The notes under the pieces: generated by a model
Databases searched by the model: none
The model's input: only the letters and a program-made list of their open reading frames with translations
Told to the model about the DNA's origin: nothing
Part shown: positions 1 through 64,000 of the stretch, piece after piece
Layout of the letters: the number at the start of each line of letters is the position of its first letter
How positions within the stretch are numbered: position 1 is the stretch's first letter
Source of the DNA: Balneolaceae bacterium
GTDB taxonomy: Bacteria; Bacteroidota; Rhodothermia; Balneolales; Balneolaceae
Reading direction: 5' to 3'
Assembly (NCBI GenBank): GCA_018401935.1
Contig: JAGYJQ010000003.1
Location: forward strand, 124,001-188,000
Length of the DNA stretch: 64,000 nt
Made by a program: the position numbers and the translations under genes

Positions 1-436
1 ATTGGTCGGGCTTATGAGCCTGATATAATCCGTACATCAATTCACAGGTAGAAGAAGCCCCAGGCACCGAAATCATGTCCGTAAAAATATCACTAGGATC
101 GGGATGATGGTCAATCATATACAGAGGTATTTTAGCTTCGGCTAAGCTCTCTGCCAACTCTCCAAATCGAGAAAGCTGATTCCCATCAACAAATAAAACC
201 GCATCTATATCCAAAAGATCAGCCGGTGGGGGGGGTTCAACGGGAAATAAATCCACTAACCAGTGTAGATTTTCTGGGGGTGGATCCTGATTATAGGCAC
301 GTACCTGCACCCCATTTTGTTGCAGCCACAGGCAGATACCCACCTGTGACCCCAAGCAATCTCCATCTGGACGAATGTGTGAAAAAACTGCTATTTTGCT
401 GTGTGAAAGTAGCTGTGCTACTAAGTTGGTATACAT
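1..436 (-). CDS. nrnA: DHH-family phosphoesterase, NrnA-like (oligoribonuclease / pAp phosphatase), 3' end off window
   Basis: This leftward gene is cut by the left edge, so only the first 145 residues are visible. My translation from the ATG at 436 shows the signature metal ligands of the DHH superfamily: H20-x-R-P-D24-G-D26 (the usual HxxPDGD box), D84 in FVDGN, and D109-H110-H111 in MIDHH. These bind two Mn ions in enzymes that remove 5' nucleotides from very short RNAs or dephosphorylate pAp. The C-terminal DHHA1 domain would lie outside the window. An eight-G run at 228-235 (C8 in the gene) encodes part of EPPPPAD. The gene is divergent from the thiamine pyrophosphokinase gene. The family is sure; substrate preference (nanoRNA, pAp, or a cyclic-dinucleotide product) cannot be told. 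Confidence 0.85.
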   Translation of the reverse strand, partial: MYTNLVAQLLSHSKIAVFSHIRPDGDCLGSQVGICLWLQQNGVQVRAYNQDPPPENLHWLVDLFPVEPPPPADLLDIDAVLFVDGNQLSRFGELAESLAEAKIPLYMIDHHPDPSDIFTDMISVPGASSTCELMYGLYQAHKPDQ

Positions 437-551
437 AAGCGAACATTAATCTGGTAAAGGCCGATATTCAGGGTTAACTTCGAATAACGCTTAGCTTTAA
501 TATATTAGTATTCGTGCCAACTTCCCATGTTCACATCTATCATTAACGACC

Positions 552-1172
552 ATGCATGCCTTGATCATCGCTGGAGGAATTCCTCCAAAGAAAAATCTAT
601 TAGAACAAGAAATGGCTCAGGCCCAATTACATATTGGAGCCGATAGCGGGGGACATGTCTACTTGGGTTATGGACACAGGCCCGATATTGTGATCGGGGA
701 CCTCGATAGTTTTGTGTATACCCGCCATAAAGGTATCAAGCTCTTGGAGCTGCCCGATCAAGAAACCAATGACTTAGAGAAAAGTCTTGACTATGCACTG
801 GAAAAAGGCGCGAAAACAGTGTGCATTCTTGGGGCTACAGGCAAACGATTTGATCATAGCCTTAAAAACCTTTCCGTACTTCTTCGCTACCTAGACCGAT
901 TTGAGGATATTCGATTTAAAGACAATCATGGGGAGCTTTTCTTGGTTCGCTCACCTTATTCACCCAAGCTGGCCGTGGGTACGGGGATTTCTTTTTTCCC
1001 CATTCACTCACCCGTGAAAAACTTCCGTTCCAAAGGGGTAAAATACCCTCTAGAAAACTCCGAACTTGCCATGGGAGTTCAGGATGGAACCTCAAACGAA
1101 ATCACCTCCGAGGAGGCTGTTGTCCATTTTGATGGGATCCTTGGGGTTTATATTATTAAACCTATTCAATAA
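552..1172 (+). CDS. thiN: Thiamine pyrophosphokinase (thiamine diphosphokinase)
   Basis: This enzyme transfers pyrophosphate from ATP to thiamine to make the cofactor thiamine diphosphate in the cytosol. At 206 residues it has the usual family length. Visible motifs are the N-terminal AGG start of the Rossmann-like domain, GADSGG at 29-34, the metal-binding DIVIGDLDSF at 45-54, the ETNDLEKSLDYA helix at 71-82 and GATGKRFDHSL at 94-104. All match thiamine pyrophosphokinases; the C-terminal beta domain binds thiamine. It heads a rightward run, with the aminopeptidase P gene starting 15 bases after its stop. I see no TPP riboswitch in the 115-base upstream region, which suits a salvage enzyme that is not feedback-controlled at RNA level. 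Confidence 0.92.
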   Translation: MHALIIAGGIPPKKNLLEQEMAQAQLHIGADSGGHVYLGYGHRPDIVIGDLDSFVYTRHKGIKLLELPDQETNDLEKSLDYALEKGAKTVCILGATGKRFDHSLKNLSVLLRYLDRFEDIRFKDNHGELFLVRSPYSPKLAVGTGISFFPIHSPVKNFRSKGVKYPLENSELAMGVQDGTSNEITSEEAVVHFDGILGVYIIKPIQ

Positions 1173-1186
1173 CACATATCGTACGT

Positions 1187-2521
1187 ATGCATCACCAACA
1201 TCGCAATAAACTGTATGCTCTTTTTTCACAAACCCAACAATCGATTATCTTTTTGGAGGGTGCTAAGGTCATGTACCGCTACCAAACTGATTATGAATTC
1301 GCCTTTCGTCAAGAGTCTAATTTCTGGTATGTAAGCGGAGTTAACGAACCTGATTGTGCGGCAATACTGGATATTGATTCAAAGGAATTTCATTTATTTG
1401 TCCCCAAAAGAGATGCGCAGTATGCCGTTTGGCACGGCTACGTTAAAAGTTTGGATCAATACCGTACCGAGTATGCACCCGACCATGTACACTACATCGA
1501 TGAGCTACCCGAGGTAATTAAAAAATTACAACCCTCATCCGCTTTTTGCTTAGATCAGCACTCGGAGGAACAGCTTCGTTCGCATGGACCAGAGATATCT
1601 ACTAATTCTGAGGCCTTAATCGAAGCCCTGACCGATGCTAGGGTCATTAAAACCGAAGACGAACTCGACTGCTTACGGAAGGCTAGCCAGGTGAATGATG
1701 AGGCCTATGAACGAGTAATGCGGTCTTGGAAGCCAGGTATGTACGAATATCAGGCAAAGGCGATGTTCACCCAGGTGCAGATGTCACATGGCCTGCAGCA
1801 AGATGCCTATAATGGAATCTATGCCTCAGGACCCAATTCCGCCATTTTACACTATGTTTCAAATACACGAAAAACCCAAGATGGAGAGCTTTTTCTAATA
1901 GATGCAGGCTTTGAATACCAGGGCTATGCGGCAGATTTCAGTCGTACTTTCCCTGTAAATGGGCGTTTTACGAGCGATCAAGCAGCGGTGTACGATGCCG
2001 TTCTAACGGCTCAAAAGCAGGTCATAACAGCCATTAGACCTGGAGTACGAATGGAGGATTTACACATGATGGCCGCACGCACCATGATGGAAGGACTTCT
2101 CGAGATGGGAATCGTTAAAGGCTCACTGGATGATCTAATGGAAGCCAATATTTTTGCCCTCTTTTTCCCACATGGGTTAGGGCATTTTTTGGGCTTGGAC
2201 ACTCATGATGTTGGCGGTTACCCCAAGGGGGTAGAACGGATTGATCGCCCGGGAATTTTTTACTTACGTGCGCGGCGTGAATTAGAGGCCGGAATGGTCG
2301 TTACCATTGAACCGGGGATCTATTTTGTACCTGCGGTATTAGAGCCTGCGCTTCAGGACCCTACTAAACGTATGTTTTTGAACACCGAAAAGATTCACCA
2401 ATTCATAGGATTTGGTGGAATACGTATCGAAGATAACATCGTAGTGACTGAAAATGGCTTTGAAAATCTAACTCATATTGCCAAAGAACGAGACGAAATT
2501 GAACGACTTATGAATAGCTAG
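1187..2521 (+). CDS. pepP: Xaa-Pro aminopeptidase (aminopeptidase P, M24B)
   Basis: A dimetal peptidase that removes an N-terminal residue preceding proline. The 444-residue protein has an aminopeptidase-P N-terminal domain (about 1-140) followed by a pita-bread catalytic domain. The five metal ligands can be placed: D239 (LIDAGFEY), D250 (GYAADFSRTFP), H333 (HGLGHFLGLDTHDVGG), E375 (VTIEPGIYF) and E415 (GIRIEDN). There is no signal peptide, so it is cytosolic and probably finishes breakdown of proline-containing peptides. It follows thiN by 15 bases and precedes dnaX by 42, so it may be cotranscribed with thiN. Function is secure from the complete ligand set and length. Confidence 0.95.
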   Translation: MHHQHRNKLYALFSQTQQSIIFLEGAKVMYRYQTDYEFAFRQESNFWYVSGVNEPDCAAILDIDSKEFHLFVPKRDAQYAVWHGYVKSLDQYRTEYAPDHVHYIDELPEVIKKLQPSSAFCLDQHSEEQLRSHGPEISTNSEALIEALTDARVIKTEDELDCLRKASQVNDEAYERVMRSWKPGMYEYQAKAMFTQVQMSHGLQQDAYNGIYASGPNSAILHYVSNTRKTQDGELFLIDAGFEYQGYAADFSRTFPVNGRFTSDQAAVYDAVLTAQKQVITAIRPGVRMEDLHMMAARTMMEGLLEMGIVKGSLDDLMEANIFALFFPHGLGHFLGLDTHDVGGYPKGVERIDRPGIFYLRARRELEAGMVVTIEPGIYFVPAVLEPALQDPTKRMFLNTEKIHQFIGFGGIRIEDNIVVTENGFENLTHIAKERDEIERLMNS

Positions 2522-2525
2522 CTTT

Positions 2526-2550
2526 AGCCTTCAAATCGTCCGGCTTTTTT
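2526..2550 (+). terminator. Possible weak intrinsic terminator between pepP and dnaX
   Basis: AGCC at 2526-2529 can pair with GGCT at 2542-2545 around a 12-base loop and is followed by a T run ending at 2550. The stem is only four pairs, so it is marginal. If it works it would separate thiN-pepP from the dnaX-ybaB-recR group. Confidence 0.25.
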
Positions 2551-2563
2551 GTACCTTTAACTT

Positions 2564-4540
2564 ATGTCTAATTCCTACCGAGCCCTTACTAGAAAATACC
2601 GCCCTCAGAGCTTTGAAGACATTGTTTCTCAAGAGCATGTCAGCAGTACGCTCCTGAATGCTGTACAACAAAATCGTCTCTCCCATGCCTACATGTTTTG
2701 TGGGCCCCGAGGAGTAGGCAAGACCACCATGGCCAGGGTATTGGCGCGCGTCATAAATGGAATTGATGATCGGGTTGATGGAGAAGCCCTAAACCAGACA
2801 TTGAATATCATCGAAATCGATGCCGCCTCGAACAATAAGGTAGAGGATGTGCATCATCTTCGAGAAAGCGTAAGAATTCCACCACAAAATGGACGGTATA
2901 AAATTTTTATTGTGGACGAGGTTCACATGCTATCCAAAGCGGCATTTAATGCCCTTTTGAAAACGCTAGAAGAACCCCCCGAATATGCTATTTTTATTTT
3001 TGCAACTACCGAGCCGCATAAGGTATTGCCCACTATTTTATCCCGTGTTCAGCGTTTCGATTTTAAACGAATTTCAGTGGACGAGATCGTACATCGTCTC
3101 GAAAAAATCACCCACGATGAAGGCATTTCAATCGATCATGAATCCTTGCATGTGATTGCAAAAAAAGCCGACGGCGCGTTACGTGATGCCCTTGGTTTGT
3201 TAGATCAAGCTATTGCTTTTTGCGGGGATACCATCACCTATGAAGCGGTACTTAAGGCATTAAATGTGGTGGGTTCGGACCGTTTGTTTGAATTTATGGA
3301 CTGTGTAATAAAACGAGATCCTTCTGCGGGACTTCATCTCATTCATACCCTTCTTCAAGAAGGCTACGATATCCAAGAATTTTTGGTCGGCCTAGTGGAG
3401 CACTTGCGTAATCTATATGTCGCAAAGCAAGGTGAGCAGATGATTTTGATTGAAGCGTCTGCTGACACAAAAGCTAAATACTTTCACGCCGCATCATCGC
3501 TCGACCCCACTGATATCATGCGGTATCTATATCTTGTCAGTGAGCAGCAAGTCAAGATAAAAGAGCTAAGTCAACCGCGGATTGCTTTTGAACTCCTGTT
3601 CTTAAAAATGGCTCATATGGAACCACTTGATGGGTTAAAAAAGCTTATTGAGGGAGTTAAAAATTTACCTACTGGCCTCGGAAAGGTGGATGCTTCCTTT
3701 GCAGCTGAAGGCACTGTGAAGGAAGAGAATTTGAGAGTTGAGGTAAAGGAGGAAGTTGAGTCAGAGTCAAAGCAAGAAGCAGACCTTAAGCCAGAACCAG
3801 AACTCGAGTCAGAGCTTGAACAAGAACCTGAATCTGAACCTGAACCAAAGCCAGAACCAGAATCTGAACCAAAGCCAGAACCAGAATCTGAACACCCTAA
3901 AAAAAAGTCCATCCTCGATGACTTGGATTTAGGCAGTCCTTCGCTAGGCAGTCCTTCAGAAAATAAGGCTGAAAGCAGCCCAGAAGTAATGGGCGAAAAA
4001 AATGTACCTGAGCAAAGGCAGAGCCCTTCAAAAGAGCAGCAGCAAACTAGAACACAAGAGACAACTACACCATTATCCCACGAAAAAGTAACCAAAGATA
4101 CGAGCAAGGAAAGCAAGGAAAGCGAAGAAAGTGGAGACACTAAGCCTACAACCGATAAAGGGGATAGTCAAAAACAGCTCAGTTTTGATGCGATAGTGGC
4201 AGAATGGCCTTCATTCCTCAAAGGTCTAGAAGGAAGAATACCCAAAATATTAGAGCTTCAAGTTGAACGAGTAAAGCCCATTGACCTATTAGGTGATCAA
4301 CTAATATTAGAGTGTGATAACCCTCTTTCAAAGCAAATGCTAGACCAACAAGCTCGAGAATTAAGCCTGCTTTTAAAGGAACACATTGGGGTAATGGTGC
4401 GTTTACAAATAGATATAAGTACCCATAAAACTGCTAAGGCTAAGGAGAAAAATCCCTACGAATTTTTTAAAGAGTTAGTCCAAAAAGACCCAATTCTCAA
4501 AGATATTGTGGATAAGCTTGGTGCGGAACTAGAATATTAA
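2564..4540 (+). CDS. dnaX: DNA polymerase III subunit gamma/tau
   Basis: The ATPase of the clamp loader, which opens the sliding clamp and, as tau, tethers polymerase cores. The AAA+ motor is plain: KYRPQSFEDIV at 11-21, Walker A GPRGVGKT at 47-54, Walker B FIVDEVH at 115-121, sensor-1 FATTEPHKVLP and the arginine-finger region with SRVQRF. The short four-cysteine zinc module usually found between Walker A and the DAASN motif is absent: residues 63-80 contain no cysteine. After the collar (to about 370) comes a long acidic, low-complexity Glu/Pro/Ser/Lys linker with a 24-base tandem duplication, then a C-terminal tau-like domain. It opens the classical dnaX-ybaB-recR order. At 658 residues the length is normal for tau forms. 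Confidence 0.95.
   Translation: MSNSYRALTRKYRPQSFEDIVSQEHVSSTLLNAVQQNRLSHAYMFCGPRGVGKTTMARVLARVINGIDDRVDGEALNQTLNIIEIDAASNNKVEDVHHLRESVRIPPQNGRYKIFIVDEVHMLSKAAFNALLKTLEEPPEYAIFIFATTEPHKVLPTILSRVQRFDFKRISVDEIVHRLEKITHDEGISIDHESLHVIAKKADGALRDALGLLDQAIAFCGDTITYEAVLKALNVVGSDRLFEFMDCVIKRDPSAGLHLIHTLLQEGYDIQEFLVGLVEHLRNLYVAKQGEQMILIEASADTKAKYFHAASSLDPTDIMRYLYLVSEQQVKIKELSQPRIAFELLFLKMAHMEPLDGLKKLIEGVKNLPTGLGKVDASFAAEGTVKEENLRVEVKEEVESESKQEADLKPEPELESELEQEPESEPEPKPEPESEPKPEPESEHPKKKSILDDLDLGSPSLGSPSENKAESSPEVMGEKNVPEQRQSPSKEQQQTRTQETTTPLSHEKVTKDTSKESKESEESGDTKPTTDKGDSQKQLSFDAIVAEWPSFLKGLEGRIPKILELQVERVKPIDLLGDQLILECDNPLSKQMLDQQARELSLLLKEHIGVMVRLQIDISTHKTAKAKEKNPYEFFKELVQKDPILKDIVDKLGAELEY
3845..3892 (+). 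repeat. 24-base perfect tandem duplication in the dnaX linker
   Basis: Two identical 24-base units lie head to tail at 3845-3868 and 3869-3892, each encoding eight residues of the PKPEPESE type. The repeat keeps frame and sits in the disordered acidic linker, so copy number could vary without breaking the protein. Confidence 0.9.
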
Positions 4541-4563
4541 CGATACGCTAAAATAGATGTAGC

Positions 4564-4911
4564 ATGAACAATTTTAATATGGCCGACATGTTCGGTAAAA
4601 TGCAGGAAATGCAAGAAAAGGTGAAAGAAAGCCAAGCTAAATTGGAACAAATTCACGTCGAGGCAGAGGTAGGTGGGGGCATGGTCACCGTTCGCGCCAA
4701 TGGACATCGCAAAATTATGCACCTTGAAATTGACGAGAGTTTATTGAATGAGGGAGACAAAGAAATGCTCGAAGACTTAGTCATTGCTGGGGTTAATCAA
4801 GCTCTAACAAAAGCTGAAGAAGCGGCACAGACCGAAATGCAAAATGCCTACAAAGGGATGATTCCAGGCGGGGGTATTCCTGGTTTTGATTTGTCAAAAT
4901 TCGGCCTCTGA
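4564..4911 (+). CDS. ybaB: YbaB/EbfC family nucleoid-associated protein
   Basis: A small DNA-binding protein (115 residues; family usually 100-115). It starts with the typical methionine-rich amphipathic helix (residues 5-35, including MFGKMQEMQEK), followed by the beta-hairpin segment with GGGMVTVRANGHRKI and a C-terminal acidic helix ending in a glycine-rich IPGGGIPGF tail. Homologues are dimers of tweezer shape that coat DNA. It lies 23 bases after dnaX and 50 before recR, the conserved gene order of many bacteria, which supports a link to replication repair. Confidence 0.93.
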   Translation: MNNFNMADMFGKMQEMQEKVKESQAKLEQIHVEAEVGGGMVTVRANGHRKIMHLEIDESLLNEGDKEMLEDLVIAGVNQALTKAEEAAQTEMQNAYKGMIPGGGIPGFDLSKFGL

Positions 4912-4961
4912 AACCCAACTAAGCTACGAGTATTTAGAATTCCATCTTATTTTCATCATCT

Positions 4962-5561
4962 GTGCAACTTATATCCGAACACCTAGAAAAAGCCATTGAA
5001 CAGCTCTCCAAACTGCCTGGAACGGGCAGAAAATCAGCTCAGCGTATTGCTATTCATTTGCTTAAACAAAATGAACAGTATGCACAAAATTTGGCACAGG
5101 CTATTCTGGATTTAACGACAAAAGTATCCCGTTGTTCGGTATGCGGCTCCATTAGCGATACCGATCCTTGCTCTATTTGTAGTTCGCCCAAGCGTGAAAT
5201 CAGCACCCTATGTGTAGTGGAAGAATTTAATGATGTGTATTTGATTGAACGAACCAATGAATTTCAGGGCCGTTACCATGTACTCGGCGGTATTATTTCA
5301 CCCATGGATAATGTGGGGCCGGATCAACTCCGTATTAAGGAGCTATTGGAACGAGTCCGTGAGGAGTCCATACAAGAAGTTATTTTAGCCCTGAATCCCG
5401 ATGCTGAAGGCGAAGCTACCTCCTATTACATCAACAAGCTTTTGCAGCCCTATGAGATTCAAGTCACCAGAATTGCCTACGGTATTCCAATGGGAACCGA
5501 ATTAGAGTATATTGATGAGGTGACATTGGGCAGGGCGTTTAGTTCAAGAACATCGTTATAA
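4962..5561 (+). CDS. recR: Recombination protein RecR
   Basis: RecR forms a ring clamp which, with RecO and RecF, loads RecA at gaps. The 199-residue protein shows the helix-hairpin-helix KLPGTGRKSAQRIA at 17-30, a C4 zinc finger with C58, C61, C70 and C73, and a TOPRIM domain beginning LCVVEEFNDVYLIE and carrying LALNPDAEGEATSYY. The start is a GTG at 4962; this places the N-terminus exactly where RecR proteins begin (MQLISEHLEKAIEQLSKLPG), and no better ATG is available upstream in frame. It closes the dnaX-ybaB-recR group. Confidence 0.95.
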   Translation: MQLISEHLEKAIEQLSKLPGTGRKSAQRIAIHLLKQNEQYAQNLAQAILDLTTKVSRCSVCGSISDTDPCSICSSPKREISTLCVVEEFNDVYLIERTNEFQGRYHVLGGIISPMDNVGPDQLRIKELLERVREESIQEVILALNPDAEGEATSYYINKLLQPYEIQVTRIAYGIPMGTELEYIDEVTLGRAFSSRTSL

Positions 5562-5609
5562 TCCGCCACACTACCTCTTCGATTCCCGTAACCAAAATCC
5601 ATACCAATT

Positions 5610-7526
5610 ATGAATAAGCGATTCCTAACTTCTATTTTTTTCCTGTATATAGGGAGTGCCTATCTTTTTGCTCAAGAGGCCCCTACTCCTAGTGTTAAAA
5701 GTGCTTACACGGCCGGGTATTGGCAGCAAGAGGTAGACTATACGATGAATATTGTTGTGGATGCCCCGGCTCACCAGTTCACCGGTGAGCAGCGTATCGT
5801 CTATACCAATAATTCGCCCGATGTGATCGATCGAGTATTTTATCACCTGTACTTCAATGCCTTCCAGCCAGGTAGCATGATGGATGTTAGATCGCGTACC
5901 ATTGAAGACCCAGATAATCGTGTTCGAGACAGAATTTTCAACCTTAGTGAGGATGAAATTGGATATCATAGAGTTCAAAGCCTACGCCAAGATGGGCAAG
6001 AGTTACGGTTTAATGTGGAAGGTACCATACTCGTAGCGCCGTTAGTTCGGCCTTTATTACCTGGCGAACAGACTGTCCTAGAAATGGATTTTGAGTCACA
6101 GGTACCCTTACAAATCCGCCGTAGTGGGTGGAATAATGCCGAAGGTGTAGAGTTTTCCATGAGTCAGTGGTATCCTAAATTAGCGGAATACGATTATAGA
6201 GGTTGGCATCCAAATCCCTACATAGGCCGGGAATTTCATGGAGTATTTGGGCGCTTCGATGTTAAAATCACTATTGATAAAAACTACGTTGTGGGTGGTA
6301 CCGGAGTAGTACAAAATCCAAATGAGGTAGGTCATGGGTATGAGGATAAAGGAGTTCAGGTGAGTCACAAAACCAATGAATTGACCTGGCATTTTCTAGC
6401 TGAAGATGTACTAGATTTTTTCTGGGGGGCCGATCCTGACTTTATCCACGTCAAAGCACAAGTTCCAAACGGCCCTATGTTGCATTTCCTATATCAAGAA
6501 CCCGTATTGGCCGTGAATAAAACAGCTGCAGAAAATGAGACTTATCTAGAAAACTGGAAACAACTCCCCGAACTTACTGTCCGAGCATTTGAGTATGCTG
6601 CTACCCATTTTGGAGAATACCCCTATCCACAATATACTACCATTCAAGGTGGGGATGGGGGAATGGAGTATCCAATGGGAACCTTAATTACTGGCGCCCG
6701 CAACCTTCGAAGCCTTGTTGGGGTAACTGTTCATGAACTGTACCATAGTTGGTATCAAAATGTAATTGCTACCAATGAAGCTCTTTATGCCTGGATGGAC
6801 GAGGGCTTTACTAGTTTCGCAAGTTCTGAAACCATGCAATATTTATTTGAGAGTACGGGTAATCCTCATGCGGGATCGATGAGAGGATATCAACGATTAG
6901 TGGACTCTGGAAAGGAAGAGCCCATGGCTACCCACGCGGATCACTATCATACCAATTTTGCTTATGGCCGCGCCGCCTATTCTAAGGGTGCCGTTTACTT
7001 GAATCAAATTCGATATATCATAGGGGAAGAAGCTTTTCGATCTGGCATGCTTAGGTACCACGATGAATGGAAATTAAAACATCCCACCGATTTAGATTTT
7101 ATTCGACTCATGGAGAAAGAATCTGGGATGATACTGGATTGGTTCCATGAATATTTTGTCCATACCACCAAAACCATTGATTATGGAATCGCATCAGTAG
7201 AAGCAAGCGAAAACCTAACAGGAACTACACTAATAGAGCTAGAACGAATTGGGCTTATGCCTATGCCCCTGGATATTTGGGTTGAATATACCGACGGTTC
7301 AAAAGAAGAGTTTTACATTCCCATGCGAATAATGAGAGGAGAAAAACCAACGGAACATGGCCTAAAACGGACCATCTTAGCAGACTGGCCTTGGGTGGAA
7401 CCTAGCTACTCATTTAGCATTCCCGTGCCCATGGAAACCATTCGATCCGTCAGTATTGATCCGACAGAGCGATTAGCCGACGTGAACACTACTAATAATG
7501 TACTTATGTTCACCCCTGAACAATAA
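5610..7526 (+). CDS. Secreted M1-family zinc metallopeptidase
   Basis: An exported gluzincin aminopeptidase-like protein of 638 residues. A signal peptide (about 1-21, ending YLFAQ) is followed by the M1 N-terminal beta domain (to about 300). The catalytic domain has the exopeptidase-type GGMEYP at 350-355 in place of the classical GxMEN, then zinc ligands in HELYH at 375-379 and E398 in MDEGF, matching the HExxH-18-E rule. A tyrosine region GRAAYSKGAVY follows around residue 450. It probably works on peptides in the periplasm or at the outer membrane. It lies 48 bases after recR and may be read from the same transcript, though function is unrelated. Confidence 0.9.
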   Translation: MNKRFLTSIFFLYIGSAYLFAQEAPTPSVKSAYTAGYWQQEVDYTMNIVVDAPAHQFTGEQRIVYTNNSPDVIDRVFYHLYFNAFQPGSMMDVRSRTIEDPDNRVRDRIFNLSEDEIGYHRVQSLRQDGQELRFNVEGTILVAPLVRPLLPGEQTVLEMDFESQVPLQIRRSGWNNAEGVEFSMSQWYPKLAEYDYRGWHPNPYIGREFHGVFGRFDVKITIDKNYVVGGTGVVQNPNEVGHGYEDKGVQVSHKTNELTWHFLAEDVLDFFWGADPDFIHVKAQVPNGPMLHFLYQEPVLAVNKTAAENETYLENWKQLPELTVRAFEYAATHFGEYPYPQYTTIQGGDGGMEYPMGTLITGARNLRSLVGVTVHELYHSWYQNVIATNEALYAWMDEGFTSFASSETMQYLFESTGNPHAGSMRGYQRLVDSGKEEPMATHADHYHTNFAYGRAAYSKGAVYLNQIRYIIGEEAFRSGMLRYHDEWKLKHPTDLDFIRLMEKESGMILDWFHEYFVHTTKTIDYGIASVEASENLTGTTLIELERIGLMPMPLDIWVEYTDGSKEEFYIPMRIMRGEKPTEHGLKRTILADWPWVEPSYSFSIPVPMETIRSVSIDPTERLADVNTTNNVLMFTPEQ

Positions 7527-7544
7527 ATCTATTTAAATAGATTT
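7525..7544. terminator. 20-base perfect palindrome spanning two convergent stop codons
   Basis: Bases 7525-7544 read the same on both strands. The palindrome includes most of the stop of the M1 peptidase gene (TAA, 7524-7526) and the whole stop of the leftward gene (TAG, 7529-7531). As RNA it could fold into an all A-U hairpin of eight or nine pairs from either direction, so it may act as a shared, compact bidirectional terminator. It is AT-only in the stem apart from two G-C pairs, and its efficiency is uncertain. Confidence 0.4.
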
Positions 7545-8098
7545 CCTTGGTCCTGATGTCGTCGTTGAGCTTCTTCTATTTTTGGTACTTCCGGCTTAGG
7601 AGTATGATCAATCATTTCGGGGAGAAAGCGCTTGCCATACATTCTTCGAGCAATTCCATGCAAGGCCCGCTCGCCTCTAGGAGTAATACGAACATAGCCA
7701 CTTTCGTCTTCAACTAAAAAGCCAAAACCACGTAAATCATTTACAATAAGATAGGATAGTTTTTCTACTACCCGTGAATGACGCTCCACATATTCACGAT
7801 GGGGTGGTTCGTCTTCGCTGCTGTATACCAGGCCAAGTATGATGAATTCAGCCTCTGTCAATGGGTAGCCTTCGCTCCCTTTGGTTATTAGCTCATCCCA
7901 TACTTTTTGCGAGTAGAATAAACCAAACCAAAATTTTCCCTCTCTAAGCAACTCATGGCTCAATGCGCAACAGAAATACTCACCCGGCATTGATTTTCGG
8001 GGTTCACCCCTACTACGATACATACTTACCATCGTAGCCAAGTCAAGCTCCCCAATATTTATTGGGTAGCTAAAATGATAATTGCTTCTTTTTTGCAT
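7529..8098 (-). CDS. Conserved-looking protein of unknown function with winged-helix-like C-terminus
   Basis: I do not recognise this 189-residue protein. It has no signal peptide or membrane segment. The C-terminal half (about 100-170) runs helix, DLRGFGFLVEDESGYVRITPRGERALHGIARRM, which has the shape of a winged-helix recognition helix followed by a two-strand wing (VEDESGYVRITPRG) as in many small regulators. Two cysteines (CCA) sit near residue 44. The gene is convergent with the M1 peptidase, with only two bases between stops, and is divergent from the propeller-TM regulator at 8253. DNA binding is a guess from fold pattern only. Confidence 0.7.
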   Translation of the reverse strand: MQKRSNYHFSYPINIGELDLATMVSMYRSRGEPRKSMPGEYFCCALSHELLREGKFWFGLFYSQKVWDELITKGSEGYPLTEAEFIILGLVYSSEDEPPHREYVERHSRVVEKLSYLIVNDLRGFGFLVEDESGYVRITPRGERALHGIARRMYGKRFLPEMIDHTPKPEVPKIEEAQRRHQDQGNLFK

Positions 8099-8240
8099 GG
8101 CGGGTGAACGTTGTTTTTGTAGCAGTAAAATACCTTACGAATAGGCGCGTGTCAATGGGTGATTTTAACGATGGGTTTTTAACATTTTTATAAGGATATT
8201 TATTAAATATTGATTTCAAGTATTGTGTTAAAATCACTAA

Positions 8241-8248
8241 TAGGTTTG
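8241..8248 (+). promoter_or_regulatory. Candidate Bacteroidota -7 box (TAnnTTTG)
   Basis: TAGGTTTG ends four bases before the ATG at 8253. If used as a -7 element, transcription would start at about the ATG itself, giving a leaderless or nearly leaderless mRNA. I see no good -33 TTTG at the usual spacing (the nearest TTG is at 15 bases), so this is only a candidate. Confidence 0.3.
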
Positions 8249-8252
8249 GTAT

Positions 8253-9692
8253 ATGATAAGGTTTACGTTAGCAGTCTTTATTTTTTTAAAACTTTCTACT
8301 GAGACTCAATCATTCTATTTAACTAATCAGACCTCTATGCTCAATATAGAGGATGGTATTGCGTATTCAGTGGATACACAAAAGGCTACGGTCTATGCCT
8401 ACAATAATTTAACCCAAGAGTTGCTCATACTAATGGGTAACAGATTTTCGGTCATAGATACCATCATTTTCAATCCAAATTTACTGTTTGATACGTATTA
8501 CGCCTCTGGGCAAAATAAATTATCACGTGAACCAAAGAATCTACACTTTTATTATGACCCTAATACCGGGCTTCCCATGCTACTTTTCTGGGACAGTGGG
8601 TTAGGTCGTGTGCACAGCTATGATATCCACTCTAAGCAAATAAACAGGTTGGATACTTCCTATGACATGAGAGGCTTTTTTGGCCATGGAGCCTTTGTAG
8701 ATAATGAAAAGTTAGATATTTACACCATGGGTGGATATGGAGAATTTGTTCACAAAAAGAATTTCTTAAAATTTAGTTCTGCATTTAAAGAGTGGGTTGA
8801 AATAGAAACAAGTGGGGAGATACCTTCGGATGCCTTATTTGGGCAATTATATTTTGATGAGGCTAGAAATAGGTATTTGTTTGTGCAAAGGGTTTGGGAT
8901 ATGAAGATCATTATACATGAACTGTTGAGTGACGGTTATGTATGGAAGCTTATAAATAACTTTGAATTTAATATGGATGTTCGAGATGCAGAAATATACT
9001 CATTCCCATTTTCTGGCAACTATTCCAACATACATCCAGATTGGATCGCATTTCATGCAAATTTTCTCTTCCATTTATCTGAAAACAAACTCTACCGACT
9101 TAATAATCCTGAAATATCACAGGAAATTTACCGAACCTTTAGCATGCACCCTATAAATGGCACCGATTCGGTTATCATTGTAGGTGAAAAAAATAAATTG
9201 AACAAAGAACTAGGTGTTTACAAAGCATCTATTGACGACATCATAGATTTTGCTGAACCGCTTTCTGGTTTTTCAAGATTTAATTATTCACTTTATGCTT
9301 TATCAGGTTTTTTACTTTTTACTTTTGGTTGGTTACTACTCAAAAAAAGAAACCAGCCACAGGATGAACCCACTATAAAATTTAACTCCAATCGTTCGGC
9401 CGTTACCGTTAGAATAAAGGGTAAACACGTTGTATTTGAGGAAAGTTTAGATCTAAAGTTTTGGGGAATTGTACTCTCACTGCTAGACCAACATGTTAAC
9501 ACTATTTCCTTTGCAGAATTTGATTCCTATCTATTTGATGAGCAATATCAAGCAAATCAATACACGTTAAAACGTAACCAGCTCATCTATCACATTAACA
9601 ATCGTCTTGGAATTCAATTTGTTACTTCTAGAAAAGAAATCCATGACAAACGATATAAAAGGATTGTATTAGATTTCTCTGTGTTGAAGTAA
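8253..9692 (+). CDS. Predicted membrane-spanning one-component regulator: exported propeller-like domain, one TM helix, cytosolic winged-helix-like domain
   Basis: A 479-residue protein with a signal peptide or N-terminal anchor (about 1-20). Residues 25-340 are rich in short beta strands with repeating W/Y-containing segments, as in kelch or beta-propeller sensors. A single membrane helix at about 344-363 (LYALSGFLLFTFGWLLL) is followed by the stop-transfer KKRNQ. The last 116 residues look cytosolic: strands VTVRIKGKHVVF, helices DLKFWGIVLSLLD and YTLKRNQLIYHINNRLG, then a wing-like IQFVTSRKEIHDKRYKRIVL. This is the layout of a ToxR/OmpR-type winged helix. No phosphoacceptor or kinase domain is seen. 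The secreted protein downstream is a natural candidate target. Sensor and DNA-binding roles are inferred, not shown. Confidence 0.6.
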   Translation: MIRFTLAVFIFLKLSTETQSFYLTNQTSMLNIEDGIAYSVDTQKATVYAYNNLTQELLILMGNRFSVIDTIIFNPNLLFDTYYASGQNKLSREPKNLHFYYDPNTGLPMLLFWDSGLGRVHSYDIHSKQINRLDTSYDMRGFFGHGAFVDNEKLDIYTMGGYGEFVHKKNFLKFSSAFKEWVEIETSGEIPSDALFGQLYFDEARNRYLFVQRVWDMKIIIHELLSDGYVWKLINNFEFNMDVRDAEIYSFPFSGNYSNIHPDWIAFHANFLFHLSENKLYRLNNPEISQEIYRTFSMHPINGTDSVIIVGEKNKLNKELGVYKASIDDIIDFAEPLSGFSRFNYSLYALSGFLLFTFGWLLLKKRNQPQDEPTIKFNSNRSAVTVRIKGKHVVFEESLDLKFWGIVLSLLDQHVNTISFAEFDSYLFDEQYQANQYTLKRNQLIYHINNRLGIQFVTSRKEIHDKRYKRIVLDFSVLK

Positions 9693-9905
9693 ATCCTTAT
9701 AAAAGTAGTTAACTCTCCCTTTTCTCCAACCACTCAATTCAACTGGGCTTAGGTGCACTATACTCGTGTTAAATTTAATACCTGGTTGAACTTTGGCGTT
9801 CTGGATTCGGTTGAATTGAAAAATGATTCAGAGACACCAAGTATTCGAGACACCAATCAGAATCAACAGAGATTTAATCTAAGCAACGTTAAACATATAA
9901 ATGAT

Positions 9906-10925
9906 ATGACCATCGCCCATCCATACCAATCGACCCTTTATCTATTAACAACCGGCTTATTGATGGTCCTTACCCTGTCACATCCATCTCAATTATATGC
10001 ACAAAACTTCCAAATCACTCTTGATGCAGCAGATGATGCAACGCTTTATGAGTCAAGTCAAGGAAATATTGCTAACAGTAAAGGGCAGTATATATTTATA
10101 GGTAAAACAAATAATGGTGATTTACGTCGCTCTTTAATTCGTTTTAACCTGGGGACAGAAATTCCATCCGATGCAACTATTGATTCGGTTTTTTTATTCC
10201 TATCTATGAACAAAACCCAAAATGCAGCGCAAGATGTACGCATTTACCCTGTTTTGGGAGCTTGGGCAGAGGGTAGTTCTGATGCATCAGCAAACGAAGG
10301 AAAAGGCATTTCAGCCACCGAAGGAGATCCCACATGGATTCACCGCGTTTATCCTGATACGTTATGGAATAACGAAGGTGGAGATATTGGTGAGGAAATT
10401 TTGTTTGAAGGCAGCATCCAAGGTAGTGGAAGCTATAGCCTAAAAGGAACAGATGAGTTTATTACACTTTTTGATCAATGGCGAAAAGGGGATATGCCTA
10501 ATTATGGGGTGATGCTTATTGGCAACGAAGATTCTCAGAACCGGTCCTCAAAACGATTCGCATCTGCCCAATTTAGTGGTAGTACAAATCGCCCTAGCTT
10601 AACGCTGTACGGAACCTACAATAACGGCACGAGCAGTGAAGAGGAAGCCAAACTTCATAAAATGACCTCTAGCCTTGCTCCAAACTATCCAAACCCCTTT
10701 AATCCATCGACTAGTATAGGTTTTACACTAGCACAAGCGGAACGTGTTGAATTAACCGTCTACAATCAACTGGGAATGCCTGTTCAAAAATTACTGCAAG
10801 AATATCGGAATGCAGGTACACATACCATCCTGTTCGACGCAGCCAACTTACCCAGCGGATTGTACTTTTATCAGCTTAAAACATCGAATGGAACGCTCAC
10901 CCGCAGTATGAGCCTGATTAAATAG
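9906..10925 (+). CDS. Secreted DNRLRE-domain protein with C-terminal type-A sorting domain
   Basis: An exported protein of 339 residues from the ATG at 9906. An in-frame GTG at 9753 would add 51 residues that hide the signal peptide, so I prefer 9906, where MTIAHPYQ leads into a hydrophobic core and a LYAQ cleavage site. Residues about 33-240 match a DNRLRE domain: DDATLYESSQG, RRSLIRFNLG, the ITATEGDPTWIHR-like and NYGVMLIGNED segments. The final 80 residues form a sorting domain: NYPNPFNPST, VELTVYNQLGMPV and LPSGLYFYQLKT. Such tails direct passage through the outer membrane (type IX secretion in Bacteroidota; assumed here) and are cleaved. DNRLRE modules occur in surface adhesins and polysaccharide-acting proteins; no catalytic domain is present. 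Confidence 0.85.
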   Translation: MTIAHPYQSTLYLLTTGLLMVLTLSHPSQLYAQNFQITLDAADDATLYESSQGNIANSKGQYIFIGKTNNGDLRRSLIRFNLGTEIPSDATIDSVFLFLSMNKTQNAAQDVRIYPVLGAWAEGSSDASANEGKGISATEGDPTWIHRVYPDTLWNNEGGDIGEEILFEGSIQGSGSYSLKGTDEFITLFDQWRKGDMPNYGVMLIGNEDSQNRSSKRFASAQFSGSTNRPSLTLYGTYNNGTSSEEEAKLHKMTSSLAPNYPNPFNPSTSIGFTLAQAERVELTVYNQLGMPVQKLLQEYRNAGTHTILFDAANLPSGLYFYQLKTSNGTLTRSMSLIK

Positions 10926-10926
10926 G

Positions 10927-13467
10927 CTACTTTTTTGCGGCGATCAATTCAATAGCTTGTTCTTTGGTTATGTCTTCAGGCTGTTTGCCTTTAGGTAAGC
11001 CAATATTCTTTTTACCGTACTTAATGTAAGGACCATAACGGCCATTCATTATTTTAATTGGCGTCTCGGTATCGGGAAAATTACCTAAATCATAGAGTTC
11101 GGAGCTCCCTCTCTTGGCCGATTTTTGACTTAGCAATTCAACTGCTCTGTCTAACTCAACCGTCAGTACATCATCATCCTTAGTCAATGACTTAAAACTT
11201 CCATCATGCACGACATAGGGGCCATATCGACCAACTCCTGCTTTTACCACTTTTCCATCATCCGGGTGTTCGCCCAACATACGTGGTAAAGCAAGCAATT
11301 TTAAGGCTAATTCTATGTCAACTTCTTCGGGACTCATCCCTTTAAGTAAGGAAACACGTTTCGGTTTTTTATTCTCCTCGGTTAATTCACCCAATTGAAC
11401 ATAAGGACCATATCGGCCCGATAACACAAATACAGGAAGACCGGTATCTTCATCAAGTCCAACGGGCTTATCTTCTTCGGTTGACCTCTGTATGAGCTCT
11501 TCTAACTTGCTTGCTGTTAGATCACTCGGATCCATGTCCAGTGGTAATGACGTAGTGATTTCCTCCCCATCCTTTTGCATTTTCGCATAAGGTCCAAAAC
11601 GACCAATAGCCACGTTAATTCCCTCTAGACCTTCCAAGGGTAAATCTAACAACTTAGCTTTTTGAGGATCGATTTGATCTTCTTGGGAATCAACTTTTGC
11701 TTTAAGCCCATTAACTCCTTTATAGTAATCGTCTAGATAGGCAACCGGGTCCTGTTTTCCATTGGCTACTTCATCCAGTTTATCTTCCAAATTTGAGGTA
11801 AAATCACTATCAACCAGATCAGGAAAATGTTGCTCTAACAAAGCGGTAACCGCAAAAGCGGTAAAACTGGGGACCAATGCTTTGCCTTCTTTTTTTGCAT
11901 AGCCACGATCTTGGATGGTGGAAATTACCGCTGCATAGGTGCTTGGCCTACCAACTCCACTTTTTTCGAGTTCTTTTACAAGAGTGGCCTCGGTATAGCG
12001 AGCGGGGGGTTTCGTTTCGTGCTCACTGAAAGCCAGATCTTGTAGTTCGGTACGATCACCCGCAGTTAGATTGGGTAAAAACTGCTCCTGGTTCTCTAAT
12101 GCCGCCTCTGGATCATCACTTCCTTCAACATAAGCGCGGAAAAAACCTGGGAATAAAATCTTCTTACCGCTACTACGAAAACTAGCCGTTGCTTCGGCAG
12201 AAGTCGCTTCAATACTCACATTAGTAAACTCTAATTCCGCCTCGGCCATCTGGGTCGCTATGGTTCTCTTCCAAATAAGGTCATATAATTTTAGCTCCCT
12301 ATCACGTAACCCCGACTGTTCAGGCATGACAAATCGAGAACCCGATGGACGGATAGCTTCATGAGCTTCCTGTGCACTTTTTCCTTTGGCGGTATAATTT
12401 CGAACACGTTCGAATAAATATTCTTTTCCATACTGATCAACAATCCCTTCCCTAGCCGCCTCTATTGCCTGGCCAGATAGTCGGGTAGAGTCTGTTCTCA
12501 TGTAGGTTATAAACCCTTTTTCATACAACTTCTGAGCCACACTCATCGTGTCACGTGCTGAATAACCAAATTTTCTATTGGCCTCTTGTTGAAGTGTAGA
12601 GGTAATGAACGGAGGGGCTGGGTTTCGCTTTTGAACTTTTACATCGACATCGCTTACTTTCCAATCTGCCCTCTTAAGTTGGCTTACTAACGAGTCCGCT
12701 TGTGTTTCATCAAGCAAAACGACAGAACCCGGTTTTTTAAGCTTACCCGTATTTTCGTCGAAATCTTTTCCACTGGCAACTCTTTTACTATCAACATGAG
12801 TTAAATCTGCTTTGAATTGACTTTGGTCCCCCTCTTTTTGAACCATTGCTTGCAGGTCATAATAGGTTCCTTTTCGAAATTTCATGCGCTCTCGTTCACG
12901 TTGTACAATGAACTCAACTGCCACAGATTGTACCCGCCCAGCAGAAAGTCCGGGTGCAATTTTCTTCCACAATAAAGGCGATACTGTGTACCCAGCCAGT
13001 CGGTCCAAAATTCGTCTGGTTTCTTGCGCATAGACCAAGTTCATATCAATATCGCGGGTATTTTCTAAAGCATTCTGAACCGCTTCCTTGGTAATTTCTC
13101 TAAATACCATTCTCTTTACTGGTACTTTAGGTTTTAATACCTCTAATAAATGCCAAGATATCGCTTCCCCCTCACGATCTTCATCTGTTGCCAATATAAG
13201 CTCATCTACCCCTTTCAACTTATCCTTTAGCCGTTTAACTATCTTTTTCTTATCCGGCGGGGTCACATAAATAGCAAAGTATCGGTCATCTGGATTAATA
13301 CCCAAACTAGACCAACTCTCTTTTTTGTACTTAGCAGGTACCAATTTAGCCGAAGAAGGCAAATCTCTGATATGCCCCATGGACGAATCTACCTCATAGC
13401 CTTTAGGCAAATACTTACTTATCGTCTTTGTTTTTGTTGGGGATTCTACTATTACGAGTCTTTTCAT
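10927..13467 (-). CDS. topA: DNA topoisomerase I
   Basis: A type IA topoisomerase relaxing negative supercoils. The TOPRIM domain begins MKRLVIVESPTK and carries ATDEDREGEAISWHL (about 93-107) with the acidic metal site. The catalytic tyrosine is Y322 in GFITYMRTDSTRL. Instead of the four-cysteine zinc fingers of enterobacterial TopA, the C-terminus has four lysine-rich Topo_C repeats, each marked by GRxGPY (GRFGPYAKM, GRYGPYVQL, GRYGPYVVHD, GRYGPYIKYGKKNIGLPKG), as in many Bacteroidota and Actinobacteria. It ends one base from the convergent secreted-protein gene and ends in the lysine-rich AAKK. Length 846 is normal. Confidence 0.97.
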   Translation of the reverse strand: MKRLVIVESPTKTKTISKYLPKGYEVDSSMGHIRDLPSSAKLVPAKYKKESWSSLGINPDDRYFAIYVTPPDKKKIVKRLKDKLKGVDELILATDEDREGEAISWHLLEVLKPKVPVKRMVFREITKEAVQNALENTRDIDMNLVYAQETRRILDRLAGYTVSPLLWKKIAPGLSAGRVQSVAVEFIVQRERERMKFRKGTYYDLQAMVQKEGDQSQFKADLTHVDSKRVASGKDFDENTGKLKKPGSVVLLDETQADSLVSQLKRADWKVSDVDVKVQKRNPAPPFITSTLQQEANRKFGYSARDTMSVAQKLYEKGFITYMRTDSTRLSGQAIEAAREGIVDQYGKEYLFERVRNYTAKGKSAQEAHEAIRPSGSRFVMPEQSGLRDRELKLYDLIWKRTIATQMAEAELEFTNVSIEATSAEATASFRSSGKKILFPGFFRAYVEGSDDPEAALENQEQFLPNLTAGDRTELQDLAFSEHETKPPARYTEATLVKELEKSGVGRPSTYAAVISTIQDRGYAKKEGKALVPSFTAFAVTALLEQHFPDLVDSDFTSNLEDKLDEVANGKQDPVAYLDDYYKGVNGLKAKVDSQEDQIDPQKAKLLDLPLEGLEGINVAIGRFGPYAKMQKDGEEITTSLPLDMDPSDLTASKLEELIQRSTEEDKPVGLDEDTGLPVFVLSGRYGPYVQLGELTEENKKPKRVSLLKGMSPEEVDIELALKLLALPRMLGEHPDDGKVVKAGVGRYGPYVVHDGSFKSLTKDDDVLTVELDRAVELLSQKSAKRGSSELYDLGNFPDTETPIKIMNGRYGPYIKYGKKNIGLPKGKQPEDITKEQAIELIAAKK

Positions 13468-13516
13468 GGGCCTTTTTAATGGGAATAACAGATGTAAATA
13501 ATTGGGCAGTAATTAG

Positions 13517-13533
13517 TTCCTTATCTTAAGGAA
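13517..13533 (-). terminator. Small hairpin between the peroxiredoxin gene and topA
   Basis: TTCCTTA (13517-13523) and TAAGGAA (13527-13533) form a seven-pair stem with a three-base loop just after the peroxiredoxin stop on the minus strand. No clear U tract follows, so it may be an RNA-stabilising stem or a weak terminator rather than a strong one. Confidence 0.35.
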
Positions 13534-13537
13534 TAGA

Positions 13538-14011
13538 TTACAAACTTTCTACCAGCTCTTTTAACTCCTCGGCATGCGCTTTGGTATTCACTTTTTCGAT
13601 GACTGCCAAAATAGTACCATCTGTGTCAATAACAAAGGCTGAACGAGAAGGGGCTTCATAAACTTTTCCGTACATCTTTTTTTCCACTATGGATTGGGTC
13701 GCCTTAGCAAAGGCATGTTCAGGATCGGATAGTAAGGTAAATGAAATTCCCTGTTTATCAGCATATTTTTTATGTGAACCACAGGTATCTTTACTTAAGG
13801 CCATTAAGTGATACCCTTTTTCGGCAAACCAAGATGCATGTTCAGCTAAACTCGCCGTCTGTTTATCACAACTTCCGGTGTTATTTTTCATGTAGACGGA
13901 TACAACAGCTCGGCGGTCAAGTAATGATGAGAAAAGTTGTTCATTTTCTTGGCCATTTTGCACCGTTTTTATCATAAAATCGGTATCTATTTTGCTTCCT
14001 ATCTCTTTCAT
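13538..14011 (-). CDS. Peroxiredoxin, Bcp/PrxQ-like, with atypical active-site loop
   Basis: A thiol peroxidase of 157 residues, the usual Bcp length. The fold markers are present: the active-site loop KNNTGSCDKQT, SHKKYADKQGISFTLLSDPEHAFAKA, and SRSAFVIDTDGTILAV. The peroxidatic cysteine is C48 and the catalytic threonine of the TxxC motif is T45. The loop is unusual: Bcp proteins normally read DNTPGCT, whereas here the proline and glycine are replaced (NNTGSCD). A second cysteine, C77 in SKDTCGSH, could be the resolving residue, as in PrxQ proteins whose partner cysteine lies in helix 3; the usual cysteine five residues after the first is missing. It lies leftward between the Nudix gene and topA. 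Confidence 0.82.
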   Translation of the reverse strand: MKEIGSKIDTDFMIKTVQNGQENEQLFSSLLDRRAVVSVYMKNNTGSCDKQTASLAEHASWFAEKGYHLMALSKDTCGSHKKYADKQGISFTLLSDPEHAFAKATQSIVEKKMYGKVYEAPSRSAFVIDTDGTILAVIEKVNTKAHAEELKELVESL

Positions 14012-14163
14012 TATTTTTTCCTCGTATGATCTTTTGTGTGGTGGTTGGTGTATGTGATGGTTGTTTCGTTGCCCTGTACATCTTGTTCGTTTTTTAAGGT
14101 ACTATGTAAACAACTTTCAAAACTTAACAGGATTATAGTAACGGATAATACTGCTTCATTCGT

Positions 14164-14790
14164 TCACCTTTTAACACCTTCGTTCATCCCACTTTGCTTT
14201 GGAAATTTTCCAAACTGAAGGTGCCTATCACGCGTATGCAATAGATACTTTGCCGTAGTGGCTGCTACAAGTGAGTGATCAATAAGCCCTGACTGAACAA
14301 AGTCTAAAAATTGTTCAATGGGTATTAAATGTACCTGAATGCGCTCGTTTCCATCCAGCTTTTGCTCGGCTACTTTTTCGCAGTTCACCGCTAAAAAACT
14401 ATGCGTGTAGTTATCTTGCATTGCTGGATTTGAACTTACTTTTCCCAAAGAAATCCACTCTTCCGAGGCAAACCCGGTTTCCTCGAGTAGTTCACGTTTA
14501 GAGGTTTCTAACGGGTGTTCACCCGGATCACATACCCCACCCGCTAACTCTAGGGTAGGGGTTTGAAGTCCGTATCTGTACTGCTCGACCAGAATCACCT
14601 TATCGTCCTTGGTTAATGCCATCACGTTAATCCAGTCGGGCGCCTTTAACACTGAAAAACTAGCCCTATGCTGTTCCGAACTCAATATCATATCCCTCTG
14701 CACTAGTTCAAATATCTTTGTGAGCTGCAAAGTGCGTTCTTGTTCGGTTTTCCAAGATTCAATGGTAAAGGTGAAATCAGCATGCATCAT
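14164..14790 (-). CDS. Nudix hydrolase, ADP-ribose pyrophosphatase-like
   Basis: The 208-residue protein has a complete Nudix box, G-x5-E-x7-R-E-x2-E-E-x-G, in the segment GGVCDPGEHPLETSKRELLEETGF, preceded by VILVEQYRYGLQTPTLELAGG, a substrate-side pattern common in ADP-ribose and nucleotide-sugar pyrophosphatases. These enzymes cut the pyrophosphate of NDP-X substrates with Mg ions in the cytosol. The start at 14790 is followed by a second in-frame ATG. The gene is divergent from AMP nucleosidase, which is also a nucleotide salvage enzyme, so the pair may share a control region. The exact substrate cannot be assigned. Confidence 0.85.
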   Translation of the reverse strand: MMHADFTFTIESWKTEQERTLQLTKIFELVQRDMILSSEQHRASFSVLKAPDWINVMALTKDDKVILVEQYRYGLQTPTLELAGGVCDPGEHPLETSKRELLEETGFASEEWISLGKVSSNPAMQDNYTHSFLAVNCEKVAEQKLDGNERIQVHLIPIEQFLDFVQSGLIDHSLVAATTAKYLLHTRDRHLQFGKFPKQSGMNEGVKR

Positions 14791-14880
14791 AATCTAGTAA
14801 AAATAAGGGCGAGTCTGAGATAAAGGGTTGCAAGAAATCTACGGTATTTTCGGGTATATCACTGCGTTATCTCCTCAGGT

Positions 14881-14888
14881 TAAATTTG
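14881..14888 (+). promoter_or_regulatory. Candidate -7 box (TAnnTTTG) before AMP nucleosidase
   Basis: TAAATTTG lies 13 bases before the ATG at 14902, fitting the Bacteroidota -7 consensus with a very short leader. No convincing -33 element is visible. Confidence 0.3.
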
Positions 14889-14901
14889 TTTATATTGGTA
14901 T

Positions 14902-16065
14902 ATGAAAAAAATTATGTCCATTTCGCCTGATTCATTCACCAATGATGATGTTCAGCTACTTTGCGATCGTATGGATCAGCTGTTTGATCAAGGCTTTTAT
15001 CCTTATCTTGAAATTCACCGAGACTATTCGAAGCACAACCCAAGGCTGACCGGGGAAATGGCGCACCCAAGGATATTTAGATGGTATTTGATCCGCGAAC
15101 TAGACCGGCTTTTAAGCAAAGGAGCCTCTATACAATTACATCAAAAAAGAACCCGCATTGCACTAAATGATCCTACTTTATTATCTCATATGGATGAAGA
15201 GGAGTGGGATTTTACCAAAAAAAAACTGTTCCTATTTTCTCCTGAGCGCGTAGATCTTTCCATTAATAGGCTGCTGCATTACACTGGAACTGAGCCGGTA
15301 CATTTTCAACGGTATATCCTATTTACCAACTACGACATGCATGTAGAAGTGTTCAAAGAAAAATTTCCAGATGCGATAAAACCCGATAATGAAGGGGTTC
15401 AAATGCCCGCTTATCACTGGGTGCAACCGAACAATACCGGTATTAGTCTCATTAACATTGGTGTTGGCCCCTCTAATGCAAAAACCATAACGGATCATAT
15501 ATCCGTATTACGACCCGACGCAATGATTATGGTTGGCCATTGCGGTGGTTTACGAAATCATCAGCAAATTGGGGATTTTGTTTTAGCAAGCGGATACTAT
15601 CGGGACGACCGTGTTCTGGACGACGTATTTCCTATTGGAAATCCTGTCATACCCAATTATTTGCTCAACAGTTATCTAAAACAAGCACTCGATAAGCAGG
15701 GCGTTGAGCACAGAATTGGAACGGTATTTACTACAGCCAATCGGAATTGGGAGTTTTCAGCCAAAGATACCGTGCAGCGAATCCACCAGAGTCGCAGTGT
15801 CGCCATTGATATGGAATCTGCCACCGTAGCGACCAATGGCTTTCGATATCGTGTTCCACATGCTACACTATTGAGTGTAAGCGACAAGCCATTACATGGT
15901 AAACCCAAGCTTAGTCAACAGGCTCAAGAGTTTTACAATCGCTCCAAAAAACTTCACCTGGAATTGGTTCTTGAAACCATAGAGGCGGTCAAACTACATC
16001 ATCCCGAAGGGCTACCAAATTCCAGTATTCGAGCGATCAATGAACCCCTTATGGGCGGTGTTTAA
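14902..16065 (+). CDS. amn: AMP nucleosidase
   Basis: Hydrolyses AMP to adenine and ribose 5-phosphate. The catalytic domain of the nucleoside phosphorylase fold covers about 140-375: INIGVGPSNAKTITDHI, MIMVGHCGGLRNHQQIGDFVLASGY (the purine-phosphorylase core), the R-x-GTVFTTANRNWEF segment, and AIDMESATVATNGFRYRVP with the conserved MES-type substrate contact. DKPLHGKPK near the end is characteristic of Amn. At 387 residues it is shorter than the E. coli enzyme (about 480) because the N-terminal regulatory part is reduced. It is divergent from the Nudix gene. Confidence 0.88.
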   Translation: MKKIMSISPDSFTNDDVQLLCDRMDQLFDQGFYPYLEIHRDYSKHNPRLTGEMAHPRIFRWYLIRELDRLLSKGASIQLHQKRTRIALNDPTLLSHMDEEEWDFTKKKLFLFSPERVDLSINRLLHYTGTEPVHFQRYILFTNYDMHVEVFKEKFPDAIKPDNEGVQMPAYHWVQPNNTGISLINIGVGPSNAKTITDHISVLRPDAMIMVGHCGGLRNHQQIGDFVLASGYYRDDRVLDDVFPIGNPVIPNYLLNSYLKQALDKQGVEHRIGTVFTTANRNWEFSAKDTVQRIHQSRSVAIDMESATVATNGFRYRVPHATLLSVSDKPLHGKPKLSQQAQEFYNRSKKLHLELVLETIEAVKLHHPEGLPNSSIRAINEPLMGGV

Positions 16066-16118
16066 TGATTATCCAGCCTGGTTCACGGATGCTGGGCATC
16101 TAATCTAAAATGCCGGGG

Positions 16119-18638
16119 TCAAAAACGCACACTCAATCCAAGTTGGGCACTGCGACCCGATGCCGAAATTCCAGAGCTGTAGGGGCGATAACGCTGATCG
16201 GTCAGGTTTTCTAGTTGAATTATTATTTTCCCCCAATCAGCAAACTCCCATTGCCCAACTAGATTCCAAACCCCCCATGAAGGGGCATAAGGTAAACCCT
16301 CAGCATCAAGTGCATATAACTCGGTTTTTGCGCGTTCTGTAACCGCCATTTGACTATGTGCCTTTGTACCCTGGAACCGATGTATGAGAGATCCAGACCA
16401 TGAGTTATATTCATAACTTAGACTGTTTTCCCCAAAATAAGGTGCCGCATGTCTAGAAGGGCTTGACGAGCCATTATCCAGCTCCTCTTCACCCTTTTGT
16501 AGGTTAATTCGGTTTGTCAGCAACCATCGCGAACTTAGTTGGGTATCTGTACTCCACTGTATGCCATAGACTCGAGCATAGGCCGCATTTTGAATCGCCT
16601 GTATACGACTATCAATGCCTTGATAGGGCATGGTTGCTTGCCCGTTTAATTCATAATCCCTCCGAACCATGGCGTCTTCCAAATAGGTCCAGTAGGCACT
16701 CATTTCAACATTAAGCCTACTCAATACTCTATATAACATCCCTATGTCAATATTCCATGCGTATTCTGCTTTGAGATTTGGATTGGGAAGAGTTACCGCG
16801 CCAGGCTCTGAATCAAAAACCTTACCCATATCGTCCACATTAGGAGATCGAAAGGCCGTTCCCAAATTTAGCTTAAGAACCCAATCATTATTGGGCCGGC
16901 TTATAAGCCCAAGAGAACCTACAAGGGCTCGATCACGGAGCTTTGCTTGATCGAATAGTACTAAATCAAGGCGTTCTGAATTCCCAAATCGTGCATCGAT
17001 CCGGTAGGTATTATACCGTAAACCGGCTTGTAGCTTGGTCTTAGTGTTTAATTGAATATCCGAATGAACGAAAACAGCCGAAGAAATCCAAGTTGCGTTG
17101 GGGTATCTGGCCATACCAGGTTCGGATTCTTCTTCATATAAACGTTGCACATATCCTTCGGAATGTACCTTGTTTTGTACCCATTCCACCCCATAACTAA
17201 GTAATATACGATCGTTTAACCCCTTTATGGCGTCTATGTGGATAGCGTTGGCATGCACGAGTTCTTCCTGCTGTTCGGTAGATTCCTCTCCAAAGTTTCT
17301 ACTCATTCTGCTTTCCCAAAAATCCTGCTGGGCCCCTTTGATGATCAGTTGATCATAAACCGATTTATGTGCCCCACCACTTAGCTTTAGTGATAACAGA
17401 TGCATCTTCCAGCCCTGTGGGCCATAATCCCATCTCGCATATCGTGGTAATCCATCTCGCATTCGAAGATGACGGTCATATCTCCCGTAATTTGAGGTTT
17501 CAGAAAACTGAAAAGTGTACTGTATATCCATTCCTTCCGTGGGCTGCCAACGAATTTTTTGCAGGGTATTCCACTGATCATATCCTGATGGAATTTGTAG
17601 TAATGGGTCGCTCTGCTGGACTATTTCATCAGGAACCCGACCCTTAATAAGTGGCTCGGCAGTTCCTTGCACTATATCTGCAGGATAGCTTTTCACGTAA
17701 TAGTTTTTCACATAGTCATCTGGGCCATTCGATCCTTGCCTAAGATGGTCGTACTGCCATCGACTAATGCTTCCAAGCCACGCCCATTTATTCCACCCTA
17801 ACTGTAGATCCAGGTGTCCGGTGCGTTCATTATTAGCCGTTGTCCCTCGAATCACCGCTTTCCCACTGGCAATGGGATTAAATACTTTTCTTAAACTATC
17901 CAAGGCAAATTCTGGGGTTAAGGTTTCAAAGCTCATTACCCCACCAATGGCATCGCTCCCATACATCACCGAACTAGGGCCAAATAATATTTCCGTGCGG
18001 TGCATAGAAAAAGGATCTAGGTTAATGACATTCTGTATGTTACCGCTTCTAAAAATAGCCGTATTCATACGGATTCCATCCACACTATACAGCAACCGGT
18101 TGGTGGCAAAACCTCGAATCATGGGACTACCGCCCCCTTGTTGGCTTTTTTGGATAAAGACTTTCCCGCTGAGCCCTAGCACATCTGCCATCGTTTGCGG
18201 TTGGCGACGCTGAATTACTTCCGGCTCTATGACTGTAATAGCTTGCGAAACGGAGGAATAATTTTGCCTCCATCGGGTTGATGATACCACTAAATCGTCC
18301 AATTGAAAGGTTTCAGACTCTATATATAAGGTATCACCCAATGCCCGCAACTGCTCATAACTGAACACGCTTTTTCGATATCCCAAAGCTTGAATTTCAA
18401 TCTGTTCTTGACCCTTAAAACGGTCTATCCGGACTTGCCCTTTTGCATTAGTTATTTCGGATATGGCTGCTTTTTGGCTCCAAAAACTAACCCCAATGAC
18501 AGGGGATTTATCCTTGGCATCCAACACCAATAACACAATGGGCTCATTATCTTGGGGCATAGGAAGTGCAGCGTACATAGCGGTACTTAGCACTAGACCA
18601 GCCATGAGTGTCAAAAAGGACATAGACCGAATAGACAT
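16119..18638 (-). CDS. TonB-dependent outer-membrane receptor
   Basis: A 22-stranded barrel receptor for active import across the outer membrane. I use the ATG at 18638 because it gives a clean signal peptide (SFLTLMAGLVLSTAMYA); an in-frame ATG at 18677 would add 13 residues. A carboxypeptidase-regulatory-like domain comes first (VLDAKDKSPVIGVSFWS), then the plug (TMADVLGLSGKVFIQKSQQGGGSPMIRGFATNRLLYSVDGIRMN) and the barrel, ending in an aromatic residue (LGLSVRF). The plug wording, with NRLLYSVDGIRMN and FGPSSVMYGSDAIGG, is closest to what I know from the haem/haemoglobin receptor group, but the ligand is unproven. It lies 83 bases after the AlkD-type gene on the same strand. Confidence 0.9.
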   Translation of the reverse strand: MSIRSMSFLTLMAGLVLSTAMYAALPMPQDNEPIVLLVLDAKDKSPVIGVSFWSQKAAISEITNAKGQVRIDRFKGQEQIEIQALGYRKSVFSYEQLRALGDTLYIESETFQLDDLVVSSTRWRQNYSSVSQAITVIEPEVIQRRQPQTMADVLGLSGKVFIQKSQQGGGSPMIRGFATNRLLYSVDGIRMNTAIFRSGNIQNVINLDPFSMHRTEILFGPSSVMYGSDAIGGVMSFETLTPEFALDSLRKVFNPIASGKAVIRGTTANNERTGHLDLQLGWNKWAWLGSISRWQYDHLRQGSNGPDDYVKNYYVKSYPADIVQGTAEPLIKGRVPDEIVQQSDPLLQIPSGYDQWNTLQKIRWQPTEGMDIQYTFQFSETSNYGRYDRHLRMRDGLPRYARWDYGPQGWKMHLLSLKLSGGAHKSVYDQLIIKGAQQDFWESRMSRNFGEESTEQQEELVHANAIHIDAIKGLNDRILLSYGVEWVQNKVHSEGYVQRLYEEESEPGMARYPNATWISSAVFVHSDIQLNTKTKLQAGLRYNTYRIDARFGNSERLDLVLFDQAKLRDRALVGSLGLISRPNNDWVLKLNLGTAFRSPNVDDMGKVFDSEPGAVTLPNPNLKAEYAWNIDIGMLYRVLSRLNVEMSAYWTYLEDAMVRRDYELNGQATMPYQGIDSRIQAIQNAAYARVYGIQWSTDTQLSSRWLLTNRINLQKGEEELDNGSSSPSRHAAPYFGENSLSYEYNSWSGSLIHRFQGTKAHSQMAVTERAKTELYALDAEGLPYAPSWGVWNLVGQWEFADWGKIIIQLENLTDQRYRPYSSGISASGRSAQLGLSVRF

Positions 18639-18721
18639 CGATCTGGAGATTTCAGATATGATAGATGGATGTATCATTATCTCGGAATATAACAGTTATG
18701 ACATCGAAGAAGAGTAAGGAA

Positions 18722-19441
18722 TTAATTTTTTACTTCTCCCAACAAGTACGCCTTACGTAGGGGTTCCTCTAATCGCTCAATAGCATAACGAAGCATGGTT
18801 CTAGGCATCTGAGTATAGTATTGGTTAAGAAATTCTAACAATACTTCTTCTTCCATTTTACCCACTTCACGGAGCATCCAGCCAACAGCCTTATGAATAA
18901 GATCATGTGGATGGGTGAATAATCGACCGGCCATCCAAAGGGTACTAGAATAATCGCCCCGTTTGATAAACCGGTACGTACTCATCACGGCAATACGCAC
19001 TTCCCACAAATCCTGCGAACCCACCCATTCCATAAGAACACTTCGATCTCTATCCCAAAACCAATCTCCCAAGACTTTATGAGCCGAGGTATCCACCAAG
19101 TCCCAATTATTGATATACGCTCGGTATTCTATGTACCACGCTACCCACTGCTCTTTTTCCTTTTCACTCTTTGCTTTTTCATACCAGTGAGTCAAAATAA
19201 AAAGGGCTGTTAGGCGCACTTCATGTACAGGATGTTCAATGAGTATGGGCCACTGATCTGCTGATAAATCCCTCCATACTTCCTTAGCTATTGCGCGTTG
19301 ATTCGGTACTCGGATCCCCCAAAAAATATCTCCCTCCCCATATTGCCCTTTTCCCGTCTTAAAAAATCCTTGCATACGCGCTGCATGCTCTTCATTGGCT
19401 TGCTGCTTTAAGAGTGACACTACGTTTTCAGCTGAAATCAT
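18722..19441 (-). CDS. DNA alkylation repair protein (AlkD-like HEAT-repeat glycosylase)
   Basis: A 239-residue all-helical protein of the AlkC/AlkD class, which remove 3- and 7-alkylpurines from DNA. Family signatures are VPNQRAIAKEVW near residue 48, the central NNWDLVDTSAHKVLGDWFW (with W and D that correspond to the catalytic pair of AlkD), WEVRIAVMSTYRFIKRGD, and HDLIHKAVGWMLREVGK close to the C-terminus. Six or more helical pairs can be drawn. Between it and the phosphatase stop are 104 bases with no obvious signal. The TonB receptor follows, though the two have no evident functional link. Confidence 0.9.
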   Translation of the reverse strand: MISAENVVSLLKQQANEEHAARMQGFFKTGKGQYGEGDIFWGIRVPNQRAIAKEVWRDLSADQWPILIEHPVHEVRLTALFILTHWYEKAKSEKEKEQWVAWYIEYRAYINNWDLVDTSAHKVLGDWFWDRDRSVLMEWVGSQDLWEVRIAVMSTYRFIKRGDYSSTLWMAGRLFTHPHDLIHKAVGWMLREVGKMEEEVLLEFLNQYYTQMPRTMLRYAIERLEEPLRKAYLLGEVKN

Positions 19442-19545
19442 GGCAGGGGATTGGCTCGTTGAAGTACTTGCTTTTCACAGCACTATACTATTCAAGCCGA
19501 ATCAAAAAAGCAACACGTTTCGCCCAAACACCGATTTAACTCGTA

Positions 19546-20835
19546 TTAAGGTGTTAAACCGACCCAAATATTCGAACGGTTTTCCGGTGTTTCTAACAGT
19601 AGCTTAATCCATTTTTTATCCTGAAACTCAAATCCATTTAAGGCCACCGAATCAGGAATACTCCATTCATACTGCCCATTAGATAAATTTATCTCCGCAA
19701 TGGATACATACTCATCTTTCCCCCCACGAGAAAACTCATCTGAAATACTATATGATAGTTTTCCCATCACACTATCGCTCACTCCATAATACTCCCACTC
19801 GATGAGTTGAACATTTTCTTGTTCACTCTCTCGGGTTGATAGGTGCGAGGTCAGCACAGGGCCAATAAATGGAATACCATCTAACTCTGAGCGTTGAGTG
19901 ACTGGCATATCTAAGCCTAAATGATATACAAGGGAGGGGTAAAGATCGACGTGTTTTAGGTGGGCTGAATTAAAATGGGTATTTAGATTTGTAGCCTGCA
20001 CCGCAAACCAAACTTCTTTTTCACGCTCAGTTTGGCCTCCATGCCCATATCCGTAAGGTAAACTACGACCATGATCCGTTGTCACAGCTACAAACCAATC
20101 TTCGTTATATTGCTCCTGTCGTTGTAAAACGGCATCATAGATGAGCCCAACTAAAGAATCGGCATATGTTATCGATGCACGATGTCGTTCGTCTTCACCA
20201 AACATATGGCCGGTATCATCGGTATACCATAAGTACACCCATGAAAAGTCGGGGCCTTCTGCTAAAATGACTTCAGCAGCCTCAGTAGCTACTCGTGTAT
20301 CCACTTTCTGAACCCATCCAGAATCTTGAGGGAATTCCTCTACATTTAGATCATAGCCGTCTCGGATAAAATCAATTTCTACTCCACCGGCCTCTTCAAG
20401 CCCTTCCCCAATAAGCTTTGTTCGGTTATCAGTCCAAGATGAAAAAAGGGCCGTTGTTAACTCCGGTGATTGTTCATGAATCAGTCGGAACAAAGAATAA
20501 TAGTGATAGTTTGGAGCATTAATACCATTTGTATATACATTATGTTTGTTTGCCCAAGTACCTGTTAGTACGTTATTGTACCCTATTGCGGAGGCCGTTG
20601 GAGACTCTGAATACCCGTCTGCTATGCCCCCCGTCGTTGCCGTATTGAACCCGCCCATGGCTGAAATAGCATCAATATTAGGTGTAGGAGTAGACTGTAA
20701 CACATCGGTCGATATCCCATCAACTATGATATAGATGGCTTTTGGAATAGCTGTACCCTTTTCATCTTGTAACAGATTACAGTGTAAAGTAGTGATCGCA
20801 AGTAGTACAAAAATAAGTATACGGTTCATATTCAT
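19546..20835 (-). CDS. Alkaline phosphatase-superfamily lipoprotein (phosphodiesterase / nucleotide pyrophosphatase-like)
   Basis: An exported, probably lipid-anchored enzyme of 429 residues. The N-terminus (RILIFVLLAITTLHC) looks like a type II signal with cysteine near residue 19. Metal-site motifs of the superfamily are present: AIYIIVDGISTDVL (first Asp), the nucleophile region TATTGGIADGYSESPTASAIGY, YLWYTDDTGHMFGEDE, and VTTDHGRSLPYGYGHGG with Asp-His and a further His. These fit a two-zinc enzyme acting on phosphomonoesters or diesters. It follows susD on the same strand, though a terminator-like hairpin lies between. The pairing suggests that the SusCD pore imports a phosphorylated substrate or its dephosphorylated product. 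Confidence 0.85.
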   Translation of the reverse strand: MNMNRILIFVLLAITTLHCNLLQDEKGTAIPKAIYIIVDGISTDVLQSTPTPNIDAISAMGGFNTATTGGIADGYSESPTASAIGYNNVLTGTWANKHNVYTNGINAPNYHYYSLFRLIHEQSPELTTALFSSWTDNRTKLIGEGLEEAGGVEIDFIRDGYDLNVEEFPQDSGWVQKVDTRVATEAAEVILAEGPDFSWVYLWYTDDTGHMFGEDERHRASITYADSLVGLIYDAVLQRQEQYNEDWFVAVTTDHGRSLPYGYGHGGQTEREKEVWFAVQATNLNTHFNSAHLKHVDLYPSLVYHLGLDMPVTQRSELDGIPFIGPVLTSHLSTRESEQENVQLIEWEYYGVSDSVMGKLSYSISDEFSRGGKDEYVSIAEINLSNGQYEWSIPDSVALNGFEFQDKKWIKLLLETPENRSNIWVGLTP

Positions 20836-20862
20836 GATGTTGATTTATGGTCTAATATACAG

Positions 20863-20895
20863 TAAAAGAAAACCCCACCTTCACGTGGGATTTTC
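20863..20895 (-). terminator. Intrinsic terminator between susD and the phosphatase gene
   Basis: On the minus strand, AAAAUCCCAC pairs with GUGGGGUUUU (one G-U pair) around a six-base loop, and UUUUCUUUU follows. It is the best-formed terminator in the window after that at 59840. It lies after the susD stop and before the phosphatase start, so it could end the susCD transcript or allow only partial read-through. Confidence 0.7.
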
Positions 20896-20960
20896 ATAAA
20901 CAGATAGTCTTATTTAATTCTGTGTCTTTCTCTCTTGAACTAATGAGGTCATCAGTAATA

Positions 20961-22751
20961 TTACCACCCAAACGATTGGGTCAAATTCGGATTTATTTGT
21001 ACTTCAGTAAATGGTATAGGTCGATAATAATCTTTGGGCGCTTCGAATGTACCATTTGAATCTCTAGCCAAAACTGCTCCTGAAGTACCATTTTCTAAGA
21101 ATACACTAGCCGTGCTGCCGTATGGCCCTGCACGATAGTAAATGAGTTGTTTACCAAGTGCATTTACTTCACGGTTCTCAGAGCTTGGAATGGTTTCAGT
21201 TTCCCCAATTAATTTGATATCTGGAATGCCGTCGCCCGTCACATCATGGTTCCCTAATCCACTAAAATAAGGCCCCTTAGGAAGGGTTTCAAACAACTGT
21301 CCAGCTCCATATCGTAGTACATCTTCATATCGGTGATCCTCGTTAAACAACTCTACGCGGCGTTCGCGACGGATTTCAAGAAGTACTGCGTTTGCAACAT
21401 TCGGGTAACGTGCCTGTAACATTGGATCTGCTGCTGTGCCCATGGTTAGATGAGGCATGCCTACTCGATCGCGTAATTTATTCACGGTGGCATCCAAAAC
21501 CCCCTGGTTAATGCTGCCCAACTCCGCCATTGCTTCGGCATAAATCAGAAGTACTTCAGCATATCGTAAGACTGGGACGTCTAAAGATTCTTGAGTAGTT
21601 GCTTCCGCCGAATTTACAAACCACTTTATAGTATGATACCCAGTAAAGTTTCTGTTGAATTCCTGAATATATTCTGTACCATTTTCACCCTGTGCATAGG
21701 TACCTGAATTATTAATAATCCACCCTGGATACGCAAAACTTTGGGAGAGTCGTGGATCTCTATTTGTAAATTCCTCCACAAAAGAATGGGTATTATAGTC
21801 AGGTTGGCTAGAATAGAAGCTACCATCACTCATAAGGTAAGATTGAACCATCGCCTTGGTGTGAGACTGTTCATACTGCCCAAAACCGGCACCCCACCAT
21901 CCTGAATTACGATTACCAGAAATACTTCTGTTTAATAGTATCACCTCTGAGTTCCCTTGTAAATCCGTTGATGTGAATAAAGCGCCGTACGCATCAGCAG
22001 AACCACTATTAAAAATGTCATAGCGCCCTGTGTCCATAACATACTTGGCTTGATCACGAGCAATCTGTAGATACGTATCAGCCGTCCCAGTTAAGTTCAG
22101 ATAGCTATGATACTTTCTGAATGTTCCCTCAAATAATGCGTAACGAGCCATATAGGTACGTACCACATCATTTTTCACCTCTCCTGCAGACGCTGTTTCG
22201 CGAACATGTTCCGCGGCAAAAGTCAAATCTTCAAAGATTTTATCTACCACAAATTCACGACTATCAACGGCTTTATAAAGATCTTGATCGTCCGTACCAA
22301 GTACTTTATCGTACCAAGGCACATTGCCAAATCGTTGCACTTTGTCCATATAAAACCGGGCTCTGTGGAAACGAGCCACCCCTTCAAAGTGGTCCAAGGT
22401 TTCTTGAGGGACATCTGCTTTTTCGAAGTTTTCAAGAAAATAGTTGATGTTTCTTAGCTTTGACCAACTCCATCCTGCATTAAAGTCTTGGGCTGTTAGA
22501 TCAAATACCATCACATTTCGCAACTCTGAGGATCCTGAAGTCGTCGCATCATCGGATTGTTCATGGTTAAGATCCATAACGTTTGGCCAATCAATCATAG
22601 AATTGACGTACATCTGTAGATCTTCTGCAGAATTGAAGAAGTTTTCTCGCCCAATTTCTGTTTTGGGTTCCACATTCAATAAGCTGTCGTCGCACTGCAT
22701 TATCAGGAGTGCAACGAGAACAAGGATATTTACTTTAAATAGTGATTTCAT
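20961..22751 (-). CDS. SusD/RagB-family outer-membrane nutrient-binding lipoprotein
   Basis: Surface lid of a SusCD importer. A lipoprotein signal (VALLIMQC, cysteine 20) is followed by the SusD N-terminal segment (LLNVEPKTEIGRENFFNSAEDLQMYVNSMI), TPR-like helices carrying FHRARFYMDKVQRFGNVPWYDKVL, and the C-terminal SusD hallmark DVPVLRYAEVLLIYAEAMAELG together with EIRRERRVELFNEDHRYEDVLRYG. The length of 596 is typical. It starts 23 bases after susC, as these pairs almost always do. Neither protein tells its ligand. The nearby phosphatase rather than a glycosidase argues against a standard polysaccharide locus. Confidence 0.95.
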   Translation of the reverse strand: MKSLFKVNILVLVALLIMQCDDSLLNVEPKTEIGRENFFNSAEDLQMYVNSMIDWPNVMDLNHEQSDDATTSGSSELRNVMVFDLTAQDFNAGWSWSKLRNINYFLENFEKADVPQETLDHFEGVARFHRARFYMDKVQRFGNVPWYDKVLGTDDQDLYKAVDSREFVVDKIFEDLTFAAEHVRETASAGEVKNDVVRTYMARYALFEGTFRKYHSYLNLTGTADTYLQIARDQAKYVMDTGRYDIFNSGSADAYGALFTSTDLQGNSEVILLNRSISGNRNSGWWGAGFGQYEQSHTKAMVQSYLMSDGSFYSSQPDYNTHSFVEEFTNRDPRLSQSFAYPGWIINNSGTYAQGENGTEYIQEFNRNFTGYHTIKWFVNSAEATTQESLDVPVLRYAEVLLIYAEAMAELGSINQGVLDATVNKLRDRVGMPHLTMGTAADPMLQARYPNVANAVLLEIRRERRVELFNEDHRYEDVLRYGAGQLFETLPKGPYFSGLGNHDVTGDGIPDIKLIGETETIPSSENREVNALGKQLIYYRAGPYGSTASVFLENGTSGAVLARDSNGTFEAPKDYYRPIPFTEVQINPNLTQSFGW

Positions 22752-22774
22752 AATTATTGAAATTGGATCTTAAA

Positions 22775-25700
22775 TTAAAATTGAACGTTTATGCCAAGCG
22801 AATAACGACGCTGGAATGGGTATACGTAGCCTCGACCATTATTTGTAACCGCTTCAGGATCGACTATATCCGATATTTCTGACCATTCCATCAGGTTTTC
22901 TCCGCTCAAATACACACGTACTTGAGAAAGGCCTAATGACTGGATTATTTCACCCGGCAAGCGATACCCAATGGTTAAATTCTTCCAACGGAGATAGGAA
23001 GCATCTAGCAGATATTTGTCATTTGGTGTACTACCCGCTCCATAGGTATTTACATCCATGTTCCATGCTTGAAGTACTGGATATCGACTATCCGTATTGG
23101 CATTAGCAAGACCCATGTCGATATATTTTTGTGAATGCTGAGACATTGCTTCAGGGCTATCATCTGCCGCGCGGTAGTAATCTAGTAAATGAGTGAATCC
23201 ACCGTTATAGGGCTGCTGGTGAAATCCCCAAAATACATAGTGAAATGGGTAATAATCTCTTTTTCCTATGCCTTGGAAAAATGTTTGGACATCAAACCCT
23301 TTGTAATTGAAGTCTAGATTTATTCCAAATCTATATCGAGCCTCTGAATTCCCAATTACCTTCATATCACCTGGATCAGCTACAGTTGTACCTTTGGTGA
23401 TAACGCCATCACCATTTACATCTGCATATTTAATGGAGCCAACGGTAGTAGGTATAGCACCCCAAGGTACCATTGAATTTTGGTCTGGAGAGTTAGCAAT
23501 TTCTTCCTCACTTTCAAAGAAACCATCAACAGTCATTCCCCAAATCTCCCCAATCTGTGCACCTACATAATATTGGTTTAAATTTTGGTTAGGATTGTCA
23601 AATGAAGTTATTTCGGATTGAGCATCGGCAAGAGTTAATCGGGCACCAAATGATAAGCGGTCATCTAGAAAGTTTACGTTATCACGGTAATTGACTGCTA
23701 CTTCCCAACCTTTGGTACGCAAATCAGCCGCGTTTTCATTAGGCTCGGAAGTTCCCAATACCGATGGTAATTCTTTCCCTAGGGTAAGCATTCCTTCGGT
23801 ATCTCTTGTGTAGAGATCTAGATTAAATTGAAGTTTACTATCAAGCAGCTCTACATCAAGACCAATGTTTTGAGAGGTTACTTCTTCCCAAGTATAATTT
23901 GAAGAAACCATACCCGGTGCCGAGATAGAAAGGGGGCGGTTATTATCAACCAGATATCCACTATTGTAGGTGCTCATGCTTGGGATATACCCAAAATCAG
24001 ATACCGATTGGTTCCCCAATGTTCCGTAGGATGCGCGCAATTTGAACACATTAATGGCATCCACATTAAAGAAACTCTCCTGATCCAATCTCCACCCCAA
24101 TGAAGCGGAAGGAAAGAAACCAAAGCGATCATTTTCGGGGAATCTGGAAGATCCATCGTAACGGCCGTTAAACTCGATAATATACTTATCCTTGAATATG
24201 TAGTTTAATCGACCAAACACTCCCTGCACAGCCCATCCTGTATAAGAATCGCTGGTATTGGTACTACCCAAAGCCAGTGAAATAGAGGGTAGGGAAGAGG
24301 AAATTACATCCGTGATAGAGGTATTTACTCTATAGAAATCATACGACTCTTGGTTGTAACCAATAATACCAGAGAACTGATGATCTTGAAATTGCTTATT
24401 TAATGATGCGTATAGGTTCAATACCTGATAATCATAATCCATTCGGTATCGATACACAGCCGTATTACCTAGCTCACGAACATCATTAGGACCGTATCCA
24501 ATACGATATTTTTTGTAATCCCAATCGTAATTTCGCTTTTCGCTTCGAATCGTATAATCAGCATTAAGTGATAGTAGAGACGGAATAATATCGGATCGTA
24601 AAGTAAAAGTCGTTTGGAACTTATTGTATTCATCCACAAAATCCCCACCTTCTGTTAACTGGGCGGCTAATTGACCCGCAGCTGAATTCGCCCAGGTTCC
24701 ATCTGGATTTTTATGCCATGATGTAGGCGCTAATAAGTAGAACGACTCCATGGATGAACTCTCGCCACTTAAATAGGAAGGGGCATTACGAGAAGACTGA
24801 GTCATTTGAGTTAAATTGGTTATGTTGAAAAACTGATTTAACCGGTACTCAACATTTGAACGGATCCCTAAACGCTCGAAGTTATCATCATCGATTTGAA
24901 GTGCCCCATCTTGGTTGTCCATCGACCCAGATAAATAATAGTTCGTATTGGATGTGGACCCGCTCAGGCTTAAGGTGTTATTAGATGACATTCCATAATC
25001 CGATAGGAAATAGTCTGACCAATCCCTGTTTCCCATATACTGCCACTGGGAAGAATTACTAGGATTGACTCTGACTGCTTCTGTACTACTAGGATTATCG
25101 GAACGATCTCTCGCCCATGCATACATGTCATCGGAATAATTAATGTAGTCCCAAGGAGTAGCATCACTCGAATTTTCCTGCCATCTCATATATACATAAG
25201 GATCTGTTACCTTTTCAGGAATGACCGTAGGGGTATCCCAACTTGTGCGATGAGTATAATTCACATTCATTTGTTCACCTCCACCACGCTTAGTTTCAAT
25301 AAGTAGCACGCCAAACGCAGCTCTAGCTCCATAAATGGCCGCGGATGATGCATCCTTTAGCACGGATATACTACTCACATCTTGTGCATCTAGAAGGTTT
25401 AAATCGCGAGCTTCGGCAGGAATTCCATCAATTAGTATGAGCGGAGAGCCTCCATTGATAGAAGTATAACCACGGATGTTAATGATTGGCTCGGTTCCTG
25501 GGGCGCCGGCCGTGTAATCAATATTTAGGTTCGGGATAAGCCCTTGAAGTCCCTGTGTTACGTTTGAGATAGACCTTAGTTCTAGGGCCTCCATATCCAC
25601 TTCATCTACAGCACCTGAAAGATTTGCGCGTTTTTGTGTACCAAAGCCAACCACTACCGCTTCTTCCAATAAAAGCACATCGGGTTCAAGTACAATGTTC

Positions 25701-26005
25701 ATCGTTTGACCCTGAATGGTTTGCTCTTTGGAAATGTAGCCTATGTAAGAGAATTTAAGTGCTGTAAAACCGGCTGGGACATCCAAACTAAAACGTCCCA
25801 TGGCATCGGTTTGAGTGCCAATAACCACGCCACTCTCGGTCTCTGATCCTACAACAACAATGCTTACTCCAGCAAGTGGCTCGGAAGTAACAGCGTCAGA
25901 AACAGACCCTGATATGGATTGCGATTGGGCGAAAACACTAAATGAACAGCTCGCTAAAAGAACAATAGCAAAACATATTCCATATAGACTGCGTAATCTT
26001 TTCAT
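22775..26005 (-). CDS. SusC/RagA-family TonB-linked outer-membrane transporter
   Basis: The barrel of the SusCD importer, 1076 residues. In order: signal peptide ending SVFAQ, a carboxypeptidase-D regulatory-like domain (ISGSVSDAVTSEPLAGVSIVV), a TonB-box-like stretch (LEEAVVVGFGTQKR), the plug with the SusC marks NIRGYTSINGGSPLILIDGIP and SISVLKDASSAAIYGARAAFGVLLIETK, and the long barrel. The C-terminal strand ends RRYSLGINVQF. No anti-sigma/ECF pair is next to it, so its control is not visible. The 154-base region upstream is AT-rich with no clear TAnnTTTG box. Confidence 0.96.
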   Translation of the reverse strand: MKRLRSLYGICFAIVLLASCSFSVFAQSQSISGSVSDAVTSEPLAGVSIVVVGSETESGVVIGTQTDAMGRFSLDVPAGFTALKFSYIGYISKEQTIQGQTMNIVLEPDVLLLEEAVVVGFGTQKRANLSGAVDEVDMEALELRSISNVTQGLQGLIPNLNIDYTAGAPGTEPIINIRGYTSINGGSPLILIDGIPAEARDLNLLDAQDVSSISVLKDASSAAIYGARAAFGVLLIETKRGGGEQMNVNYTHRTSWDTPTVIPEKVTDPYVYMRWQENSSDATPWDYINYSDDMYAWARDRSDNPSSTEAVRVNPSNSSQWQYMGNRDWSDYFLSDYGMSSNNTLSLSGSTSNTNYYLSGSMDNQDGALQIDDDNFERLGIRSNVEYRLNQFFNITNLTQMTQSSRNAPSYLSGESSSMESFYLLAPTSWHKNPDGTWANSAAGQLAAQLTEGGDFVDEYNKFQTTFTLRSDIIPSLLSLNADYTIRSEKRNYDWDYKKYRIGYGPNDVRELGNTAVYRYRMDYDYQVLNLYASLNKQFQDHQFSGIIGYNQESYDFYRVNTSITDVISSSLPSISLALGSTNTSDSYTGWAVQGVFGRLNYIFKDKYIIEFNGRYDGSSRFPENDRFGFFPSASLGWRLDQESFFNVDAINVFKLRASYGTLGNQSVSDFGYIPSMSTYNSGYLVDNNRPLSISAPGMVSSNYTWEEVTSQNIGLDVELLDSKLQFNLDLYTRDTEGMLTLGKELPSVLGTSEPNENAADLRTKGWEVAVNYRDNVNFLDDRLSFGARLTLADAQSEITSFDNPNQNLNQYYVGAQIGEIWGMTVDGFFESEEEIANSPDQNSMVPWGAIPTTVGSIKYADVNGDGVITKGTTVADPGDMKVIGNSEARYRFGINLDFNYKGFDVQTFFQGIGKRDYYPFHYVFWGFHQQPYNGGFTHLLDYYRAADDSPEAMSQHSQKYIDMGLANANTDSRYPVLQAWNMDVNTYGAGSTPNDKYLLDASYLRWKNLTIGYRLPGEIIQSLGLSQVRVYLSGENLMEWSEISDIVDPEAVTNNGRGYVYPFQRRYSLGINVQF

Positions 26006-26159
26006 GAATAGTAGATTTGTATTAAAGTTTAAGACTTTAAAAACTACTCACTATGTGTTAGCAATTTGTTACGCTATTATTTCAATTAGTTTACCCAAAG
26101 CAATTAAGTTTACAAATATTTAATACATGTTTAACAATCCACTAACAAAACTCGACTTT

Positions 26160-27074
26160 TTAATCATTACTAGTGTCAATCCAAGTGAATGATTGGCTAT
26201 GAGAAGCCACTACTCCATCCTTTGTAAGACGCTCAATCCCATCTACTTCACTCTTGGGAAATCGTAACTGACTCAACTGGATAAATACTTCATAAATATT
26301 TCGTTCACTGCCAGACTGTTGATAGACTTCTCCACCAATAGCCACCACTGGAGTAGGGGTGGCGGAGAAGCTTCCATCGACCCGTTGAAACACGGAATAC
26401 TTGAATTTTTTTACCTCAACCTGTTCTATAACCCATAAGCTGTCGGATTCAGAGAGTCCAAATTCATCTATCATGGATTCCCATTGTTCAAAATGAAACC
26501 AATCTCTAGCACCAACAGCAGAAAAGGCTTTTTCGTATACTAAATTTAATTTGTCCTGCAGGCCTAAACCCACCTTAGCTACCGAAATTGCATCAATGTT
26601 AACTTCTGCAGATTGATCGAGGAAAAGGGTTAGCTCCGCCTCTGGAAATCGAATCCGAGTGTCTTGAAGCTTCTCATCCCGCAACAAATTGGGCAGTTGT
26701 TCAGGGAAGAGTTGATTGTTTTCTTTCCTAATCACTTGCCCAATTAAATAGGGGGCTCGTTCCGGATTCAATCCTTGAACTCGAAACATTCCATCGGTGT
26801 CAATCTCCAGGACTTGACGGCTTTCGTAGGAACCTAATTGCCCGGCTACGATTGAGTCCAAATCAGCCATGAATAAATCATAGGCTTGAGTCAATGTAGT
26901 TGAGGTATCGGATCGATGGGTAGCTCTAAATCCCCAAAAATCTGAAAGGGTAGAACCAAATGTGATGACCAAAACCAAGAGGATGAAAGTGATACCTATG
27001 GCCCAGTTTCGAATTGTTTTATTGAGCTGCGACTGAGCTACGCGCTTTGGTGGTGTGTTCCCTAAATCATTCAT
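26160..27074 (-). CDS. Single-pass membrane protein of unknown function
   Basis: I do not recognise this 304-residue protein. A short cytosolic N-terminus with basic residues (PPKRVAQSQLNKTIRN) precedes one membrane helix at about 28-46 (WAIGITFILLVLVITFG). The rest would be periplasmic: alternating strands and helices with no cysteine and no motif I can name. It ends the long leftward gene run, 44 bases after the copper chaperone gene, and lies 154 bases upstream of susC. It may belong to the copper pair, or simply trail it. Confidence 0.7.
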   Translation of the reverse strand: MNDLGNTPPKRVAQSQLNKTIRNWAIGITFILLVLVITFGSTLSDFWGFRATHRSDTSTTLTQAYDLFMADLDSIVAGQLGSYESRQVLEIDTDGMFRVQGLNPERAPYLIGQVIRKENNQLFPEQLPNLLRDEKLQDTRIRFPEAELTLFLDQSAEVNIDAISVAKVGLGLQDKLNLVYEKAFSAVGARDWFHFEQWESMIDEFGLSESDSLWVIEQVEVKKFKYSVFQRVDGSFSATPTPVVAIGGEVYQQSGSERNIYEVFIQLSQLRFPKSEVDGIERLTKDGVVASHSQSFTWIDTSND

Positions 27075-27118
27075 TTTATTCTAGCTAAAATGAAGATGTA
27101 ACGCGGTTTAAATGAAGT

Positions 27119-27328
27119 TTATTGCTCTTCTAACCGGTATCCTGCTTTAGCTACGGCTTCCTGTATCTGCTCAGCGCTTAGTTCATCGCCTTCCACAGTT
27201 AGAATTTTTTGTGGGTTTTCTGTATCCACATGCCATTTTGTAAGCCCTTCAAGCTCATCTAAAAATGGTTTAACTTTGGATACGCATCCATTGCAGGCTA
27301 TGTTTGATGTAAATGTTAAAACCTTCAT
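27119..27328 (-). CDS. copZ: Heavy-metal-associated (CopZ-like) copper chaperone
   Basis: A 69-residue stand-alone HMA domain with ferredoxin-like fold. The metal-binding CxxC is C13-N-G-C16 (ACNGCVSKV). The other conserved elements are LDELEGLTKWHVDTENPQKILTVEGD and the C-terminal IQEAVAKAGYRLEE. Such proteins carry Cu(I) to the ATPase. It lies 17 bases after copA on the same strand. The tryptophan and loose first strand (TFTSNIACNGC rather than MxCxxC with methionine) are slight departures from standard CopZ. Confidence 0.88.
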   Translation of the reverse strand: MKVLTFTSNIACNGCVSKVKPFLDELEGLTKWHVDTENPQKILTVEGDELSAEQIQEAVAKAGYRLEEQ

Positions 27329-27345
27329 AGATCTACGGGGTAGGT

Positions 27346-29649
27346 TTAAAGTGGTTTAGTTTTTAATCGAAGACTGTTGGTCACAACAGATACTGAGCTA
27401 AAGGCCATAGCAGCACCTGCTATCATGGGATCTAACAAAAACCCATTGAATGGGTACAGTACCCCTGCAGCAATGGGGATTCCGATGATGTTGTAAATAA
27501 ATGCCCAAAAAAGATTCTGACGAATTCCCCGAACGGTATCATGAGAAAGCTTAAATGCCTTAGCTAGTAATCCAGGATCGGAGGAAATCAGCGTCACTTT
27601 TGCCACATCCATAGCAATATCTGAACCTTGTCCCATAGCCACGCTCACATCGGCAGCGGCTAGCGCCTCGGAATCATTGATTCCATCACCCACCATAGCA
27701 ACAGTGCAACCTTGTGCTTGAAGTCCTCGTATTTTGTCCGCTTTTTGCTCGGGTAACATCTGCGCCCAAACCTCTTCAATGCCAAGCTCTTTAGCCACCG
27801 CTTCGGCCGTTTTAGAACTATCACCAGATAGCATAATGACCCGCAAGCCCTGACGGCGTAAGGCATCAATACCGCTTTTAGCCGTGGGCTTAAGGGGATC
27901 GGCTAGGGCAAATAACGCGCGCAATTCATCATTCATTACAAAACCAATCACCGTTTTAGCCTGACCTTCCCACTGCCTAAACTGATCCTCTTGGGAGGAG
28001 AGTACTTCGGCATTCCACTGATTTTTAAACCGTTCTCGTAGGTATGAAATACTACCTAAGATATAGCTATTGCCCTGTTGATCTTCTGCTTCTACACCCT
28101 TTCCTGTGATGCTTTTAAACCGAGTTAGGACAATTTTATCTTCACTGCTATTATAATCGGACTGGTAATGCGCTATAAAAGCTTCCGCTAAAGGGTGTTC
28201 TGATTGATGTTCAATAGCCCAAATTAGTGCTGCTATACTTGATTGTTCTTTTTCTAACCCATCTAAAAACCACTTTTCATCCGTTACGGCCGGCCGGCCT
28301 TGGGTAAGTGTTCCCGTCTTGTCCAGCACCACCGTATCTACCTTATGTGCTAGCTCCAGACTTTGGGCATCTTTAATCAATATCTGATGCTCCGCGCCCT
28401 TACCAATACCCACCATGATCGCTGTAGGTGTAGCTAACCCAAGTGCACACGGGCAGGCAATAACCAACACCGCAACCGCAGCTAAAATAGCCTGGGTGAC
28501 CATTTCTTGCCCACCGACTATCATCCATACGACCATGCTCAGCACAGCAATTCCCAAAACAACAGGTACAAATACTCCTGCAATCCGATCTACCAATTTC
28601 TGGACAGGGGCCTTACTTCCTTGAGCCTGCTGAACACGAGAAATTATTTGCGATAAATACGTTTGCTTACCAACCTTTTCAGCTATAAAATAAAAACTTC
28701 CTTTCTGGTTCATGGTACCAGCGTAGACCCGTTCTCCTTTCTTTTTTAACACCCCTATAGGCTCACCCGTAATCATACTCTCATCAACATACGATTCCCC
28801 AAAAATGACTTGCCCATCTACGGGCACATGTTCTCCCGGTCGGACAATGATAATCTGTCCCTCTTTCACCCATTTTAATGGTATTACTTGCTCTTCACCT
28901 TGCTGAACGTCAAAATTATCGGATAGTGACGAACTATCAGTACTATCCTTAGCCATCCATATATGTACATTTTTAGGCTGCAGCCCCATGAGTTTTTTTA
29001 GGGCAGTAGATGTATTGGATTTAGCACGTTCTTCGAGCCATTTTCCTAGCGATACAAAGGCGATAATGACAACGGCAGCTTCATAATATACATGGACCTC
29101 ATACCCTCTGGATAAGAGCACTTGAGGAAATAAGGTGTTAAAAAGACTAAACAGGAACGCTATTCCCGTACTTAGTGCCACCAAGGTATCCATGTTGGAT
29201 TGGCCATGTCTGGCTTGTTTCCATGCGTTCACATAAAAATGACGCCCAAAATAAAAAAACACCGGAAGTGATAACACCAAAGAAATCCAACGACCAGGTG
29301 TCCAATCCATAAAACCCATACCAATAATAACTACTGGTATGCTTAATAAAATAGAGGCAATGGTTCGGGTTCTAACTTGCTCATAGTACTCTTCGTGGGC
29401 TTTTTTTTGGGCCTCCGCAAGCTCATCACCGGATTCATCATCGGACCAAAGAAGCCCATATCCCACCTTTTTTAGAGCTTCATGGAGATCTTCTGGTGAT
29501 AAACTTTCCTCGTATTCTACCCATACCAGCTCGGTGGCAAAATTAACCTCTGCTTGCTGAACCCCCTTAGTGTGCGATAAAATACTCTCGACGCTGGAGG
29601 CACAAGCGGCGCAGCTCATACCAGTTACAGGGAATGCTTCTTTGACCAT
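27346..29649 (-). CDS. copA: Copper-translocating P1B-type ATPase
   Basis: Exports Cu(I) from the cytosol. The 767-residue protein has one N-terminal HMA domain with C13-A-A-C16, eight predicted membrane helices, the ion-channel motif C399-P-C401 followed by ALGLATP, the actuator TGE (MITGEPIGV), phosphorylated aspartate in DKTGTLT (443-449), and GDGINDSEALAAADV in the hinge. CPC plus a CAAC-type HMA domain marks the Cu(I) subgroup. With the chaperone gene directly downstream it forms a minimal copper-export pair; no CueR or CsoR gene is seen next to it. It starts 22 bases after the BNR protein gene, so it could be read from the long upstream run. Confidence 0.95.
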   Translation of the reverse strand: MVKEAFPVTGMSCAACASSVESILSHTKGVQQAEVNFATELVWVEYEESLSPEDLHEALKKVGYGLLWSDDESGDELAEAQKKAHEEYYEQVRTRTIASILLSIPVVIIGMGFMDWTPGRWISLVLSLPVFFYFGRHFYVNAWKQARHGQSNMDTLVALSTGIAFLFSLFNTLFPQVLLSRGYEVHVYYEAAVVIIAFVSLGKWLEERAKSNTSTALKKLMGLQPKNVHIWMAKDSTDSSSLSDNFDVQQGEEQVIPLKWVKEGQIIIVRPGEHVPVDGQVIFGESYVDESMITGEPIGVLKKKGERVYAGTMNQKGSFYFIAEKVGKQTYLSQIISRVQQAQGSKAPVQKLVDRIAGVFVPVVLGIAVLSMVVWMIVGGQEMVTQAILAAVAVLVIACPCALGLATPTAIMVGIGKGAEHQILIKDAQSLELAHKVDTVVLDKTGTLTQGRPAVTDEKWFLDGLEKEQSSIAALIWAIEHQSEHPLAEAFIAHYQSDYNSSEDKIVLTRFKSITGKGVEAEDQQGNSYILGSISYLRERFKNQWNAEVLSSQEDQFRQWEGQAKTVIGFVMNDELRALFALADPLKPTAKSGIDALRRQGLRVIMLSGDSSKTAEAVAKELGIEEVWAQMLPEQKADKIRGLQAQGCTVAMVGDGINDSEALAAADVSVAMGQGSDIAMDVAKVTLISSDPGLLAKAFKLSHDTVRGIRQNLFWAFIYNIIGIPIAAGVLYPFNGFLLDPMIAGAAMAFSSVSVVTNSLRLKTKPL

Positions 29650-29671
29650 ACCCTGTAAGGTACGAATCTAC

Positions 29672-32600
29672 TTAATCATTATTTATAGGCATAACCGGAT
29701 TTTCAAATTCTTCTAAAATATCGGTGTACTCCCCATTCCAAATCTTTTGGAGACGTGTAAGATGCACATCCGTTTTTGCTGCTAAGTCTTCATAGACAGC
29801 ATACTGTTGAGCCGTAGGTCGCCCGTAACCGGTAGCAACCGTACTTTTAAGCGCCGCTAACTTGTTATTCAAACGTATAGGAAAGTTCAACACATCCTGC
29901 GTAGCCTCCGCCTTGGTTTGAACCAATGCCTCCTCTATTTCCGTCATAGCTTTCATCATCGCTTGTGCACGCTCACGAAGGGCCTTAGATGATTCATCTA
30001 CTCCTAAACTACCCATTTGTTCGCGGAGTTCTTCCCGAACCGATCGAATCTTATTGATTGCTTTGTGAGTAGAATCTAACTTGGCATTTATGGTTTGTAC
30101 TAGCTCGAACTGTTTCACCAGATCCTCCTGTGAAATTTGCTCTAAACGTGGATCTTTTTTGACCTCGAAGTCTTCTTCACCCACGAGTTCATTGCCCACA
30201 TACATGCGCACCGTATAGGTCCCGGGTACCGCACGAGGACCCGCAGTTGAACCCGCCCAGAGGATTTGACGCCCATTAATATTGGTTACACCTGGATAAT
30301 CTAAGCCCCAAGCATAGGATTGTAAACCCGCTTTATCACTGAGTGATCCTCTTGGTGCTTGCTCTTCATCTTCATGAAACAACGCTGATTCTCTTACAGG
30401 TCGTCCACGCCAGTCTTCTTTGCTAGAATAGCTTTGTACAACCTGATCACGCATATCCACAAATTCCAATTTAATTTCTTGATCCTCATCTTCCGCTAGA
30501 TAATAATAGACCACTGCCCCACCCTGTGGGTTTTGACCTGCGGTGGCACTAGAACCCCACGATCGTCCTCCAAATAAATAAGGATCCTCGGGATCGAATA
30601 GATGATGGCTTTTGGCTAATACATCATCCTGAAGCTGATGTAATATAGGAAGGTCATCTAGAATCCAAAAAGATCGCCCTTGTGTGGCTACAATCAAGTC
30701 CTTGTCGCGTTTATGAACGGCTATGTCAGTAATTGGTACCGCGGGTAAGTTTAATTGTAATGGTTGCCACTGTTCTCCGGCATTAAATGATACATAAAGC
30801 CCCGTTTCGGTTCCGGCGTATAATAACCCAGCTCTGTTGGGATCTTCCCTGATTGCCCTTGTGAAATCCATTGGTGGTATGCCTGTGACAATTTTTGTCC
30901 ATGACTCTCCGTAATTAGTGGTCTTATATAGCATGGGGCTAAAATCACCAAATTTATACCTGGTAGCAGCTATATAGGCTGTCCCAGCGGCATGATGGGA
31001 AGCGTCAATAATACTTACCATGGCCTCAGGCATGTCTTTGGGTGTTACATTATCCCATGACTGGCCATTATTCCGGCTAATGTGAATGAGCCCGTCATCC
31101 GCTCCCGCCCATAGTAACCCGGGCTCAATAGGGGATTCAACAAATGAAAAAATCGTGTTATAGTACTCAACTGAGGTGTCGTCTTTGGTAATTGGCCCAC
31201 CTGATTCATCCTGCTTGGTTGTATCGTTTCGGGTCAAATCTGGGCTAATCGTCTCCCAACTCATCCCCTCATCAGTAGAACGATGCACATGTTGAGAAGT
31301 GGCATATAATACGTCCGGATTGTGGGGTGAAATCACGATAGGGAAGGTCCACTGAAATCGGTATTTGGCATCTTTAGCACCAGCCCCCATAGGATTATCT
31401 GGCCACACATCGATGCGATCACTAAGTCCTAATTCCGAATCATACTTGTTAAGATACCCACCATAACTACCACCAAAGGTCACATTGGGATTGTCTGGAT
31501 CCGGCGCAATGTATCCACTCTCTCCACCGGCCACTGGCCACCAATCTCGCTCCCCAATACTACCGCCACTGGTCCGAGAACGTATGGCAAAGGTGCTATT
31601 GTCTTGTTGTGCTCCATAAATCATATAGGGAAACTGATTATCTGTTACTACCTGATATATTTGAGCAGTAGCTGAAGTATGATAAGAAGACCATCCTGCT
31701 CCACCATTATAACTGACCTGTCCACCCCCATCATTTGCAACTACCATACGTTGTGGATCATTTGTGGCAATCCATAGATCATGATGATCGGCATGAGGAG
31801 TGCCAATTCGTTCAAAATTTGCGCCCCCATCTTTGGACTTCCAAAAACCCACGTTTAATACATAGACTACATCTTCATTTCCTGGATCGGCTACTACCTT
31901 AGAATAATACCATGCTCTTTGACGTAAATTTCGATCCGCACTCACCCTACGCCAAGTATCGCCTCCGTCTTCAGATCTAAATAAGCCGCCACCCGTTGCA
32001 TTTTCTACCATGGCAAAAACCCGATTTGGGTTTACAGGGGATACAGAAACCCCAATTTTACCTACTAAGCCCTTTGGCATGCCAGGATTTTGAGTGATTT
32101 CTGTCCAACTTTCACCACCGTCGACACTTTTATATAAGCCACTTCCTTCGCCCCCTGAACTCATCTCCCATGGACTTCTATAGGCCTCCCACATGGCAGC
32201 AAATAGTATTCTAGGGTTATTCGGGTCAACAGCTATATCAACCGCTCCGGTTTTAGCATCTTTGAACAATACTTGGTTCCAGGTTTTTCCACCATCGGTG
32301 GTTTTGTACACCCCACGCTGTGTGGATTCAATAGGGCCAAATAATTTACCCATAGCCGCTACCCAAGCCACATCTGGATTCTCTGGATGAATTTCAATAT
32401 CTCCAATGAAGCGCGTTTCACCTAAGCCTAACCAGGTCCACGTTTTACCAGCATCCGTGGATCGGTACATTCCATCTCCAGCGCTCATATTCCCACGAAT
32501 GTCTGTTTCCCCCATACCTACATAAATAACATTAGGATCTGAATCGGCTACGTCAATTGCTCCTACTGAGCCTGTTTTAAAAAAGCCATCGGAGACATTG

Positions 32601-32956
32601 TACCAAGTCGCACCTCCATCGGTTGTTTTGTACACCCCACCACCAGTAAATCCAGTATAATAGGTATAGGGCTGATCGTCATGGCCTGCAACTGCTACCG
32701 AACGCCCTCCTCTGAATGGGCCAATATTTCTGTAGGTTAATCCTTCCAATACACTTGGGTTAACCTGGGGATTTACTATCTCTTGACCATGCCCAAAGAT
32801 TACCTCAGACTCGGTAGAAGATCGGGAGCGGCTTTGGGCTTCGGCGTCCATAAGCGGGAACAACAACATCAACAAGATAAAAATAGTCGTTAGATAGGCT
32901 TGAGCACCATTTTTTTGACCTAAATAAGGCGGATAGACTCCGTTTAAAGAACTCAT
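29672..32956 (-). CDS. Large secreted BNR/sortilin-type beta-propeller protein
   Basis: An exported protein of about 1090 residues. The ATG at 32956 gives a more normal signal peptide (YLTTIFILLMLLFPLMDAEAQ) than the ATG at 33013, which would put 41 residues before the hydrophobic core. The body holds at least ten Asp-box repeats of S/TxDxGxTW type (TTDGGATW, STDAGKTW, TTDGGKTW, SVDGGESW, SEDGGDTW, SKDGGANF, STDEGMSW and others), which form one or two seven- to ten-bladed propellers like sortilin/VPS10 or sialidase folds. The last 200 residues are helical, with charged coiled-coil-like runs. Many such proteins are called glycosyl hydrolases without proof. It lies 11 bases or so after an S41 protease gene. 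Confidence 0.85.
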   Translation of the reverse strand: MSSLNGVYPPYLGQKNGAQAYLTTIFILLMLLFPLMDAEAQSRSRSSTESEVIFGHGQEIVNPQVNPSVLEGLTYRNIGPFRGGRSVAVAGHDDQPYTYYTGFTGGGVYKTTDGGATWYNVSDGFFKTGSVGAIDVADSDPNVIYVGMGETDIRGNMSAGDGMYRSTDAGKTWTWLGLGETRFIGDIEIHPENPDVAWVAAMGKLFGPIESTQRGVYKTTDGGKTWNQVLFKDAKTGAVDIAVDPNNPRILFAAMWEAYRSPWEMSSGGEGSGLYKSVDGGESWTEITQNPGMPKGLVGKIGVSVSPVNPNRVFAMVENATGGGLFRSEDGGDTWRRVSADRNLRQRAWYYSKVVADPGNEDVVYVLNVGFWKSKDGGANFERIGTPHADHHDLWIATNDPQRMVVANDGGGQVSYNGGAGWSSYHTSATAQIYQVVTDNQFPYMIYGAQQDNSTFAIRSRTSGGSIGERDWWPVAGGESGYIAPDPDNPNVTFGGSYGGYLNKYDSELGLSDRIDVWPDNPMGAGAKDAKYRFQWTFPIVISPHNPDVLYATSQHVHRSTDEGMSWETISPDLTRNDTTKQDESGGPITKDDTSVEYYNTIFSFVESPIEPGLLWAGADDGLIHISRNNGQSWDNVTPKDMPEAMVSIIDASHHAAGTAYIAATRYKFGDFSPMLYKTTNYGESWTKIVTGIPPMDFTRAIREDPNRAGLLYAGTETGLYVSFNAGEQWQPLQLNLPAVPITDIAVHKRDKDLIVATQGRSFWILDDLPILHQLQDDVLAKSHHLFDPEDPYLFGGRSWGSSATAGQNPQGGAVVYYYLAEDEDQEIKLEFVDMRDQVVQSYSSKEDWRGRPVRESALFHEDEEQAPRGSLSDKAGLQSYAWGLDYPGVTNINGRQILWAGSTAGPRAVPGTYTVRMYVGNELVGEEDFEVKKDPRLEQISQEDLVKQFELVQTINAKLDSTHKAINKIRSVREELREQMGSLGVDESSKALRERAQAMMKAMTEIEEALVQTKAEATQDVLNFPIRLNNKLAALKSTVATGYGRPTAQQYAVYEDLAAKTDVHLTRLQKIWNGEYTDILEEFENPVMPINND

Positions 32957-33024
32957 AGTCACGTAAGATTTTGTTAGTGGGTTTGTGGACGTAAGTACCG
33001 AAACCCTAGGCATATATGCAATGC

Positions 33025-34413
33025 CTAATCCTGAATAAACCAGGCGTTAGATTGGAGCTGGTTAGAAAGGATGGGGTACCAGCTTAATGACGGTGTGTGC
33101 CGACTACTCATTGGTTTTGCCGCAACTGTTTGACCCAGTATGTCGAAAATTGCTGCTTCTAGTAAAGGATCTGTTGGATCGCCCAAAGGTTTTGGAGACA
33201 AGATGTTTTCAGAAGCATCTATCTGCGCCTCGAGACCCTCAATAAAGTCCGTTTCCTCGTTTGCGTTTAAATACTTTAAGGTCACCGGTAAGATTGCATA
33301 GTAAACAGGAGGATTTTGAAAGGTACCGGTAATCACAAAGGAACCATAGTATTTACCCAAGGTATTTGACCCAACGGTGATTACCTCCATGTAGGGCTTT
33401 AGTCCATTTATTAGAAGTTCACTAGCCGAAGCGGTTTGATTGGTCGTGAGTATATAAACCCGATCTAAGCCCATGCTAACCGGGCCCTCCTGAAAGCGTA
33501 AAAATAGGTTCTCGGAATCTGCTCCTTCCGTATTTTGATAAAAGTTTTCTAATAGCGAATTGTATTCAAACTCAACGAAGACCTCTTTGTTTTGTGCCGT
33601 TTCTAAGGGAACCAATGCGTTGGCAAAGCGCGAAGCAGCCGTAATTCTTCCCCCTGGGTTATATCGTAAATCTATGACTAACTCGTCAATTTGTTGGGCT
33701 TTTAATTCGGCTAGTCGTTCATTGAGCCTATTAATAAAGATATCGGCTGTACCATCGATGAACTGTGCATAGAAAAGGTAACCGATGCGCTTTCCCTCCT
33801 TTTCAATAACTTTCGTGGTAATCACTGGGTCCAACTGTAAAATTTCCTTTTGTACGCTAATTACACTATCTAGATCGGTAATACTAGCCTGCTGAGTTTC
33901 TTGGTTCACCGAATAACTTCCCAATCCATAGGTCACTGTTCCGTTGATTTGTAGTAATTCTTGATAATTTGTGGAATTCAGGGTCTGCCCATTCACACTC
34001 AAAATAATATCGCCGCGTTGTAAGCCAACTTCTTCTGCTGGTGAGTCCGGATACACATACTTAACCACCATAAACAATTGATCTCGATCACTAAAAGACA
34101 AAATAGCAGGGCTAAATCCGGATGAATATTGGCTCCCATTAAGTTCATTGAGCAGGGTTTCTGCGTCGTCCGTCATATAAGAAAACCCATCTGTTGCATA
34201 CAGAATTTCTTCAAAAAACTGTTCCGGTGGTAAATTCCCCGGCGCCATTCGAGGAACTACAAAGTTCCAATAATAATAATTGGCCATCTGACTCCGGATC
34301 CAGGAATTCGCCTCTAGATATTCACTACCCACACCGGTTGGATCATCACTACATTGAGTGAAAAAACCTAGGCTAACGATTAGTCCAAAACAAAAGAGTA
34401 GAAATCTTTTCAT
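33025..34413 (-). CDS. S41-family serine protease (C-terminal processing peptidase-like) lipoprotein
   Basis: A 462-residue exported protein with probable lipoprotein signal (LIVSLGFFTQC). A PDZ-like domain occupies about 115-170 (PDSPAEEVGLQRGDIILSVNGQ). The tail-specific protease core follows: IDELVIDLRYNPGGRITAASRFAN and VYILTTNQTASASELLINGLKPYM, in which the serine of TASASE is the expected nucleophile. These enzymes trim exposed C-termini in the periplasm or on the cell surface. The gene stands between tonB (36 bases) and the BNR propeller gene (11 bases), which could be a substrate or partner. Confidence 0.9.
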   Translation of the reverse strand: MKRFLLFCFGLIVSLGFFTQCSDDPTGVGSEYLEANSWIRSQMANYYYWNFVVPRMAPGNLPPEQFFEEILYATDGFSYMTDDAETLLNELNGSQYSSGFSPAILSFSDRDQLFMVVKYVYPDSPAEEVGLQRGDIILSVNGQTLNSTNYQELLQINGTVTYGLGSYSVNQETQQASITDLDSVISVQKEILQLDPVITTKVIEKEGKRIGYLFYAQFIDGTADIFINRLNERLAELKAQQIDELVIDLRYNPGGRITAASRFANALVPLETAQNKEVFVEFEYNSLLENFYQNTEGADSENLFLRFQEGPVSMGLDRVYILTTNQTASASELLINGLKPYMEVITVGSNTLGKYYGSFVITGTFQNPPVYYAILPVTLKYLNANEETDFIEGLEAQIDASENILSPKPLGDPTDPLLEAAIFDILGQTVAAKPMSSRHTPSLSWYPILSNQLQSNAWFIQD

Positions 34414-34449
34414 GGGTTGTTTGTGTACTTTCTGGATAATGGGATTCTA

Positions 34450-35271
34450 TTAACTAAATACGAATCGAAAGGTAATGGTTCCCCACTGTGGTTGTTGAGG
34501 GACACCGCTGGGTAAACGGGAAAAACGCCAAGATCGCAGGGTCCTGAGCACCTCGGTTTCTAACTCTGCGTTCATTTTTCGAAGTGGAATAATTCGACCT
34601 ACCGTTCCATTTGGGCGCACTTCGAAACGAACCGTTATAACGGCCTCAGCATTGGCCACATTCGTGGGTAAAGGCTGTGCCATGGGTGCGCGCTCAATAT
34701 CTCCTTCCCATTGTAACTCATACGGAGCCGTTTCATCGGAATCTGTCCCGGTACCCTGATCCGAATCTGTTGCGCCTCGATTCCCGTCCGGATCTCCACT
34801 TTCCTGTGCTCCTTCGCTTTGATTTTCATCCATTTGAGCTTGAGGCGGAATCTCAATTTCTTCCTCCGCCACTTCTGAGGCATTCTGTGAGGGATCCAAC
34901 ACCTCTGTTTCCGGGGTTTGAACCGCCTCTTCAATGACCTCTTCAATCTCATCAGGCAAGTCTACTGGCTTGGTATTTTCTAGAGCGGGTGTTTCCGGGG
35001 TGCTTTCAGGCTCGGGTGCATCTTCCACCGGTTCTTCGGTCGGGGTTTCCGAAGGATTTTGTCGCGTAGCAACTTGCTCATTTTGTTGCTCTGAAAATTC
35101 AGAAAGTTGGCCTGACTGAAATTCTCCAAATTCAACTTCAATAAAGGATGGGCGCATTCCCTCATCCATATCTATGCTGTACCAGATAGAAAAAAGAAGT
35201 AATAGCAACGCAGTAACACTGCTGACCGCTAATCCTCTACGCTCATCGATATTTAGGGAATCGGATTGCAT
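34450..35271 (-). CDS. tonB: Energy transducer TonB
   Basis: Couples the inner-membrane proton motor to outer-membrane receptors. The 273-residue protein has a cytosolic N-terminus, one membrane helix at about 14-31 (LAVSSVTALLLLLFSIWYS), a long acidic Pro/Glu/Ser-rich spacer through the periplasm, and a C-terminal TonB domain (VITVRFEVRPNGTVGRIIPLRKMNAELETEVLRTLRSWRFSRLP). The spacer is acidic rather than the Lys-Pro/Glu-Pro rod of E. coli. It begins directly at the end of exbD, giving an exbB-exbD-tonB operon. It probably serves the TonB receptors at 16119 and 22775, among others. Confidence 0.92.
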   Translation of the reverse strand: MQSDSLNIDERRGLAVSSVTALLLLLFSIWYSIDMDEGMRPSFIEVEFGEFQSGQLSEFSEQQNEQVATRQNPSETPTEEPVEDAPEPESTPETPALENTKPVDLPDEIEEVIEEAVQTPETEVLDPSQNASEVAEEEIEIPPQAQMDENQSEGAQESGDPDGNRGATDSDQGTGTDSDETAPYELQWEGDIERAPMAQPLPTNVANAEAVITVRFEVRPNGTVGRIIPLRKMNAELETEVLRTLRSWRFSRLPSGVPQQPQWGTITFRFVFS

Positions 35272-35688
35272 CTAATACGAACTTTGTTCGGTTGCCATCA
35301 CCAATTTTAATTGTAAGGCTTTTCCAATATTCAATACCCGTACCGCGTCATCGACTTTAGCATCTTTGTCGGCCCGCAGGACAATCATACCATCGGGCTT
35401 AGTATTGCGCGATTCACGAATAGCTAAAGCTAATTCACCCTGAGCCGTCAAATTGCCATCGACGTAAAATTGCCCATCTTTGGTAATTGCTACAGATATA
35501 TAATCCTGCTGGGTAACCGATGACGTTTCGGCTTTTGGGATATTAACCTGAATTCCAAAATTACTCACAAAAGACGAGGTTAATAAAAAGAAAATGAGTA
35601 ACAGAAGTACAATATCGGTTAAGGACGACTGTGAAAACAGCGAAAGAGGGGCTAAGCGCTTGTCATCTCGACGAAAATTTCTAGCCAT
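35272..35688 (-). CDS. exbD: ExbD/TolR-family biopolymer transporter
   Basis: The stator partner of ExbB. I use the ATG at 35688 (MARNFRRDDKRLAPL); an upstream in-frame ATG at 35763 would overlap exbB by 65 bases and add residues unlike any ExbD. The single membrane helix carries the essential aspartate in SSLTDIVLLLLIFFLLTS, followed by the ExbD periplasmic domain (IQVNIPKAETS, ITKDGQFYVDGN, GMIVLRADKDAKVDDAVRVLNIGKAL). The length of 138 residues is standard. It sits between exbB (10 bases) and tonB (no gap). Confidence 0.94.
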   Translation of the reverse strand: MARNFRRDDKRLAPLSLFSQSSLTDIVLLLLIFFLLTSSFVSNFGIQVNIPKAETSSVTQQDYISVAITKDGQFYVDGNLTAQGELALAIRESRNTKPDGMIVLRADKDAKVDDAVRVLNIGKALQLKLVMATEQSSY

Positions 35689-35698
35689 AATGTATGCT

Positions 35699-36433
35699 CT
35701 ACTTTTTGGTGGCTGGGGTTTGTAGTAGATCGATGAAATCAGCGGAGGCATTTTCGAGCTCAAAAATCGACCGATTTATTTTGCCCAGTAAAAAATTATA
35801 GAAACCAAAGGCAATTAAACCTACCATAAGACCTGCCGCCGTCGTGATTAAAGCCTCCCAAATACCCCCCGCTAAGGCGCTTGGATTCACATTTCCCTGC
35901 AATGATTGGATATCCATAAAGGCCTCAATCATACCCGTAACCGTTCCGGTAAAGCCCAATAGAGGAGCTACCCCAGCGATGGTCGCTAGCCAATTCATTT
36001 TCTTCTCTAAAAAGAATATCTCTTTCTTGCCTGCATTATCTATGGCATCTTCTATGTCACGAATCGGTCGGCCCAATCGCTTGATCCCTGCCTTGATAAT
36101 TCGCGCCAAAGGCTTATCAAATGAATCGCAGTACTGCATAGCCTGATCCTGCTTGCCGGACTTTAGCATGGATTCAATCGCAGCCAAAAAAGCGGCTGTG
36201 TCTGTCTTCGTTCTACCCAGTGCGCTCCAACGTTCCGCAATCACATAAATAGCCAAAAAGAACAAAATCAAAATTGGAATCATTAGCACACCGCCTTCAA
36301 CCATCAAATCGAAAAAGCTAATGCTTTCAGGTTCCATCATACTGGTTAATGAGTCCACCATCGCGCTATCTTGCATTTGGAAGGCAAGGGTTCTGGTTGA
36401 TAAATTTGCAAATAGAGTCATAGGTAATGCCAT
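35699..36433 (-). CDS. exbB: MotA/TolQ/ExbB proton channel family protein
   Basis: The proton-conducting part of the TonB motor, 244 residues. A first membrane helix (VLMIPILILFFLAIYVIAERW) is followed by a cytosolic domain (YCDSFDKPLARIIKAGIKRLGRP) and the two conserved helices (WLATIAGVAPLLGFTGTVTGMIEAFMDI and ALITTAAGLMVGLIAFGFYNFL), including the TLLGLLGTV-like motif. The N-terminus may be a signal-like extension. Its ATG overlaps the stop of the SPOR gene by one base (TAATG), suggesting translational coupling of the SPOR protein with the ExbBD-TonB motor. Confidence 0.93.
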   Translation of the reverse strand: MALPMTLFANLSTRTLAFQMQDSAMVDSLTSMMEPESISFFDLMVEGGVLMIPILILFFLAIYVIAERWSALGRTKTDTAAFLAAIESMLKSGKQDQAMQYCDSFDKPLARIIKAGIKRLGRPIRDIEDAIDNAGKKEIFFLEKKMNWLATIAGVAPLLGFTGTVTGMIEAFMDIQSLQGNVNPSALAGGIWEALITTAAGLMVGLIAFGFYNFLLGKINRSIFELENASADFIDLLQTPATKK

Positions 36434-37797
36434 TAGATTTTGGTAATAAAGTAATCCTCGATAATTTCTTTGGGAAGTTCCTTAGCCACTTCAATGGCCT
36501 GTTCTACCGTCCCAAACTGCCCTATACTGACGCGCCACATTAATCCGAAGCGACTTGAATTAACGGGCGAAAGTAAACTTCGGTATCCAGCAGAGCGATA
36601 TTGTTCATATTTTTCCATTGCACTTTGACGATTGGAAAGCGAAAAAAGTACCAAGGTATATCCATCATTCGCTCGCGAATCAACTTCCCCCATTAGTCCA
36701 TATCGAGGTTGATCTACGGGAATTTCCGCCACATTTTTAGCCATAATTGGTGCGCTCACTACTGAGTCGGTATTTGTTTTTGAAGCACTATTTTCTGGGC
36801 TAATTATAGAATTTTCATCATTCATGACCATAGTACTTGAAGCTTCCCCCGCTAGGCCATTTTTCTCATTATCTAGTGCAACAGAGGGTTGCTGCTCTTC
36901 ACTAATTGAGTTAGAATCCATGGCCTCAGTTACATTCGATTGTTCCGTGCCAGAGTCCCCCACTAATATAGCAGGTTCGTCGAGTATAGGCTTTAGGTAA
37001 AATTGCCATCCCGCTATCACTGCAGCAATAAAAACAACCCCTATTCCTATATAAATTGGAGTAAGATTAGATCTTTTTGTTTTTTTAGGACTTCGTAATG
37101 AGGCGGTTCGTTTTGCTATTCGAGCCTTGGTTTCATCGTCAAGATCGGGTTCGGTTTCTTGCTCTTTCTCGAGCTCAGGTTCGGATTCTTCTTCGAGTTC
37201 GGACTCGGGCTCATGAACCAGCTCATCTTCTTCATCGGGTTCGGTTTCCTCCTCAGACTCAGGCCCCACTTCGGCTTCAGTGTTTTCATCGGCTTCACGA
37301 TCTTCTTCAGAATCAGCTTCTTCATCGACTACTAATTCTTGCCCTTCTTCAGGCTCGTTGTCGAATTCAGGCTCGTTGTCGAATTCAGGCTCGTTGTCGA
37401 ATTCAGGCTTTTCTTCGAATTCGGATTCTTCTTCGGACTCGGGCTCATGAATAAGCACGGGTTCATTCTCAAACTCTTCATTAGCCTGAGATTCTACCTC
37501 TTCTACAACTTCGAGTTCCTCATCTTCCTCTATACCCACATTAAAATCTTCGGACACAACAATGGGCTGCATACCCGCATACTTGTAATTAATTTCAATA
37601 GCGAAAGAGGGGTCTAATTCGAAAGAAATCCCAGAAGCATCTTTTTTTAACGCTCCAAGGCCGGCCAGTTGGGCTGCGGCGGTTTCGTTTAGCTCATTGT
37701 TTAAGTGAACAGAAAATTCACGTAATAATTCCTGTGATTCCTCCTCAGAAATGGATAACTCCTGCGCAATATATTGTATGAAATCTACCTGCTTCAT
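36433..37797 (-). CDS. HU-like N-terminal domain, membrane helix and C-terminal SPOR domain protein
   Basis: A 454-residue bitopic protein. Residues 1-80 match the HU-CCDC81-type variant of the HU/IHF fold (FIQYIAQELSISEEESQELLREF, then LAGLGALKKD and FAIEINYKYAGMQPIVV). A very acidic linker (about 85-225), holding three exact EFDNEP repeats, leads to one membrane helix at about 246-266 (LTPIYIGIGVVFIAAVIAGWQ). The periplasmic part ends in a SPOR domain (about 385-454: GYTLVLFSLSNRQSAMEKYEQYRSAGYRS, MWRVSIGQFGTVEQAIEVAKEL), a fold that binds denuded glycan strands at division septa. It overlaps both neighbours (ATGA with the mini-HU gene, TAATG with exbB). HU-SPOR fusions are known in Bacteroidota; a nucleoid-to-wall tether is an inference. 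Confidence 0.85.
   Translation of the reverse strand: MKQVDFIQYIAQELSISEEESQELLREFSVHLNNELNETAAAQLAGLGALKKDASGISFELDPSFAIEINYKYAGMQPIVVSEDFNVGIEEDEELEVVEEVESQANEEFENEPVLIHEPESEEESEFEEKPEFDNEPEFDNEPEFDNEPEEGQELVVDEEADSEEDREADENTEAEVGPESEEETEPDEEDELVHEPESELEEESEPELEKEQETEPDLDDETKARIAKRTASLRSPKKTKRSNLTPIYIGIGVVFIAAVIAGWQFYLKPILDEPAILVGDSGTEQSNVTEAMDSNSISEEQQPSVALDNEKNGLAGEASSTMVMNDENSIISPENSASKTNTDSVVSAPIMAKNVAEIPVDQPRYGLMGEVDSRANDGYTLVLFSLSNRQSAMEKYEQYRSAGYRSLLSPVNSSRFGLMWRVSIGQFGTVEQAIEVAKELPKEIIEDYFITKI
37351..37404 (-). repeat. Three perfect 18-base tandem repeats in the HU-SPOR acidic linker
   Basis: Units at 37351-37368, 37369-37386 and 37387-37404 are identical and a fourth, degenerate unit runs to 37422. 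Each encodes EFDNEP. The array keeps frame and is coding, so it is a minisatellite in a disordered linker rather than a CRISPR or regulatory array. Confidence 0.9.
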
Positions 37798-38000
37798 TCC
37801 GCTTCCCCTAAGTCTTCAGGGCTAAAATGTACGGTGTCTTTAGGAGGATGAGCAACCGTTCTCCCTTTTTCGTCACGGGAAAAGTGCTGCGGTTCATGCA
37901 CCCGACTAAATGTTCCTATTCCATCTAGATGAACTGATTCCCCTGCCAATAATTGCTCTTTTATACGATCTGAAATTTTTTCTATCTGTTGTTCATCCAT
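37794..38000 (-). CDS. Minimal HU/IHF-fold protein
   Basis: A 68-residue protein whose pattern is that of a shortened HU subunit: one N-terminal amphipathic helix (QQIEKISDRIKEQLLAGE), then the HU beta core VHLDGIGTFSRVHEPQHFSRDEKGRTVAHPPKDTVHFSPE, which aligns with the GxGTFxxxxRxxRxGRNPxTGxxxxIxxxxxxxFxP scheme. The first helix of a full HU (about 20 residues) is missing. Its stop overlaps the start of the HU-SPOR gene as ATGA, so the two are probably coupled and may form a heterodimer of HU folds. DNA contact is not certain because the arm (HFSRDEKGRTVAHPPKD) carries only a few basic residues. Confidence 0.75.
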   Translation of the reverse strand: MDEQQIEKISDRIKEQLLAGESVHLDGIGTFSRVHEPQHFSRDEKGRTVAHPPKDTVHFSPEDLGEAE

Positions 38001-38011
38001 TCTAACTGTTC

Positions 38012-39754
38012 CTAAAATTCAAAGCTTATACCACCAAACAAATGCAATGGTGCTTCCTGAAATCCCTGCCACCACTCATAACGCTGAGAAAGTAGGTTAT
38101 TTATTCTAATGTATGAACCTACGTGTTCATTAATTGAATAGCGCAGGTTAGAATGTACTAAAATAAAGCCATCCATTTGCGCAGGTCCTATCGTTGTTCT
38201 AGGGCCTATAATCATTGTGCTAGCCCCAATAAGTAATTTGGGGGTAATCGAATAGCTTAAACTGCCTTCTACTCTAATTTTTTCTTCAAAGGGTATGTCT
38301 TCCTTGGACGTTAATCGTGGACTTCTGAGACTAATTTCTGCCGCGCCTTGAATATCCCCGTCTAACCATTCAACCATGCTACCAAAATAAAATTTAGTCA
38401 CCCTGGCATCGGCATAATTCAAATTATAAAACAAATCCTGCGTACTGCCTGTTGGGTTGCCCGGATTTGTAGCATCCAATTGCTCTCGCTGAGCATAACC
38501 AAAACGATTAATGTGCTCCCATTGAAGTCCAGAATAGATTCTATTGGTTTGCATGAAATTCCAAAATACTTCTGCAGATACACCTATATGATAGGAATGT
38601 TGTAGTCGAGTAGATGGAGTTAAAAACCTATTATATTCTTGCCATTCCAATAAAGTTGGGTTTTTCAGTTCGCCCGACAACTTAGCAACCCCACCTAACT
38701 GATCGTTATAATTATAACTAAGTGTAGCATCAGGCTCTATATAGATGCCATTATTGATGGTATCGTCTGCATACGCCAATGATGTCTCCACATCCACTGA
38801 CCAGGTATAATCAATCAACCGGGCATATCCACCCCCAGCCCGAATAAGATATAGTGTATTTGTACTGCCTCCTACCTTATTCGAATGTACATCTACGCTG
38901 GAGTGAAGACTCCAGTATTCACGTGTTTGTTGGCCAGGCCAGCTTCGGTTTACCTGTGCCTCCATAAATGAGGAAGATGCTATGTCCTGCATGGCCAAAA
39001 CGGTCGAGTTTAATTCACTTTCAAAGAAACCCACTTGAATAGCGTAACTGTTCTTATGGAAGGTATTTTTTTGCTCATCTAACCGAGCAGACCAAATTAA
39101 GCCCTGCTCGACTTTCTTTGGAACTCCACCTAAAAGGTTTTGCATCTCATCGCTGAGAGTAAACATTCTATTAAACCCATTATTTAGGCGTAATTGACTC
39201 GTTAGGTTCCTTGTATCCGATAGTTTTTTCGAATAATTCACATCAACCCCAAGGTTTCTGTATCCACTGGCATTATCGAGATGTCCAGCTGATGACTGAA
39301 AATTAGTACCCACTCCAATTACGCCATCTTTGATCGGTGAATAATAATTTACTTTAAGCTCAGGGCTCACAAACCATCCCATTCCAAGCTGACCAGTACC
39401 TTTTGGACGCCGTGGAGTTACCCATACATTTTTGGCTGGCTCTTCCGGTCTGTCTAAAGCCGTCACGGATATTCCCGAAACCGCCGCTTCTCGTGATTCC
39501 AAGAAAGGCATTCGGTTTGGATCAATTTGAAACACTCTAGGTCTTGGATTAAAACCCAAAATAGGTTGCCGTCTAAGGCCAGGGAAATTAGCTTTGAACT
39601 CACTTCTAATTTCTATGTCCTGCGGATTAATCTCTGGCAGTAGTGTGTTCTGAGCACCTTGTGCAAATATCTCGGCGCTCATGAACCCAATAATTAGAGC
39701 TACCGCAAACCCCGAAAACAGGCATAGATTACGAACTAACCGGATACTAGTCAT
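38012..39754 (-). CDS. Outer-membrane beta-barrel protein, TonB-receptor-like but without a visible plug
   Basis: An exported barrel of about 580 residues. The ATG at 39754 starts a clean signal peptide (MTSIRLVRNLCLFSGFAVALI to FAQ); ATGs at 39796, 39823 and 39865 are also in frame, and the last overlaps the upstream gene by 50 bases. The mature N-terminus has a Pro/Arg-rich section (LRRQPILGFNPRPRVFQIDPNRMPFLESREAAV) instead of a plug domain, followed by many amphipathic strands and a final strand ending LFGGISFEF. The C-terminal phrase YIRINNLLSQRYEWWQGFQEAP is typical of TonB receptors. It lies between the flippase-like gene and the HU pair, in a cluster with ExbBD-TonB. Ligand unknown. 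Confidence 0.75.
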   Translation of the reverse strand: MTSIRLVRNLCLFSGFAVALIIGFMSAEIFAQGAQNTLLPEINPQDIEIRSEFKANFPGLRRQPILGFNPRPRVFQIDPNRMPFLESREAAVSGISVTALDRPEEPAKNVWVTPRRPKGTGQLGMGWFVSPELKVNYYSPIKDGVIGVGTNFQSSAGHLDNASGYRNLGVDVNYSKKLSDTRNLTSQLRLNNGFNRMFTLSDEMQNLLGGVPKKVEQGLIWSARLDEQKNTFHKNSYAIQVGFFESELNSTVLAMQDIASSSFMEAQVNRSWPGQQTREYWSLHSSVDVHSNKVGGSTNTLYLIRAGGGYARLIDYTWSVDVETSLAYADDTINNGIYIEPDATLSYNYNDQLGGVAKLSGELKNPTLLEWQEYNRFLTPSTRLQHSYHIGVSAEVFWNFMQTNRIYSGLQWEHINRFGYAQREQLDATNPGNPTGSTQDLFYNLNYADARVTKFYFGSMVEWLDGDIQGAAEISLRSPRLTSKEDIPFEEKIRVEGSLSYSITPKLLIGASTMIIGPRTTIGPAQMDGFILVHSNLRYSINEHVGSYIRINNLLSQRYEWWQGFQEAPLHLFGGISFEF

Positions 39755-39815
39755 TTGTTTTTGTGCTAATTGGGGTACAATTGAACAATTATTCATAGTA
39801 CTAAAGGTACACTTT

Positions 39816-40838
39816 TTAGACATTTTGGGCAGTAGCCTCTCGTTGTAACGAAAGAAACTTATCAATAGCCAAGGCGGCAGGCGCTATGAGTATGACCATG
39901 GCCAAGGTTGCCGCATGCGTAATGGTAGCAAAAGCCAAACCTGTAGGCTCTGGCACCATATATAATATGCCCAAACTGTAACTAATAAAATAGTGATAAC
40001 TTCCTATACCACCCGGAGTCGGAATAGATAATGCAACCGCAGAGGCCATCGTTAGAATAGCGGCGTCTGCCCAACCTAAGTCAAATCGTAAGGGTAAATC
40101 AAACATCCAAAATGGAATGTACATCATAGCAATATAGCCCACCCAAATGAGCGCGGTATATCCCACAAATAAAAGGGGGCGTTCTAGTTTTTTAATACTC
40201 ATTAGGCCTTCAACAAATTGAGCAATTATTTCTTTGATTTTTAATAACCAAGCAGAATTCAGATTGGTTGTAATTAATCGTTTATAGAGCACCCACCCAC
40301 CCACTATTAACCCCATTCCAAGCAGAATTAGTGGCCATGTATTCAAAAATAGAGCGGAATACACTTCGCTATCGGCTAGATTTACCCCCAATAGTCGGCT
40401 CAGGGTATCAACATCGGATAATAAAAAATAAGCGACCAAAGCCATTATTATAAACATGGATATAACATCAATAAAGCGTTCCAGCACAATGGTACCTATG
40501 AGCTTTGAGTTACTTTCACCCAGCTGCTTGGCGACATACATAGGGCGGGTTATTTCACCCAATCTGGGAAAGGGAATGTTGATTAAATACCCAAACATAA
40601 CCCCAGCAAAAAGGGTGGATCGGTGAGCAACTAGGGTTGTATCCCCTAGTAAAAGTCGCCATCGCTCTGCTCGAATATAGTGCGAAAAGGTCAATGCGAT
40701 ACTAAAAGGGAAGAGCCATGACCAACTCATACCTATGGTCGCTTGTCTAAGCTCTTCGAAAGATACATTTGAAAAAGAAAGCCATAAGAAAAATGCTGCA
40801 AAGGCTATCCCGACGATGTATTTTACAGCCTTATTCAT
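39816..40838 (-). CDS. Lysylphosphatidylglycerol synthase TM-region / flippase-like membrane protein
   Basis: A polytopic inner-membrane protein of 340 residues with about eight helices, of the UPF0104/YbhN/AglD family. Characteristic features are the N-terminal VGIAFAAFFLWLSFSNVSFEEL, HYIRAERWRLLLGD, GYLINIPFPRLGEITRPMYVAKQLGES, and SIPTPGGIGSYHYFISYSLG. Relatives have been linked to lipid or lipid-linked glycan transfer across membranes; the true substrate here is unknown. It overlaps lolA by eight bases, so the two are likely translated together, which puts it in an envelope-lipid setting. Confidence 0.88.
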   Translation of the reverse strand: MNKAVKYIVGIAFAAFFLWLSFSNVSFEELRQATIGMSWSWLFPFSIALTFSHYIRAERWRLLLGDTTLVAHRSTLFAGVMFGYLINIPFPRLGEITRPMYVAKQLGESNSKLIGTIVLERFIDVISMFIIMALVAYFLLSDVDTLSRLLGVNLADSEVYSALFLNTWPLILLGMGLIVGGWVLYKRLITTNLNSAWLLKIKEIIAQFVEGLMSIKKLERPLLFVGYTALIWVGYIAMMYIPFWMFDLPLRFDLGWADAAILTMASAVALSIPTPGGIGSYHYFISYSLGILYMVPEPTGLAFATITHAATLAMVILIAPAALAIDKFLSLQREATAQNV

Positions 40839-41490
40839 AGCGCATATCGACTATTTCGGCGTCTTCAGGTATAATTAGTTCAAATAAATTAATGCTAAAA
40901 GGGATGTATGCCACCTCAGAAAAACTAGTCTGCATACGATTAGCTCCCATATCCAACGCGATTAAACTTGATGGCTTAAGCTCAGAATCGATACGAATGT
41001 TCATTTGCTCAAAGGTGCTAAAAGGGTCTGAACTTTGGAGATTATATTCCTGAACATTGAGGCGCTTCTTTGTATCTACCACCTGATAGGTATTTCCAAG
41101 CCCTCCAATAATTTTAGACGGTGCAAAATCATCTAACTCCGGATCATACTCACTGATAATCACGCGGTTTCTACTGCGATCCAGCACCTTGGATAGTACT
41201 CCATCTACCACAATAATTTGCCCGACTGTCTCTATTCTATACTGCTGCCAACCTATCCAAATACTGCCTTTATTCTGTGACATCTCCTGAGTATACGCAT
41301 CGGTAAACTCATGGTTAAACTGGGCAAATAGAATTTCCCCCTTCTTTATTTTATCCTGAATTTGCGTTAAATAATTTTCCTGTGCAAGGAGAGACCCTCC
41401 CAAAAAAAACATTATACAAAAGGTTAAACAATACCTTATACATCCACGAAAATAGCCAGCAGATGATTGTCTATAGCTCATTGAGCCCAT
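40831..41490 (-). CDS. lolA: LolA-like outer-membrane lipoprotein carrier
   Basis: Periplasmic shuttle that takes lipoproteins from LolCDE to the outer membrane. A signal peptide (to about residue 36, GGSLLAQ) is followed by the LolA-type beta sheet: GEILFAQFNHEFTDAYTQ, GSIWIGWQQYRIETVGQIIVVDGVLSKVLDRSRNRVIIS, LQSSDPFSTFEQMNI. The length of 219 fits. The start could also be the ATG at 41481; both overlap the end of ftsK. FtsK followed by LolA is a recurrent order in Bacteroidota. A LolC/E-type permease gene lies at the right edge of the window. Confidence 0.85.
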   Translation of the reverse strand: MGSMSYRQSSAGYFRGCIRYCLTFCIMFFLGGSLLAQENYLTQIQDKIKKGEILFAQFNHEFTDAYTQEMSQNKGSIWIGWQQYRIETVGQIIVVDGVLSKVLDRSRNRVIISEYDPELDDFAPSKIIGGLGNTYQVVDTKKRLNVQEYNLQSSDPFSTFEQMNIRIDSELKPSSLIALDMGANRMQTSFSEVAYIPFSINLFELIIPEDAEIVDMRYE

Positions 41491-44008
41491 CCAATATTTC
41501 TTGGAGTTCTTCTTCTGTTTCCACTAAAACATCGCGAGCCGTACTGCCTTGATAGGGTCCGACGACGCCCGCATTAAACAGTTGGTCTATGATTCTTCCG
41601 GCACGATTATACCCAATTTTTAACTTGCGCTGCAGCAGTGAAACAGACCCTTGTTGATGCAGAAGTACTACTTTTGCAGCCGTTTCAAACATATCATCAA
41701 TATCTTCTAATGGATCGGGAACTCCACCTGAGGCTTCGTCATGCACAATTGGGAGGTAAAAAGGTTCTTTATACCCAGCTTGTGAACCCACAAAACTATT
41801 GATTCGCTCAACCTCTTCTGTGGATACAAAAGCATTTTGAATACGAATCATACCAGCACCATTCGTAAATAACATGTCACCCATCCCTACCAATTGATCC
41901 GCACCTCCTACATCTAGAATGGTTCTAGAATCCACCTTTGAGGCCACTTGATACGCTAGACGAGCTGGGAAGTTCGCTTTAATGGTTCCAGTAATTACAT
42001 TAACTGATGGGCGCTGAGTGGCTACGACCAAATGAATGCCCACCGCACGCGCTAACTGAGCTATACGGGCTATTGGTTCTTCAATTTGTTTTCCAGCCGT
42101 CATCATCAGATCAGCAAGCTCATCAATAATAACCACAATGTAGGGCAGGTGTCGATGGCCCAACTCGGCTTCAAGTCCCTCTTCCTTAAACTTCTCATTA
42201 TAGGCCTTTATATCCCGAACCATAGCCATTTTTAGCAAATCATAACGCTCATCCATTTCTTTAGTCACGCTAATCAAGGTCTCTAGGGCTTTAGATGTAT
42301 CCGTTATAATCGGCTCATCGGAATCTGGCAACATAGCCAAAAAATGATTTTGAATATTTCTGTATAACGACAATTCAATTTTCTTAGGGTCAATCATCAC
42401 AAACTTTAGATTATCTGGATGACATTTGTACAGCAAACAAGTGATAATGGTATTAATACCCACCGACTTACCCGAACCCGTAGCGCCAGCAACCAACAAA
42501 TGAGGCATTTTGGCTAAATCCATCATGAATACCTCATTTTCAATGGTCTTACCAAAAGCCACGGGCAAGGCCATATCGGTCTCAACAAATTTACGCGTCT
42601 TGATCACCTGCTTAATGTAAACCGTCTCTCGGGTGGTATTAGGAACCTCAATTCCCACCGCAGACTTACCTGGGATGGGGGCTAAAATCCTTAGGCCTTT
42701 AGCCGCTGTTGCCATCTTAAGGTCATTGGCATAACTCTCAATCTTACTAATCTTCACATCCGGCGCCGGCTGCAATTCATACAAGGTCACTGTTGGGCCA
42801 ACAATTGCATTGATGCCTAAAATATCGATCTTATGCTGGCTCAACTTCTCCATAATGATGCGCTTATTCTCCTGAATCTCCTCCATATCTACCTCGTTCC
42901 CCTCGTTTGGTGGGGTGTTTAGCAGATCAACGGTTGGAAATTGATACCGGATAACCGGCGCTTGCTTGGCCTTTTCTCTATTCTGACGATCTAACTCTTT
43001 TTCATCGGCTTGTTCCTCCTCCTCACCCACAAATACCGAAACCTCCATATCATCTACTACCGGGGTTGTGTTTGAGTTCTCACTATCCTCACTTTTCACC
43101 AAATCTGCTCGAGGGCGGACATCTACCTTAGCTGCCTCTTGACGCTGCTGCTCCAATCGCTGCTCGTCTTCTAGCTTAGAGCGTTCAATAATATCATCAA
43201 TATCCACCTGCTCCTTTTCTTTACGAGTCAATGGTTTTGTAGCAAGGGTTGCACTTGTTTTTGATGGGGTTGTTTCGGGCTCATTTTCCTCTTTGTTGCG
43301 GTCTAACTCAGCTTTTTTCTCCGCTATACGCTCCTGTCTTTCTTCTTTTTTCTGCTGCTTTAAGGCTTCTCTTTCAATTTTTTTATCCTGCTGCTTCTCT
43401 CGAACATTATCCCACCAATGCTTAACGTTGTCTATGGTTTTTTGCAAATCACGATCAACAAATAACAATGCGTTTATGCTCATGAAAACCAATAGAATAA
43501 AAAAAGAAGCGATGCCCGTGATATTTTGTAAAATACCAGCGAGTTGAAGCCCCGCTGAACCGCTCCAATCGGCCTGCTGAGGAAGGTCCCAATTGGAATG
43601 AGTCCAACCCAAAAATGTCGAAATCAAGACCATGGCCCATAAACTAAGAGCTATAGTCTGGTATTTTTCTTGAAGTGAACGCTGCCTAAATACATGCCAC
43701 CCGGTATAACCTAGTACGATAGAAAAAATGAAACTTGAATATCCAAAGGTGTAGTACACAAGGAGATTGGATAAAAATGCTCCCAAGGGGCCCAGCCAAT
43801 TCTGTATCATCCGGGCAGAAGCATCCGGCTTATAGATATCACTAAAGGTTAAGGTCTGCAGGTACTGAACATCTTCTGGGGTATACGAAAGAATACACAA
43901 TCCAATCAACACAGCAATAGCAATAAGTGAAATCCCAATAATTTCAACCTTTCTAGCACTAGAGCTAAGACTCCCACTTACTGAATTATTATTGGATTTT
44001 TTTGCCAT
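41471..44008 (-). CDS. ftsK: DNA translocase FtsK
   Basis: Pumps chromosome ends through the closing septum. The 845-residue protein has four N-terminal membrane helices (about 22-41, 78-104, 117-134, 160-184), a charged linker (190-350), the alpha/beta translocase domain with Walker A GATGSGKS at 508-515 and Walker B-like VIIDELADLMM, and a C-terminal winged-helix gamma domain (VVLLHQQGSVSLLQRKLKIGYNRAGRIIDQL) that reads KOPS. It is complete. It overlaps lolA and lies eight bases after comB. The nearby HU-SPOR gene would also place a septum-related protein in the same run. Confidence 0.96.
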   Translation of the reverse strand: MAKKSNNNSVSGSLSSSARKVEIIGISLIAIAVLIGLCILSYTPEDVQYLQTLTFSDIYKPDASARMIQNWLGPLGAFLSNLLVYYTFGYSSFIFSIVLGYTGWHVFRQRSLQEKYQTIALSLWAMVLISTFLGWTHSNWDLPQQADWSGSAGLQLAGILQNITGIASFFILLVFMSINALLFVDRDLQKTIDNVKHWWDNVREKQQDKKIEREALKQQKKEERQERIAEKKAELDRNKEENEPETTPSKTSATLATKPLTRKEKEQVDIDDIIERSKLEDEQRLEQQRQEAAKVDVRPRADLVKSEDSENSNTTPVVDDMEVSVFVGEEEEQADEKELDRQNREKAKQAPVIRYQFPTVDLLNTPPNEGNEVDMEEIQENKRIIMEKLSQHKIDILGINAIVGPTVTLYELQPAPDVKISKIESYANDLKMATAAKGLRILAPIPGKSAVGIEVPNTTRETVYIKQVIKTRKFVETDMALPVAFGKTIENEVFMMDLAKMPHLLVAGATGSGKSVGINTIITCLLYKCHPDNLKFVMIDPKKIELSLYRNIQNHFLAMLPDSDEPIITDTSKALETLISVTKEMDERYDLLKMAMVRDIKAYNEKFKEEGLEAELGHRHLPYIVVIIDELADLMMTAGKQIEEPIARIAQLARAVGIHLVVATQRPSVNVITGTIKANFPARLAYQVASKVDSRTILDVGGADQLVGMGDMLFTNGAGMIRIQNAFVSTEEVERINSFVGSQAGYKEPFYLPIVHDEASGGVPDPLEDIDDMFETAAKVVLLHQQGSVSLLQRKLKIGYNRAGRIIDQLFNAGVVGPYQGSTARDVLVETEEELQEILDGLNEL

Positions 44009-44016
44009 CTATCTAC

Positions 44017-44754
44017 TTAATCATGGTTAATAGTAATGATTCCATCTTTCATTACAGGCAGGACTTCGTGGGTATTCGATTTTGAGCAGAAACTTATATC
44101 ATCCTCTGATACCAAATCTTTTAATCGATTCGCATGATCACTATGGAAAATAGTATCTACCACCGAATCTCCGTACTGCTGAAATAGTGCAAAAGCTATT
44201 TTAGCACCATCCTTCAATATTTGAGGTTGATTACTGGCGCCCAATGCATCTAGGATTGTACCTGCACACAAGGTATCCTCCAATGACTGCTTTCCTCTCC
44301 AGCCAGAACATATGAGCACCACTTCATCCGAGCAATGTTGTATCATCTGGACAATCATACTCATATTCAGAAATGTACCAATATAAATTTGCTTGGCCAA
44401 AGCTGCTTTTTTTATGGCTTTGGTCCCATTGGTAGTATTAAATATCAAGGTTTTTCCTTTTACCCTATCTTCGGTATACTCCAACGGAGAATTCCCTAAA
44501 TGATACCCTTCTATCTTAATTCCATCCTTTTCACCACAAAGCAAAAAATCGCCGGCTTCCATAGTCTGTGCAATACGACCTGCCGCTGATAAATCTTCTA
44601 CGGGAATTATTTTATTCGCTCCATTATGAAGCGCTTGTATCATAGAAGAACTCGCTCGAAGCACATCAATAATGACTACCGTCTTGCCTCTAACATCTTC
44701 CTCTTGGAATCCGTGTACCGAAAAATACACATCTATTGTCGCTAAATCTGACAT
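44017..44754 (-). CDS. comB: 2-phosphosulfolactate phosphatase family protein (ComB)
   Basis: ComB enzymes remove phosphate from 2-phospho-3-sulfolactate, a step of archaeal coenzyme M synthesis; in bacteria they make sulfolactate or act in unknown ways. The 245-residue protein has the family marks TVVIIDVLRASSSMIQAL, FLLCGEKDGIKIEGYHLGNSP, KTLIFNTTNGTKAIKKA and VVLICSGWRGKQSLEDTLCAG. No comA or comC is seen in the window. Some relatives of this clade make sulfonolipids, so a role in C3-sulfonate supply is possible but unproven. It lies between gcvT (19 bases) and ftsK (8 bases). Confidence 0.88.
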   Translation of the reverse strand: MSDLATIDVYFSVHGFQEEDVRGKTVVIIDVLRASSSMIQALHNGANKIIPVEDLSAAGRIAQTMEAGDFLLCGEKDGIKIEGYHLGNSPLEYTEDRVKGKTLIFNTTNGTKAIKKAALAKQIYIGTFLNMSMIVQMIQHCSDEVVLICSGWRGKQSLEDTLCAGTILDALGASNQPQILKDGAKIAFALFQQYGDSVVDTIFHSDHANRLKDLVSEDDISFCSKSNTHEVLPVMKDGIITINHD

Positions 44755-44773
44755 ACATTCATACCTTTATACC

Positions 44774-45871
44774 CTATACAAAAGGGAGAGAAGTAACCGT
44801 AATGGGGACTTCTTTGTTTCTTATTTGAATAACTATAGGTTCATTTGATGCCAAAGCATCGGTCTGTACATAGGCCATGCCTATACCTTTTTCTAATGAA
44901 ATAGACATTCCACCGCTGGTAACCTTACCAACAACGTTGGACTGAGTGTCTAATAATTCATAATCTTTACGGGGTATGGCTTTTTCCTGATCGACGACAA
45001 ATCCAACTAACTTTTTTTCCACTCCCTTTTCTTTTATCGCAATAAGCGCATTCGAGCCAACAAAAGACCCTTTTGATAACTTGGTAATCCATCCTAAACG
45101 AGCTTGGAGTGGATGGGTTTCCGCCGTAATATCGTTCCCGTATAAGGCATACCCTTTTTCTAGACGTAGGGTGTCTCGAGCCCCTAACCCACAACGTTCT
45201 AATCCGTATGCCGAACCCTTAGCAACCAACGCTTCAAGTACCTTGTGTACGTCATTATTTACACTATTAATATATAATTCAAATCCCTTTTCACCCGTAT
45301 ATCCAGTAGCACTAATTAAACAAGGCACCCCACACACCTCGCCATGTTCAAAGGCATAAAAAGGTATCTTTTGAACATCCGTGTCCGTTAGCTCCGATAA
45401 AAGTTCAGCCGATTTGGGGCCCTGAAGCGCAAGTAGCACATAATCATCGGACGCATTTTCTAGCTCTGCGCCCATCGTATTTTGAGAAACTACCCAATCC
45501 CAATCCTTTTCAATATTGGCGCCATTCACCACCATCATATATTCTTCAGAAGCCAATCGGTAGATAATCAAATCATCTACGATGCCTCCATGTTCATAAC
45601 ACATACAACTATACTGCGCCTTACCAATAGCTAAAGTAGATACGTCATTTACCGTAACCCATTGGAGAAGCTCCAAAGCCTTGGGGCCTCGCACAAAAAA
45701 TTCTCCCATATGTGACACATCAAAAAGACCTACATTTCCTCGCACAGCACGATGCTCTAGCTTTATCCCCTTGTATTGAATGGGCATCTCAAATCCAGCA
45801 AAAGGAACCATCTTTGCTCCTGCTTTAACATGTTGACTATAAAAAGGTGTTCGTTTTAAGCGATCAGACAT
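44774..45871 (-). CDS. gcvT: Glycine cleavage system T protein (aminomethyltransferase)
   Basis: Transfers the methylene group from the H-protein-bound aminomethyl to tetrahydrofolate, releasing ammonia. At 365 residues it has standard length. Motifs: the opening LKRTPFYSQHVKAGAKMVPFAGFEMPIQY, VGLFDVSHMGEFFVRG, YSCMCYEHGGIVDDLIIYRL, ALQGPKSAELL, GYTGEKGFELYI and LEKGYALYGNDI with the folate-binding aspartate region nearby. It is the first gene of the long leftward run, so the promoter for at least its first part should lie in 45872-46055. gcvH and gcvP are not in the window. Confidence 0.95.
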   Translation of the reverse strand: MSDRLKRTPFYSQHVKAGAKMVPFAGFEMPIQYKGIKLEHRAVRGNVGLFDVSHMGEFFVRGPKALELLQWVTVNDVSTLAIGKAQYSCMCYEHGGIVDDLIIYRLASEEYMMVVNGANIEKDWDWVVSQNTMGAELENASDDYVLLALQGPKSAELLSELTDTDVQKIPFYAFEHGEVCGVPCLISATGYTGEKGFELYINSVNNDVHKVLEALVAKGSAYGLERCGLGARDTLRLEKGYALYGNDITAETHPLQARLGWITKLSKGSFVGSNALIAIKEKGVEKKLVGFVVDQEKAIPRKDYELLDTQSNVVGKVTSGGMSISLEKGIGMAYVQTDALASNEPIVIQIRNKEVPITVTSLPFV

Positions 45872-46055
45872 AAAATATGGTTAGGCGGTAAATTACAAAG
45901 TACATTATCGACTGCTCTATGGGGTAAATGAACGGGGTGAATTTAGTGATTTTTTACATAAGGTACGTGTTTAGCTTAGAATGATATAGCCTCATCTTAG
46001 GTTAAGGCCATGTACTTTCACAATATGATTGTAATTGCAGTACCTATCCAATACT

Positions 46056-46706
46056 ATGAAACACCTAAATACAAACCACATCGCTCAACTACCTAGCCGG
46101 AAAAGAGCCCATCTCGTCAATAGTGTAATAGGATACAAATCCATCCACTTAATCGGAACACATTTCAAAGGTTGGAGCAATTTATGTATTGTTTCTACGG
46201 TAACACATTTGGGAAGCAATCCTGCGCTCTTAGGTTTTGTACTTCGACCAACTACTGTACCTCGTCATACGTACGATATCGTTCAAAAAAATCCCTACTT
46301 CACGGTTAATAATGTCACTGAGGAACTATTAGAGGGTGCCCATCAATCCTCCGCTAGTTATGACGAGCAGATAAATGAATTCAACGAAGTCGGATTAACA
46401 GAGGAATGGAAAAATGATTTTAAAGCGCCTTATGTCCAAGATAGTCCAATCCAACTTGGCTGTAAATGGATTCGTGAAATGCCCATTATAGAAAACGGCT
46501 GCCGCTTTTTAATTGGAGAAATTGAAGAAATCTACATCCAGGATACGCTCATAGACGAAGACTCCGACGGTTTTTTATCATTAGAAACAGCTGGTTTAAT
46601 CTGTGGTTCCGGTATGGATGGGTATTACCGCCCTACTTTTTTACATCGCCGAAATTACGCCCAACCCAATGTCCCTCCCCATATAATCGAATCCTCATTA
46701 GATTAA
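46056..46706 (+). CDS. Flavin reductase-like (FMN-binding split-barrel) protein
   Basis: A 216-residue protein from the ATG at 46056; a TTG at 46035 is also in frame but less likely. Sequence features fit the flavin-reductase-like split barrel: VNSVIGYKSIHLIGT, WSNLCIVSTVTHLGSNPALLGFVLRP (the FMN-binding strand-loop), DIVQKNPYFTVNNVTEELLEGAHQSSASYDE and a C-terminal VMGEI-like strand (CRFLIGEIEEIYI). In this sub-branch, the protein probably binds FMN and acts as NAD(P)H-flavin reductase or an oxygenase partner. It is divergent from gcvT and followed by mrp. Confidence 0.75.
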   Translation: MKHLNTNHIAQLPSRKRAHLVNSVIGYKSIHLIGTHFKGWSNLCIVSTVTHLGSNPALLGFVLRPTTVPRHTYDIVQKNPYFTVNNVTEELLEGAHQSSASYDEQINEFNEVGLTEEWKNDFKAPYVQDSPIQLGCKWIREMPIIENGCRFLIGEIEEIYIQDTLIDEDSDGFLSLETAGLICGSGMDGYYRPTFLHRRNYAQPNVPPHIIESSLD

Positions 46707-46848
46707 CCAGTAGGTACACCGATCACCGGTTTATTAACCAGCACACCAAAAGAGTGTCGTAAGCATTTCTGCAACCAAGCCGCAAGTTGTGTATTTTACC
46801 TATATACCTTAACAATCCGAATCAACACCCAAGAAACAAAACTGTCGT

Positions 46849-47976
46849 ATGGCCATTCAAAAAGAGCAAATTAAAACCGCGCTGGCTCATGTCCTTCATC
46901 CCGAGAAAAAAGTGGATATCGTTTCTCTAGATATGATCCAAGACATTATTGTTCAAGATCAATACGTTTCATTTACTCTCGAAATGCCCGCTCATAACGA
47001 CCGTCTGGCTCAAGAATTATCACAACGCTGCGAAGGAGCTATACACAAATTCATCGATCGAGATGCGGTGGTCGATATACAGATCGGAATTAATATATCC
47101 CAAAACAGGAAGACCCCGCCACCACCGCCAGAGCCCACGAGCTCGCCCTTGTCCGGAGTAAAGAATATCATTGCTGTGGCATCTGGAAAAGGGGGCGTAG
47201 GTAAATCTACCGTAGCCGTTAACTTAGCCGCAGCCTTAGCTCGTAATGGCGCCAAAGTAGGTCTCATGGACGCTGACATATATGGTCCTAGTATACCAAC
47301 CATGTTCGATTTATTCGAGCGACCCGACATCACCGTCCAAAAAAAATTAATCCCTTTAGAAAAATATGGAATCAAATTAGTATCCATGGGATTTCTGGTT
47401 GATGTAAACCAGGCCATGGTATGGAGGGGTCCAATGGTGACCAGCGCCATAAAGCAGTTCATGAATGACGTTGAATGGGGAGAATTGGACTACATGATTT
47501 TAGACTTACCTCCCGGAACTGGGGATATACAGTTAACCATTGTACAATCCGTTCCATTATCGGGCGCCGTTATTGTTTCTACTCCACAAAATGTGGCTCT
47601 AGACGATGTTCGAAAAGGGGTGGCTATGTTTCACAAAGTGAATGTTCCTGTGTTAGGAGTCATTGAAAACATGGCCTATTTTAGCCCACCCGACGCACCC
47701 GATAAGAAATACTATATCTTTGGACAGGGTGGGGCGAGCCGCCTAGCTGACGAATTAGCTGTACCGGTATTAGGTGAAATTCCCCTCGAGCAACCTATTC
47801 GCGAATCGGGCGATAACGGTAAACCCATTGTGTTAGCCGATCAAGAATCCGCAGCAGCAGCAAGCTTTTTAGCCTGTAGCGCCAATATGCAACAACAGCT
47901 TGCCATCCGTGCGGCGCAAATGCCAAAGGATCTTTCTATTTCCTTTACGGGAAAATCCCCATCTGCTCATACATAA
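46849..47976 (+). CDS. mrp: Mrp/NBP35-family P-loop ATPase, iron-sulfur carrier
   Basis: A carrier or assembly factor for Fe-S clusters. The 375-residue protein has an N-terminal MIP18/DUF59 domain (about 1-85), a poly-proline linker (PPPPPEP at about 92-98), and the deviant Walker A KGGVGKST at 114-121, MDADIYGPSIPTM, and DLPPGTGDIQLT. In most Mrp proteins a CxxC near ENMxxF binds the cluster; here this region reads ENMAYFSPPDAPDKKYYIFGQGG with no cysteine, as in other Bacteroidota Mrp that I recall. Cluster binding is therefore uncertain. Its last 32 bases overlap the convergent glutamate dehydrogenase gene. Confidence 0.93.
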   Translation: MAIQKEQIKTALAHVLHPEKKVDIVSLDMIQDIIVQDQYVSFTLEMPAHNDRLAQELSQRCEGAIHKFIDRDAVVDIQIGINISQNRKTPPPPPEPTSSPLSGVKNIIAVASGKGGVGKSTVAVNLAAALARNGAKVGLMDADIYGPSIPTMFDLFERPDITVQKKLIPLEKYGIKLVSMGFLVDVNQAMVWRGPMVTSAIKQFMNDVEWGELDYMILDLPPGTGDIQLTIVQSVPLSGAVIVSTPQNVALDDVRKGVAMFHKVNVPVLGVIENMAYFSPPDAPDKKYYIFGQGGASRLADELAVPVLGEIPLEQPIRESGDNGKPIVLADQESAAAASFLACSANMQQQLAIRAAQMPKDLSISFTGKSPSAHT

Positions 47977-49351
47977 TACCAATTTTATTAATCGCATTAA
48001 CAAATGCGGCCGTTCGTAGATCATCCAGATTGTGTTCTTCGCGAATAGTAGCAATCTGCTCATAAGCAGTTATCATACTTTCCTCTAGTCCAGAATCTAC
48101 CAGGTCGTATTCATCGGCTCCGCGGGTAAGAACCTTTCGTTCAACCTCCCCAAACGATTTACCAGCCAATTGCTCAATTTCTGAGACAATTCGCATTAGA
48201 CTGGCCTCATCAAAACGCTTATTCAACCTTCCGTATCGTACGTGTTGAATATTTTTAAGCCATTCAAAATACGAGACAATCACCCCGCCTGCATTCAAAT
48301 AAGAATCTGGAATAATTAAGGCCCCTCGTTCTTTCAAGTACTCGTGAGCATCGGCAGTGGTAGGGCCATTAGCCGCCTCAGCAATTATCTTGGCCTTAAT
48401 TTTTGGGGCATTCTCTATGGTTATTTGACTTTCGAGCGCCGCCGGAATAATAATATCACATTCTTGTTCAAAAATAACCCGCTTGCCTTTCAGTGTTGTG
48501 GAGTTTCCAAATCCTATAATGCTCCCGGTTTCCTTACGATAGTCCATAAGTGCTTTCAAATCCAAGCCATTAGGATCATAAATTGTTCCTTCCATTTCGG
48601 CCACTCCTACCAATTTCGCACCCGCCTCGGTCATATATAATGAGGAGTGGTAACCCACATTACCCAATCCCTGCACTACAAAAGTTTTACCCTCAACACC
48701 GGTGCTCAAACCTAGCTTATCCATATCGGCTTTATGGTTACAAGCCTCGCGAATGCCAAAATAAACCCCGCGCCCGGTGGCTTCCGTACGCCCTCGGATA
48801 CCCCCTTGCTGTATGGGTTTCCCGGTCACGCAGGCCTCGGCATTCAAATCCTCACTCATCTGCCGATAGGTGTCCAAAATCCACCCCATCTCACGCGCCG
48901 ACGTTCCATAATCGGGCGCAGGCACATCCACGGCTGGGCCAATAAACCCTTTTTTAATTAATTCGAAGGTATAACGTCGTGTTATTTTTTCTAACTCTCT
49001 GTCTGAATATTCGCGCGTACTAATCTTGACCCCTCCTTTTGCTCCGCCAAAAGGAACATCAACAATCGCACATTTATAGGTCATTAGCGCAGCCAAAGCC
49101 ATCGTCTCATCCTCGTCCACCTTATGCGAGTACCGAATCCCCCCCTTGGTAGGCATTTTATGATGGGAATGCTCTACTCGCCACCCCTCAATCACTTGAA
49201 TGCTCCCATCATCCCGTTTAATCGGAAAAACCACTTTATATACTGTATTACAGACCTTAATTTGATTCAAAATACCCTTATCGAATCGCGTAAAAGGAGC
49301 GGCCTTATCAAAATTATGATTGACCTGCTCGTAAAACTTATAATGCTTCAT
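47945..49351 (-). CDS. gdhA: Glu/Leu/Phe/Val-type glutamate dehydrogenase
   Basis: Interconverts glutamate and 2-oxoglutarate plus ammonia with NAD(P). The 468 residues contain the substrate-binding GGIRYSHKVDEDETMALAALMTYKCAIVDVPFGGAKGGV with the catalytic lysine (KCAIVD), VPAPDYGTSAREMGWI, TGRGVYFG, the dinucleotide-binding VQGLGNVGYHSSLYM, and AAANGPT-type AEAANGPTTADA near the C-terminal half. The loop around 160-190 is long, and the protein resembles the roughly 420-470-residue bacterial/eukaryotic GluDH group. Its end overlaps mrp tail to tail by 32 bases. Confidence 0.95.
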   Translation of the reverse strand: MKHYKFYEQVNHNFDKAAPFTRFDKGILNQIKVCNTVYKVVFPIKRDDGSIQVIEGWRVEHSHHKMPTKGGIRYSHKVDEDETMALAALMTYKCAIVDVPFGGAKGGVKISTREYSDRELEKITRRYTFELIKKGFIGPAVDVPAPDYGTSAREMGWILDTYRQMSEDLNAEACVTGKPIQQGGIRGRTEATGRGVYFGIREACNHKADMDKLGLSTGVEGKTFVVQGLGNVGYHSSLYMTEAGAKLVGVAEMEGTIYDPNGLDLKALMDYRKETGSIIGFGNSTTLKGKRVIFEQECDIIIPAALESQITIENAPKIKAKIIAEAANGPTTADAHEYLKERGALIIPDSYLNAGGVIVSYFEWLKNIQHVRYGRLNKRFDEASLMRIVSEIEQLAGKSFGEVERKVLTRGADEYDLVDSGLEESMITAYEQIATIREEHNLDDLRTAAFVNAINKIGIMYEQMGIFP

Positions 49352-49490
49352 GTAGACAATGGACTTTTTTCGGGTTAATGGGTTTAGTTGCTGTGCTATG
49401 CCGTTACTTTTTCTATCATACGGTGAAACAGCCTTCTGAACTCAAACTTTTATTGGTCTAATGGTCGGGAGATTCTAAGACATTTACAAT

Positions 49491-49506
49491 AAAAAAGCGC
49501 TTTTTT
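49491..49506. terminator. 16-base palindrome with A and T tracts
   Basis: AAAAAAGCGCTTTTTT at 49491-49506 is a perfect palindrome in the 207-base gap between gdhA and the methyltransferase remnant. It could serve as a weak bidirectional terminator (six A-U pairs with a GCGC loop) or an operator. There is no stronger signal in this gap; I see no gene in 49352-49558. Confidence 0.3.
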
Positions 49507-49558
49507 CGGAAAAGGATTTTTGTTCCCTAACTGGTTTTTTTGCGCGCAACACTCCACC

Positions 49559-49861
49559 TTATTCCTCTCGTCGGGCTATGTAAAACCCATAGCTATAATA
49601 GGCCTGGTACGTTTTATACAAAGCTATTTCATCCTCACTATCCCGGACTACTTTTAGAGCTAAGTCTGAATGATTGTTTCGGTCTAAAAAAGCTTGAAAT
49701 CTACTGGCCATGGGATCATAATACCCCTCTAACCAGCTCTTGGGCGATAGGTAAAAATATCCTTGTAGGCTATAGCCATTATCTTCTAATTGACTGATTT
49801 TAGTCGAGACTTCTCTTTGAGTTCTTCCAAAAATATTGGAAATAGATCTATGGCGATTATT
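49559..49861 (-). pseudogene. 5'-truncated remnant of a class I SAM-dependent methyltransferase
   Basis: Reading the minus strand from 49861 down to the TAA at 49559-49561 gives 100 sense codons. The reading frame has a TAG at 49862-49864 just before it and no ATG, GTG or TTG until an internal ATG in YYDPMASR. The deduced text, with ISQLEDNGYSLQGYFYLSPKSWLEGYYDP, then DSEDEIALYKTYQAYYSYGFYIARREE, is what I know from the C-terminal third of small SAM-dependent methyltransferases (the WxxxYYxPLxxR and EIxLYxxYxxYYGYxFY phrases). The missing N-terminal two thirds would hold the SAM site. It abuts the stop of the acetolactate decarboxylase gene, so a deletion or insertion junction lies at about 49860. 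Not recognised by simple start-codon gene calling. Confidence 0.6.
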
Positions 49862-50567
49862 CTAAGGGTAAATACAATGTGAGAGATCCTGCTTTGAACA
49901 ATATATCATCTAAATGACCCATTTTTTGCCGATTCTTCGTAATTAGATGCATGTGCACATAGCTATCATGATGCGTAAAAATCGTTTTATGCTCTTTAGA
50001 GAAAAAACCCACTATCTCCATTTGTTCATTAACCAACTCATAATCAATTTGACCTTGATGCGCCTCACTTGGAGAACTCACTGTTGAACCTGCGGGTAAG
50101 TTTACAATATGAATGGTTGCGGTCTCAGCCATCCCAGTAATTTTAAACATAAAAGGCCGGGATAGTTGGCGAGTTACAACGTCTAGATAGCTCTCCAATT
50201 GCTTTATAGTCCGAATAGAGTCAGGAAGGGTGTGATCTTTCCATGCTTCAATATGATCGTAGGCAAAAAATGGAGCCTTTACTGAATATGACTCATCCAC
50301 TTTCATAGTAGAATCGGAGGTGACCGTAGAAACGTACGATATCCCATCAATGATTACCACTTCTCCTGTTAAAAATTCTACTGGTCCAAGGCCGTATACA
50401 TTCTCTTTAGTACGAATGGTGTCGAGGTTTATAACACCATCGAGTTCACCCTCCCACATTACTTTTCTCATTTCACCTACAACTGCTACCCCTTCGGTTG
50501 GTTGTTGGGCTTTGACTGTTATTTGTGCAACTGTTGCTAACGCAAGTCCTAATAATATTGTCTTCAT
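49857..50567 (-). CDS. Acetolactate decarboxylase family protein with signal peptide
   Basis: The family converts 2-acetolactate to acetoin. I place the start at the ATG at 50567: MKTILLGLALATVAQITVKAQ is a signal peptide of the mature 215-residue protein; an in-frame start at 50654 would add 29 residues without sense. Evidence for the family: WEGELDGVINLDTI near the start, GLGPVEFLTGEVVIIDGISYV, FMFKITGMAETATIHI, and the zinc site VHMHLITKNRQKMGHLDD, with H-x-H and a third His 13 residues after the first, matching the spacing of the Bacillus-type enzyme. An exported form is unusual for central metabolism but such proteins are known (Brevibacillus). It is divergent from dinB. Confidence 0.82.
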   Translation of the reverse strand: MKTILLGLALATVAQITVKAQQPTEGVAVVGEMRKVMWEGELDGVINLDTIRTKENVYGLGPVEFLTGEVVIIDGISYVSTVTSDSTMKVDESYSVKAPFFAYDHIEAWKDHTLPDSIRTIKQLESYLDVVTRQLSRPFMFKITGMAETATIHIVNLPAGSTVSSPSEAHQGQIDYELVNEQMEIVGFFSKEHKTIFTHHDSYVHMHLITKNRQKMGHLDDILFKAGSLTLYLPLE

Positions 50568-50701
50568 AAGATTTATCCGTCGATTTAAACAATAATGATA
50601 TCTAAAACTAACATATAATGAACTCTCGATTTTCAAAAAGAATATAAACCACAAAACGCGTCCTTTGTAGATTTATGACATAAAACCTGCTATCATTGTC
50701 T

Positions 50702-51811
50702 ATGGACAAACAACACGAGCAACCCAGTACTAACCCCTCTCGAAAAATCATTCATATCGATATGGATGCATTTTATGCAGCCGTTGAACAACGCGATCAT
50801 CCCGAATGGCGTGGCAAACCGGTGATTGTTGGGGGCCGGCCCAGTGGTCGGGGAGTAGTTTCTACTGCAAGTTATGAGGCGCGTGTATTTGGAGTGCATT
50901 CGGCCATGCCAACTTCACAGGCTTACCGATTATGCCCACACGGAATTTTTGTGCCCGCTCGATTCGATGCGTATAAAGAAGCATCCGCTATTATCAGAAA
51001 TGTTTTTTATGAATATACCGATCTTGTTGAACCCTTGTCTCTGGACGAGGCCTATTTGGATGTAACCGAAAACCACACACAAAATCCATCCGCTACCTTG
51101 ATTGCTCGGGAGATCAAACAAAAGATCTACGAACGTACCAAGTTAACCGCCTCTGCCGGGGTTGGTCCCAATAAATTTGTTGCTAAGGTAGCTTCAGATA
51201 TGGATAAACCAGATGGACTAACCGTTATTCCACCGGAATCTATGGAGCGTTTCTTGGAGGAATTGGACATTAAAAAGTTTTACGGGGTAGGGAAGGCCAC
51301 CCTTCGGAAAATGCAGGGACTTGGAATTCAATGCGGCGCTGACTTAAAAAAATGGGATCTTTTTGACTTAGTTCACATTTTTGGTAAATCAGGACAGTAC
51401 TATTACCGAATGGCAAGAGGGTTGGATACCCGGCCGGTTCAGTCTAACCGTATACGTAAATCCTACGGAAAAGAACGTACATTTCGTGAGGATATTAGCG
51501 AAAGAGAATACATCTTACGGTTTATAGAAGGTCTTTCTGCCACGATTTCTGAGGGCATGCGTACTATTCCGGCTGCGGGTAAAACCATCACCCTGAAAGT
51601 GAGATACGATAATTTTGAAACCATTTCACGCAGCCTTAGCCTATCTCACCATACCAATGACGCCTCAGAGATTAGCTTAGTCACCCAAGAACTCCTAAAA
51701 GATACCGAATTTGGTGAGCGGCCAGTTCGCTTACTCGGTATTAGCCTCTCCAATTTAGATATAAATGAGGAAGATCAGTCGAAGCAACTGCAGCTCTCCC
51801 TTGACAAATAA
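50702..51811 (+). CDS. dinB: DNA polymerase IV (Y-family)
   Basis: A translesion polymerase of 369 residues. I prefer the ATG at 50702 over a TTG two codons earlier. Catalytic motifs: IHIDMDAFYAAVEQRD (first metal aspartates), GGRPSGRGVVSTASYEARVFGVHSAMP, PLSLDEAYLDVT (the D-E metal pair), and the helix-hairpin-helix TFYGVGKAT-like KKFYGVGKATLRKM, followed by the little-finger domain. The C-terminus, KQLQLSLDK, ends in a hydrophobic QLQLSL that looks like a clamp-binding peptide. No LexA box can be defined without the lineage's consensus. Confidence 0.96.
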   Translation: MDKQHEQPSTNPSRKIIHIDMDAFYAAVEQRDHPEWRGKPVIVGGRPSGRGVVSTASYEARVFGVHSAMPTSQAYRLCPHGIFVPARFDAYKEASAIIRNVFYEYTDLVEPLSLDEAYLDVTENHTQNPSATLIAREIKQKIYERTKLTASAGVGPNKFVAKVASDMDKPDGLTVIPPESMERFLEELDIKKFYGVGKATLRKMQGLGIQCGADLKKWDLFDLVHIFGKSGQYYYRMARGLDTRPVQSNRIRKSYGKERTFREDISEREYILRFIEGLSATISEGMRTIPAAGKTITLKVRYDNFETISRSLSLSHHTNDASEISLVTQELLKDTEFGERPVRLLGISLSNLDINEEDQSKQLQLSLDK

Positions 51812-51847
51812 AGCTTAAAAGCCCTCTAACACTACCCGCCTAGAAAC

Positions 51848-52891
51848 CTATTCAGACAAAGGATTTTTTCCCGTTTTTATGTGAATATCACGTTGAGGGA
51901 AAGGGATTTCAATTCCGCGCTCGTTAAACTTACGCACGATGGCTTGGTTCAATTCATTTTGTACGGTGTATCGGTTCTTTACATTTGGAACCCAGACAAT
52001 CAGTTTCATATTCCAAGCAGAATCCCCGAAAGAACGAAGATGAACGTCATGTTTTCGTCTTTTCATTACCGAGGAACTTTCATTCGCCACTTCGTCAAGG
52101 GCTTGTAACACCAAGTCTAAATCAGAATCATAGGCTACCCCTACATCAACAATCAATTTAAAGGTGGGATCTCCGTGGGAGTAGTTTATCACATCTTTAC
52201 TAACAAAGTCGGAGTTAGGTACAATGATGGAAATATTCTCCAACGTTTTAACCTTGGTAGCTCGGATATTAATTTCTTCAATATCTCCCTCAATGCCGTT
52301 AACAACCACCCGGTCACCCACACTGATTGGTCGCTCAAACAACACAATGAGCCCCGAAATAAAGTTAGAGGTAATGTTCTGAAGGCCAAAACCAATACCT
52401 ACCGATAAGAAACCAAAGATCACGGCTAAGCCCGTGAAATCCACCCCTAAGAACTGAAAAGAGATTAATATCCCAATTACCACAACAGAATATTGCGACA
52501 TTCGGGCTAGGGTATATTGCAAGCCCTCATCTTGAACAAATCGTGGCAGTATTCGATCACGCAAAATCCTTTTCAGATACGAAGCACCCATGACAAACAT
52601 CGTCAATAGTAGGATGAATACCACTAATGACATAAGGGTAACAGAGGTATTGGCTAAGCTAAAAAGGGGAATGTTTAATAAGCTTTTAAGCGAAACCAAC
52701 CATTCCCACCAACCTTCGGAGTTATTGATGGTCTCTAGGGCTCCTTGCCCTACACTATCCGCGGGCTCAAACACATCGACCAGTGGAGCGCTTAGGCCTT
52801 CGTTGGCAGCCACACTATTGTAACCAGCGACTTGCTGTATGGATGCGGTGAATGAATCAGCCTGGCTCGGCATAAATGAATTACCGAACAT
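51848..52891 (-). CDS. Small-conductance mechanosensitive channel (MscS family)
   Basis: A pressure-relief channel of 347 residues. There are three C-terminal-most membrane helices (VTLMSLVVFILLLTMFVMGASYL; YSVVVIGILISFQFLG; GLAVIFGFLSVGIGFGLQNITSNFISGLIVLFERPI), the last being the pore helix TM3 with the glycine/alanine pattern of MscS, then the beta domain VGDRVVVNGIEGDIEEINIRATKVKTLENISIIVPNS. The N-terminal 80 residues are periplasmic or a short extension with no recognisable domain. It could act with the BCCT transporter in osmotic balance. Confidence 0.93.
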   Translation of the reverse strand: MFGNSFMPSQADSFTASIQQVAGYNSVAANEGLSAPLVDVFEPADSVGQGALETINNSEGWWEWLVSLKSLLNIPLFSLANTSVTLMSLVVFILLLTMFVMGASYLKRILRDRILPRFVQDEGLQYTLARMSQYSVVVIGILISFQFLGVDFTGLAVIFGFLSVGIGFGLQNITSNFISGLIVLFERPISVGDRVVVNGIEGDIEEINIRATKVKTLENISIIVPNSDFVSKDVINYSHGDPTFKLIVDVGVAYDSDLDLVLQALDEVANESSSVMKRRKHDVHLRSFGDSAWNMKLIVWVPNVKNRYTVQNELNQAIVRKFNERGIEIPFPQRDIHIKTGKNPLSE

Positions 52892-52915
52892 ACTCCATCC
52901 TCCACATTAGAGGGT

Positions 52916-55528
52916 TTAGGATTCGAGTGTTACTTCTTCGGATTTCCAAATTTCATCATTATAATCTTTTATGGTACGATCAGAAGAGAATTTACCGACT
53001 CGAGCTACATTGTAAATAGCTTTTTTGGTCCATTCCTTTTGATTTTTATACACCTGTTCTAACTCTTCTTGCTTTTTCACATAGGCTTCATAATCAGCCA
53101 AGACCATGAAATAATCCCCTTGCTCTAACAAGGCCTGTATGATTGGTTGAAATAGGCCCGGATCTTCAGGCGAGAAAAATCCATCTCTTATTTGGTCTAA
53201 AGCGCGTTTTAATTCAGGGTTTGATTGGTAGTACAAATACGGATTATATCCTTGTCGTCGCAATTCATCTACTTGCTCTACGGTGAGTCCGAAAATAAAA
53301 ATATTCTCATCACCCACTTCCTCCTTAATTTCAACATTGGCGCCATCCAAGGTTCCAATAGTGAGTGCGCCATTCAGCGCAAACTTCATGTTTCCTGTAC
53401 CTGAAGCCTCCATTCCCGCCGTTGATATTTGCTCAGACACATCCGCAGCGGGAATCATAGATTCAGCCAAAGTAACACGGTAGTTATCAAGGAATACACA
53501 CTTTAATCGATCTGAAGTCTCGGGGTCGTGATTAATTTTTGTGCCAATAGCGTTAATTAACTTGATATGCAATTTGGCCATAGTATATCCCGGGGCCGCT
53601 TTACCACCAAAAATAACCGTCCTAGGTACGGTTTCTAACGATGGATTATCCTTTAGGCGATTATACAGGGTAATTACATGAAGCGCTGCCATCAATTGAC
53701 GCTTGTATTCATGAATACGTTTTATTTGTATGTCGAACATACTATTAGGGTCTACCTTAATACCCTGATTCTCGTGAATGATCTCCGCTAGTACTTTTTT
53801 ATTATTCAGTTTGATCTTATTAAAGCGTTTCTGGAATTTCGCATCTTCTGCAAAAGGCTCTAATTTTTTCAACTGATCCAAGTCGGTAATCCAATCGTCT
53901 CCAATTTTCTCCGTAATTAACGCTGATAGTTCCAGATTACACTGTTTTAGCCATCTTCTAGGCGTAATTCCGTTCGTCTTGTTGGTAAATTTATCGGGAT
54001 ATAATTCATTAAACTCATGGAACATGTTCTCCACCAACAAGCGAGAATGTAAGGCCGCAACCCCATTGACTTTAGTCGAGCCCACAATACCTAGATGCGC
54101 CATATGAACCACTGGATTTTCCCCCTCACTAACAATACTCAAGCGAGACATTTTGCCATGATCTTCTCCGTAGGTCCCTTTAATTTTATCCATGAAACGC
54201 CGATTAATCTCATAGATGATATTCAAGTGACGAGGCAACAACTGTCTCATGAGTGATACCGGCCATTTTTCTAAGGCCTCTGGCAGTAAGGTATGATTGG
54301 TATACGCCATCGTTTTTACGGTAATGTCCCACGCTTTTTCCCAAGGCATGTCTACCTCATCCAACAGAATACGCATGAGTTCAGGAATAGCTAGATTGGG
54401 ATGAGTGTCATTACACTGAATGGCCACCTTCTCTGGGAACTTTTCCCAATCATCGGTTTGGTTTTTGAAACGACGAATAATGTCTTGCATAGAGGCCGCC
54501 ACCAAAAAGTATTCCTGCTTTAGTCGAAGCTCCTGACCCACAAATATCTTGTCATTTGGATACAACACCCGAGTGATATTTTGCTCCAACTGGTTGTCCC
54601 GAACCGCATCAATATACTGCCCCTGGTTAAAACTCTGTAAGTCTAAAGCCGTATCCGACTCCGCTTTCCATAGACGTAATTGATTCACCACATTGTTATT
54701 GTATCCTGGTATGGGAGTATCATAAGCAACCGCTAACACCTTACTGGTCTGGTCCCAACTATACTGTATATGCCCATTATCGGCGCTATGCATGCCTTGA
54801 TGGCCGTAAAAATGCACCGGATACTGAATTTTTGGGCGGACAATATCCCAAGGATTTCCGTAACGCAGCCATAAATCTGGTTTTTCGACCTGGAATCCGT
54901 CAATCACTTTCTGATAGAAAATCCCATAATCATAACGCAGTCCATATCCTATTGCTGGAATACCAAGGGTAGCCATAGAATCCAAGAAACAAGCAGCTAA
55001 ACGGCCCAAACCACCATTCCCAAGGCCAGCATCCCACTCTGAATTACGAATGGCATCATAATCCAATCCTAAATCTGCACAGGCGTCGGCCACTTCCTGT
55101 TGTACATCAAAATTCACCACAATATTATCCAACAAACGCCCAATCAAATACTCCATGGATAAATAATACACCCTCTTTACCCCAGTCTTGTGATAATGAG
55201 CCTGGGTAGTAAGCCATTTGTCATGCAACCGGTCCATGAGAGTAAGCACCACGCTTCTATATTCATCCCAAGGGGTTCGGGAAAACTCATCCTTGGCTAA
55301 GGTATGCCGTAAATGCAGCTTAATATCTTCGCGCAAAGAATCCCGATCCAAGCCTGATCTGGTGGTAAATTCCTGCTTCCTTGAGCTCGTTGGAGCCGCC
55401 TTGGTACCTGGATTTTTACCCGCCTGCTTGGTCGTAGCTTTCGAAGCGAGGTTCGTCTTCTTGGCCGCCTTGGTCGTTTTTGTTCCCGTTTTCTTACTTG
55501 ATGAACTAGTATTCTTGGCTTTATTCAT
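52916..55528 (-). CDS. glgP: Glycogen/starch phosphorylase with basic N-terminal tail
   Basis: Releases glucose 1-phosphate from alpha-1,4-glucans. The 870-residue protein has the phosphorylase core from about residue 60: YYLSMEYLIGRLL, LGNGGLGRLAACFLDSMATL, CNDTHPNLAIPELMRIL, TNGITPRRWL, and the PLP-binding EASGTGNMKFALNGALTIGTLDGANVEI with the lysine of the MKF segment. The N-terminal 55 residues are very unlike the family: 13 lysines, no aspartate, one glutamate, and repeats of KTTKAAKKT type, like a histone-H1 or AlgP tail. The tail has no signal-peptide core. It starts the leftward pair with mscS (24 bases). Confidence 0.95.
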   Translation of the reverse strand: MNKAKNTSSSSKKTGTKTTKAAKKTNLASKATTKQAGKNPGTKAAPTSSRKQEFTTRSGLDRDSLREDIKLHLRHTLAKDEFSRTPWDEYRSVVLTLMDRLHDKWLTTQAHYHKTGVKRVYYLSMEYLIGRLLDNIVVNFDVQQEVADACADLGLDYDAIRNSEWDAGLGNGGLGRLAACFLDSMATLGIPAIGYGLRYDYGIFYQKVIDGFQVEKPDLWLRYGNPWDIVRPKIQYPVHFYGHQGMHSADNGHIQYSWDQTSKVLAVAYDTPIPGYNNNVVNQLRLWKAESDTALDLQSFNQGQYIDAVRDNQLEQNITRVLYPNDKIFVGQELRLKQEYFLVAASMQDIIRRFKNQTDDWEKFPEKVAIQCNDTHPNLAIPELMRILLDEVDMPWEKAWDITVKTMAYTNHTLLPEALEKWPVSLMRQLLPRHLNIIYEINRRFMDKIKGTYGEDHGKMSRLSIVSEGENPVVHMAHLGIVGSTKVNGVAALHSRLLVENMFHEFNELYPDKFTNKTNGITPRRWLKQCNLELSALITEKIGDDWITDLDQLKKLEPFAEDAKFQKRFNKIKLNNKKVLAEIIHENQGIKVDPNSMFDIQIKRIHEYKRQLMAALHVITLYNRLKDNPSLETVPRTVIFGGKAAPGYTMAKLHIKLINAIGTKINHDPETSDRLKCVFLDNYRVTLAESMIPAADVSEQISTAGMEASGTGNMKFALNGALTIGTLDGANVEIKEEVGDENIFIFGLTVEQVDELRRQGYNPYLYYQSNPELKRALDQIRDGFFSPEDPGLFQPIIQALLEQGDYFMVLADYEAYVKKQEELEQVYKNQKEWTKKAIYNVARVGKFSSDRTIKDYNDEIWKSEEVTLES

Positions 55529-55662
55529 AATCCTACGTGTGAGTGAGCATATCGTTTATACCAATAATTTACTTTAAAAAAATCTTCTTTACCGAGCTAT
55601 ATCCAATAATTTATACTCAGAATAGCCTTCAGCATATAATCTTTTCGGGTTGATGCATCCGC

Positions 55663-56535
55663 TTATCCCAATTCATACACTCCCGTATCGGGTACAAATT
55701 TAGGGCGAGTCAAATTTGCGGCATACCCTAAACGAACAAACGATTCATATGCTTCGGTAGCCACAAAATCTTGATGAAACAAACCAAACACACTCGAACC
55801 ACTTCCGCTCATGCCTGCAAATTCAGCACCAAAATCCACCATCTGATCCTTCATATCCCCTACTTGGGGAATACGGGCGATCACGCCAGGCTCCAGATCA
55901 TTAATTAAAAGAAAAGGCCATTCTTCTATTTCTTCCTCAGTAAGCACCTTCTTTAAATCAAAGTCAGGTTCAGGGTTTGGGTACACCTGTTCGTAAGCCT
56001 CTACTGTAGAGCTAGCCTCATTTGGAAAGACCGTAACAATCCATGCATCGGGTTGAATATCACAGATCTCAATCTCATGGCCTAATCCCCGCCCAATACC
56101 CACGTGGTTATGGATAAAAAATGGGACATCGGCTCCGATCCGAAGGCCCACCTCGGCCAACTCGGCGGCGGCCAAACCCAAATTCGCCACCTTATTCACC
56201 ATCCGCAACACCGCTGCCGCATTCGCACTCCCGCCGCCGAGGCCGGCGCCGGCCGGGACGCGTTTGTCCACCGAAATATGGTATTGGTCGCGGAGGCCGG
56301 CGTGCTCCTGAAGGAGCTGGAGGGCCTTCACGATCAGATTCGAATCGTCAACCGGAATCGTTGGCTCGCTCATCTGGAGCTCCATTTGCGCTGCGGGGCG
56401 CATTTCTATTCGGTCACTCCACTCAATAAAACAAAAACCCGTTTCTAGGCTATGGTAACCATTAGGTAGGCGTTCCAGAACATGAAGCCCTAGATTTATT
56501 TTAGCGTAGGATTGAGTAACCCACCGTCTGCTCAT
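55663..56535 (-). CDS. ispE: 4-diphosphocytidyl-2-C-methyl-D-erythritol kinase
   Basis: Phosphorylates CDP-methylerythritol in the MEP isoprenoid pathway. I choose the ATG at 56535 because it overlaps the upstream stop as ATGA, giving MSRRWVTQSYAKINLGLHVLERLPNGYH; the upstream GTG-like start adds six residues. GHMP-kinase motifs are AKINLGL at 12-18, the ATP loop PAGAGLGGGSANAAAVL, and GMSGSGSSVFGLF near the C-terminus. The length of 290 is normal. A block of its coding region, 56161-56400, is 64% G+C (154 of 240 bases counted) against about 40% in flanking lines of the same gene, so it looks like a recombination patch. Its product looks complete. Confidence 0.95.
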   Translation of the reverse strand: MSRRWVTQSYAKINLGLHVLERLPNGYHSLETGFCFIEWSDRIEMRPAAQMELQMSEPTIPVDDSNLIVKALQLLQEHAGLRDQYHISVDKRVPAGAGLGGGSANAAAVLRMVNKVANLGLAAAELAEVGLRIGADVPFFIHNHVGIGRGLGHEIEICDIQPDAWIVTVFPNEASSTVEAYEQVYPNPEPDFDLKKVLTEEEIEEWPFLLINDLEPGVIARIPQVGDMKDQMVDFGAEFAGMSGSGSSVFGLFHQDFVATEAYESFVRLGYAANLTRPKFVPDTGVYELG

Positions 56536-57968
56536 GCTTCTTGTCCTACCCAATTTTGATGATGATTCATCATATATGAATAAGCGGCATCGTGTTCATT
56601 GGGAATATCTCCATTTAAAATAGCTTCTTTGATATGATCTTTGATAATACCAATTTGTTTGGATGGAGGAATGTCAAGGGCATCCATAATCTCCTGACCG
56701 GTTAAGGGATTTTTCCAGTTTCGAATCCGATCCTTCTCCTCAACTTCGATGATTTTTTTCTCTACCCGCTCAAAATTCCTCATGAATTTTCGAACTTTAA
56801 ATTCGTTTTTACTCGTGATATCCGCTCTACACAGCGTCATCAAATCTTCGATATCATTGTCTGCTTCAAAAATTAAACGCCGTACTGCGCTATCACTCAC
56901 ATGATCTGAAACCAGTGCAATCGGTCGCAAATGCAAACGAACCAGCTTTTGAACGTATCGCATACGTTCATCCATGGGCAGCCCTAGTCGTCTAAAAATA
57001 CGCGGTGTCCATTTAGCCCCTAAGGCATCATGACCGTGAAAGGTCCATCCGTGATCGTCCTCGAATCGTTGGGTTGGGGGTTTGGCAATATCATGCATAA
57101 TGGCAGCCCATCGGAGCCATAGTGAATCGCTAACCGAGGCTACATTATCGAGTACCTGCAAGGTATGCCAAAAATTGTCTTTATGACGTAACCCATTACG
57201 TTCTTTAACCCCGTGAAGTGCCACCATTTCTGGAAAAAACTGGGACAACAAACCAGTGGTGAATAAGAGTGCAAAGCCCACCGATGGCACGGGGCTACTC
57301 ACCATTTTATTGAGCTCATCACGAATGCGTTCCTTGGACACGATCTCTAAACGACTGGCCATTTTCTGTATGGCTGCGTTTGTTTCAGGGCATAGTTCAA
57401 AATCTAATTGTGCGGCAAATCGGACGGCACGCATCATCCTGAGGGGATCATCACTAAAGGTTTTTTCTGGATCAATAGGGGTACGAATAAGCCTTTTTTT
57501 TAAGTCTATAAGACCGCCAAAAGGATCGTTGAGAACTCCTAACCGATCTTTATGGAGCTCCCAATACAGCGAATTAATCGTGAAATCGCGCCGGTTTTGA
57601 TCATCCTCAAGACTACCGTCTTCGACCAGGGGTTTTCTGGAATCACTACGATAACTCTCTTTTCTAGCTCCTATAAATTCGAGTTCCACCGAAGGCGTCT
57701 TAACCTGAGCAGTGCCAAATTGCTTGAAAAATGAAAAACTCGTTTTCATTCCTTTTCTACGAAGAGACTCGTGCACCCTTTCTGCAAGAGCAATCCCAGA
57801 GCCTAATGTCACCACATCCATGTCCACGTCATTTTGGAGACGATGTAAATAAAAATCTCGAACATATCCCCCAACTAGGAAAGAGTCCTGGCCTAATTGG
57901 TGGGCCTGCAAGCTTATTTCTTTGAGAAGCTCCTGGTGTGCAGCGGGTATGTTATGTGGAAATTCCAT
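56532..57968 (-). CDS. tRNA nucleotidyltransferase / poly(A) polymerase family protein with HD domain
   Basis: Adds nucleotides to RNA 3' ends, probably the CCA of tRNAs. The start is the ATG at 57968 (MEFPHNIPAAHQEL); a TTG 30 bases upstream is less likely. Motifs: the nucleotidyltransferase GGYVRDFYLHRLQNDVDMDVVT with D-x-D, RRDFTINSLYW, DDPLRMMRAVRFAAQLDF and the arginine-rich KERIRDELNKM; the C-terminal half has an HD phosphohydrolase domain (LRHKDNFWHTLQVLDNV, MHDIAKPPT). HD-carrying class II enzymes include CCA-adding and 2',3'-phosphodiesterase types. The stop overlaps the start of ispE, so the two are coupled. Confidence 0.92.
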   Translation of the reverse strand: MEFPHNIPAAHQELLKEISLQAHQLGQDSFLVGGYVRDFYLHRLQNDVDMDVVTLGSGIALAERVHESLRRKGMKTSFSFFKQFGTAQVKTPSVELEFIGARKESYRSDSRKPLVEDGSLEDDQNRRDFTINSLYWELHKDRLGVLNDPFGGLIDLKKRLIRTPIDPEKTFSDDPLRMMRAVRFAAQLDFELCPETNAAIQKMASRLEIVSKERIRDELNKMVSSPVPSVGFALLFTTGLLSQFFPEMVALHGVKERNGLRHKDNFWHTLQVLDNVASVSDSLWLRWAAIMHDIAKPPTQRFEDDHGWTFHGHDALGAKWTPRIFRRLGLPMDERMRYVQKLVRLHLRPIALVSDHVSDSAVRRLIFEADNDIEDLMTLCRADITSKNEFKVRKFMRNFERVEKKIIEVEEKDRIRNWKNPLTGQEIMDALDIPPSKQIGIIKDHIKEAILNGDIPNEHDAAYSYMMNHHQNWVGQEA

Positions 57969-58043
57969 AACGAAAGATAAGGATGTTCGCCTTGTCAATC
58001 AGCCTTTTGTTATTCCATCCACATTTTTTTCTATCACTTACCT

Positions 58044-59639
58044 CTATTTTACCTTATCAGTGGTATGGCTAATGGTTTTGATAGCGGTTGAATTAGCTTT
58101 TTCTGCCTCTTTCCTCTTCTTAAAATCTTGACTTAAGCCTTTATGAAGGGAAAAACACATAGTCAAAAGTATAAAAGCGAAAGGTAAGCCCGTTAAAATA
58201 GTTGCTGTCTGGAGCGCTTGCAATCCACCTCCTATGAGTAAGACCGCAGCAACAGCTCCCTCAGTAGTAGCCCAAAAGATCCGTTGGCCTACCGGCGCGC
58301 TTATTTTCCCACCAGAAGTTAAACTGTCCACGACCAAACTACCAGAATCCGAGGAAGTGATAAAAAAGCTGGTCACCAGCACAATAGCCAAAACACTAAT
58401 CGCCTCAGTAAAGGGAATGGTTTCTAAAAAAACAAACAACGCGGTTGAAACATCATTTTGTACCGCATCCGCAATGGCGGTATTTCCGTTCATTACCTCT
58501 AGTATAGACACCGAGCCAAAAGCAGATATCCAAAGACAAGTCACTATGGTTGGGACAATCAACACTCCCAAAATGAACTGCCGAATTGTTCGTCCCTTTG
58601 AAATCCGCGCAATAAAAGTACCCACAAAAGGGGACCAAGCTATCCACCAGCCCCAATAAAATACGGTCCATGAGTTCTGCCATTGTCCCTGTGCATAACT
58701 TTCTCCCCAAGTGGACCAAGTCAGTAAATGACTCATATAACTACCTGTATTTTGAATAAACGAACTCATAATAAAGACCGTAGGGCCTAGAATAATGATA
58801 ATGAGAAGTAGACCCACCGCAATTCGCATATTCATCTCACTTAAAAACTTCACCCCCCTTTGGATGCCTGAAACCACCGATATAGTGGCTACCAAAGTGA
58901 TTCCTGCAATTAAACTTACTTGAGTAACCAGCCCATTATCTATGCCTAATACAAAAGAAAGGCCGGATGCCACTTGCTGCACCCCAAAACCTAAGGAGGT
59001 GGCTAGCCCAAACACCGTGGCTAAAACAGCAAAAATATCTATGACATCTCCCACCCATGAATAAATTCGATTACCAAAAAAAGGATAAAAAACCGATCGG
59101 ATAGTTAGTGGCAAGCCCCTGCTGTAGGTGAAATAAGCCAAGGAAAGCCCTACTAAGGCATAGATAGCCCACGCATGAAAGCCCCAATGCAGCATCGTCA
59201 CATTCATAGCCTGTTGAGCTGCCTGTACGTCTGAAACTGCCGCCAATGGCGGTACTAAATAATGGGTAACCGGTTCAGCAATACTCCAAAATAATAAACC
59301 AATACCCATTCCAGCGCTGAAAAGCATTGAAAACCATGCTGCGGTAGAAAATTCCGTTTTTGCATCATCCCCACCAAGCCTTACCCTGCCAAATTTACTA
59401 AAGGCCAAATACACCACAAAAACCAGAAAAACGTTGACCGAAAGTATAAAAAACCAGCCTGTTTTGGTGGAAACTTGAGTTTGAATCATACTAAAGAGTT
59501 CCGAAGCGGAGTCTCTGTACAACAGGGTGAGTATAATGCTCAATAGGATTAAACTGGCCGAAGTAAAAAAGACAGGGCCATGCACCTGAAGACCAAAAAG
59601 AGAGGTTTTTTTATCGGTACGACTGTACGATTCAGACAT
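58044..59639 (-). CDS. BCCT-family betaine/choline/carnitine transporter
   Basis: A sodium- or proton-driven importer of quaternary amines, used as compatible solutes. The 531-residue protein has twelve predicted helices, the glycine-rich GMGIGLLFWSIAEPVTHYL motif in TM3, and WTVFYWGWWIAWSPFVGTFIARISKGRTIRQFI, whose tryptophans make the cation-pi box. A C-terminal tail of about 30 charged residues (KKRKEAEKANSTAIKTISHTTDKVK) could respond to osmotic strength, as in BetP. The upstream region contains an AT palindrome and a TAATTTTG box, so it probably has its own promoter. Confidence 0.93.
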   Translation of the reverse strand: MSESYSRTDKKTSLFGLQVHGPVFFTSASLILLSIILTLLYRDSASELFSMIQTQVSTKTGWFFILSVNVFLVFVVYLAFSKFGRVRLGGDDAKTEFSTAAWFSMLFSAGMGIGLLFWSIAEPVTHYLVPPLAAVSDVQAAQQAMNVTMLHWGFHAWAIYALVGLSLAYFTYSRGLPLTIRSVFYPFFGNRIYSWVGDVIDIFAVLATVFGLATSLGFGVQQVASGLSFVLGIDNGLVTQVSLIAGITLVATISVVSGIQRGVKFLSEMNMRIAVGLLLIIIILGPTVFIMSSFIQNTGSYMSHLLTWSTWGESYAQGQWQNSWTVFYWGWWIAWSPFVGTFIARISKGRTIRQFILGVLIVPTIVTCLWISAFGSVSILEVMNGNTAIADAVQNDVSTALFVFLETIPFTEAISVLAIVLVTSFFITSSDSGSLVVDSLTSGGKISAPVGQRIFWATTEGAVAAVLLIGGGLQALQTATILTGLPFAFILLTMCFSLHKGLSQDFKKRKEAEKANSTAIKTISHTTDKVK

Positions 59640-59671
59640 AAATTTTTGATGAATACAATATATATGAAGAG

Positions 59672-59679
59672 CAAAATTA
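59672..59679 (-). promoter_or_regulatory. Candidate -7 box (TAATTTTG) for the BCCT gene
   Basis: On the minus strand TAATTTTG fits TAnnTTTG, with an expected leader of about 26 bases to the ATG at 59639. I find no good -33 element at normal spacing. Confidence 0.3.
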
Positions 59680-59736
59680 CTCGTATAAACTCAACTAGTT
59701 TTTGAACTTAATTTTGTGTTTTATAATGATAACATA

Positions 59737-59760
59737 TATTATATAAATTATTATATAATA
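59737..59760. repeat. AT-only inverted repeat upstream of the BCCT gene
   Basis: TATTATATAA (59737-59746) is followed by ATTA and its exact inverse TTATATAATA (59751-59760). It lies about 100 bases upstream of the BCCT start, where an operator or a DNA-bending site could sit. It is not followed by a U tract in either direction of use. Confidence 0.4.
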
Positions 59761-59839
59761 ATAGAGTAGTACAAACACATCAGCACAAAAAAAAGCCTTA
59801 AATCAGAGTTAAAACTAATACTCTGAGCACTTAATCCAA

Positions 59840-59883
59840 AAAAAACTATAAAAAAAGGCCTTTAAGCAACCTTAAAGACCTTT
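59840..59883 (-). terminator. Strong intrinsic terminator of the nucleotidyltransferase gene
   Basis: On the minus strand, 13 pairs (including one G-U) are formed by 59854-59866 and 59871-59883 around a CAAC/GUUG tetraloop, followed by U-rich sequence (59853 down to about 59838). This is the cleanest terminator in the window; it ends the gene that stops at 59948. Confidence 0.8.
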
Positions 59884-59947
59884 ATAAAAAAATATACATG
59901 ATGTTTTTTATGATTTTATATCTAATTAGCTAAATATTAAATCATAT

Positions 59948-60964
59948 TTATTTCGTAGAAATTATAGAGTGATCCCCCACGTGTATTTCTCCATGTACAT
60001 CAGAAACCTGTGTATGTGCCCCTATAGTAGATCCCGCTAAAGTACACCTATTTAGCATGGCGTGATCTCGAACTATAGAATGCGATATTTTGGTATCCTT
60101 TAAAACGCAGCCTTGCTCAACACTTACATTAGGTCCAATAGTCCCTCCCTCTAAGGTTACATTCTTGGCTAAGTAAACCGGTGGTATAATCGTTGTACCC
60201 TGCTTAGCATAGGCATCTATTTGTTCTGATGAATTCTGAGCCTCTTTTTCGACAATAATACCGGTGGTTTCAAGCCAGGCAGGTAATGTTCCACAATCTA
60301 ACCACTCGTCTACCGTTGCTGTTTTGAATAGTTTTCCATCCTGAATCATACGATCTAAGGCTTCGGTCAGGAAGTACTCTCCGCCAGGGCCTTTGATATC
60401 ATTGTCTAAGACGTATTGAAGTTCCGCTTTTAATTTCGCGCCATCTTTGAAGTAATACACTCCAATAATGGCTAGATCAGAAATGAACTCCGTTGGCTTT
60501 TCAACAAAGCCCGTTATTTGCTCCCCCTCATAAACAGCCACTCCAAATCGAGAAGGATCCTCTACTTTTTTAAGCCAAATCACACTATCCGCTCCATCCA
60601 CATTAAACATTTCTTTACTGTCAAAAAGCGTGTCCGCAAAAGCTATAATGACCTCCCCTTCCAAATCCTGTTCAGCACAATAAACCGCATGCGCCGTTCC
60701 TAGGGCTACCTCTTGCACTCTAAAGGTACATTTTGCACCGTGCCTAGCACTCATTTCTTGTAATGGCTCTTTAATTGGGTTTCCAAAATCGGGGCCTAAA
60801 ATGTATACAATCTCTTCGATATTCCGATCCATCGTTCGTATAAAGGTTTCCACCAAACGTTCAATAATCATGGTCCCTGCTACCGGTAATAACGGCTTTG
60901 GAACCGTGTGGGAATGCGGCCGAACTCTTGTACCGCGACCCGCCATTGGAATAATTAATTTCAT
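59948..60964 (-). CDS. Sugar-phosphate nucleotidyltransferase with left-handed beta-helix tail
   Basis: Makes an NDP-sugar from a sugar 1-phosphate. The 338-residue protein starts with the pyrophosphorylase signature IIPMAGRGTRVRPHSHTVPKPLLPVAG and continues with GTAHAVYCAEQDLEGEVIIAFADTLF (the metal aspartate), RFGVAVYEGEQITGFVEKP and EYFLTEALDRMI. From about residue 245 it has hexapeptide-like repeats (ITIIPPVYLAKNVTLEGGTIGPNVSVEQGCVL) of a left-handed beta helix. It resembles glucose-1-phosphate thymidylyltransferases and N-acetylglucosamine-1-phosphate uridylyltransferases without their second active site. Probably supplies envelope or surface glycans. Confidence 0.88.
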   Translation of the reverse strand: MKLIIPMAGRGTRVRPHSHTVPKPLLPVAGTMIIERLVETFIRTMDRNIEEIVYILGPDFGNPIKEPLQEMSARHGAKCTFRVQEVALGTAHAVYCAEQDLEGEVIIAFADTLFDSKEMFNVDGADSVIWLKKVEDPSRFGVAVYEGEQITGFVEKPTEFISDLAIIGVYYFKDGAKLKAELQYVLDNDIKGPGGEYFLTEALDRMIQDGKLFKTATVDEWLDCGTLPAWLETTGIIVEKEAQNSSEQIDAYAKQGTTIIPPVYLAKNVTLEGGTIGPNVSVEQGCVLKDTKISHSIVRDHAMLNRCTLAGSTIGAHTQVSDVHGEIHVGDHSIISTK

Positions 60965-61276
60965 ACTACCCGTTTTTCTTTTAGTTAACTATTGGAGAGT
61001 GAAACAGCATGCTGAGCATGTGTTATTTTTTTACACGTAGAATATACGGTCCTTTTTTTTGAATGCCCAAGTAATAGGTCTAAAAACTAACCACCTACCA
61101 ATTTGGTGCTAACTAGCCCAAGTCACCTGAATCCATTCAAAAAGCACGAGATTTTCACCTATTCTTAGCTATCTTTAGCCTTCGGACGTTATTAACAAGA
61201 ATCCATGTAGTAACGATAGTGGTCTTCAGTAGTTGGCCCTTTTATCCGTAGATACCATCCCTTGATTACTTTTTTC
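60965..61276. other. 312-base divergent intergenic region
   Basis: No gene is visible here. It carries the promoters of the divergent nucleotidyltransferase and MurF-like genes. A TATCTTTA at 61170-61177 is one base off the TAnnTTTG pattern for the rightward gene. Short palindromes such as ACCAATTTGGT occur near 61100, without known meaning. Confidence 0.4.
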
Positions 61277-63007
61277 ATGCTACATACCTATTACTTGCTT
61301 TTTTTAGATAGTTTTGCAGTGATTTTTACCCTAATTATGCTAAGAGTTCTCTATTTCAGGTGGCTCTATTATTTGCATGTTTTTCAACAATTAGGATATA
61401 AAACGAACGAGCTTCGTGGATGGCTCAAAGAGCATTGGGACGAAAAAGTTATTCCTAGAAGCTTGGTTTATTTCTTGATTAGTACCATGCTTCTCATCTT
61501 TGGAACCGAGATGTTTAACGTGAGACTGAGTTTATCAGCTGAGGCTATCATCCTTTTTTCATGGGGTATCGCTTACCTTCGTTCTGCTAAAACGTTTCGG
61601 CCTAAAAAAGTAAAAAAACCACTGGTTTGGACTGCTCGAGTAAAACGATTATCACTACCTTTTGGGCTATCTAGTGTATTTCTCCCTCTTCTTGCGATGT
61701 ACTTAGGCTTTGGTGGGTGGTTTAACACTGCCTTTGCGCATCCTAGACTACAAGGGGCCGCTAACATACAATTTGATGCCCCAAGTCTGGTCATAGGTCT
61801 AGCTTTAGGATATATTTTTATTCCACTACTCTTACTCCTAGCTGGCTACCTAACCGCACCTATTGAGCAGCAAATACAAAACGGATATAAACGACAAGCT
61901 CGCAAAAAACTAGCCTCATTACCGCATCTGAAAGTCATTGCCATAACAGGTAGCTATGGGAAAACCAGTGTTAAATTTATGCTCAGGGATGTGCTAAAGG
62001 AGCGCTTTAGTGTGTGCGTTACTCCGGGAAGCTTTAATACTCCGATGGGCATTTGCAAAGTCATCAACAACGATTTACAAGCACATCATCAAATTTTGGT
62101 TCTAGAAATGGGGGCGCGTTATGCCGGAAATATTGGTGAACTCTGTGACATTGCTCAACCCGATATATCCATTGTCTCTAACGTGGGTCTAGCCCACTTA
62201 GAAACCTTTGGAAGTCAAGAGGTCATTGCCAAAGAAAAAGGCACTTTAGTGGATCGTTTGAAAAAAGGTGGTGTGGCCGTATTAAATGGAAATGACCCCA
62301 TTGTATCAAAAATGGGCGCAGACCGTAGCGATATCCAACGTATCCACGTTGGCCTCTCGTCTTCAAATGAAACCAACCCAAAATTACATTTAAGCGCCTC
62401 CGAAGTAGAATATTCTACCGAAGGAACACGCTTTGCACTCCATAAAAATTCCGGGAATAGCCCCTCAGAACCTTGGGATATTCAGTGTCCACTTTTAGGC
62501 AAACATAATGTACAGAACCTGCTATTGGCTTTGGGTGTTGGTGATCACCTAGGACTTCGAATGAATACCATGCAACTAGCCGCTGCTCAAATTGAACCCG
62601 TACAACATCGTTTGGAATTGAAAGCGGTGGGCGATTATTTCATGATTGACGACGCCTTTAACTCCAATCCTGTCGGCGCTAAAAATGCCGTGGAAATTCT
62701 GGGTGCTTTTAAGGCATGTCAACGCTTCATTATTACTCCCGGAATGGTTGAATTAGGTGATATAGAGGCAGAGGAAAACCATACCTTTGGGGCTCACATT
62801 GCTGCGGCCAAGTTAGATTTTGCCTTTATTGTGGGCTTGGAGAGAGGTAAGGTAATTGAACAAGGATACCTGGAAGCTGGAGGAGATCCCGAACGTTTGG
62901 AACGGGTTGAATCCCTTTTTGAGGCTAATGATAAGCTCAAGCTGCGTATTAGGCCCGGCGACGTGGTACTTTATGAGAACGACTTACCCGACATCTACAA
63001 CGAATAA
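61277..63007 (+). CDS. Membrane-anchored MurF-like Mur ligase
   Basis: A 576-residue protein from the ATG at 61277 (a TTG 15 bases earlier is also in frame). The first 200 residues hold four or five membrane helices (around 8-28, 63-81, 85-100, 131-147, 171-192), and the catalytic part follows. Mur ligase signs are the ATP loop AITGSYGKTSVKFML (in place of GTxGKT), CVTPGSFNTPMG, LEMGARYAGNIGELCDIAQPDISIVSNVGLAHLETFGS, and LLGKHNVQNLLLALGVG, VQHRLELKAVGDYFMIDDAFNSNP with the C-terminal domain. It resembles MurF but is not likely the main MurF. It may add an amino acid or D-Ala-D-Ala-like group to an envelope polymer. Divergent from the nucleotidyltransferase gene. Confidence 0.85.
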   Translation: MLHTYYLLFLDSFAVIFTLIMLRVLYFRWLYYLHVFQQLGYKTNELRGWLKEHWDEKVIPRSLVYFLISTMLLIFGTEMFNVRLSLSAEAIILFSWGIAYLRSAKTFRPKKVKKPLVWTARVKRLSLPFGLSSVFLPLLAMYLGFGGWFNTAFAHPRLQGAANIQFDAPSLVIGLALGYIFIPLLLLLAGYLTAPIEQQIQNGYKRQARKKLASLPHLKVIAITGSYGKTSVKFMLRDVLKERFSVCVTPGSFNTPMGICKVINNDLQAHHQILVLEMGARYAGNIGELCDIAQPDISIVSNVGLAHLETFGSQEVIAKEKGTLVDRLKKGGVAVLNGNDPIVSKMGADRSDIQRIHVGLSSSNETNPKLHLSASEVEYSTEGTRFALHKNSGNSPSEPWDIQCPLLGKHNVQNLLLALGVGDHLGLRMNTMQLAAAQIEPVQHRLELKAVGDYFMIDDAFNSNPVGAKNAVEILGAFKACQRFIITPGMVELGDIEAEENHTFGAHIAAAKLDFAFIVGLERGKVIEQGYLEAGGDPERLERVESLFEANDKLKLRIRPGDVVLYENDLPDIYNE

Positions 63008-63024
63008 ATAAACAGAAAAAGAAG

Positions 63025-63046
63025 GGTAATTTTTGTACCGTTTTTT
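63025..63046 (+). terminator. Possible weak terminator after the MurF-like gene
   Basis: GGTA (63025-63028) and TACC (63036-63039) can pair around a seven-base loop, followed by GTTTTTTG. The stem is only four pairs, so the call is weak, but the whole area to 63070 is T-rich. Confidence 0.25.
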
Positions 63047-63072
63047 GTTAGGGTTTTTTGTTCCTTTTTTTG

Positions 63073-63180
63073 CCCAGCTTTTATACATATCGCTTTTTAA
63101 ATAGGGCTTGTTGCACAGCTTCTGTTACTTAGCTTATTTACACAGCTTTTATTGCTCAGGCACAGCTTTTTCAAGCTTAG
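63073..63180 (+). repeat. Cluster of short CAGCTTTT-like repeats
   Basis: CCCAGCTTTT at 63073, CACAGCTTCT at 63114, CACAGCTTTT at 63141 and again at 63161, plus AGCTTA-type pieces near 63130 and 63172, occupy the gap between two convergent genes. Spacing is irregular. I have no function to propose beyond a degenerate non-coding repeat. Confidence 0.4.
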
Positions 63181-63195
63181 ACTGCTCTACTACTC

Positions 63196-64000
63196 CTATT
63201 CGTATCGAATAACTCTCGCAGGGTGTATTTTAGCTGCGTTTCGAGCGGGCATCCAACTCGCTAATACGCTCAGGCCAAGGGTCCCTAGCATAATCAAGAG
63301 AACATCCATCCATTGTATATCTACCGGATACGCGTCTATAATAAAGGCAGAGGATAGTTTTAATAGACCAAACGTGTCTTGCAGGTAACAAAAGCTTAAG
63401 CCTAGCATAGCGCCTAAAAATGCCCCAATAACCCCAATAATTAATCCTTGCTGAATAAATATGGCCTGTACTTGTTTGGCTGTTAATCCCAATGAGCGCA
63501 ATACACCGATATCCCGCTTCTTTTGTAATACGATCATACTTAACGATCCTAGAATATTAAGAGCCGCGACCAAAATGATAATCATGAGTACCACAAATGC
63601 CCCCCACTTTTCTAAATACATGACGTCATACAAGGGTTTTTGTAAATCATACCAAGTTTTAAGGACAACGGCAGAGCTAAAAAAGTCCTCCTTACTTGCT
63701 AAGTTTGTTTTAACCGCATCGGCTTGGAGTATATTCTCTAGGGATAGGTCCACCCCTGAAATTCTATTTCTTGTTACAAACAGCCTGTGCGCTGCTGAAA
63801 TATCCAATAAGATGGGCGGTGGAGACGAAACATATGGGAGTTCATAAACCCCCCTCACCGTAAAAATCATGGTCCTAGGAATACTTATTTGAGTTAGCGC
63901 TTTTTGCATATGCCGTGCACTTAACAAAACCACTTCATCACCTACCTCTAGCTGTAATTCCGCACGCAGATATTCTGGAACGAGTATTCCAGGCCGACCA
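63196..64000 (-). CDS. FtsX-like permease of lipoprotein-release (LolC/LolE) type, 5' end off window
   Basis: A leftward gene cut by the right edge; 268 codons are open from 64000 to the stop at 63196. The visible part has the periplasmic domain (GRPGILVPEYLRAEL, EVGDEVVLLSARH, IFTVRGVYEL, with a SPPP segment) and three membrane helices: WGAFVVLMIIILVAALNILGSLSMIVLQKKRDIGVLRSLGL, then LIIGVIGAFLGAMLGLSFCYL and LLIMLGTLGLSVLASWMPARNAAKIHPARVIRYE. The EKKRDIGVLRSLG and ASxxPARxAAxxxPxxxIRYE phrases are typical of LolC/E. Together with LolA at 40831 it would move lipoproteins to the outer membrane. Confidence 0.88.
   Translation of the reverse strand, partial: GRPGILVPEYLRAELQLEVGDEVVLLSARHMQKALTQISIPRTMIFTVRGVYELPYVSSPPPILLDISAAHRLFVTRNRISGVDLSLENILQADAVKTNLASKEDFFSSAVVLKTWYDLQKPLYDVMYLEKWGAFVVLMIIILVAALNILGSLSMIVLQKKRDIGVLRSLGLTAKQVQAIFIQQGLIIGVIGAFLGAMLGLSFCYLQDTFGLLKLSSAFIIDAYPVDIQWMDVLLIMLGTLGLSVLASWMPARNAAKIHPARVIRYE

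Follow-up and report, generated by a model that had tools for sequence, protein, structure and literature searches.

A candidate Tol-Pal-like septal operon in Balneolaceae that groups an HU-SPOR protein with an ExbB-ExbD-TonB motor and a predicted plugless outer-membrane barrel

Introduction

What draws in the outer membrane of Bacteroidota at division, and could a locus that packs an HU-SPOR protein against a proton motor be part of the answer? A 2025 survey reported no identifiable tol-pal loci in Bacteroidetes, and stated that systems of other kinds have yet to be discovered (PMC12204202). The locus discussed here lies in the window, a 64,000-nucleotide stretch of DNA from a Balneolaceae bacterium, and is put forward as a candidate for the machinery of outer-membrane constriction, which seems to be missing from Bacteroidota. 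No description of it was found in the searchable literature, and, as far as that literature goes, an earlier note on this DNA was right to call the system incompletely described.

The core operon and its neighbours

The core order is OMP–miniHU–HU2-TM-SPOR–ExbB–ExbD–TonB, and every gene named here is on the minus strand of the window. Where a related locus from Balneolaceae extends at least 8.5 kb downstream, the OMP gene is followed by all five other core genes (53/53), and of the 64 loci reaching 3.9 kb or more, 63 hold the complete block; the association of these genes is thus not a matter of chance. Conservation of gene order was one of the checks that the earlier note had set, and the 53 loci bear it out. 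The two junctions it had remarked on are also real in the window (ATGA, 4 bp, between mini-HU and HU2-TM-SPOR; TAATG, 1 bp, between HU2-TM-SPOR and exbB). Exact gene overlaps vary among related loci, while tight packing is kept.

The block as first claimed stands for mini-HU, HU-TM-SPOR, ExbB, ExbD and TonB, but not for the protease or FtsK, and it overlooked the OMP directly upstream of mini-HU, the gene with which the core opens. The S41/PDZ protease (33025..34413; PF03572, E 2.8e-16) is a facultative neighbour, rejected as a member of the unit because only 12/53 loci contain it. FtsK (41471..44008; PF01580, E 8.7e-59) lies about 3.5 kb upstream of mini-HU, separated from it by the genes for a LolA-like protein (40831..41490; PF03548, E 0.013, below cut-off), an LPG-synthase-TM (flippase-like) protein (39816..40838; PF03706, E 1.9e-37) and the OMP. 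This FtsK–LolA–flippase run precedes the core in 52 of 58 Balneolaceae loci and its linkage is confined to that family; the FtsK linkage was not seen in the Rhodothermales and Bacteroidia loci examined, and FtsK was therefore rejected as a core member.

The motor and the outer-membrane barrel

The ExbB/TolQ-family motor subunit (35699..36433; PF01618, E 7.8e-30) scores 82 bits against the TolQ model and 48 bits against the ExbB model, both below the equivalog cut-offs, and channel Thr motifs are conserved in the ExbB of the block. The ExbD/TolR-family subunit (35272..35688; PF02472, E 2.9e-24) has the conserved transmembrane Asp, and LTDIVLLLLIFFL is conserved in the block ExbD; its start is probably the ATG at 35688, in an open reading frame that opens at 35763. 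The TonB/TolA-family force transducer (34450..35271) reaches 29.4 bits against TIGR01352 (cut-off 27.1), a match that cannot tell TolA from TonB, and 24.0 bits against PF03544 (cut-off 24.6). Its C-terminal domain is conserved, and the window copy is without the transmembrane His that most homologues carry.

The OMP (38012..39754) has no Pfam match. Its AlphaFold2 model (pLDDT 83) is a barrel of 22 strands for which the best PDB matches by Foldseek are TonB-dependent transporters (E 6e-18), yet the model contains no plug domain and has a disordered N-terminus, with pLDDT mostly below 50 over residues 30-112. The N-terminal region carries a 48-residue periplasmic motif (LLPEIxPQDIEIRSEF..FPGLRRQPILGFNP..; 39503..39646), in which the mean frequency of the commonest residue is 0.86 as against 0.41 in the barrel across 52 sequences. 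We infer that this motif is TonB-box-like.

An ordinary Ton system would account for some of these observations: ExbB-ExbD-TonB would energise nutrient receptors, the OMP included, and the HU-SPOR protein would be a functionally unrelated housekeeping neighbour, as the unlinked positions of HU-SPOR and motor in a number of Bacteroidota families, the TonB-family transducer and the barrel's relation to TonB-dependent transporters would all allow. We nevertheless regard this explanation as unlikely. A plug is required for Ton uptake, so that a barrel predicted to be plugless argues against an ordinary Ton receptor, and the OMP was rejected as a normal TonB-dependent transporter on this ground; its conserved part, moreover, is the tail and not the barrel. 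Further ExbDs occur in every genome tested, with a separate two-ExbD motor in the window's own genome, and the SPOR and motor genes stay linked not only in all 53 of the Balneolaceae loci but also in further families. In a tree of ExbB sequences that holds only two of Ton type, the HU-SPOR-linked and single-ExbD ExbBs grouped apart from the two-ExbD motor with support of 0.97.

A split HU-HU-SPOR protein

The gene between mini-HU and exbB (36433..37797; Pfam SPOR above cut-off) encodes an HU2 domain, an acidic linker, a single transmembrane helix and a SPOR domain (36445..36669; PF05036, 29.2 bits, cut-off 21). The helix (37009..37065) has a hydropathy of 2.2, with eight K/R residues before it and one after, and the N-terminus is predicted to be cytosolic. 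The same positive-inside prediction was obtained for 77/77 sequences, in agreement with the earlier placement of the HU part in the cytosol and of SPOR in the periplasm. SPOR domains are known mainly for binding denuded septal peptidoglycan.

Mini-HU (37794..38000; 68 aa; PF00216, E 1.5e-7) had been described as an HU-fold protein without its first helix, and so it appears: the PF00216 match begins at profile position 24, which means that helix 1 is absent, and the arms are of near-normal length. Its AlphaFold2 model (pLDDT 88) is identified as an HU fold by Foldseek. The mini-HU profile aligns with HU1 of the fused proteins at an hhalign E of 6e-12 over 52 columns, whereas the window sequence alone reaches 12.7 bits to HU-CCDC81_bac_1, below the Pfam cut-off. 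Likewise the profile of HU2 (37573..37797) matches HU2 of the fused proteins at an E of 1.1e-13, and the window HU2 matches HU-CCDC81_bac_2 (PF18175) at an E of 2.3e-5, its 24.7 bits falling short of the cut-off (35). These comparisons identify mini-HU as the first domain of an HU-CCDC81-SPOR protein divided between two genes, and not as a second independent HU. HU1 and HU2 are encoded by adjacent separate genes in Rhodothermia but form one fused HU-HU-TM-SPOR chain in the other Bacteroidota classes examined, and from this fission-fusion relation the two proteins are predicted to act together. The possibility of a degenerate mini-HU, which the earlier note had itself raised, does not agree with the good HU model or the match to HU1 of the fused proteins; a mis-annotated start was rejected as well, with the upstream gene ending 12 bp before and the same start in homologues.

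HU-CCDC81-SPOR proteins of Bacteroidota are said to have been described by Burroughs et al. in 2017, and the published prediction is reportedly that of a chromosome-to-septum tether acting through a DNA-binding HU. Applied to this locus, the HU part would bind DNA, SPOR would hold the bound DNA where the cell divides, close to FtsK, and the motor would be secondary. The true HU fold of mini-HU, the cytosolic side and the adjacent FtsK of most Balneolaceae loci could be taken in its favour. However, the canonical HU/IHF features (helix 1, basic arms with an intercalating Pro) are not those of mini-HU and HU2. DNA binding is disfavoured because both window domains are acidic (net charge -7 for mini-HU and -8 for HU2, compared to +4 for E. 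coli HU-beta), the HU2 arms are cut to 8-9 residues in the family as against 28, and the RNPxTG arm-tip motif was not found in mini-HU; neither domain, on these features, looks like a DNA binder. The idea that the HU part links the nucleoid to the septum is accordingly unsupported, and with FtsK linked in one family, the tether is improbable. The charge of mini-HU, together with its alignment to fused-protein HU1, likewise speaks against a free nucleoid protein.

Distribution and the TPR partner

Outside Balneolaceae, OMP, mini-HU, HU-SPOR, ExbB and ExbD occur together in the 11 Rhodothermales loci that are long enough, although in most Rhodothermales loci no TonB was recognised beside ExbD. 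The same block with fused HU1-HU2 is found in 7/7 loci of family f18 and 2/2 of f35. The coupling of the SPOR protein to ExbBD-TonB that had been suggested from one sequence is kept in two further families of Bacteroidota as well as across Rhodothermia. The parts are scattered in Flavobacteriaceae-like and Bacteroides-like genomes, where HU-SPOR, the motor and the OMP-TPR pair each have a location of their own. The TPR protein, of about 1000 aa, is CpoB/YbgF-like and also resembles BamD; its gene adjoins the OMP in 59/62 genomes outside Balneolaceae (59/60 outside Balneolales), while in Balneolaceae it is found elsewhere in the genome (adjacent in 0/15) and not near the block. A role in envelope biogenesis not specific to division, in which OMP and TPR protein export or insert lipid or protein with ExbBD-TonB energy and SPOR does no more than fix the motor to peptidoglycan, would suit the BamD resemblance, the large plugless barrel and the upstream LolA-like and flippase-like genes, but we think it doubtful in view of the restriction of that upstream linkage to one family and the mainly septal glycan binding of SPOR domains.

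A proposed septal mechanism

The preferred reading, to which we would give an even chance, is that the core operon encodes a septal system resembling Tol-Pal: HU-SPOR would mark where the cell divides, and ExbBD-TonB would pull on the OMP. Such a trans-envelope, proton-driven system would couple the outer membrane to septal peptidoglycan at division, the part played in Proteobacteria by Tol-Pal. In the cytosol, mini-HU and HU2 would form a heterodimer of HU type; rather than packing DNA, it would bind proteins and so act as an adaptor to the division machinery. Across the transmembrane helix, the SPOR domain would bind denuded septal glycan, as expected of its family, and might thereby set the adjacent ExbB-ExbD motor and TonB at the septum. 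TonB would then span the periplasm, grip the plugless OMP by its disordered, conserved tail and pull the outer membrane inward. Outside Balneolales, the CpoB/YbgF-type TPR protein may bridge the OMP and cell-wall synthesis.

This septal reading is favoured by the conserved core order, the N-in topology, the HU fission-fusion relation, the plugless OMP with its conserved tail, the TPR gene beside the OMP, the separate two-ExbD motor, the TolQ-leaning ExbB score and the FtsK adjacency (52/58). The survey's report of no tol-pal loci in Bacteroidetes (PMC12204202) points the same way, as do our own searches: TolB_N turned up neither in the window's own genome nor in any of the 11 Rhodothermia genomes searched, no Pal-equivalog match above cut-off was obtained in 19 genomes, and there is no Pal in the locus. 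It is weakened by the unlinked parts in Flavobacteriaceae-like and Bacteroides-like genomes, the distant TPR gene of Balneolaceae, the missing TonB in most Rhodothermales loci, the window TonB without its transmembrane His and an ExbB tree that holds only two Ton-type sequences. OmpA-like Pal-type domains, present in all 19 genomes, also weigh against it, as does PorE, proposed as a CpoB-TolB-Pal fusion and a Bacteroidota stand-in for Tol-Pal tethering (PMC12204202).

More tentatively, and a little short of probable, the cassette could represent a phylum-wide, undescribed division machine and a non-homologous counterpart of TolB-Pal, near-universal except in Chlorobi-like genomes. It would comprise a TonB-receptor barrel that has lost its plug, a dedicated ExbBD-TonB that pulls on this barrel, an HU-HU-SPOR protein that places the machine at the septum and whose HU fold has become a cytosolic adaptor, and a 1000-aa CpoB-like TPR helper. 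The make-up of the cassette suggests that envelope mechanics has co-opted an HU fold and a TonB receptor devoid of its plug. With named, mostly single-copy genes and relatives in tractable genera, it offers a handle on the question of outer-membrane division in Bacteroidota.

Comparison with known systems

Like Tol-Pal, the block has a proton motor with intact channel residues and a TonB/TolA-family transducer, and a septal role between outer membrane and peptidoglycan is proposed for it. A TPR protein of CpoB/YbgF type accompanies the outer-membrane component across most of the phylum, but in Balneolaceae its gene lies elsewhere. Unlike Tol-Pal, the block has neither TolB nor Pal; an outer-membrane barrel whose tail is conserved takes their place, a SPOR/HU protein is linked to the motor, and the TPR protein is about 1000 aa. 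With the Ton system it shares the ExbB, ExbD and TonB families and an OMP barrel of the transporter's 22-strand fold, and it differs in the plugless OMP, the single ExbD and the separate two-ExbD motor in the genome. The HU-CCDC81-SPOR proteins (PF18174/PF18175 plus SPOR) have the same two HU domains, transmembrane helix and SPOR domain, with HU cytosolic, but in one chain rather than in the two adjacent genes of Rhodothermia; to our knowledge, a link to the OMP and motor is not part of their published description. Both PorE and the block are proposed for tethering, but PorE is a single outer-membrane lipoprotein without a linked motor, located outside the OMP-HU-SPOR-ExbBD cassette.

Organization and conservation of the cassette

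The run begins, on the minus strand, with FtsK (41471-44008) and continues through a LolA-like protein and an LPG-synthase-TM (flippase-like) protein to an outer-membrane protein (OMP; 38012-39754), which is followed by mini-HU (37794-38000), HU2-TM-SPOR (HU-SPOR; 36433-37797), ExbB, ExbD, TonB (34450-35271) and, last, an S41 protease. The ATGA and TAATG junctions described in the earlier note are present in the sequence, and ExbD most likely starts at the ATG at 35688, 10 bp past ExbB. Among named records, those nearest to the window come from uncultured Balneolaceae/Balneola MAGs, with OMP identities of 77-87%. HU-SPOR homologues range widely in length (297-659 aa), and the linker in the window (37339-37420) is acidic, with in-frame repeats coding EFDNEPEFDNEPEFDNEP.

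Conservation was assessed in 39 loci from the window's family and class and 80 named Balneolaceae-type loci. Where a named locus extends at least 3.9 kb past OMP, the order mini-HU, HU-SPOR, ExbB, ExbD, TonB is kept in 63/64, the single exception (L167) being a locus with an unrecognised mini-HU; where it extends at least 8.5 kb, all five genes follow OMP in 53/53. The protease, which the earlier note counted in the block, is present in 12/53. The exact overlaps that had been taken as translational coupling differ from locus to locus, but the tight packing is constant. Upstream, a GcvT-ComB-FtsK-LolA-flippase run (41471-45871; the ComB-like name comes from sequence only) is found in 51-52 of 58 Balneolaceae loci (~90%) and is absent from the Rhodothermales loci.

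Split and fused forms of one architecture

In other Bacteroidota, both HU parts, the TM helix and SPOR can be found in one chain. For example, the first 55 residues of the fused protein at locus L083 match HU-CCDC81_bac_1 (E 1.5e-8), and HU-CCDC81_bac_2 is matched by the 70 residues that follow (E 1.7e-19). A 113-sequence mini-HU profile fits the fused HU1 (E 6e-12, 52 columns) and matches the fused HU2 over just 32 columns, while a profile of split HU2s fits the fused HU2 (E 1.1e-13). Because each profile fits its counterpart, the window's mini-HU and HU-SPOR genes are, by profile comparison, a split version of one architecture, and this relation is strong evidence that the two proteins would act together. 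The AlphaFold2 model of mini-HU (pLDDT 88) has an HU fold without helix 1, and Foldseek places it with HU proteins: 3rhi aligns across 57 columns at an rmsd of 1.1 A.

Rhodothermales loci (L062-L073) have the order TPR-OMP-miniHU-HU2-SPOR-ExbB-ExbD, where TPR is a CpoB/YbgF-like protein. Among them TonB was recognised in L067 and L068 only, and no motor was seen in L070, whose contig is short. The cassette with the fused protein and a TonB-family protein occurs in 7/7 loci of family f18 and 2/2 of f35. In f44 and part of f21, HU-SPOR is flanked by OMP and TPR without a motor, and the components lie apart from one another in Flavobacterium-like and Bacteroides-like genomes. In f44 (L080:11052-11978), a TonB-family gene lies directly 3' of HU-SPOR with no ExbB-ExbD found beside it, which suggests that TonB is a closer partner of HU-SPOR than ExbB-ExbD.

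Outer-membrane components

The TPR protein (~1000 aa; YbgF/CpoB TPR model 156 bits, cut-off 90) is found at E<=1e-30 in 146/198 genomes of the phylum, nearly always in single copy, and was not found in the listed genomes of f23, which is tentatively Chlorobi-like. Outside the window's family, it lies within 1.5 kb of OMP in 59/62 genomes; of the three that differ, two belong to the window's order. The two genes adjoin in 0/15 Balneolaceae, where TPR is at another place. The sole orthologue in the window's genome (L205:8365-11490, contig C70) lies between genes called aroA-like and CBS-like on their sequence alone, a neighbourhood kept in other Balneolaceae (L208, L209).

OMP, found in 93/109 genomes, matched no Pfam family. 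Its model (52 sequences, pLDDT 83) has 22 strands and no plug, with residues 30-112 mostly low-confidence and disordered. The closest solved structures are TonB-dependent transporters, a likeness also detected by sequence profile over the C-terminal part of the barrel. Matches in f23 are weak only and may be ordinary receptors. Conservation is much higher in a 48-residue motif of the tail than in the barrel (0.86 vs 0.41, mean frequency of the commonest residue), and the motif's counterpart in other classes is EEIEVVRPYKPILAEAVKIRRSP. Short, conserved, disordered, strand-like and facing the periplasm, this tail would resemble a TonB box.

The motor and its proposed role

The cassette can be assigned to the PMF-driven TolQRA/ExbBD-TonB systems. 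For the block ExbB, the TolQ model gives a better score than the ExbB model, both below cut-off. Channel residues are conserved, as is the ExbD aspartate; a TM histidine present in most TonB homologues is missing from the window TonB. In an ExbB tree with two Ton-type sequences only, ExbBs linked to HU-SPOR cluster with those of single-ExbD motors from other classes, and this group is separate from the two-ExbD type with a support of 0.97. All 19 genomes searched gave three or more ExbD matches; in the window's genome, those outside the block number two and are grouped with an ExbB on a different contig. This second motor (L098:8990-11036, contig C12) consists of two ExbDs and an ExbB plus a hydrophobic protein of 93 aa, and no neighbouring gene was recognised as TonB.

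TolB_N was not found in the window genome or ten other Rhodothermia genomes, and no Pal equivalog scored above cut-off in 19 genomes, although OmpA-like domains are common. Since neither TolB nor Pal was recovered, the cassette is not classed as a Tol-Pal member. These results agree with the report that Bacteroidetes have no identifiable tol-pal loci, for which PorE was proposed as a substitute and further systems are expected (Williams-Jones et al. 2025, PMC12204202).

HU-SPOR would bring the motor to the septum, ExbBD-TonB would pull the OMP tail, and during constriction OMP, with TPR, would link outer membrane and wall. We consider the chances of this division role to be about even. An ordinary Ton system for nutrients, weighed beside both the transporter likeness and the predicted missing plug, is unlikely. 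Envelope biogenesis with no tie to division, for a cassette that in Balneolaceae follows LolA and flippase genes and also encodes a SPOR domain, is improbable.

The motor, SPOR and HU families are already known, and HU-CCDC81-SPOR proteins were named earlier. No description of the cassette was found in the searchable literature, the coverage of which excludes many subscription papers. Features that appear to be new are the fission/fusion relation, the pairing, across the phylum, of TPR with a plugless OMP, and the association with a dedicated motor.

Topology and DNA binding of the HU parts

HU-SPOR has one TM helix, predicted as positive-inside in 77/77 sequences, which places the HU part in the cytosol, as had been supposed, and SPOR in the periplasm. 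The earlier note also proposed that the protein would tie a nucleoid-like fold to septal peptidoglycan; a DNA-binding link of this kind is not supported, and neither HU part appears to be a clear DNA binder. Both are acidic in the window (net charge -7 for mini-HU and -8 for HU2; means across homologues 0.2 and -6.7), compared with +4 for HU-beta. The mini-HU arms, at 26 residues, are close in length to those of E. coli HU-beta (28) and lack the RNPxTG tip; HU2 has arms of 8-9 residues. The invariant mini-HU residues (G29, H35, Q38, G46, P52, P53, D55, F59) differ from the basic set of HU. A chromosome-septum tether, consistent with the cytosolic HU part, is thus improbable, and the pair may instead be a protein adaptor. 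In two Rhodothermales loci (L071:9753-9983, L073:9810-9992), mini-HU is very short (60-76 aa) and divergent with shortened arms, possibly a series toward arm loss.
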